Below, one piece after another: positions 1 through 25,865 of a stretch of 25,865 nt of DNA. The notes under the pieces were generated by a model. It had not been told where the DNA came from. It saw only the letters and a list, made by a program, of their open reading frames with translations, and did no database searches. The translations under genes were made by a program, and so were the position numbers. Source of the stretch: a virus. The stretch covers positions 1 through 25,865 of the IMG/VR virus record IMGVR_UViG_3300033571_006587. One strand, 5' to 3'. Every line of letters starts with the position of its first letter. The first letter of the stretch is position 1.

Positions 1-1
1 A

Positions 2-2346
<2,345 letters not shown>

Positions 2347-2360
2347 ATACCGTTTAGAAT

Positions 2361-2395
2361 AAGGGGTGTAGCCTAATGGCCATGCCCCTTTTCTC
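2361..2395 (+). terminator. Rho-independent terminator after nrdEF
   Basis: AAGGGGTGTAGCC pairs with GGCCATGCCCCTT around a 4-base TAAT loop (one mismatch, two wobbles) and runs into TTTTCTC. It lies 15 bp after the nrdF stop and separates the reductase genes from the secretion block. Confidence 0.88.
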
Positions 2396-2406
2396 ATATA
2401 AACCAG

Positions 2407-2420
2407 TATAATTGTATAAG
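2407..2420 (+). promoter_or_regulatory. Candidate -10 boxes for the secretion block
   Basis: TATAAT at 2407-2412 is followed by a second box, TATAAG, at 2415-2420. Both sit in the short gap between the terminator and the start near 2447. No good TTGACA is visible at 16-18 bp upstream of either. The tandem arrangement suggests a real start region, but which box is used cannot be told. Confidence 0.5.
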
Positions 2421-2446
2421 AATACATTCCAGCTACCCCAACAGGA

Positions 2447-4942
2447 GTGATCAAGATTAACGGCAAAGTAGGAAGATCCGTATTAGCTATAGCGATGGCA
2501 TGCTTGCCATTGTTTTGGGTTACCCCAGCTAGTGCTAGTCAAACAAATTTATTAGAAGCTCAGCAACAGCTAGCTGTAGCTCAGCAAGAATTGTCTAGTG
2601 CTTCTGCTGCATTGCAGTTGGCCAATGCTAGTGTTTCTGCTGCAACGACTGTTAGAGATCAGGCTCAGGCAAACCTTAGCTCTGCATCTGCAGCCTGGGA
2701 GGCATCCAGAGTTACCATTCCTGGAACTAGCACAACGACTACTCAGAACGTAGTACGAAATGGAACATTTGATAGCACAGCTCACTGGTCTGGCGTAGTG
2801 GCTAGCAACACTGTTTACACTGGTGGATCATCACCTATTATTATTAACGGAACACTAAAGGGTTCTTGGAACTCAGGGTTTTTTGTTCTACAAACAGGAA
2901 CATTCCCAAGCCCAACAAGACAGGTTGAGTTTGCAGTAGATGTCTGGAACTTTGACACCAACGAGGGTAATAGAACCAACAACCCCGACTATTACCGTAT
3001 TGAATTTCGAACCTATGCTGCTGACGGTACCAGGCTAAACTACTTTAACTTACAGCACAGCCAATGGCATGGCTGGCTTACTAGAGGTGCAACCTACACC
3101 TTTGATCGTGATGCAGTAACCTGGGATGTTGGATTCCGTATGGCTGACAATGGATACTGGGCAGGTGCATTTGGTCCTGTAATGGATAACGTTAGGGTTA
3201 ATGCTACTATGGGGACTACAACTCCAGATACTTATACCTATGGACAAGCAGAGACTCAGGCCAGAGATGCTGCTCAGCAAGCACTTCAGTCTGCCCAGGC
3301 AGCACTCAACTCTGCTATCACAGCACAAACTGCAGCTACAGCAAGATTAGATGCAGCAATTGATGAGGTAGTTAGACTTACTAATCTAGTTGAGGACCTT
3401 ACACCACATCTAAATGCTCCTACAGGTCTAACGGCGGTAATTAACGGAAACAATGTTGACCTATCCTGGAATGCACCACAGTCTAATTCTTCTGGTGTAG
3501 AGGTAGAGAGCTATGCGATTATGTGGAGTGTTGACAATTTTAATGAGACTGGATGGGGATGGAGTCACGGTCTTACAAGTGTAAGTATCCCACTAAGCAT
3601 TCTTGATCAATACGGTGGACTTGGAAAGGTGTTTCAGTTTGCAATTCGGGCAGACAATAACACACAAGCTATTTATTCTTCAAGGTCAAATATTGCATCC
3701 CTACAAACTACTGCACCACCTTGGTGGATGATTTCATTTAATGAAGGAGACTTGGTTTCTGTTAGTGCCCCAGCAGGCTATGTCTTTGCAAATGCCACAG
3801 CGTGGTATGGATCACCAACAGATGTGTCTTGTGGAGCCACTGTATCCGATGTAGTTAATCAAGTTCTTGTTGGTAACTCAAGTGCATCTTTTTATGCCGA
3901 TAACGGAATGTTTGGAGATCCTTGTGGTGGTGTTGTAAAGGTTTTGAGAATGAGCACACCAATTACCACAATGGTAGAAGTTAGCCAAAGTCCGAGTGTG
4001 TCTCCAGAAATTACAGAGTCTCCAACAGTATCTGCAGAACCAACTTCAAGTCCAGAGACTCAGTCTCCAACAACATCTAGTGAGTCTGCAGTTTCTAGTT
4101 CTCCAGGTTTGCCACCATTGTTGCCAAACCCACAGCCAGCAGTGCCACCTAGCCTTCAGCCAGTTCAGCCTAACCCAGAACCTGTTGTACAGCCAGACCC
4201 GCAACCCACACAGCCCCCAGTAGTAGAACCAAGTCCAGAACCTTCCCCAGAACCCTCAACAGAACCTTCACCTGAGCCTACCCCAGATCCCGATCCGACT
4301 CCTGAGCCCACTCCAGAACCAACGCCAGAGCCAGAGCCGACCCCAGAACCCACACCAGAACCGACTGTAGAGCCAGAACCCACCCCAGAGCCAACCCCAA
4401 CGGAAGAGCCAGAGCCAGAACCGACACCAACCCCAACGGAAGAGCCCACAGAAGAACCTTCACCATCACCTACCCCTATTCCTGAACCTGAACCTATTGT
4501 ACCAGAAGACAAGGTTGAGATAAAGGAAGAAATCTCTGCTGAAAATATTGAAGATCTTGTAGAAGAGCTTGCAGAAATTCAGCCACAGCTACTGACTGAA
4601 GAACAGCAAACGTTGATTGTTGCTGCAGCCTTAGAAGTATTTGCTGATGCAGAGCAAGGATCTCCTGAGTATGAAGCAGCTCTAGATGCATTGCTACTTG
4701 TAGCTCAGGCAGATGACATTATTCTAGACGAGGAGCTTGCTGCCATCCCACTTATTGGTGATGTGGCAGGTGCAGCGGTAGAAATATTTAACGCACTTGG
4801 AAATGCTGGAGCAGACATGTCTCCACAGGTCCGTGAGCAATCAGAAAAGGTTGTTATTGCTGCAGTTATCGTAACTCAGGTTGCCATGACTGCAACAGCA
4901 GCAGCCACAAGTGCAGCAGCAGCTGCAGCAAGGAGACCATAA
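2447..4942 (+). CDS. Large exported protein with coiled coils, FnIII domain and Pro-Glu-rich linker
   Basis: 831 residues; function not recognised. A signal peptide is clear (residues 1-30, basic start, hydrophobic core, cut after PASA). Then come an Ala/Gln-rich coiled coil (about 35-90), a jelly-roll-like region beginning NGTFDSTAHWSG (about 105-250), a second coiled coil (about 260-310), a fibronectin type III domain (about 324-422), a small domain with two cysteines, a long Ser/Thr then Pro-Glu-Pro linker (about 515-685), an acidic helical part, and an Ala-rich hydrophobic end (about 800-825) that could be a membrane anchor. It looks like a cell-surface protein, not a virion part, because virion proteins are not normally exported. 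The start is odd: the GTG at 2447 overlaps its own AGGAG, while an in-frame ATT at 2456 has better spacing. It overlaps the next gene by 1 bp (TAATG). Confidence 0.85.
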   Translation: MIKINGKVGRSVLAIAMACLPLFWVTPASASQTNLLEAQQQLAVAQQELSSASAALQLANASVSAATTVRDQAQANLSSASAAWEASRVTIPGTSTTTTQNVVRNGTFDSTAHWSGVVASNTVYTGGSSPIIINGTLKGSWNSGFFVLQTGTFPSPTRQVEFAVDVWNFDTNEGNRTNNPDYYRIEFRTYAADGTRLNYFNLQHSQWHGWLTRGATYTFDRDAVTWDVGFRMADNGYWAGAFGPVMDNVRVNATMGTTTPDTYTYGQAETQARDAAQQALQSAQAALNSAITAQTAATARLDAAIDEVVRLTNLVEDLTPHLNAPTGLTAVINGNNVDLSWNAPQSNSSGVEVESYAIMWSVDNFNETGWGWSHGLTSVSIPLSILDQYGGLGKVFQFAIRADNNTQAIYSSRSNIASLQTTAPPWWMISFNEGDLVSVSAPAGYVFANATAWYGSPTDVSCGATVSDVVNQVLVGNSSASFYADNGMFGDPCGGVVKVLRMSTPITTMVEVSQSPSVSPEITESPTVSAEPTSSPETQSPTTSSESAVSSSPGLPPLLPNPQPAVPPSLQPVQPNPEPVVQPDPQPTQPPVVEPSPEPSPEPSTEPSPEPTPDPDPTPEPTPEPTPEPEPTPEPTPEPTVEPEPTPEPTPTEEPEPEPTPTPTEEPTEEPSPSPTPIPEPEPIVPEDKVEIKEEISAENIEDLVEELAEIQPQLLTEEQQTLIVAAALEVFADAEQGSPEYEAALDALLLVAQADDIILDEELAAIPLIGDVAGAAVEIFNALGNAGADMSPQVREQSEKVVIAAVIVTQVAMTATAAATSAAAAAARRP
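4219..4497 (+). repeat. Low-complexity Pro-Glu-Pro-Thr coding repeat
   Basis: Roughly 280 bp of short degenerate CCAGAACC / CCAACCCCA units encode PEP(T/S) repeats in the exported protein. Pro-Glu-rich linkers are typical of wall-spanning surface proteins. The mirror ORF on the minus strand (Gly-Ser-Val rich) is only the shadow of this repeat. Such repeats change length easily by slippage. Confidence 0.85.
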
Positions 4943-5127
4943 TGATCAAATTCATAAAGGCATTAGTCAAAGACATCATTGAACAGGCTTGGACACTACT
5001 AGGTATGTTTGTTGCCTGGGTAGTTTTAGAAGGTTCTGCCAAGGATGTAGTTGGAATGCTTATCTGGATTACGCTTGGGGTATGGGTAATTACCTTCCCA
5101 ATCCGTTATGAAAAAGATGACGAATAG
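4942..5127 (+). CDS. Small two-helix membrane protein
   Basis: 61 residues. Two hydrophobic stretches (about residues 14-31 and 37-54) are joined by a short polar loop with GSAKD, and the end is charged (RYEKDDE). The ATG overlaps the stop of the large exported protein by one base, and AAGGAG lies just upstream, so translation is coupled. Its size and shape fit a holin or an anchor partner for the exported protein, but no family is recognised. Confidence 0.75.
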   Translation: MIKFIKALVKDIIEQAWTLLGMFVAWVVLEGSAKDVVGMLIWITLGVWVITFPIRYEKDDE

Positions 5128-5132
5128 GACAG

Positions 5133-5138
5133 TATAAT
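5133..5138 (+). promoter_or_regulatory. -10 box placed 6 bp before a start codon (leaderless)
   Basis: TATAAT is followed by ATAACT and then the ATG at 5145. A transcript begun about 6-7 bp after the box would start at or next to the A of the ATG, so the mRNA would have no leader. No Shine-Dalgarno sequence precedes this ATG. Confidence 0.6.
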
Positions 5139-5144
5139 ATAACT

Positions 5145-5408
5145 ATGAGTAGGAAACTTATTGCCCTAGTAAGTGCTAGCCTTTTGGCTATCACATTGTC
5201 TGGTTGTGGATATCAAGGCCACTTCCGCTATGCCTGTCAAGACCCAGCCAACTGGGAAACCGCTGAGTGCCAGCCACCAATTTGTGAATCAACTGGAACA
5301 TGCACAAAAGATCTTTTGGGATATGACCCATTGGCCACAGAATCTGATACAATAGTAGAAGAAGTTTCGGAAGAAGAGACTGACACAGAGTCGGGAATTG
5401 AGGAATAA
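5145..5408 (+). CDS. Small lipoprotein
   Basis: 87 residues. A basic start and hydrophobic core lead into the lipobox LSGC (Cys 21), the site for lipid attachment by prolipoprotein processing. The mature part has four to five more cysteines in the first half (CQDP, ECQPP, CEST, TCTKD) and a very acidic tail. The arrangement resembles small lipoproteins carried by several environmental phages, but the role is unknown. Surface exclusion of other phages is one possibility. It has its own leaderless-type -10 box and overlaps the next gene at TAATG. Confidence 0.82.
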   Translation: MSRKLIALVSASLLAITLSGCGYQGHFRYACQDPANWETAECQPPICESTGTCTKDLLGYDPLATESDTIVEEVSEEETDTESGIEE

Positions 5409-5713
5409 TGGCTAAGAGATATACAGCATCAGAACTAGATGCAAGACTAAAGTTTGCAGTAGGACTAACCCTAGCTGCAGTTCTATTTACTACAACTATT
5501 GCAATCCTTTATGCATTGGTGTTTGTAACACAGCCTATTGGAGAGCAGGCAGAGAACGACAAGATGTTCTTTAGCGTCCTATCTAGCATTGCAACATTTA
5601 TCACAGGAACACTTGCTGGTCTGATGATTGGTCAGAACAAGGCAGCAGTTGATCCAGATCCACAGACAACTACGGACGAGCTTGTAGTTGAAGAGGGACA
5701 AGAGCAGCAGTAA
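5408..5713 (+). CDS. Two-helix membrane protein
   Basis: 101 residues. Transmembrane helices lie at about 14-40 and 52-75, separated by a short polar loop (QPIGEQAENDK). The N-terminal segment is amphipathic and the C-terminal tail is acidic and Gln-rich. Its start overlaps the lipoprotein stop by one base. A two-helix protein with a charged tail fits a holin, but the lysin lies 3 kb away and better candidates exist, so I leave the role open. Confidence 0.75.
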   Translation: MAKRYTASELDARLKFAVGLTLAAVLFTTTIAILYALVFVTQPIGEQAENDKMFFSVLSSIATFITGTLAGLMIGQNKAAVDPDPQTTTDELVVEEGQEQQ

Positions 5714-5719
5714 AAATAC

Positions 5720-5748
5720 TTGACAACCCCTTTTGTTTTATGTATACT
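5720..5748 (+). promoter_or_regulatory. Consensus sigma-70-type promoter
   Basis: TTGACA at 5720-5725 and TATACT at 5743-5748 are separated by exactly 17 bp. It should start transcription near 5755, about 22 bp before the ATG at 5777. It is one of only three near-perfect -35/-10 pairs found in the window. Confidence 0.85.
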
Positions 5749-5771
5749 TTATATGTAATGCGAAAGGGGTT
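5725..5771 (+). promoter_or_regulatory. Inverted repeat that can hide the ribosome site of the 5777 gene
   Basis: AACCCCTTTTG at 5725-5735 pairs with CGAAAGGGGTT at 5761-5771 (11 pairs, one wobble). The right arm holds the AAAGGGG ribosome site of the next gene. The left arm lies in the promoter spacer, so only read-through RNA from upstream would contain both arms. The stem followed by TTTTC could also work as a weak terminator for the upstream genes. Confidence 0.55.
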
Positions 5772-5776
5772 TTCTC

Positions 5777-5977
5777 ATGGAAGAAGACTACACAGATAAA
5801 AGCGTAATTGAAGAACATGAATTACGTGCTTGGGTAACCGTTGGTATTAACCGTGGATGGATCACTGAACCATTTTGCCATACCCATGACGGAGACCCCT
5901 ACATGACTGAAGAAGAAGAAAAAGAGTGGGAAGATGGCGGAGACCCATGTTGCCACGTAGTTAAGTTTTTAAACTAA
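5777..5977 (+). CDS. Small acidic Cys/His protein of unknown function
   Basis: 66 residues, strongly acidic. The segment FCHTHDGDP and the later DPCCHVV could together bind a metal (two Cys/His clusters about 35 residues apart). No known family can be named with certainty. It has a strong promoter of its own (5720-5748) and a good AAAGGGG site 7 bp before the ATG, and it is followed 14 bp later by the protease gene, so the two are probably co-transcribed. Confidence 0.75.
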   Translation: MEEDYTDKSVIEEHELRAWVTVGINRGWITEPFCHTHDGDPYMTEEEEKEWEDGGDPCCHVVKFLN

Positions 5978-5991
5978 TAGAAAGAAATAAA

Positions 5992-6768
5992 ATGAAAAAG
6001 ATTAGCGTTGCATCTGCCATTGCTTTGGCAGCAGCATCACTTGTTGGAATTGCTCCAGCACAGGCATCACAAGTAGACACTATTGCAATAATTGACACTC
6101 AATTCGATGGTGCAAATGTAGGATCAAATGTTACGCACGTTTGCGTAACTGCATGCACGAACAACTCAACACCAAGACCTGGAAATAGGATTCAGGCTGG
6201 ACATTATAATCACGGCATCGTGATGGCAGAAATTGTTCGCAAATCAAATCCGACAGCTCGCCTAATCCTTATTCGTGCTGGAAGCACTAAGGTTGGAGAG
6301 GTAACTAGCCAAGGTTTGCTAGACGCTCTTCGTTGGGTAGAACGCAATAGAGCTGCTTTGGGGATTGATGCTGTCTCTACATCACTAAATGCAGGCAATG
6401 GTTCACGATGCACTGCGACTGGTGGAGTTAGACACTCCGACGTCGTAGCAGTAGTTGACTCTATTTCAAATGCAGGTACACAAATCTTGGCCTCAGCTGG
6501 CAATGGCTCTAACCCAAATCTTTTGGGGTACCCAGCCTGCATTCCAAATGTAATTGCTATTGGAATTGATTCTGGCATTAGGGATGGAGCTAATCATCCA
6601 GGACTAGACTTTTTAGTTTCTGCTAATGGAGAAAACTTTAGTACTAGTATTGGTTTAGTTAACTGGGCAACCTCATCAACACTAACGGCAATGACTGCAG
6701 CAGCTTGGGGAACCTTCGTGCACACACCAAACACAAAACAAAAACTACGCCTGAATGTGGTAAACTAG
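5992..6768 (+). CDS. Exported subtilisin-like (S8) serine protease
   Basis: 258 residues. A signal peptide (residues 1-26, cut after AQA) is followed at once by the catalytic-Asp strand IAIIDTQFD (Asp 35). The His motif is NHGIVMAEI (His 74), the oxyanion Asn sits in ASAGNGS (Asn 171), and STSIG near Ser 219 matches the catalytic-Ser position, although the usual GTSxAxP is degenerate. The order and spacing fit a short subtilase with no pro-domain, smaller than typical secreted ones (about 350 or more residues). Cysteine pairs in the mature part may form disulfides. Exported proteases are uncommon in phages; it may trim surface proteins or act with the large exported protein upstream. Confidence 0.85.
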   Translation: MKKISVASAIALAAASLVGIAPAQASQVDTIAIIDTQFDGANVGSNVTHVCVTACTNNSTPRPGNRIQAGHYNHGIVMAEIVRKSNPTARLILIRAGSTKVGEVTSQGLLDALRWVERNRAALGIDAVSTSLNAGNGSRCTATGGVRHSDVVAVVDSISNAGTQILASAGNGSNPNLLGYPACIPNVIAIGIDSGIRDGANHPGLDFLVSANGENFSTSIGLVNWATSSTLTAMTAAAWGTFVHTPNTKQKLRLNVVN

Positions 6769-6788
6769 ATAACATTGGCGGAGATCAG

Positions 6789-6874
6789 GTCCCTGTAACA
6801 CGTAAGTGTCGATCAAACCCCTCTGAGGTTTTCTGCAGTAAGACCTCACGCTTAGTCCCAGTGCGTCAAGGGAC
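6789..6874 (+). ncRNA. Candidate structured RNA upstream of tRNA-Asn
   Basis: GTCCCT (6789-6794) pairs with AGGGAC (6869-6874) and encloses three hairpins. The first is ACAC-GTAA-GTGT with a GNRA tetraloop (6798-6809). The second is a 9-bp stem with a 7-base loop (6824-6848). The third is ACGC/GCGT (6848-6866), which shares one base with the second and has an alternative CAC/GTG pairing. The 110-bp gap has no good ORF and ends 4 bp before the tRNA. I do not recognise the class; it is not tmRNA, RNase P or a known riboswitch that I can name. Confidence 0.5.
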
Positions 6875-6878
6875 ACTT

Positions 6879-6950
6879 TCCTCTCTAGCTCAATGGCAGA
6901 GCAACGAGCTGTTAACTCGTCGGTTCGTGGTTCGAATCCACGGAGGGGAG
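6879..6950 (+). tRNA. tRNA-Asn (GTT)
   Basis: The acceptor TCCTCTC pairs with GAGGGGA. The anticodon stem ACGAG/CTCGT holds the loop CTGTTAA (anticodon GTT), and the T arm is CGTGG-TTCGAAT-CCACG. Discriminator G. CCA is not encoded. Confidence 0.95.
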
Positions 6951-6977
6951 CGGTACTAAATAAAAGAAAGGTTTCAA

Positions 6978-7571
6978 ATGAGAGATACTCTTATAGATAT
7001 TTCACATCCACAAGAATTTATTATGTCTATTTTAGACAATAAGAAAAATGGACATTATGTTGAGCTTGGAGCATTTCACTCAACACAGGGAAGCAACACG
7101 AACCTGCTAGAGTCAGAGCTAAATTGGAGTGGGGTTAGTTTTGAAATTGTTCCTCATCTTCATGAAGAGTTTGTCTCTAACAGAAAAAACCCATGTATCC
7201 TGGGTGATGCTAGAGAGTTTAACTATATTTCTTATTTTGAAGAAAACAACTTTCCAAAGCAGATTGACTTTTTGCAAGTAGATATTGATGGTGGGTATAA
7301 AGAGGATGGCTCACCAGCAACAGATGGCTATGAGTCTTTGCAAGGACTATTAGCTATCCCACTAAACACTTATAGGTTTAGTACCATAACTTTTGAGCAT
7401 GATCAAAATATGGATTACCGAAATGCAAAAATTAGGGATGCTCAGAGAGAGATTCTTAGTTCTTTTGGATACGTTCTTGTTGGAAGACTTGTTCATGAGG
7501 ACTGGTGGGTAGATCCAAAAGTAATTCCTCTAAGCAAGTACAGAAAGTATTTTGTCTGGAATGCTGCGTAA
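6978..7571 (+). CDS. SAM-dependent methyltransferase-like protein (FkbM-like)
   Basis: 197 residues. The first glycine-rich strand GHYVELGAFHSTQGSN looks like a SAM-binding motif I, followed by an acidic strand end (VSFEIVP) and the DFLQVDIDGG strand that resembles motif IV of FkbM-type O-methyltransferases. FkbM enzymes often modify sugars or small molecules; the substrate here is unknown. It sits between tRNA-Asn and tRNA-Asp, so RNA modification is tempting, but the sequence does not show that. A GAAAGG site lies 8 bp before the ATG. Confidence 0.7.
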   Translation: MRDTLIDISHPQEFIMSILDNKKNGHYVELGAFHSTQGSNTNLLESELNWSGVSFEIVPHLHEEFVSNRKNPCILGDAREFNYISYFEENNFPKQIDFLQVDIDGGYKEDGSPATDGYESLQGLLAIPLNTYRFSTITFEHDQNMDYRNAKIRDAQREILSSFGYVLVGRLVHEDWWVDPKVIPLSKYRKYFVWNAA

Positions 7572-7580
7572 GTAGCACAA

Positions 7581-7654
7581 GGCTCCGTAGCTCAGTAGGT
7601 TAGAGCACCACCCTGTCACGGTGGGGGTCGTGGGTTCAAGTCCCATCGGAGTCG
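7581..7654 (+). tRNA. tRNA-Asp (GTC)
   Basis: The acceptor GGCTCCG pairs with CGGAGTC (one G-T). The anticodon loop CTGTCAC (GTC) sits in the stem CCACC/GGTGG, and the T arm has TTCAAGT. Discriminator G, as for bacterial tRNA-Asp. CCA is not encoded. Confidence 0.95.
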
Positions 7655-7690
7655 CTCTTTGTATGTTATCTGAACATAAGTGCAAAGATC

Positions 7691-7776
7691 GTGTAATTGA
7701 AACTACGTTGTTCCAGCGGTAGTGGTGAGCAGTTCAGGCAACAGCTACTATGTCTAGGCGAGAACTAGATTACACA
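7691..7776 (+). ncRNA. Candidate tRNA-like RNA between tRNA-Asp and tRNA-Glu
   Basis: GTGTAAT (7691-7697) pairs perfectly with ATTACAC (7769-7775), and a lone A follows. Just inside the 3' strand is TCTAG-GCGAGAA-CTAGA, a 5-bp stem with a 7-base loop, which is the geometry of a T arm. The total is 85 nt, tRNA-sized. The T-loop consensus is absent and no normal anticodon arm is seen. The middle instead offers GTTG/CAAC and GTAG/CTAC pairings that interleave like a pseudoknot. A further hairpin GCCATC/GATGGC (7777-7800) separates it from tRNA-Glu. It could be a decayed tRNA or a new RNA. Confidence 0.45.
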
Positions 7777-7805
7777 GCCATCAGCTCTTGCGTGGATGGC
7801 ACCCA

Positions 7806-7878
7806 GGTCCCATCGTCTAGAGGCCTAGGACACCGCCCTTTCACGGCGGTAGCACGGGTTCGAATCCCGTTGGGACTA
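7806..7878 (+). tRNA. tRNA-Glu (TTC)
   Basis: The acceptor GGTCCCA pairs with TGGGACT, with a G-T first pair. The anticodon stem CCGCC/GGCGG holds the loop CTTTCAC (TTC), and the T arm is ACGGG-TTCGAAT-CCCGT. Discriminator A. CCA is not encoded. Confidence 0.94.
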
Positions 7879-7899
7879 CGGGTATAAAGAAAGATTGAT

Positions 7900-8457
7900 A
7901 TGATTAACTATATTGGAATAGATGGAGAGATGTCTGGAACTGACATTGACTCTGGTCACAAGCTCATACAAATTGGTATGGCTAAATATGTGGACGAAAG
8001 AGTTGCCTCTATTGGGGTAATGCTGAATCCTGGCGTTATGGAATGGTCTGAGCAAGCTGAAAGTGTTCACCAGTTTTCAAGGGAGTACATTGAAAAGATG
8101 GGTGAAGATCCAGCCATGGTTGACCAGATGCTGGCTGACTGGGCAAATAAAACAAACTATCGTAGGGACTATGTGATGGTTGGTTTTAATGTTGGATCAT
8201 TTGACAGACCTTTTATTAAACAACAGCTACCTATCACTTTTGGAAAATTCTCTAGAAGGTGTGTAGATCTAAACTCTGTTATATTTGCATTGTCAGATAC
8301 CAACAGTCAGTTTGAACGCATTAAGGGAAAGGCCAAAGACTATGCCTTTGAAAAGATGGAGGGCATGTTTGATGGCTTTAAGAATCGTCAGCACGATGCA
8401 GAATATGATGCTGTAATGTCACTATACTGCTTTGAGTATCTTCGTAGTATAGTATAA
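7900..8457 (+). CDS. DEDDh-type 3'-5' exonuclease (DnaQ/oligoribonuclease-like)
   Basis: 185 residues. The four acidic residues and the His of the DEDDh fold are visible: IGIDGEMSG (Asp 8, Glu 10), NVGSFDRPF (Asp 102) and QHDAEYDA (His 165, Asp 170). The length suits stand-alone enzymes such as oligoribonuclease or RNase T. It lies between tRNA-Glu and tRNA-Thr, which would suit trimming of tRNA 3' ends, since these tRNAs lack encoded CCA. Degradation of host nucleic acid or proofreading is equally possible. A GAAAG site precedes the ATG. Confidence 0.86.
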   Translation: MINYIGIDGEMSGTDIDSGHKLIQIGMAKYVDERVASIGVMLNPGVMEWSEQAESVHQFSREYIEKMGEDPAMVDQMLADWANKTNYRRDYVMVGFNVGSFDRPFIKQQLPITFGKFSRRCVDLNSVIFALSDTNSQFERIKGKAKDYAFEKMEGMFDGFKNRQHDAEYDAVMSLYCFEYLRSIV

Positions 8458-8458
8458 T
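8453..8458 (+). promoter_or_regulatory. -10 box of tRNA-Thr
   Basis: TATAAT overlaps the stop codon of the exonuclease gene and lies 8 bp before the first base of tRNA-Thr, so the tRNA could be made with almost no 5' leader. Confidence 0.5.
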
Positions 8459-8466
8459 TAAATATT

Positions 8467-8539
8467 GCCTCAATAGCTCATCTGGTAGAGCAACGCACTT
8501 GTAATGCGTAGGTGGCGGGTTCAAGTCCTGCTTGAGGCT
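8467..8539 (+). tRNA. tRNA-Thr (TGT)
   Basis: The acceptor GCCTCAA pairs with TTGAGGC. The anticodon stem ACGCA/TGCGT holds the loop CTTGTAA (TGT), and the T arm carries TTCAAGT. Discriminator T. CCA is not encoded. Confidence 0.95.
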
Positions 8540-8550
8540 CTAAGTAATGT

Positions 8551-8556
8551 TATAAT
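8551..8556 (+). promoter_or_regulatory. Extended -10 box before the lysin gene
   Basis: TGTTATAAT (extended -10 form TGnTATAAT) lies 25 bp before the lysin ATG, leaving room for the AAGGAG ribosome site at 8570-8575. No clear -35. Confidence 0.55.
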
Positions 8557-8581
8557 TAAATATAACTTTTAAGGAGAACTT

Positions 8582-9403
8582 ATGACTACCGCAATGATGC
8601 CACTAAAAGGCCAGCTGGGCAAGCACTGGAAAGTAACCAGCTATATGGGTTGGAGAATTCACCCAGTAAAAAAGACACGCAAGCACCACAACGGCACTGA
8701 CATTATTTATAGTGCTGGTAAGGATCGTGGTATCTATGCTCCATATGCTGGAACCGTTACCTATGCTGGCCCATCTAAGACCAAAAAGGATAACGGAGAG
8801 CCTAGTGGTTTTGGATATTACGTAAAGATTACCCACAACATTAATGGTAAGTTTTATAGCTCCTTGTATGCTCACCTTGTAAAGGGGTCAATGAAAGTAA
8901 AGCAGGGTGACAAGGTTAAGGCTGGAGATCTTCTTGGAACAATGGGGACCTCTGGTATGTCTACTGGCGTTCATCTTCACTGGGAAATCTGGAGAGGCAA
9001 GAGCCACGGATGGTCTGACGATGGTAAGGGATTCGTAGAGCCTATTGAATTTATGAAGGCCCTGATTGCTCTTGATGGAGCAGATAAGTATGCTGATGTT
9101 GCATCTACTAAGGCAAACAAGGCAAGCTCTCCAAATACTCCAGGAGCTGCTGCAAAGCCCGTAGAAGCCACAGCAAAGCCAACAGCACCTAAGCCTACAC
9201 CAAAACCTGCAACTAAGCCAGCTGTTACAAAGCCACCTGTCAAAAAACCTATTGCTAAGCCAAAGTCCTATAAGGTAGTTTCAGGAGACACCCTTGGCAA
9301 GATTGCTACTAGGTATAAGACAACTGTATCAGTTCTTGCAAAGCTGAATGGTATTAAGAATGCAAACTCAATCTCAGTAGGACAGGTTATAAAGCTACCA
9401 TAA
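8582..9403 (+). CDS. Endolysin-like M23 metallopeptidase with C-terminal LysM
   Basis: 273 residues. The M23 (lysostaphin/LytM) zinc site is complete: HNGTD (His 36, Asp 40), His 98 in YAHLV, and HLHWE (His 131 and His 133). A Pro/Ala/Lys-rich linker (about 165-225) leads to a LysM wall-binding domain (about 228-273, [17 protein letters not shown]). M23 enzymes cut the peptide cross-links of peptidoglycan. With no signal peptide, it needs a holin or virion delivery. The strong AAGGAG site and private -10 box suggest high late expression. It overlaps the next gene at TAATG. Confidence 0.93.
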
Positions 9404-9585
9404 TGGCAATGTATGAATATAAGTGCAGTGATTGTAATCAGGTTATAACGGTAACCAGATCTATAACTGACAAAGAAATAGTTCCAGGATGTCTTGCTTG
9501 CAAAATACCACTATCTAGGGTATACTCTTCTGTAGGAGTTACCTTTAATGGTGGCGGATTTTACAGCACAGACAAAGGAAAGTAA
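9403..9585 (+). CDS. FmdB-like zinc-ribbon protein
   Basis: 60 residues. YEYKCSDCNQ and GCLACKIPLSRVYS give two CxxC knuckles typical of the FmdB/CxxC zinc-ribbon family, and the end GGGFYSTDKGK matches that family well. The exact role is unknown; such proteins are thought to be regulatory. The first ATG overlaps the lysin stop, and a second ATG at 9409 is also possible. Confidence 0.85.
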   Translation: MAMYEYKCSDCNQVITVTRSITDKEIVPGCLACKIPLSRVYSSVGVTFNGGGFYSTDKGK

Positions 9586-9827
9586 TGCAACTTGTAACTG
9601 ACCAGCTTGAGTGGACCCTTGACAATACTGATAGATGTGATGCAGACTGCTCTGCCCAAGCATTTGTCAGGGCAGTTGGCGTAAATGGAGAACTATTGTT
9701 CTGCTCTCACCACTATAACAAGATTGTAGACAATGCCATTGGCTACGCTAATCTAGAAAAGTTTGCTTATCAAATAATTGATGAGCGTGAACGCCTAATT
9801 GAAAATAGGCTTATAGGAGAAAACTAA
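9585..9827 (+). CDS. DUF7455-like zinc protein
   Basis: 80 residues. The segment DRCDADCSAQAFVRA followed by GELLFCSHHYNK matches a small protein family common in actinobacteria and their phages (DUF7455 as I recall it), which likely binds zinc through the Cys and His residues. Function unknown. It is joined to both neighbours by one-base TAATG overlaps, so it belongs to a tight operon with the zinc ribbon and the nuclease. Confidence 0.8.
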   Translation: MQLVTDQLEWTLDNTDRCDADCSAQAFVRAVGVNGELLFCSHHYNKIVDNAIGYANLEKFAYQIIDERERLIENRLIGEN

Positions 9828-10225
9828 TGTATGAGTATTTTGTAAAAGAAGTTGTAAAGGTTGTTGATGGAGATACCATTGACGTTATTATTGATCTAGG
9901 ATTTGACATTATGTTTGCTTCTAGAGTGAGGCTAGCTGGTATTGATACCCCAGAGTCACGCACTGCTGACAAGAAGGAAAAGGCACTTGGTCTAGAGTCA
10001 AAGAAGTACCTTGAAACCAGGATTAAGGCAGCAAAGAATGTTGTTATTAAGACTGAGAAGCTTGATAGTTCTGAGAAGTACGGTCGTATTCTTGGCTGGC
10101 TCTACCTTGATGGCGATGGCAACTCAATCAATCATGAGATGATTGAGAAGGGTTATGCGTGGGGATACCTTGGAGATACCAAGGTAAAGGACTTTGACGC
10201 ATTGCTAGCTAAAAGACAGAAGTAA
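9827..10225 (+). CDS. Thermonuclease-family nuclease (SNase-like)
   Basis: 132 residues with the staphylococcal-nuclease OB fold. Visible features are KVVDGDT near the start, RVRLAGIDTPES with Arg 35, Asp 40 and Glu 43, and SSEKYGRILGWLY with Arg 87. These residues even share the numbering of the S. aureus catalytic set (Arg 35, Glu 43, Arg 87). The later INHEMIEKGYAWGY is a typical family end. It has no signal peptide, so it acts inside the cell, likely in breaking down host DNA or RNA to feed the reductase pathway. Confidence 0.92.
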   Translation: MYEYFVKEVVKVVDGDTIDVIIDLGFDIMFASRVRLAGIDTPESRTADKKEKALGLESKKYLETRIKAAKNVVIKTEKLDSSEKYGRILGWLYLDGDGNSINHEMIEKGYAWGYLGDTKVKDFDALLAKRQK

Positions 10226-10226
10226 T

Positions 10227-10550
10227 ATGGAAGACGAAATGCTAGAAAAGCTGATCTTGCAGGGATATGTTGAGCCTGCTGGAATCGATGCTGTTACTGG
10301 AGAGATGGTTTACTCTTTTACAGATGCTGCCAAAAGAGATATGCCCAACTTAGAAAAACAATTTGAGGAAGAGTTTCACAGAAACATTATGTTTTTCTGG
10401 CAAAAAGGATATCTAGATATGAATGTGTTTGAAGAAAATCCTGTAATCAGGATTAATCCAATGGCATTGGATGAGTCTGTTGTTGCATCTTTATCTATAG
10501 AACACAGACAGGCACTAAAGATAATCCTAGACGCACTTAGAATTCAATAG
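10227..10550 (+). CDS. Hypothetical phage protein, possibly winged-helix-like
   Basis: 107 residues, acidic and mostly helical. The N-terminal part (LEKLILQGYVEPAGIDAVTGEMVYSFTD) reads like a winged helix with a beta hairpin, but no definite DNA-binding signature is seen. It follows the nuclease stop by a single base. An ATG at 10239 is an alternative start. Confidence 0.7.
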   Translation: MEDEMLEKLILQGYVEPAGIDAVTGEMVYSFTDAAKRDMPNLEKQFEEEFHRNIMFFWQKGYLDMNVFEENPVIRINPMALDESVVASLSIEHRQALKIILDALRIQ

Positions 10551-10556
10551 TATAAT
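10551..10556 (+). promoter_or_regulatory. -10 box before the 10572 gene
   Basis: TATAAT directly after the stop of the previous gene and 15 bp before the ATG at 10572, with AAGGAG in between (10561-10566). The leader would be about 9 bases. Confidence 0.5.
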
Positions 10557-10571
10557 TGATTAAGGAGTGTT

Positions 10572-11000
10572 ATGGAAACTTTATTTGGATTTGTTCTAGC
10601 TTTTGCAGCTATATTTTTTATAAAAAGATTTATACTAACAGATAAACTTCTAAACAAAAATAAAACTGTTAGGGTTATATATAGGCAAAGCCATATATTT
10701 TCTCTTATTGCTCCTGCTCTTCCATATATGCCACTGCAAATATCACTCAAGCCCACGCAGTCATATCTTAATGAAGAAAAAAATAGACAAAGAACTATCT
10801 TTACAGAAGATAAGGCCTATTGGATTAAGGACAATGCCTTCTATGAGGCCAATCTTTCAAATGGAGAAATTGACACATCTACAATAAAAGTAGTTGACAC
10901 AATGACCATGGATAAGGTAGAATTAGACAAGATGATTTTCATTGTGCAAAAGCTTACGGAAGGTATGAGAAATGATTTTGGGAATCCAGGGATCAGCTGA
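10572..11000 (+). CDS. Membrane-anchored hypothetical protein
   Basis: 142 residues. One N-terminal transmembrane helix (about 3-18) is followed by a basic stretch (KRF, DKLLNKNK) that should stay in the cytoplasm, then a soluble domain with no recognised motif. An AAGGAG site lies upstream. The last 29 bp overlap the next gene in another frame. Confidence 0.7.
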   Translation: METLFGFVLAFAAIFFIKRFILTDKLLNKNKTVRVIYRQSHIFSLIAPALPYMPLQISLKPTQSYLNEEKNRQRTIFTEDKAYWIKDNAFYEANLSNGEIDTSTIKVVDTMTMDKVELDKMIFIVQKLTEGMRNDFGNPGIS

Positions 11001-11337
11001 GTTTAATGACTATAGCGTATTCCTTTCTGGCATGGGCCTAGCTCTTAAAAGAATGGATGCTTTAGGTCCAGAAGACAACACGTTTACAATTTTCTCTGTT
11101 GGTCCTAAGCGAGTAAGTGAAATGGGAATGGAGTTTGTCAATGTGTCTAACTTTAAGGCACGTGGAATTACGGCTAAGGTCGTAAGGGTTCCAGAATCTT
11201 GGGCAAAAGAAAATAGCGAAAACTTAGACATGTTTGTATATTTTTGCAATGAAAAGCAGTCTCTGTCTAGGCTAGCTGACACTTTAGATAAAAAAGAAGT
11301 CGATGTTCAAGTTATGAGATATCGAACCGTTAAATGA
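10972..11337 (+). CDS. Possible SLOG/Rossmann-like nucleotide-binding protein
   Basis: 121 residues. The start LGIQGSAEFNDYSVFLSGM resembles the first strand and turn of SLOG/DUF2493 (YspA-like) proteins, which bind nucleotide-like ligands. A second strand TFTIFSVGPKR and the FNDY segment fit that idea only loosely. The start lies 29 bp inside the previous gene with GGAAGG about 7 bp upstream. The family call is inference from pattern alone. Confidence 0.6.
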   Translation: MILGIQGSAEFNDYSVFLSGMGLALKRMDALGPEDNTFTIFSVGPKRVSEMGMEFVNVSNFKARGITAKVVRVPESWAKENSENLDMFVYFCNEKQSLSRLADTLDKKEVDVQVMRYRTVK

Positions 11338-11349
11338 TGAAAGGTGATT

Positions 11350-11559
11350 ATGTTAATTAATTCACTTGAAAAGATGGAAGAGATTGTTGCATCTAACAAG
11401 ACTCTTGCATGGATTGGGTGGGATGTTGTAGAAAACACATTCGATCCAGGTGCCCGCTTTAAGGTAGAGGGCGTACGTATCAACAATAAGTGGTATACAC
11501 AAAAGAAATTTGCTCTATCCACTCATGGTTGGGAGATTCCAAACAAATTTGTGAGGTAG
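11350..11559 (+). CDS. Small conserved hypothetical protein
   Basis: 69 residues from the ATG at 11350. The GTG at 11344 lies inside the GAAAGG ribosome site and is less likely. The protein is rich in aromatic residues (WIGWDVVE, WYTQKKF, HGWEIPNKFVR), suggesting a small folded beta domain. No function is recognised. It is followed 4 bp later by the WhiB gene, so they are co-transcribed. Confidence 0.72.
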   Translation: MLINSLEKMEEIVASNKTLAWIGWDVVENTFDPGARFKVEGVRINNKWYTQKKFALSTHGWEIPNKFVR

Positions 11560-11563
11560 CTAA

Positions 11564-11851
11564 ATGCAATCTCATAAATGGAAAGACCAGGCCAGATGTA
11601 AAGACTATGACTGGAACCTATTCTTTGACAAATACGAAGAAGATGTTAACCTAAGACCAGCCATAGATAGTCTATGCTCTGGATGCCCAGTAGCTAGGCA
11701 GTGTTTTGCTGTAGGAGTTTCTCAAAAAGAATGGGGAGTCTGGGGTGGTGTCTATCTAGAAGGTGGAAAAATCTCTAGAGAATTTAACAGGCATAGAACA
11801 AAGGCCAAGTGGGCAGAAACATGGAAATATTTAACGATGGACAATAAGTAA
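11564..11851 (+). CDS. WhiB-family transcriptional regulator
   Basis: 95 residues. The four iron-sulfur cysteines are present as Cys 12, Cys 38, Cys 41 and Cys 47 (CxxCxxxxxC), and GVWGG at about 58-62 is the family turn. A basic segment (REFNRHRTKAK) follows for DNA contact. WhiB proteins bind a [4Fe-4S] cluster and the primary sigma factor, and are confined to actinobacteria and their phages, which makes this the best host marker here. A phage copy probably redirects host transcription or blocks a host WhiB. Confidence 0.94.
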   Translation: MQSHKWKDQARCKDYDWNLFFDKYEEDVNLRPAIDSLCSGCPVARQCFAVGVSQKEWGVWGGVYLEGGKISREFNRHRTKAKWAETWKYLTMDNK

Positions 11852-12087
11852 TGTATACAGATGCAATGAAGAGGGCTTTTCATTCTATAACTCCTCCTAA
11901 AAATTTTGGGGTGCAGTTAATAGATAATGATAACTTTATCACCATTAAAGCAAAAGAAGAAGTTTTTATGAGGCTTACCGATGAGGACAAGCGTGGTGCC
12001 ATAGAGTATATGATTCGTGTTAAGAAAGCCTTAGAAGACAATGGTGCCATAGTTCTGATTGTTCGTGAGGGCGGTAAAGAGGTATGA
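11851..12087 (+). CDS. Hypothetical protein
   Basis: 78 residues, mixed charge, no clear motif. The middle (FITIKAKEEVFMRLTDEDKRG) suggests a small alpha/beta fold. Its ATG overlaps the WhiB stop by one base and its stop overlaps the next ATG (ATGA), so it is translated with both neighbours. Confidence 0.7.
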   Translation: MYTDAMKRAFHSITPPKNFGVQLIDNDNFITIKAKEEVFMRLTDEDKRGAIEYMIRVKKALEDNGAIVLIVREGGKEV

Positions 12088-12461
12088 GCATATTAGATCT
12101 AATTATTGTGTCTATTCTTGGTGTGATGCTAATGGTATCTACCGCTGCTGCTGCAGCTGTTAGTCTAAAGTATAAAAGATCGCTTGCAGTAGTTACACAG
12201 TTAGTTATTGATAAAAATGCACTATTGGATGAGCTGTCTAAGGCAAACTTTATTACTGAAAATAGTTCTGACCTAAATGATGGATTCATTAAGTTTCTTT
12301 CTGAGTCCAGGGATATGGCCTTTGAATACATCTCAGATGTTCAGGCATCTATTGAGTCACTAAAAGTGGCAATGGATCTTAGGGATGAAGAAATGATCAA
12401 CGAATCATACGTAAAACTAATAAGCTTTCTTCCATCAGAAAACCAAGATGTGGTAAACTAG
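12084..12461 (+). CDS. Single-pass membrane protein with helical cytoplasmic domain
   Basis: 125 residues. A transmembrane helix at about 5-27 (including a run of five Ala) is followed by a basic KYKR stop-transfer and a long helical, acidic domain. The phrase FIKFLSESRDMAFEYI and the end FLPSENQDVVN look like a conserved family in actinophages, of unknown function. ATGA overlap with the upstream gene. Confidence 0.73.
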   Translation: MSILDLIIVSILGVMLMVSTAAAAAVSLKYKRSLAVVTQLVIDKNALLDELSKANFITENSSDLNDGFIKFLSESRDMAFEYISDVQASIESLKVAMDLRDEEMINESYVKLISFLPSENQDVVN

Positions 12462-12473
12462 TATGGGAGAAAA

Positions 12474-12635
12474 ATGTTACCATTACGAGACTTAGAAGAG
12501 GCCATAGGTTGCTGCTGCTGTGCAGCGTCATCCTGTGACAATAAGTCATCTGCAACATACACAACACTAGAAGGAAGAGAAATTCCTTTATGTGAAGTTC
12601 ACTATCAGATGATTGCTTCTGAAACTTTGTGGTAA
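12474..12635 (+). CDS. Small Cys-rich protein, likely zinc-binding
   Basis: 53 residues. Four consecutive cysteines (GCCCCAA), a further Cys in ASSCDN, and PLCEVHY near the end form the Cys/His pattern of a compact zinc site, similar in layout to the DUF7455-like protein at 9585. A GGGAGA site precedes the ATG; the ATG at 12463 opens only a very short frame. Function unknown. Confidence 0.7.
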   Translation: MLPLRDLEEAIGCCCCAASSCDNKSSATYTTLEGREIPLCEVHYQMIASETLW

Positions 12636-12651
12636 CCGATAAGGAGAAATA

Positions 12652-13059
12652 ATGAATGAACAAATCAAGGCAGCATTGGACTCTTACCTAAGAAACCTTC
12701 TTGGTGTAGTCCTAGCACTTGTAACTACTACCATGGCAAATGCTGGTGTAGCTTCGCCTCTAGACTTTGGCCTAGGAGAGTGGCTAACCGTAGCTAATGG
12801 TTTGTGGGCAGCAGCAGTGCCAACCCTAATCCGTTATCTCAACAAGAAGGACCCAGCGTTTGGTCTTGTTGCTGAGACTCTGGCAAAGGGAGTAACTGAA
12901 AAGCTTGAGGCTGCAACCGTTGCAGCTCAGCCAGTTAAGAAGACATCTGCTGGATCTGGCAAGACAGCTTCTACTACAGTAAAGAAGCCAGCAGCTAAGA
13001 AGCCTGCAACTAAGAAGCCAGGCGGTGGCGGAGACGCTTCGCCAAAACAGGCTCAGTAG
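12652..13059 (+). CDS. Holin candidate with Lys/Ala/Pro-rich tail
   Basis: 135 residues. Two hydrophobic segments (about 15-33 and 43-60) are separated by a short loop. A conserved-looking stretch IRYLNKKDPAFG resembles holin-type proteins of actinophages. After residue 80 comes a basic low-complexity tail with repeated KKPAAKKPATKKP, like histone-H1 tails, which could bind acidic wall polymers or nucleic acid. The good AAGGAG site and the strong terminator just after support solid expression. Holin is my best guess; a DNA-membrane tether is an alternative. Confidence 0.68.
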   Translation: MNEQIKAALDSYLRNLLGVVLALVTTTMANAGVASPLDFGLGEWLTVANGLWAAAVPTLIRYLNKKDPAFGLVAETLAKGVTEKLEAATVAAQPVKKTSAGSGKTASTTVKKPAAKKPATKKPGGGGDASPKQAQ

Positions 13060-13074
13060 TTAAAAGAATAAAGA

Positions 13075-13106
13075 TAAGCGGATTGCATTGCAGTCCGCTT
13101 TTTCTT
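13075..13106 (+). terminator. Rho-independent terminator
   Basis: GCGGATTGC pairs with GCAGTCCGC (one wobble) around a 3-base ATT loop and is followed by TTTTTCTTTT. It ends the 8.5-13 kb operon, 15 bp after the last stop. Confidence 0.92.
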
Positions 13107-13110
13107 TTGC

Positions 13111-13116
13111 TATAAT
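13111..13116 (+). promoter_or_regulatory. Extended -10 box for the Hsp20 gene
   Basis: TGCTATAAT (extended form) directly follows the terminator and gives a leader of about 45 bases before the ATG at 13169, which has a strong AAGGAGG site. The leader contains TGCC-N7-GGCA, a small possible hairpin. Confidence 0.6.
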
Positions 13117-13168
13117 ATATATGCCTGCCATTTGGGGGCAACAACTCGCTTAACATAAGGAGGAAAAC

Positions 13169-13567
13169 ATGTCGAAGTATTACTTGACAGATCCGTTTGC
13201 AGCATTGGATAAAATGTTTGCAAACACAACCACAGCAACAAAGCCTAGCTATCCACCATACAACATTATTAGGTTTAATGATAATGAGTATGCTTTGCAA
13301 TTTGCGGTAGCTGGATTCAAGAAGCCAGACATTGACATTAGTGTCGAAAAGGGAACTCTTGTCATTGATGGAACCATGGCAGAAATGGACGATTCAGAAG
13401 GAACCTATGTCCACAAGGGTATCGCTGGAAGAAAGTTTAAAAGGCTATTTACTCTTCCAGAATACTTTGAGGTAGATGGTGCCAATCTAGAAGACGGCAT
13501 GCTCTGGATTTCTCTAAAGAGAAACATTCCAGAAGAGCAGAAGCCAAAGAAGATCACTATAGAATAG
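13169..13567 (+). CDS. Small heat-shock protein (Hsp20/alpha-crystallin)
   Basis: 132 residues, the normal size for the family. The N-terminal segment YPPYNIIRF leads into the alpha-crystallin beta sandwich: FAVAGFKKPDIDISVEKG, then TLVIDG, the IAGRKFKRLFTLPEYFEV stretch, and the late ANLEDGMLWISLKR strand. A C-terminal I-T-I tail gives the I-x-I motif for oligomer contact. It is an ATP-independent holdase. T4-like and cyanobacterial phages also carry such genes. It is transcribed alone from the -10 box at 13111. Confidence 0.95.
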   Translation: MSKYYLTDPFAALDKMFANTTTATKPSYPPYNIIRFNDNEYALQFAVAGFKKPDIDISVEKGTLVIDGTMAEMDDSEGTYVHKGIAGRKFKRLFTLPEYFEVDGANLEDGMLWISLKRNIPEEQKPKKITIE

Positions 13568-13569
13568 TG

Positions 13570-13575
13570 TATAAT
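13570..13575 (+). promoter_or_regulatory. -10 box of the candidate RNA
   Basis: TATAAT lies 2 bp after the Hsp20 stop and about 7 bp before GTCCCC, the first bases of the long stem at 13583. No -35 is obvious. Confidence 0.45.
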
Positions 13576-13581
13576 TAAAAA

Positions 13582-13669
13582 GTCCCCACACAGGACAAGG
13601 CTCGTTCACCTTAGGATGGCTAGTTACCTTTTTAGCTGGGCGTATGCCAAGGTATCTGTGTGGGGATTT
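13582..13669 (+). ncRNA. Candidate structured RNA or two-way terminator between convergent genes
   Basis: TCCCCACACAG (13583-13593) pairs perfectly with CTGTGTGGGGA (13656-13666). Inside are AAGG-N8-CCTT and TACCTT/AAGGTA, the latter enclosing GGC-GTAT-GCC, which together make a plausible three-way junction. A -10 box ends 6 bp before the RNA would start. On the minus strand the stem is followed by CTTTTT, so it may also stop transcripts of the oxygenase gene. The 62-base interior is too large for a simple terminator. Confidence 0.55.
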
Positions 13670-14233
13670 CTAATACTCTTTGATTGTTTTGACAAAAGAT
13701 GTTATGATATACCTTACACCAAAAGTAACGTCACGCACACCGTGGCTATATTCATCTGATCCAGGATGAATTACAAGATCTCCAGCCTTTGGTTTGTATT
13801 CGATTCCTAGGTTTGGGTAGTAAAGCTCTCCACCTACAAAATCAATATCACAAGTGTTTAAATAAAGCACCAGCCCATATAGGGTCTTCTGACTTAGTCC
13901 ATCACCACCATCTGAGTGGACTGCCATGCCAAGATCTTTGGATCTGCTCATAGTATTGAATCCAGTTAGAAAAATGTCTTCCTTCTTTATTTCCCAAACG
14001 CTTGCTATAATTTCGAGGGCTTGTTCAGAAGCCAGATTTCTAAAGTTGTCACTATAACTACCCAAAGAATAGTTTTTGTTTTTAAAATTTTCATTGCTGT
14101 ATTCGTTAAGAGCCGACCAGTCCTCCTCAGACAAGCCATTTGCCATAGAAACTATGTCAGCAATAGATATGTCATCTATAAAATTTGGAATAACTATAAT
14201 ATCGTTATTGTATGGCCTAGTAATTTGATACAT
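13670..14233 (-). CDS. 2-oxoglutarate/Fe(II)-dependent oxygenase (first of two)
   Basis: 187 residues. The iron triad is HSDGGD (His 106, Asp 108) and SHGV (His 164), with Arg 174 in GVRYIIT for 2-oxoglutarate. The layout is that of the prolyl-4-hydroxylase-like group. The substrate is unknown; phage members may modify proteins or small molecules. The second oxygenase (15975) is only distantly similar. Its ATG is 6 bp from a TATACT box with no ribosome site, so it looks leaderless, and it is divergent from the Tudor-like gene at 14269. Confidence 0.9.
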   Translation of the reverse strand: MYQITRPYNNDIIVIPNFIDDISIADIVSMANGLSEEDWSALNEYSNENFKNKNYSLGSYSDNFRNLASEQALEIIASVWEIKKEDIFLTGFNTMSRSKDLGMAVHSDGGDGLSQKTLYGLVLYLNTCDIDFVGGELYYPNLGIEYKPKAGDLVIHPGSDEYSHGVRDVTFGVRYIITSFVKTIKEY

Positions 14234-14239
14234 AACATA

Positions 14240-14262
14240 AGTATATCAGTTCGTGCTATAAT
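14240..14262. promoter_or_regulatory. Divergent pair of leaderless promoters
   Basis: The minus box TATACT (plus-strand 14240-14245) lies 6 bp from the oxygenase ATG. The plus box TGCTATAAT (TATAAT at 14257-14262, extended form) lies 6 bp from the ATG at 14269. The boxes are 11 bp apart, so both polymerases cannot bind at once. Confidence 0.65.
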
Positions 14263-14268
14263 ATACCT

Positions 14269-15492
14269 ATGCCATATCATGTTGGAGAAAAAGGGTCTTA
14301 CGGTTGTGAGGGTTACCCCGCCGTTAAAGACGATGGAACTGTAATGGGTTGCCACAGCACAGCTGAAGAAGCTGCTAATCAAATCTATGCCATTAACCAG
14401 TCTGAAGGTAACGTTGACGAAAAGGAAATGATTACCAATGATGGAGGAATGGGCATTAAAAATCCAGATCCCTGGCCAGTATCAAAGGCAGACCCATGTT
14501 GGGAAGGCTATACTCAGCGTGGCATGAAGCCAGATAAGGGTGGAAGAATGGTGCCAAACTGTGTTCCAGTATCTAAAGCAGATGCTGAGATTACTGAGGG
14601 CGACTTCGTAATAGCAATGACATCTGAAGGGCCAGTAGTTGGTCAGGTAGAGCATGTTATGCGTGAGGGTGGTAGATACGGAGAACCAGGAAATCCTTAT
14701 TCTGTAAATTCTACGCCAGAAAATCCAGCGGTAGCTGTTAGAATGCTAGAAGAAGAAGATGGAGTATACTATTACACACCTTATTCTATTGGTGCACTAA
14801 TGTCAAATGTTAGCAGAATTAATATGCCAAACATTTCTACAGAGGAATATGAAGAAGACGAAGACGAAATGGAAATGATGGCTAAGGCAGAGACTTTCAC
14901 TCCTAATGCTGGTATGAAGGCAGCTGCACGTCGTGCATTGAAGTGGAAAGAAGAGGGTAAGGCGACTGGTGCAGGAACTCCTGTAGGCTGGGGCCGTGCT
15001 AGCGATATTGTAGCTGGTAGAGCAATGTCTCTTAGCACTGTTAGACGTATGTTTTCATTCTTCTCTCGCCATGAACAGGCAAGCAAGGGTGGTAAGGACT
15101 TCAACAATACAAGCAATCCATCTAATGGTCGCATCATGTGGGATGCATGGGGTGGCAATGCAGGATTTGCCTGGTCCCGTGCTATCGTAAACAGAATGAA
15201 AGACAAGGCTTTATTTGCTGACTTTGGCAAGGACTGGACACGATCTACTGGCATGGTAGATTTGTTTAAGTCTATCGGTGTTGGCTCTATGGTATCTTGG
15301 AACTCTTCTGGTGGTCGTGCAGAAGGAAAGATTACTAGGATTATTCGTGATGGTCGCTACAATGTCCCTGGAACAGAGGTAACAGTGACTGGAACTCCAG
15401 AAGATCCAGCTGCAGTAATCCGTCTATATCGTGACGGAGAGCCCACAGACGTTATCGTAGCACACAAGCTAAAGACTCTGAGAGCCAAGTAA
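14269..15492 (+). CDS. Multidomain phage protein with two Tudor-like (HVA) domains
   Basis: 407 residues. The N-terminal module (GCEGYPAVKDDGTVMGCHSTAEEA, residues about 13-36, split here only for naming) resembles small modules found at the ends of phage maturation proteins. A first Tudor-like domain follows at about 105-185 (EGDFVIAMTSEGPVVGQVEH). The central helical module (about 210-325) contains FTPNAGMKAAARRAL and SFFSRHEQASKGGKDF, a stretch often seen in phage head-protease or portal-associated proteins. The C-terminal Tudor-like domain (about 340-405, VGSMVSWNSSGG) fits the hypervirulence-associated family. No protease motif is visible. It may be an accessory head or internal protein. 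Leaderless ATG. Confidence 0.72.
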   Translation: MPYHVGEKGSYGCEGYPAVKDDGTVMGCHSTAEEAANQIYAINQSEGNVDEKEMITNDGGMGIKNPDPWPVSKADPCWEGYTQRGMKPDKGGRMVPNCVPVSKADAEITEGDFVIAMTSEGPVVGQVEHVMREGGRYGEPGNPYSVNSTPENPAVAVRMLEEEDGVYYYTPYSIGALMSNVSRINMPNISTEEYEEDEDEMEMMAKAETFTPNAGMKAAARRALKWKEEGKATGAGTPVGWGRASDIVAGRAMSLSTVRRMFSFFSRHEQASKGGKDFNNTSNPSNGRIMWDAWGGNAGFAWSRAIVNRMKDKALFADFGKDWTRSTGMVDLFKSIGVGSMVSWNSSGGRAEGKITRIIRDGRYNVPGTEVTVTGTPEDPAAVIRLYRDGEPTDVIVAHKLKTLRAK

Positions 15493-15496
15493 ACCT

Positions 15497-15655
15497 TTAC
15501 GGGGTACTGATATACCCCTCTAAAATTGATTTAAGCTCAGAGACGTATTTATCGTAATCAATAGAGATAATTGTGTTGTCATTGTCAATCTTTAGTATCT
15601 TTATTTCTTTACCAATACTAAACAAAACTTCTTTAATTTGATCTTCAAGACTCAT
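15497..15655 (-). CDS. Small acidic hypothetical protein
   Basis: 52 residues, starting MSLEDQIKEVLF. A longer 83-residue frame exists, but its extra N-terminal part overlaps the HNH gene deeply, so I take the ATG at 15655. That ATG lies within the HNH gene's last codons (11-bp overlap), so the two are translated together. No motif is recognised; the ends are helical and the middle likely forms a beta hairpin. Confidence 0.6.
   Translation of the reverse strand: MSLEDQIKEVLFSIGKEIKILKIDNDNTIISIDYDKYVSELKSILEGYISTP
15501..15518. terminator. Hairpin between convergent genes
   Basis: GGGGTA and TACCCC form a 6-bp stem with a 6-base loop, overlapping the last codons of the leftward gene and 8 bp after the stop of the rightward one. 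It lacks a clean T-run in either direction, so terminator function is uncertain. Confidence 0.45.
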
Positions 15656-15926
15656 GTTCTTGTTCCCTCTGGTAGGTTCTAATTTTATGGCAGTTAGAGC
15701 AAACAACTTCGCACTTGGCAACTTCTTTCCATGCCATGTCTTCGCCATAATTTCTTAGCACACGATACACAACGTCAATTTTTTGAAACCCTGGCATGTG
15801 ATCAAACTCAAGAACGTAATGTGGGAAGTGATTTCTACAATCAGCACAGCCTTTTTTCTCTTTATAGAGGTGTAATTCCTCTAACACCGAAGCTACAGCT
15901 TTACGGTGCTTAGCCGTTTTTACCAT
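15645..15926 (-). CDS. HNH-type nuclease
   Basis: 93 residues. A zinc knuckle CADC at about 27-30 and CSNCH in the last third frame the HNH core, whose LEFDHMPG segment supplies the Asp-His of the catalytic finger. It is small and free-standing, like many phage HNH proteins, which can be homing nucleases or packaging helpers. No intron or intein is seen beside it. The region upstream is AT-rich, with no clear ribosome site. Confidence 0.82.
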   Translation of the reverse strand: MVKTAKHRKAVASVLEELHLYKEKKGCADCRNHFPHYVLEFDHMPGFQKIDVVYRVLRNYGEDMAWKEVAKCEVVCSNCHKIRTYQREQEHES

Positions 15927-15974
15927 ATGTAATAATTTTATCAGATGTTTGTGATAAATCTAGAACAAGTTTTG

Positions 15975-16625
15975 TTAAAAAGTGTGCTCGTTATAAAAGT
16001 TTTTTACTCCAACAAAAGATGGTAGTACGTATCTTTTAGGTCCTGCACCAGGAGGCTTAACTCCATGACGATAGCCTTCGTGGGTTGGAAACATAACCAT
16101 TGATCTTGCTGGTGGCTTTATTTCTATTCCCCTATCTGGAAATATTAGTTCTCCATCAGTATAGTCATCATTAAGATAAATAATAACTGCCCATTCAAGG
16201 GATGGATCAGTGTGATTGTCAACGTGTATGACTAGTTCAGCACCTTCATACTGCCTCTGAATTGTTCCAACACCATTAAACACTAGTCTTGGGTCAGCAG
16301 CAACTATATCGGCTACTGGTCTATTAAAAGCATCTCTTACTTCTGGTATGTCCAGGAAAAGATTTTTGTCTAGCCATTTCCAAGTGATCTCTATTTTACC
16401 CTGGGCTAGCAAAGTCTCTATGTCATCTGACTTAAACTTTTGAAGAGCAAACTGCTTGATTCCGTTCATATAATGCTTTTTCCAGTCCTCCTCTGTAGCA
16501 GACTCAATCAACTCCATGATTCTGGAAACGTGCTCTTCTGAAATAAAATTCTTAATCATCCAAAGCTGTTCGTCGATCTCTTCAACCTCCCAGCCCAATG
16601 ACTCTATATGCTCTTTCGTAATCAT
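15975..16625 (-). CDS. 2-oxoglutarate/Fe(II)-dependent oxygenase (second)
   Basis: 216 residues. The iron triad is IHVDNHTD (His 134, Asp 136) and YRHGVK (His 187), with Arg 198 in KRYVLPSF for 2-oxoglutarate. DGELIFPDRGIEIKP is a typical prolyl-hydroxylase-like strand, parallel to GGELYYPNLGIEYKP in the first enzyme, so the two probably share an origin but have diverged strongly. The substrate is unknown. Its ATG is 6 bp from a TATAAT box, so it looks leaderless. Confidence 0.9.
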   Translation of the reverse strand: MITKEHIESLGWEVEEIDEQLWMIKNFISEEHVSRIMELIESATEEDWKKHYMNGIKQFALQKFKSDDIETLLAQGKIEITWKWLDKNLFLDIPEVRDAFNRPVADIVAADPRLVFNGVGTIQRQYEGAELVIHVDNHTDPSLEWAVIIYLNDDYTDGELIFPDRGIEIKPPARSMVMFPTHEGYRHGVKPPGAGPKRYVLPSFVGVKNFYNEHTF

Positions 16626-16631
16626 ATATTA

Positions 16632-16637
16632 ATTATA
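16632..16637 (-). promoter_or_regulatory. Leaderless -10 box for the second oxygenase
   Basis: On the minus strand GTGTATAAT is followed by TAATAT and then the ATG at 16625 (exactly 6 bp). It sits in the 21-bp gap downstream of tRNA-Leu. Confidence 0.65.
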
Positions 16638-16646
16638 CACTATCGG

Positions 16647-16719
16647 TATCCCCAGTCAGATTCGAACTGACACTAAATTGATTTTAAGTCAACTTCCTCT
16701 GCCGTTGGGATATGGGGAC
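16647..16719 (-). tRNA. tRNA-Leu (TAA), with a short variable arm
   Basis: On the minus strand the acceptor GTCCCCA pairs with TGGGGAT (first pair G-T), with T8 and A9 in place. The anticodon stem GTTGA/TCAAT holds the loop CTTAAAA (TAA), and the T arm is GTCAG-TTCGAAT-CTGAC. Discriminator A, as LeuRS prefers. The variable loop is only 5 bases, whereas bacterial tRNA-Leu has a long variable arm. CCA is not encoded. One base separates it from the next tRNA. Confidence 0.88.
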
Positions 16720-16720
16720 G

Positions 16721-16794
16721 TGGGGAGTATGGGACTTGAACCCATGACCGACGGATTATGAGTCCGCTGCTCTGACCTGCTGAGCTAACTCCCC
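16721..16794 (-). tRNA. tRNA with anticodon CAT (Met or Ile2)
   Basis: The acceptor GGGGAGT pairs with ACTCCCC. The anticodon stem GCGGA/TCCGT holds the loop CTCATAA (CAT), and the T arm has TTCAAGT. Discriminator A. It is not an initiator type, because its first pair is a normal G-C. The stem could suit elongator Met or a lysidine-modified Ile2 tRNA; sequence alone does not decide. It follows the thyX stop by 6 bp in the same direction. Confidence 0.93.
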
Positions 16795-16800
16795 AGACTG

Positions 16801-17514
16801 CTACTCGTAAAGAGCAGCAATCGTTTCTGGGAATGCTTCCTTAGTTAAACTAAGAACAGCCTCAGCGTACTTCTGGATTTCATGCTGTGCGTCATGCTCC
16901 AGTCTCTGGTCCAAGAATGTAAGAACACCCTGCAAGGACACGGTCCAACGCCAACGTACGTACATACCATAGGCAGGCAGGAATAGCCTAGCAATCTCTG
17001 GGGCAATACCATCCTCAAGTGCCTGGTGATAGTTGTCTATACCTAGTACAACAGCCTCACAGAGCCTGCTAAAGTGCTTCTCACCGATCTTTTCATCTAC
17101 TGGCTCTCCAGAACCCTGCTTACTATTTGTAGGCTTAGAACGCCACTCATTAGGTAGTGGAACATAGAACTTCTCGTCTTCAGTGATATAACGTCTAGAC
17201 GATTCATTCCAGCCATTTTGCTCGTCAACATGGGTAGATGCTACTGCATACTTCCACCACTGTCGTGCCACAAAAAGTGGGGCATACACTTCAAAAGTAA
17301 GTGCAGCATGCCTAAAAGGACTAGTGTGCTTCTCACGCAATAGGAAGTTAATTAGTTTACTATCCTTGTCAGTAAACTCGTTAGACTCCTTGTCATAGGA
17401 GACCCTAGCAGCATTAACAATGCTAAGGTCATCTCCCAAGGTATCTACAAGACGAACGTAACCCTCATCCAATACGTTTACTGGCTCTGGAAATGTCTTA
17501 ATAATTGTTGTCAT
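16801..17514 (-). CDS. thyX: Flavin-dependent thymidylate synthase
   Basis: 237 residues, the usual ThyX size. It converts dUMP to dTMP using FAD and methylenetetrahydrofolate. FRHAALTFEVYAPLFVARQW leads to the signature region, and the C-terminal helix with RLEHDAQHEIQKYA carries the dUMP-binding Arg and the conserved His/Gln. The signature is unusual: where RHR normally stands the sequence reads KYA (QWWKYAVAS), and NESSRRY comes about 8 residues later than usual. It lies in an operon after nrdH and the GroES-like gene, and two tRNAs follow it. Confidence 0.93.
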   Translation of the reverse strand: MTTIIKTFPEPVNVLDEGYVRLVDTLGDDLSIVNAARVSYDKESNEFTDKDSKLINFLLREKHTSPFRHAALTFEVYAPLFVARQWWKYAVASTHVDEQNGWNESSRRYITEDEKFYVPLPNEWRSKPTNSKQGSGEPVDEKIGEKHFSRLCEAVVLGIDNYHQALEDGIAPEIARLFLPAYGMYVRWRWTVSLQGVLTFLDQRLEHDAQHEIQKYAEAVLSLTKEAFPETIAALYE

Positions 17515-17516
17515 AA

Positions 17517-17801
17517 TTATCCAATCACCGCAACAATGTCACGGTATGCTAGAATTAAATAGTCTTCTCCGTTATGCTGTACCTCTGTTCCCTGGTACTT
17601 AGCAAACACAACCTTATCTCCTACCGAAAGATCTGGTTTCATAAGCACACCGTTATCAAGCATAAGTCCAGGACCAACTGCTATTACGATTGCTTCATTT
17701 GGTTTCTCTTCTGAAAAGCTAAGAATAAACCCAGAGGTTGTTGCTTTTTCGGATTCCTTAATTACCTTTACAACGACTTTGTCGTCTACTGGTTTGATCA
17801 T
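17517..17801 (-). CDS. GroES-like co-chaperonin
   Basis: 94 residues, the standard GroES length. MIKPVDDKVVVKVI matches the first strand. The mobile-loop position has KATTSGFILS (usual form KTxGGIxL), followed by PNEAIVIAVGPG, the late VGDKVVFAKYQGTEV segment, and the closing EDYLILAYRDIVAVI. It would cap the host GroEL, as T4 gp31 does, probably to fold a phage head protein. The loop differs slightly from a typical bacterial GroES, which may tune its partner choice. Co-directional with nrdH upstream and thyX 2 bp downstream. Confidence 0.9.
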   Translation of the reverse strand: MIKPVDDKVVVKVIKESEKATTSGFILSFSEEKPNEAIVIAVGPGLMLDNGVLMKPDLSVGDKVVFAKYQGTEVQHNGEDYLILAYRDIVAVIG

Positions 17802-17816
17802 GTCTCTCTTTTCTGT

Positions 17817-18038
17817 CTATGCTGCTAGACTATTAATTTTATCTGGATTGAATCCAGCCCAAGAATCTGTATCCGTTATGACAACTGGAGCAGACTTAAA
17901 GCCTAGCTCCAAAACCTTTTCAAGGGCATCATTGTCTTTCGTAATGTCAACGGTTTGATATTCAATGCCAAGTTTGTCTAGCATTTTTTTGGTCATGTCG
18001 CACTGGACACATTGTGGTTTAGTGTAAACCGTTGTCAT
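17817..18038 (-). CDS. nrdH: NrdH-redoxin (glutaredoxin-like)
   Basis: 73 residues. The redox site CVQC is at Cys 10 and Cys 13, the cis-Pro turn is KSAPVVI, and WAGFNPDKI is the NrdH signature that lets thioredoxin reductase serve it. It supplies electrons to the class Ib reductase encoded at 2-2346. Here it is not next to nrdEF, as it usually is in bacteria, but leads the leftward operon with the GroES-like and thyX genes. A strong AAAGGAGATC site lies 5 bp before the ATG. Confidence 0.94.
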   Translation of the reverse strand: MTTVYTKPQCVQCDMTKKMLDKLGIEYQTVDITKDNDALEKVLELGFKSAPVVITDTDSWAGFNPDKINSLAA

Positions 18039-18065
18039 GGGGATCTCCTTTTAAATTAGACTTCT

Positions 18066-18095
18066 ATTATACTCTTGGGTTTGTGTATATCGCAA
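18066..18095 (-). promoter_or_regulatory. Promoter of the nrdH-groES-thyX operon
   Basis: On the minus strand TTGCGA (18090-18095) and TATAAT (18066-18071) are 18 bp apart. The leader is about 21 bases and holds the AAAGGAG site, in contrast with the leaderless genes nearby. Confidence 0.65.
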
Positions 18096-18124
18096 GTATT
18101 TTTATAACAAAATTATAAACGTAA

Positions 18125-18166
18125 TTCGGCTAGCCCCAAACCTTCCCAGTCCACCAGCTAGCCGAA
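18125..18166. repeat. 10-bp perfect inverted repeat with a 22-base loop
   Basis: TTCGGCTAGC (18125-18134) and GCTAGCCGAA (18157-18166) are perfect complements. The loop on the plus strand has almost no G. It lies between the nrdH promoter and the small leftward gene at 18195. There is no T-run, so an RNA processing site, operator or terminator is possible. Confidence 0.7.
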
Positions 18167-18194
18167 CCACAATATTATTTTACCATATTAGGGG

Positions 18195-18314
18195 CTAAAA
18201 GACAACTGGTCCAGGACAAATCTTTTTGTGTTCCTCAAGATAGGGAATTAAGGCGGAGATATTGTTGCCGTAAATCTTTTGTCCGCACTCACATTTATAA
18301 CAAATCGGCAACAT
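18195..18314 (-). CDS. Tiny zinc-ribbon-like protein
   Basis: 39 residues with CYKCECG near the start and CPGP near the end, so three cysteines cluster and a fourth lies about 22 residues later. HKKIC could supply a His ligand. The function is unknown. A TATAAT box 5 bp before the ATG suggests a leaderless mRNA, and the gene runs divergently from the zinc protein at 18345. Confidence 0.62.
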   Translation of the reverse strand: MLPICYKCECGQKIYGNNISALIPYLEEHKKICPGPVVF

Positions 18315-18319
18315 ATTCC

Positions 18320-18338
18320 ATTATATACGTGATATAAT
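18320..18338. promoter_or_regulatory. Divergent pair of leaderless promoters
   Basis: The minus box TATAAT is at 18320-18325 (5 bp from the ATG at 18314). The plus box TGATATAAT, extended form, has TATAAT at 18333-18338 (6 bp from the ATG at 18345). They are only 7 bp apart, so each covers the space where the other's polymerase binds. Confidence 0.65.
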
Positions 18339-18344
18339 AAATTA

Positions 18345-18518
18345 ATGATATGTCCAAATTGTAGTCAAGCACAGATGGTGCCAATTATTTATGGTCAACC
18401 TACTCCTGAACTGATTGAAGATGCACAAATGGATAGAGTTGTTCTGGGTGGGCCAAACATTAAAGAATACACCCATTTCTGTCATCTTTGTCAGGATACT
18501 TATCCAGAATCAGAATAG
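18345..18518 (+). CDS. Zinc-ribbon protein
   Basis: 57 residues. CPNC at residues 3-6 and CHLC at about 46-49 form two knuckles. The middle (IIYGQPTPELIEDAQM, then VLGGPNI) matches a small zinc-ribbon family that is widespread in bacteria and phages. The gene at 18841 has the same layout (YGYPYPALIEI, LGGCIP), so the two are likely paralogs. Function unknown. It converges on the thioredoxin-like gene with a 6-bp gap. Confidence 0.75.
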   Translation: MICPNCSQAQMVPIIYGQPTPELIEDAQMDRVVLGGPNIKEYTHFCHLCQDTYPESE

Positions 18519-18524
18519 TTTTTG

Positions 18525-18794
18525 CTATTCTATAATTTTTGCAAGATCTTCTTTTGAAACAATTCCAGCTGCAGATCCAACAGCTTTTCCATCAGCAAAG
18601 CTTACAAAAAATGGTGAGATTGTTGGGGCTTGGGAGGATATAATTAACTTAATTAGGTCTGGGTCCTCATCATAATTTATTCTAGTATAAGAAACGCTTG
18701 GGTTTTCTTTTAAAAATTCCTCAACAACTGGTTCCATTGCCAAAGATGCCTTAGATCCGCTATTGCTAAACTCAATAACTTCTTTTTGTGTCAT
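18525..18794 (-). CDS. Thioredoxin-like protein lacking the active-site cysteines
   Basis: 89 residues. The pattern is thioredoxin: first strand VIEFSNSGSK, helix, second strand SVSYTRINYDED, then the cis-Pro segment APTISPFFVSF and a final helix KEDLAKII. The place of CxxC is taken by SGSK, so it cannot do thiol-disulfide exchange. It may be a scaffold or regulatory subunit; T7 DNA polymerase uses host thioredoxin as a processivity factor, a possible parallel. The ATG is 6 bp from a TATAAT box, leaderless type. Confidence 0.68.
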   Translation of the reverse strand: MTQKEVIEFSNSGSKASLAMEPVVEEFLKENPSVSYTRINYDEDPDLIKLIISSQAPTISPFFVSFADGKAVGSAAGIVSKEDLAKIIE

Positions 18795-18800
18795 AATTCA

Positions 18801-18835
18801 ATTATACAATACGTTCATATAGTTATTGCTATAAT
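18801..18835. promoter_or_regulatory. Divergent pair of leaderless promoters
   Basis: The minus box TATAAT (plus-strand 18801-18806) lies 6 bp from the ATG at 18794. The plus box TGCTATAAT (TATAAT 18830-18835) lies 5 bp from the GTG at 18841. Confidence 0.62.
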
Positions 18836-18840
18836 TAGGT

Positions 18841-19038
18841 GTGGAATATGAAAAAAAATGTTTGGATTGCCAGGCAAAAATGTCAAGGGTAGTGTATGGC
18901 TACCCATACCCAGCCCTTATAGAAATTAAAGAAGAAAAGGGATGGACCCTTGGCGGATGCATCCCCTCTGATATAGAGTTTATATGCAAATCATGCAACT
19001 CAATATGGTCTTCCGTAAACGGTTTTATTAGGCCTTAA
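18841..19038 (+). CDS. Zinc-ribbon protein, paralog of the 18345 gene
   Basis: 65 residues from a GTG start. CLDC (Cys 7 and Cys 10) and CKSC near residue 50 form the zinc site; YGYPYPALIEI and LGGCIP correspond to the same places in the 18345 protein. The GTG lies 5 bp after TATAAT and has no ribosome site; the ATG at 18848 is out of frame. Its last 11 bp overlap the end of the convergent gene 19028-19141. Confidence 0.75.
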   Translation: MEYEKKCLDCQAKMSRVVYGYPYPALIEIKEEKGWTLGGCIPSDIEFICKSCNSIWSSVNGFIRP

Positions 19039-19141
19039 CTAGCCTACGCTTGACTGGATCAAAAACTAGTGGATGCTTCTTAAAAGCCTTTCCATTTTGT
19101 CTGTCTGAGTTTCTATTTCCCTTTGTCTTTGGTGCTGGCAT
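19028..19141 (-). CDS. Tiny basic protein
   Basis: 37 residues, very basic (PKTKGNRNSDRQNGKAFKKH, then VKRRLVKA). It could bind nucleic acid. Its ATG overlaps the stop of the upstream gene (TAATG), which supports translation. No family is recognised. Confidence 0.55.
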   Translation of the reverse strand: MPAPKTKGNRNSDRQNGKAFKKHPLVFDPVKRRLVKA

Positions 19142-19359
19142 TAGTTTTCCTCTCTATAGTCATTGGCTAAAATAACCCATTCGCCCTTTGTATAAATTGA
19201 TGGCGGGACGGATCTATCCCATGGCTCAACAATGGTCTCTCCACTATTTTTCCAAATCACAAAATTATAGTCACCCTCACGTGGTTTATTTTCTGCCATA
19301 CGCTTTTTCCAAAGGGTATGCCACTTAGCATTATTAACATCAGTATTAATCTTATTCAT
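19141..19359 (-). CDS. Hypothetical protein
   Basis: 72 residues, rich in Trp (WHTLWKK, VIWKNSG, EPWDRS, GEWVILA). It probably forms a small beta domain. The ATG sits 8 bp inside the PD-(D/E)XK gene and its stop overlaps the next ATG, so it belongs to a four-gene leftward unit starting at 19911. Function unknown. Confidence 0.66.
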   Translation of the reverse strand: MNKINTDVNNAKWHTLWKKRMAENKPREGDYNFVIWKNSGETIVEPWDRSVPPSIYTKGEWVILANDYREEN

Positions 19360-19762
19360 ATTTAATCAAGTACCTAACTCCGTCAATGTACCCAGCAAGG
19401 ACAGCATTCCTAATCATTTTATGAGAAGAACTTCCAAACTTCGGCAACTCTGAAAAGTATACCAGAAACTGAGCATCTGGGTAAGCTGCCTTTATAAGTG
19501 CACCATTTGCGATTGCCTTTTTTACATTATCAGTACGCTTGGCCCCTGGCCTTTTATGCTTGCCAGGCTCTCCACCTTTTGCCTCAATATAAAATTGCCT
19601 ACCAACACTATCAAGATAAGCAAAATCAACCTCAACGCCAACATCTGATAAGACAATGTTTCTTTCTGGTTCTTTTATTCCGATGCGGCTTAGATCGCTT
19701 TCGACTAAGTCTTCGAAGAGGTCTCCTGACCGCTTTGACTCTGACTGAAAGTTTGTGTCCAT
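19352..19762 (-). CDS. PD-(D/E)XK-like nuclease
   Basis: 136 residues. A first acidic helix (Glu 17) is followed by the strand VGVEVDFAYL (Asp 46) and the strand FYIEAKGG (Glu 60, Lys 62), so the D-(x)n-ExK signature is present. A basic segment KHKRPGAKRTDN and a later helix follow. This is the restriction-endonuclease fold; in phages it may break host DNA, resolve branches or act in recombination. Its start overlaps the upstream gene by 58 bp, unusually deep. Confidence 0.78.
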   Translation of the reverse strand: MDTNFQSESKRSGDLFEDLVESDLSRIGIKEPERNIVLSDVGVEVDFAYLDSVGRQFYIEAKGGEPGKHKRPGAKRTDNVKKAIANGALIKAAYPDAQFLVYFSELPKFGSSSHKMIRNAVLAGYIDGVRYLIKYE

Positions 19763-19911
19763 GTCTCGCTCTCTGTTAAAATCTTTTCCAAATAGGCACC
19801 TCGTCTAAAGGCCCCTAATATCTCTTCTCCACTTACTTCTATTGAGAAGTCTTCATATTGTAGCGTATAGACCTTGGTTGGGTCAATAGGATATTTAAAT
19901 TTGCTAGACAT
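19705..19911 (-). CDS. Hypothetical protein
   Basis: 68 residues with no clear motif. The first half has short beta strands (VYTLQYEDFSIEVSGEE) and a following helix; the tail is Ser/Thr/Gln-rich, and its last 58 bp are shared with the nuclease gene in another frame. The ATG is 6 bp from a TATACT box, so it should be leaderless and drives the leftward unit that contains the nuclease. Confidence 0.62.
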   Translation of the reverse strand: MSSKFKYPIDPTKVYTLQYEDFSIEVSGEEILGAFRRGAYLEKILTESETWTQTFSQSQSGQETSSKT

Positions 19912-19917
19912 TTATAG

Positions 19918-19933
19918 AGTATACCACTATACT
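19918..19933. promoter_or_regulatory. Palindromic divergent -10 pair
   Basis: AGTATA-CCAC-TATACT holds two -10 boxes back to back with only 4 bp between them. The minus one is 6 bp from the ATG at 19911 and the plus one 6 bp from the ATG at 19940. The two start codons are just 28 bp apart. Confidence 0.68.
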
Positions 19934-19939
19934 GTTTCT

Positions 19940-20050
19940 ATGGCAAAGGGCGATGGAAGATTCGGTTGGTGCTTTACAAATCAGCACGGTAAGTGTATAA
20001 TTGTAACATCACAAGAGATAAGGTGCACCTGTACATGTCACAGTTCGTAA
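19940..20050 (+). CDS. Tiny Cys-rich protein
   Basis: 36 residues with Cys at 11, 19, 29, 31 and 33 and two or three His near the end (CTCTCH), suggesting a zinc or redox centre. It is leaderless (TATACT 6 bp before the ATG). Its stop overlaps the next ATG (TAATG), so it heads the rightward run of small genes. No family is recognised. Confidence 0.7.
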   Translation: MAKGDGRFGWCFTNQHGKCIIVTSQEIRCTCTCHSS

Positions 20051-20250
20051 TGGCTAAGCGTGATACTTTTATTAATCTAATGATTAATATGGATGCGGAG
20101 ACTGCAATACCCCAGGGTACTCGTATGTTTCTTATCACATCAGACAAACAAACCAAATACTTAGAGCCAGATGAGATCTGTGTATACACTCCAGAGCATG
20201 GCCTTAACTACACCTATAAGGGAGATTGGGTTACATATGAGTCAGCATGA
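20050..20250 (+). CDS. Hypothetical protein
   Basis: 66 residues from the ATG overlapping the previous stop; an upstream GTG in this frame lies inside the previous gene and is not needed. The segments GTRMFLITSD and YLEPDEICVYTPEH suggest a small beta-barrel. Function unknown. Confidence 0.68.
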   Translation: MAKRDTFINLMINMDAETAIPQGTRMFLITSDKQTKYLEPDEICVYTPEHGLNYTYKGDWVTYESA

Positions 20251-20380
20251 GTATAGTGTTGGTTTGGCCACGGCACGGACAGAGGAAGAGCTAAAGCAAT
20301 TAGCCAAGGAATACCTTGAGAAGAAAGCCCAACAAGAAAAAGAAGCTAAGGACGATAATGCCACTGCACGTAGAAATTAA
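20237..20380 (+). CDS. Small charged helical protein
   Basis: 47 residues, almost all helical and strongly charged (EEELKQLAKEYLEKKAQQEK). It starts 14 bp inside the previous gene with GGGAG upstream. It may be a coiled-coil dimer. Function unknown. Confidence 0.58.
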   Translation: MSQHEYSVGLATARTEEELKQLAKEYLEKKAQQEKEAKDDNATARRN

Positions 20381-20597
20381 GGTAAACGATACACTATTAA
20401 ATCAAATTCACATTGGTAGAGCCATGGGCGGAACAAAGCCAGACGACCTTAACGTTTATCTAGTTGTTGATGGCGACAAGCCAAGATCATTTTCTGACTG
20501 GGATGCGGAGGGTATTCCATTCACACATCGATATGGTGACGGAGCAGAGGTATGCGTGATTAAGGCATTACAAGCATTGGGGTACAACGGTGGGTAG
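20358..20597 (+). CDS. Small conserved phage protein
   Basis: 79 residues from the ATG at 20358, which overlaps the previous gene by 23 bp. The start MPLHVEIKVNDTLLNQIHIG and the later FTHRYGDGAEVCVIKALQAL look like a family common in actinophages, but I know no function. The fold is probably beta strands followed by a helix. Confidence 0.7.
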   Translation: MPLHVEIKVNDTLLNQIHIGRAMGGTKPDDLNVYLVVDGDKPRSFSDWDAEGIPFTHRYGDGAEVCVIKALQALGYNGG

Positions 20598-20823
20598 ATT
20601 GCTAGACCTTGATGACTTCCTAGACCCAAAGAGCCTTACTCCTCAGCAACTGTATAAACTACAGTCTGAGACTTGGGCACAGGGAGCAGACTATGAGCGT
20701 GAACGCATTCTCGGTTTGCGTAAAGAAATTATCAACTGCGTAGTTGACTACGGACTAATGCCTGAAACTTATTTGCGTGTAATGCGTGATCTTGAAGAGC
20801 TAATCAAGGGAGAGCAGAAGTGA
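20590..20823 (+). CDS. Helical hypothetical protein ending in GEQK
   Basis: 77 residues from a GTG that overlaps the previous gene. It is helical, with a leucine-rich start LLDLDDFLD. The last codons GGAGAGCAGAAG are also the ribosome site of the next gene, so its last four residues (GEQK) are set by that cassette. Confidence 0.66.
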   Translation: MGRLLDLDDFLDPKSLTPQQLYKLQSETWAQGADYERERILGLRKEIINCVVDYGLMPETYLRVMRDLEELIKGEQK

Positions 20824-20921
20824 AACTCGCACGAACGCACGAAAACAGCTCAAATCCTAGATTTGTGGATACTGAAATCCTAGATTTTCGCACGAACACA
20901 CAAAAAGGAGAGCAGAAGTGA
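20820..20921 (+). CDS. Very small ORF that may be a repeat region
   Basis: 33 residues from a GTGA overlap, ending GEQK. The DNA holds two copies of CGCACGAAC (20828, 20889) and two of AAATCCTAGATTT (20852, 20875), so the region may be a repeat or operator rather than a real gene. The start and stop both sit on the GGAGAGCAGAAGTGA cassette. Confidence 0.4.
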   Translation: MKLARTHENSSNPRFVDTEILDFRTNTQKGEQK

Positions 20922-20977
20922 CTAATCCTAGTTTTGGCGAGTTGCTAATCCAGAATTTGGCAGGAGAGCAGAAGTGA
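20918..20977 (+). CDS. Minimal ORF between two start cassettes
   Basis: 19 residues, ending GEQK. It begins and ends on the same start cassette as its neighbours and contains AATCCTAG, related to the repeat just upstream. It may be only a bridge that keeps ribosomes moving between genes. Confidence 0.35.
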   Translation: MTNPSFGELLIQNLAGEQK

Positions 20978-21210
20978 GTCAAACAAACAATGCGGAGCGT
21001 CTTTATGATTGGGCACAACAAGTTATGCAGGTTGAGTTTGTTAAGCTAATCAATAAAAGATTTGGTGGAGTTGTTCTTCACGATGAGAGGGATGCTAAAG
21101 TCGTTACCGCTGCACTTGATGCACTAATCAGCGACATAACTAAAGTAGAAAACGTAAGCGAACTTGGTTTGGGAGTTCCATTTATTACAGTAAGGGGAAG
21201 GCAGAAGTGA
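20974..21210 (+). CDS. Helical hypothetical protein
   Basis: 78 residues from GTG with GGAGAG 5 bp upstream. Helix-rich (LYDWAQQVMQVEFVKLINK). It ends RGRQK, a variant of the repeated end. Function unknown. Confidence 0.68.
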   Translation: MSQTNNAERLYDWAQQVMQVEFVKLINKRFGGVVLHDERDAKVVTAALDALISDITKVENVSELGLGVPFITVRGRQK

Positions 21211-21356
21211 GTGACAAAGACAAGGCAGTAGCTGATGCTATCAGAATGCTGGTAAATGCAGGATATGAGGTCATGTATGAAGAAGCTCCTATTGGTAGAG
21301 CTGGAACTGGTATTCACCTACACCTGCTAGATGAGCTAGACGGAGAGCAGAAATGA
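21207..21356 (+). CDS. Small hypothetical protein
   Basis: 49 residues from a GTG that overlaps the previous stop. Sequence AIRMLVNAGYEVMYEE then TGIHLHLLDEL suggests an alpha-beta unit. It ends DGEQK, again formed by the cassette. Function unknown. Confidence 0.6.
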   Translation: MSDKDKAVADAIRMLVNAGYEVMYEEAPIGRAGTGIHLHLLDELDGEQK

Positions 21357-21445
21357 GTCTACAAAATATTCTTGACATCATGCAGAGTAGTCTGATAGTA
21401 TTACTTGCAGTAAATATTTATATACTTAGCAAAAGGCAAAAATGA
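21353..21445 (+). CDS. Single-helix membrane peptide
   Basis: 30 residues with one hydrophobic helix (SLIVLLAVNIYIL) and a basic end (SKRQK). The start ATGA overlaps the previous stop; the end overlaps the next ATG. Function unknown. Confidence 0.58.
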   Translation: MSLQNILDIMQSSLIVLLAVNIYILSKRQK

Positions 21446-21876
21446 CTGAGATGATTGGATACTACCAAGAAGATGAGATTAGAAATCTTTTTATTGGTAG
21501 AAAAGTTATAAAGGCTGAGGGTTCTGACCTTACCCTGGACGATGGAACTATCCTACAGATTATTCCTAATGATGGTGGATGTAGCTGTGGTGCTGGTGAC
21601 TACTATCTGGATAACATTAGCAAGTTTGACAATGTTATTACAAATGTAGAGATTAAGGATACTAGCGGTGAAGCAGGTACTTGGGATGAAGACGCTCACA
21701 CATACCAGATATTCGTATATTCTGGCGGTATTTCAACATCAATAGCTGATATCAAGGGTGATGATGGTAATGGATACTATGGTACTGGGTTTGATATTTA
21801 TGTAAAGTACCGTCCAGGACCACCAAAGCCAAGACCTGTAAACATTTTTGATGAGAGAAATTGGATAAAGCAGTGA
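21442..21876 (+). CDS. DUF7448-like protein
   Basis: 144 residues. The segment LTLDDGTILQIIPNDGGCSCGAGDYYL, here given in two parts as LTLDDGTILQ and GGCSCGAGDYYL, matches a small family I recall as DUF7448, found in actinobacterial phages and hosts. It is beta-rich. Function unknown. It is translated from an ATGA overlap with the membrane peptide and overlaps the next gene. Confidence 0.75.
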   Translation: MTEMIGYYQEDEIRNLFIGRKVIKAEGSDLTLDDGTILQIIPNDGGCSCGAGDYYLDNISKFDNVITNVEIKDTSGEAGTWDEDAHTYQIFVYSGGISTSIADIKGDDGNGYYGTGFDIYVKYRPGPPKPRPVNIFDERNWIKQ

Positions 21877-22241
21877 ACGAAATTCAACAAGAGATAGTCA
21901 GACTATCTAACATTTGGATGCGTTTTGTGGGGGTAGACCATCACAAGGATCGTGACTGCCATTGGTATATCCAGAAGTATTATTCCTATGGAGAAAAGCC
22001 ATACTACATGGCATGGCACCATGGCTATATTGGTGATGATTTTGAGGGTAGCAAGTGCGAGACCCTGGAAGAAGCAGAAGAGGAGCTTCATAATGCTATC
22101 AAGTTTCAAATCCACAAGGCAAAGAAGTGGGTATCTCGTAATCTAGAGGAAGCAAAGAGCATTAGTCCAGACGATGAGTTTTATTTTATGGGCAGTGTAG
22201 AAGAGTATGAGCGTATGATTAATATATTGAATGAGGCATAA
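21873..22241 (+). CDS. Hypothetical protein
   Basis: 122 residues from the GTGA overlap at 21873 (a TTG at 21861 is also in frame). It has many aromatic and His residues (GVDHHKDRDCHWYIQKYY) and acidic helices. It looks like a small globular protein of unknown role. Confidence 0.68.
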   Translation: MNEIQQEIVRLSNIWMRFVGVDHHKDRDCHWYIQKYYSYGEKPYYMAWHHGYIGDDFEGSKCETLEEAEEELHNAIKFQIHKAKKWVSRNLEEAKSISPDDEFYFMGSVEEYERMINILNEA

Positions 22242-22399
22242 TGAGCTGGATTGTAGAGGTGGTAGATCCTGGATGTGGCTGTTGCTCTTTTGTTCCTGTT
22301 GGACAATATGAAACTGAAAAAGAAGCCTTAGACTCTACTGGCGGTATGAGTGGATACATTATTTACGAGGAAGAAGACTGGGACGAAGATGAGCTTTGA
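22241..22399 (+). CDS. Small Cys-rich acidic protein
   Basis: 52 residues. GCGCCSF near residue 11 holds three cysteines; the end is acidic (EEEDWDEDEL). It overlaps its neighbours by 1 and 11 bp. The CGCC motif resembles redox or metal sites, but no family is recognised. Confidence 0.65.
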   Translation: MSWIVEVVDPGCGCCSFVPVGQYETEKEALDSTGGMSGYIIYEEEDWDEDEL

Positions 22400-22715
22400 A
22401 AGATTTAGCACATCAGATGTTTATGTATTTGAACATGTAGGTGGATTTATACAGTGCTGTGGATGCATTATGGGGGACGATTGGGACCACGAGACTCCTC
22501 GTGACATGCTTGCACATCTTGATGAGCATGAAGCAGCAGGGCATGACATAGGTAAGTCTCGTACTAGGATTCTAGAAGAATACCCAGACCTAGATATTAA
22601 GATTGAACCATACGTTAGATCTCCAGAGGAAGAAGAAAGAATTAGGGCAAAGCTAAAGGCAGCCTTTGAACAGCACCCACCACAGAAATTTAGAGATAGG
22701 AGTAACGGTGAGTAA
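22389..22715 (+). CDS. Conserved phage protein with CCGC and His sites
   Basis: 108 residues. The N-terminal part has YVFEHVGGFIQCCGC followed by a His-rich stretch (MLAHLDEHEAAGHD), which together look like a zinc finger. The layout matches a family seen in actinophages, function unknown. It overlaps the previous gene by 11 bp and the next by 8 bp. Confidence 0.74.
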   Translation: MSFERFSTSDVYVFEHVGGFIQCCGCIMGDDWDHETPRDMLAHLDEHEAAGHDIGKSRTRILEEYPDLDIKIEPYVRSPEEEERIRAKLKAAFEQHPPQKFRDRSNGE

Positions 22716-22950
22716 ATGGATTAAGGTACAAAAGTATTATTGGGGTACTGGTGGCCAGATAGAAATCTTTGATAAGGTTGTTTTTTATGCTGGAACCAGG
22801 GAGTCCTGGGGTATCGGACTTGACATTAACTTCTATGACAGATCAATTACAATCAACATCCTAAATCTATACTTTGGTGTAGAGGTTTGGCGTACAGACA
22901 AGGAACCTATAGAGCTTGTGCCAAGGTCTAAGGGCGATTTGCTAGATTAA
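22708..22950 (+). CDS. Small beta-rich hypothetical protein
   Basis: 80 residues from a GTG with TAGGAG upstream. Sequence alternates hydrophobic and polar residues (WGIGLDINFYDRSITINILN), a beta sandwich pattern. No function is recognised. It ends the rightward operon before the next promoter. Confidence 0.68.
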   Translation: MSKWIKVQKYYWGTGGQIEIFDKVVFYAGTRESWGIGLDINFYDRSITINILNLYFGVEVWRTDKEPIELVPRSKGDLLD

Positions 22951-22990
22951 GTTCGGGCGAAAAGTTCGGCGGTAAATAAGAGACCACTCC

Positions 22991-23031
22991 AAGCACAAGT
23001 GCTTGACATTCTCTAGCATTCCCTGTATACT
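22991..23031 (+). promoter_or_regulatory. Consensus promoter with overlapping palindrome
   Basis: TTGACA (23003-23008) and TATACT (23026-23031) are exactly 17 bp apart. The palindrome AAGCAC-AA-GTGCTT (22991-23004) overlaps the -35 and could bind a dimeric repressor. The leader runs to the GTG at 23069. Confidence 0.85.
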
Positions 23032-23068
23032 TTCATTAAACAAATAATATCTTTCATTTAAGGAAAAC

Positions 23069-23167
23069 GTGGACGAATTTATGAGAAGCATCCTGGGCTC
23101 TGCCTGGGCTTATTACATTGCCTTTGGCATCCTATTTGTATGGTGGCTTCTAGCAAGGAAGAAGTAA
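23069..23167 (+). CDS. Single-helix membrane peptide
   Basis: 32 residues, with a hydrophobic helix (AYYIAFGILFVWWLLA) and a basic end (RKK). It starts at GTG after AAGGAAA and its stop overlaps the next ATG. As the first gene after a strong promoter, it is likely expressed well. Function unknown. Confidence 0.65.
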   Translation: MDEFMRSILGSAWAYYIAFGILFVWWLLARKK

Positions 23168-23652
23168 TGCAAACCTTCCTACCATACAAAAGCTTTTCCA
23201 AGTCTGCACAGGTGCTAGATAATCGTCGTTTAAATAAACAAATTCTAGAGGGCTACCAAATTCTTAAAGTGCTTAGTACTGACGATCCATTTGCTGCTTG
23301 GCGTAACCATCCTGCCGTGCTGATGTGGAAGAATGCTGAGCTAACTCTGCTTAACTATGTACTTGCTATGGTTAAGGAGGCAGATGTGCGAGGTATTAAA
23401 ACTGACAAGAACCTACACAATATTCTAATCCTTAAAGCAAGTAAGTCTGGATCCTGGAGAAACAAGATGCCAGCATGGTATTCTGACGGGGCAAAGGTAG
23501 ATAGACTAACTGAATCACATAGAGCAAATCTATATCGCAAAGACCCAGAATACTATGACAGGTTTGTAAACGATAAGGCTAACCCTTGTTGTGATAAGTG
23601 TCAGTACTACTGGGTAACACATGAGGAGAGAAATGCAGCCCAAGCAAGTTAA
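23167..23652 (+). CDS. Pyrimidine-dimer DNA glycosylase-like protein (Pyr_excise family)
   Basis: 161 residues from the ATG overlapping the previous stop. MQTFLPYKSFSKSAQVLDNR, then RLNKQILEGYQILKVL, and WRNHPAVLMWKN match the family of T4 endonuclease V-like proteins (as used for MSMEG_6728-like proteins). They cut at damaged pyrimidines, useful for a phage exposed to sunlight. A Cys-rich tail (CCDKC, then a His) is unusual and may bind zinc. Confidence 0.78.
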   Translation: MQTFLPYKSFSKSAQVLDNRRLNKQILEGYQILKVLSTDDPFAAWRNHPAVLMWKNAELTLLNYVLAMVKEADVRGIKTDKNLHNILILKASKSGSWRNKMPAWYSDGAKVDRLTESHRANLYRKDPEYYDRFVNDKANPCCDKCQYYWVTHEERNAAQAS

Positions 23653-23968
23653 GATAGGTCCGCAGACCTTTAAGATTGAGTTTAGAGACTCGCTTTCTGA
23701 TGGCACCCTAGGCGGTACCAATTATGGCTATACCCTAGACCAAGGTAACCTAATTGTAATTGCTAAAGACCTTAGTCTAAGTAAACAACAGGTTACGCTA
23801 ATGCATGAGATTCTCCATGCTATGCGTATGATCTTTGAGAACGGCATGCCTAAGAAGAAGGCTGACTTTGAAGAGTGGGAGCACTTCTTTATCGGGGTAT
23901 ACGAAAACAGTTTCTTAATGCTAATGAGAGATAACCCAGAACTAATGGAATGGTTTAATGGTAAGTAA
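23633..23968 (+). CDS. HExxH metallopeptidase-like protein
   Basis: 111 residues from the ATG at 23633 (GGAGAG upstream; an in-frame ATG at 23621 is less well placed). The motif LMHEILHAM gives the zinc-binding HExxH with a helix before it; EEWEHFFIGVYEN lies downstream and could supply the third ligand. This resembles ImmA/IrrE-type peptidases, which cut repressors, but the substrate is unknown. Confidence 0.74.
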   Translation: MQPKQVKIGPQTFKIEFRDSLSDGTLGGTNYGYTLDQGNLIVIAKDLSLSKQQVTLMHEILHAMRMIFENGMPKKKADFEEWEHFFIGVYENSFLMLMRDNPELMEWFNGK

Positions 23969-24122
23969 ACAACACTGTCCTGTATGTGGATTTCTTATGA
24001 TGATGGAGGTATCAGACAAGGTTGTCTATACCTGTATCAATCAGCATGACGCTAAGATCAAAGATGAGAGCGACTTAGGTCCTAACCTGGATATCCTATT
24101 GGAGTATCTCAAGAGACCATGA
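23958..24122 (+). CDS. Small zinc-finger protein
   Basis: 54 residues. CPVC at residues 7-10 and CINQH at about 26-30 give a Cys4/His-type zinc knuckle. The ATG lies inside the end of the previous gene; the end overlaps the next (ATGA). Function unknown. Confidence 0.66.
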   Translation: MVSKQHCPVCGFLMMMEVSDKVVYTCINQHDAKIKDESDLGPNLDILLEYLKRP

Positions 24123-24289
24123 AGAAGAAGTTTGTCAGAGGAAACAAGACTAATAAACGTAGGATAGATTTCGCTAACGGATCTTTAGAAAGAAAGGTCC
24201 AGCGTCAAGAAAGAGAGCAGTCTAAGTTTGATGCTGAGACAGAACGTATGATTAAAAAATTTTCGGGGAATAAAGATCAAGCATCATAA
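24119..24289 (+). CDS. Small basic helical protein
   Basis: 56 residues, strongly basic at the start (MKKKFVRGNKTNKRR) and then one long charged helix. It may bind DNA or RNA. It starts on the ATGA overlap. No family is recognised. Confidence 0.62.
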   Translation: MKKKFVRGNKTNKRRIDFANGSLERKVQRQEREQSKFDAETERMIKKFSGNKDQAS

Positions 24290-24323
24290 TCCCCTATATA
24301 AATAACTATAGAAAGAAACCTAT

Positions 24324-24398
24324 ATGGAAACTATAATCCTGATAGCCATAATATCCCTGATAGGAGCTGCTATTGGTTTGTGGATCAGAGAGCATTAG
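24324..24398 (+). CDS. Tiny transmembrane peptide
   Basis: 24 residues, nearly all hydrophobic (TIILIAIISLIGAAIGLW) with a charged end. The ribosome site (AGAAAG) is weak. A single-helix peptide of this sort may be real, but it is too short to judge. Confidence 0.42.
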   Translation: METIILIAIISLIGAAIGLWIREH

Positions 24399-24486
24399 AG
24401 GCCTTTGGAGATATCCCCATAGCCCATTTCCAGATTAATCTAATACCCCGTCAGAATGGCATACAGGGCTTCTGAGAGGTGTGTTT

Positions 24487-24564
24487 ATGTCTGATTTAAG
24501 AGAAATACATCTTACTGGATGTGTTGGTTTGGATAGTGGAGTAAAGTGGAGAGATGTGGAGTAG
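24487..24564 (+). CDS. Possible tiny ORF
   Basis: 25 residues (starts MSDLREIHLTGC). GAGAGGTG lies about 6 bp before the ATG, the only reason to list it. Otherwise unsupported. Confidence 0.28.
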   Translation: MSDLREIHLTGCVGLDSGVKWRDVE

Positions 24565-24603
24565 GTAACGGAGCGTCTGCTCTATCGTAACCGTAATCTT
24601 TCT

Positions 24604-24690
24604 CAAACCATTATATCCCCAAACCATTCAATTGTCAAGCCCAAACCAGCATATTTATCAAACCGTTATATACTTTATAGCTCCAAACCA
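24604..24690 (+). repeat. Five direct CAAACC repeats
   Basis: CAAACC occurs at 24604, 24620, 24642, 24659 and 24684 in the same orientation, with spacings 16, 22, 17 and 25 bp. Further copies continue: reverse at 24784, 25047, 25211 and 25224, direct at 25079. AT-rich spacers separate them. The pattern resembles iterons or a multi-site operator. Confidence 0.6.
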
Positions 24691-24793
24691 GGCTATCAGG
24701 GCATATGATTATCAGGAAAAATAAGCATAAACCTTTATGTTATTTATACTTATATAGGGGATATTCTTTATTATTTAAAGAAAGGTTTGTTTA

Positions 24794-25021
24794 TTATATA
24801 TAGGGGTTTTTGTCTATGTCTTTTAGATACCCCACCTGGATCAGGAACCAGTACCAAACCCTCTTAGCCAATTTGCCAGGGTATGTAAGAATAGCCTCAG
24901 CTTTCTTCTCTATCTTATCCATAGTAGCCAGATCATTCTTATACGCATCTGACTGTATATATTCATCACTAGTAAAATGAGGATGAATACTCTCTCTCTG
25001 ATAAAAACCTCTAGGACTCAT
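24794..25021 (-). CDS. Hypothetical protein with a hydrophobic helix
   Basis: 75 residues. The start is polar with His and Tyr (ESIHPHFTSDEYIQSDAYKN), followed by a helix and a hydrophobic segment (VWYWFLIQVGYL) that could touch the membrane. It has a leaderless -10 box (TATACT, 6 bp before the ATG). Function unknown. Confidence 0.62.
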   Translation of the reverse strand: MSPRGFYQRESIHPHFTSDEYIQSDAYKNDLATMDKIEKKAEAILTYPGKLAKRVWYWFLIQVGYLKDIDKNPYI

Positions 25022-25027
25022 ATATAT

Positions 25028-25033
25028 AGTATA
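25028..25033 (-). promoter_or_regulatory. Leaderless -10 box
   Basis: On the minus strand TATACT is followed by ATATAT and then the ATG at 25021, exactly 6 bp. Confidence 0.6.
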
Positions 25034-25099
25034 ACAGAGATACTAAGGTTTGAATAGGTTAGGTTTACCTAAGTACCCCAAACCAATGTATGATAAAAC

Positions 25100-25161
25100 T
25101 TTCAGCGATTTTTTAGCTTTCATCGTAATGTTATTTGTACAAAGTTTCAGGGATTTTTTAG
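25100..25161 (+). repeat. Two copies of a 17-bp repeat in AT-rich DNA
   Basis: TTTCAGCGATTTTTTAG (25100-25116) and TTTCAGGGATTTTTTAG (25145-25161) differ by one base and start 45 bp apart. Each is followed by a nearby ATCGT (25122 and 25163). The gap between the leftward genes (25034-25295) is otherwise free of ORFs. Confidence 0.6.
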
Positions 25162-25262
25162 ACATCGTTCTTAATCTTATTTTGGGGAAATATTATACAT
25201 CATCGTAATAGGTTTGTCAATAAGGTTTGGTAACAATTTCATAACGCCCCGAGGCCTCCCCA

Positions 25263-25278
25263 CCAGGATCACTCCTGG
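25263..25278 (-). terminator. Hairpin after the last leftward genes
   Basis: CCAGGA and TCCTGG form a 6-bp stem with a 4-base loop, 18 bp downstream of the 25296 gene's stop. There is no T-run, so it could be a weak terminator or a processing site. Confidence 0.4.
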
Positions 25279-25295
25279 CAGGAAGACTATTTAGA

Positions 25296-25577
25296 TTATT
25301 CTTGAGGAGCCTCTGGTGCTTGCTCTAGCAAGTCTTGTAGGTTGTCATAGCCAGTGTCCTCAATACCTGTCGCTGCTAGGAGAACACGAAATGTTTCGTC
25401 TACAAACCTCTCAACCATTTCGTTGCTATCTACAATGCCATTAGCAACAGCATAGGCAAGTGGTAGTCCCAAGTCGTTGTATTCGATAAAGTCCTTGAAC
25501 CCTTCGTCATCACGATAGTCCATCCAAAGTTCTGCTAGTATCTCTGCCTTGCTTCTAAAGTCCGTTGTGTCTGCCAT
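25296..25577 (-). CDS. Conserved acidic hypothetical protein
   Basis: 93 residues, acidic and helical. The sequence LAELWMDYRDDEGFKDFIEY, then NDLGLPLAYAVANGIV, looks like a conserved family of actinophages, function unknown. It is preceded by the gene at 25555, with a 23-bp overlap, so the two are one operon. Confidence 0.72.
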   Translation of the reverse strand: MADTTDFRSKAEILAELWMDYRDDEGFKDFIEYNDLGLPLAYAVANGIVDSNEMVERFVDETFRVLLAATGIEDTGYDNLQDLLEQAPEAPQE

Positions 25578-25755
25578 TTCGTTCTTCCCATTCTTGGTCT
25601 GCGGATTCCGCTACAACCATTAGTCGTCTGTAATTTGTGCTTGGCTCTGTCCTTGCGACATAAGAACCAATTCTGTCTAAGTTGAGCCGTTGGTCTGCTA
25701 GTAAGTTTCCTATCTTTACCGCAACCTTTTCCTCATCAGTCATTCCTCTATTCAT
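25555..25755 (-). CDS. Small helical hypothetical protein
   Basis: 66 residues. MTDEEKVAVKIGNLLADQRL and the following helix suggest a compact helical protein. AGGAG lies 6 bp before the ATG at 25755 (an internal ATG at 25743 is also in frame). Its own promoter lies just upstream (25771-25799). Confidence 0.7.
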   Translation of the reverse strand: MNRGMTDEEKVAVKIGNLLADQRLNLDRIGSYVARTEPSTNYRRLMVVAESADQEWEERNGRHNGL

Positions 25756-25770
25756 TTATTCTCCTGATAC

Positions 25771-25799
25771 ATTATCTCACAAATGGTTGGGGGTGTCAA
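25771..25799 (-). promoter_or_regulatory. Consensus leftward promoter
   Basis: On the minus strand TTGACA (25794-25799) and GATAAT (25771-25776) are 17 bp apart, giving a leader with the AGGAG site of the 25755 gene. The -35 is one arm of the inverted repeat at 25789. Confidence 0.8.
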
Positions 25800-25829
25800 G
25801 AAAGAAAGTAGGAAATTCTTGACACCCCC
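25789..25829. repeat. 14-bp perfect inverted repeat over the promoter
   Basis: GGGGGTGTCAAGAA (25789-25802) and TTCTTGACACCCCC (25816-25829) are perfect complements with a 13-base centre. Each arm holds a TTGACA -35, one pointing left (used by the promoter above) and one pointing right (25819-25824), whose -10 position has no good match. It could be an operator or a two-way promoter element. Confidence 0.75.
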
Positions 25830-25865
25830 TTGGATACCCCAGCTACCCCTAACTAGGTGTATCCA

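Follow-up and report, generated by a model that had tools for sequence, protein, structure and literature searches.

The window (the whole 25,865-base IMG/VR virus record that was analysed) contains an array of small genes joined by copies of one 15-base word, GGAGAGCAGAAGTGA, which probably acts as a short coding adaptor: it would couple translation and supply a stretch of common homology, allowing genes to be exchanged without damage to their neighbours. The word was observed on genes that are not homologous to one another; the neighbours of a gene change at the word, identity falls off at its edge, the C-terminal tail that it encodes is removable and halves of genes are exchanged around a second word, ERERIIKLL. 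The data suggest that a group of uncultured bacterial viruses has a natural plug-in mechanism by which genes, and even gene halves, are swapped. It has long been asked how phages exchange genes freely without breakage, and the customary answer is random recombination with selection acting afterwards. In this array the boundary would be a defined and reusable 15-bp coding adaptor, with a second word playing the same part inside genes, which makes the contribution of short shared words to mosaicism directly testable. Such an adaptor would also explain the C-terminal tail common to unrelated proteins and could serve as a marker for exchangeable small phage genes in metagenomes.

The junction word in the window

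Gene calls were made within this analysis and all coordinates given for the array are on the + strand. A word search located three exact copies of GGAGAGCAGAAGTGA (20809..20823, 20907..20921 and 20963..20977), one copy with two mismatches (GGAAGGCAGAAGTGA, 21196..21210) and an ATGA version with one mismatch (GGAGAGCAGAAATGA, 21342..21356); the five copies between 20809 and 21356 join six small genes, three of which, ending at 20823, 20921 and 20977, have the exact word as their 3′ end. Each copy consists of the final four codons and stop of the upstream gene (G-E-Q-K-stop in that frame), the ribosome site of the next gene, with the Shine–Dalgarno GGAG placed 7 nt before its start, and a 4 nt stop/start overlap; this overlap, GTGA or ATGA, is present at all array junctions of the window. 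With up to three mismatches allowed, six matches were obtained in the whole window against 0.91 expected from shuffled sequence, and five of the six lie on one strand inside 548 bases. The spacer AGCAGAA was found at none of the other listed gene starts of the window, which have other Shine–Dalgarno and spacer sequences.

A sequence-only reading of this DNA had counted six junctions with the same cassette. This stands for five of them, three exact and two near; the sixth, AAAAGGCAAAAATGA at 21431..21445, has five mismatches, is conserved in most of the window clade and is at best a degenerate relative of the cassette. The same reading had the proteins at all six junctions ending in GEQK, which is true of four, the other two ending in GRQK and KRQK, and had called these proteins unrelated, which fits most of them, although a recurrent ERERI-type carrier is present.

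That carrier is represented by the first gene to end in the cassette (20590..20823, 77 residues, ending ELIKGEQK*). It is chimeric: its C-terminal half is shared with contigs L061 and L093 and its N-terminal half is not, and homology to these relatives starts at an internal coding word for ERERI, GAGCGTGAACGCATT (20695..20709). An AlphaFold model predicts the product to be mostly helical (mean pLDDT 72.9). Next come two mini-ORFs with the cassette on both sides. The 33-residue mini-ORF (20820..20921) contains the direct repeats GCACGAACGCACGAAAA/GCACGAACACACAAAAA and could be a DNA element instead of a gene. It has its start, and the DNA CTCGCACGAACGCACGAAAACAGCTCAAA, in common with a mini-ORF at 6262–6360 of contig L110; in both, a second copy of the GCACGAACGCACGAAAA repeat lies just before the cassette, with differing palindromes between the copies, and the shared DNA may be an operator-like or iteron-like element. 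The 19-residue mini-ORF (20918..20977), for which a relative was looked for and none was found, is possibly a deletion remnant.

No small array gene was named above threshold by Pfam or PHROGs. Among the other window genes are WhiB, ribonucleotide reductase, ThyX, Hsp20 and glutaredoxin, and an actinobacterial host is inferred, as the WhiB gene points to one. Two further products are unusual in a phage: a large Pro/Thr/Glu-rich protein with a signal-peptide-like start (2447–4942) and a second secreted-looking protein, subtilase-like by eye (5992–6768).

Arrays in related viruses

An exact scan of IMG/VR with GGAGAGCAGAAGTGA matched 110 stretches. Many such matches are expected by chance, and this raw count was therefore not taken as evidence; only junctions, clusters and context were. 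Of 40 chosen viral records, 37 carry the cassette, and a reversed-pattern control is present in almost none. The copies are mostly clustered over about 0.2–2 kb in short arrays, for example four copies inside 522 bases on one 154-kb contig and eight in about 2.1 kb on another, so that up to eight junctions of one contig reuse the same word. The cassette junctions connect many small genes without a known family: two scans gave 82 genes with the cassette on both sides (77 proteins, 67 families, 52 contigs, median length 66 residues).

Other contigs use a second dialect, GGAGAGAACAAGTGA, which encodes GENK in place of GEQK and dominates the matches of the second scan, made with a pattern that left the Q/N residue open. 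Pairs of copies within a contig have the same dialect at a frequency of 0.862, compared with 0.742 after shuffling (p=0.0013), and GENK accounts for only one of the 37 additional copies seen in GEQK contigs. The tail peptide variants are GEQK, GENK, GEKK and GRQK. Among cultured phages (50,697 phage records) the array region had no DNA match and an ERERI-type protein had none by tblastn; in the search for cultured relatives, DUF7448 and one large window protein gave nothing closer than distant matches. A degenerate IKGE-x-K word was also sought in bacterial genomes, but its 90 single matches, in unrelated taxa and without an array, were put down to chance.

Gene-content turnover at the junctions

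The right-hand end of the array is constant in the window clade. A hydrophobic gene of 30 residues (21353..21445) forms the anchor and is followed by a conserved flank, the DUF7448 gene (21442..21876; Pfam PF24240, E=4e-14); both are kept in L055, L046, L061, L065, L093 and L120 while the upstream neighbours vary. The neighbour is the 49-residue gene (21207..21356) in the window, L055 and L046, a KKIHF gene in L061 and L093 and an ERERI-type gene in L065 and L120, and the 49-residue gene itself has three different upstream neighbours in the three phages that have it. The 78-residue gene (20974..21210) is 82–83% identical to a gene of L027/L124, a contig that is otherwise different and in which the same cassette attaches other neighbours to the homologue. 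Gene content does change precisely at these sites, which is the check that the sequence-only reading had set: the same gene is found with differing neighbours and still with the same joining word. Relatives in which the same genes have unrelated junctions, which would have spoken against the proposal, were seen at some junctions only, the KKIHF genes ending in GGATATAAGAAGTGA.

Among orthologous pairs with an identity of at least 50%, the neighbour had changed at 57 of 71 cassette junctions, compared with 49 of 155 other 4 nt overlaps; at an identity of at least 70% the counts were 38 of 51 and 6 of 97. In the window clade, 22 of 32 cassette/cassette junctions had changed, compared with one of 77 other 4 nt overlaps, which supports the sequence-only reading in its view of a copied junction and a hot spot for insertion or shuffling. 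Where the neighbour had changed and one junction was a cassette, the partner junction was also a cassette in 76 of 98 cases, compared with 22 of 442 where it was not. The contig pairs share ancestry and are not independent, so the p-values are too small and the turnover counts overstate independence; the array also lies in a variable region, and part of the turnover may be regional.

Identity profiles fall from about 0.87–0.9 in the kept gene to 0.25–0.37 from the first base past the cassette, and the upstream side mirrors this; the high identity inside the cassette is partly there by definition. A sharp edge at the gene end was dropped as stand-alone proof since controls show the same edge: 13 pairs with changed downstream neighbours at non-cassette junctions also break sharply at the gene edge. 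With selection for intact genes, such an edge is unremarkable by itself; the distinctive point is the persistence of a junction word that is part of the coding ends of unrelated genes.

Exchange within genes

Shuffling acts inside genes too, at a second word, and the sequence-only reading is to be corrected on this point. The commonest carriers of the cassette have the plan N-half, ERERIIKLL, C-half, with the C-half running to ALIKGE(Q/N)K. Comparison of 92 ORFs of this plan gave 33 pairs with only the N-half in common, 14 with only the C-half and two with both, and one complete 2×2 set combines two N-halves with two C-halves (L064, L087, L163 and L027). Identity shifts at the ERERIIKLL word, from 0.36 to 0.8 and from 0.75 to 0.24, and synonymous codons within the word are fixed (CGT 0.80 versus 0.32, CGC 0.80 versus 0.22 and CTG 0.62 versus 0.12 in the background). 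When the inner word was scanned alone, without reference to the cassette, 22 of 44 ORFs ended in GE-x-K with an RTGA overlap.

Several inner-word ORFs contain an internal, apparently fossil tail, LIKGENK, which is followed by another C-half. ORFs of L207, L208, L329, L337 and L340 have such an internal LIKGE(N)K-like stretch before a different C-terminal module and look as if two genes had fused after loss of the junction stop. Only two cases, L197 and L199, were noted of modules common to two genes of one contig; since most shared modules lie in different contigs, their exchange among genomes seems more frequent than local duplication. A literature search for the peptide ERERIIKLL returned no paper, and one on mosaicism in freshwater actinophages returned nothing useful.

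Alternative explanations

The junctions could have converged for the sake of translation only, each independently evolving the best ribosome site and re-initiation context, with its GTG start and 4 nt overlap. Good initiation sites are expected to have GGAG, its spacing and an A-rich stretch leading up to the start, and AAAGGAG extends the pairing with 16S rRNA. ATGA overlap pairs are, moreover, commonly coupled (PMC6728339). A spacer needs no fixed sequence, yet the 7 nt spacer is AGCAGAA at 25 of 40 GGAG-N7-RTGA junctions (counted after one ascertained copy per contig had been dropped) and at no other start in the window; mismatches to the cassette at 4 nt-overlap junctions are bimodal (0–3, then five and more), the GEQK and GENK dialects sort by contig and the ATC codon of the extended tail is fixed (0.91 versus 0.35 in the background), all of which makes convergence improbable. 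Conservation might instead belong to the peptide, GE(Q/N)K being a functional docking motif or tag at the C-terminus, to which identity at the DNA level would be secondary. The motif does recur on dozens of proteins, but its synonymous codons are fixed as well (GGA 0.94 versus 0.16 in the background) and the peptide itself varies among its four forms. In the glutaredoxin family, homologues from 30 contigs lack the tail and three have GEQK added with a different neighbour next; the tail on glutaredoxin is a removable addition. The structural model also places the tail, with modest confidence, in a frayed end, and a function of the peptide is very unlikely to account for the word.

Passive hitchhiking, that is, random illegitimate recombination with selection for intact genes and with ERERI-type genes merely as frequent partners, is unlikely but keeps some footing, as sharp gene-edge breakpoints do occur without the cassette and ERERI genes are its commonest carriers. 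Against this, the ERERI test that was used is not passed by 35 of 59 non-redundant carriers (two or three of the 35 are ERERI-like by eye), the cassette is kept at both ends when neighbours change and the breakpoints within genes are also at one fixed coding word. The single-ORF units, their common boundary sequence and the presence of mostly one array per contig would suit integron-like gene cassettes with a site-specific recombinase recognizing the word; this is highly improbable for an asymmetric coding word that contains both a start and a stop and shows no inverted repeat on inspection. A search of 31 incomplete records for a tyrosine recombinase (PF00589) likewise gave no match above cut-off. 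Every record is metagenomic, and assemblers might in principle have joined fragments at a short repeat. We regard such an artefact as scarcely credible: at the k values useful in assembly graphs, a repeat of 15–27 bp is short, and independent samples gave identical array orders (L064, L083 and L109; L061 and L093).

Mechanism and relation to known systems

If the adaptor reading is right, GGAGAGCAGAAGTGA would be a reusable junction word for small phage genes that lie in an array and are presumably co-transcribed, and any gene that begins and ends with it could be inserted with frame, stop, ribosome site and coupling left intact. Related phages in one cell are inferred to recombine at short identical words of about 15–27 bp by homologous or annealing strand exchange, possibly through an annealing or RecA/UvsX-type enzyme of the phage; the in-frame products would then be retained by selection. 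In this way the word would reach further gene ends while its copies in any one genome remain similar, as GEQK or GENK. Translation of the downstream gene would be coupled by termination–reinitiation, as the sequence-only reading also put forward; this is inferred from the architecture (PMC6728339), which has the stop/start overlap and a Shine–Dalgarno sequence within the upstream gene, and there are no expression data. RecA-family genes were found in three of the 31 incomplete records (the window relatives G001 and G002, and G022), and no RecT or ERF was found in these 31. Fifteen bases is short for homologous recombination, which counts against the proposed exchange; phage recombinases tolerate diverged partners, as lambda Red does (PMC2327257). 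A larger reading, which we offer tentatively and hold to be possible rather than probable, is a combinatorial system of two levels in which the stop/ribosome-site/start word shuffles small genes and the inner ERERIIKLL word, GAGCGTGAACGCATTATCAARCTGCTA, shuffles protein halves, both being kept as DNA for productive recombination; the whole would be an evolved generator of diversity for small proteins, possibly with anti-host or anti-defence roles.

The cassette belongs among the short conserved words at mosaic boundaries and is a member of neither SAS nor PeSL, because the SAS consensus and the PeSL promoter and stem-loop are not met. The Start-Associated Sequence (SAS), described from mycobacteriophages of Cluster K and Microbacterium phages of Cluster EF, is a 13 bp element of consensus GGGATAGGAGCCC or GGGAAAGGACCCC, located in one orientation at the ribosome site 3–7 bp upstream of start codons (PMC3203893, PMC7302621). 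Both elements are short, asymmetric, strongly conserved words over the ribosome site of many non-structural genes of different families, and both are conserved across unrelated genes beyond the pairing of 16S rRNA with the Shine–Dalgarno sequence, the cassette through its fixed spacer. Ribosome site and orientation agree as well, but the cassette runs through the start codon and fails the SAS consensus; it is also a coding word with a stop and a start inside it, and in many phages it lies at mosaic boundaries. The passages on SAS that were read in PMC3203893 and PMC7302621 describe no swapping of genes at the element.

The PeSL of T4-like phages are described as mobile regulatory cassettes of early promoter and stem-loop between genes (Arbiol 2010, Comeau 2014; cited in PMC4503421). 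They too are short conserved elements between genes, dense where small genes shuffle, and were proposed to mediate modular shuffling; the cassette shares this association with small-gene shuffling. It differs in being a coding 15-bp stop/ribosome-site/start word at 4 nt overlaps, which leave no room between the genes for either a promoter or a stem-loop, and here a second word shuffles gene halves. For lambdoid linker or boundary sequences, short conserved module flanks can serve homologous exchange (Clark 2001, discussed in PMC2327257), and the likeness lies in short conserved words that flank modules. The lambdoid flanks are few and module specific, whereas the cassette word is reused at up to eight junctions of a single contig. 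Integron cassettes, too, are small one-ORF units that share a boundary sequence and stand in arrays, but the word in the window is coding, has no attC-like structure and is accompanied by no integrase above cut-off in the 31 incomplete records.

A further common tail

A different C-terminal tail, HPPxxFRDxxNGE-stop, is encoded at 22674–22715 of the window (DNA CATCCACCA...TTTAGAGATA...AACGGAGAATAA) and was also seen in L055, L065, L117, L093, L120, L122, L123 and L200, on at least five unrelated proteins. The L122 protein that bears it is homologous to the product of 20358–20597 in the window, which is itself without the tail. This tail is possibly a third junction word.
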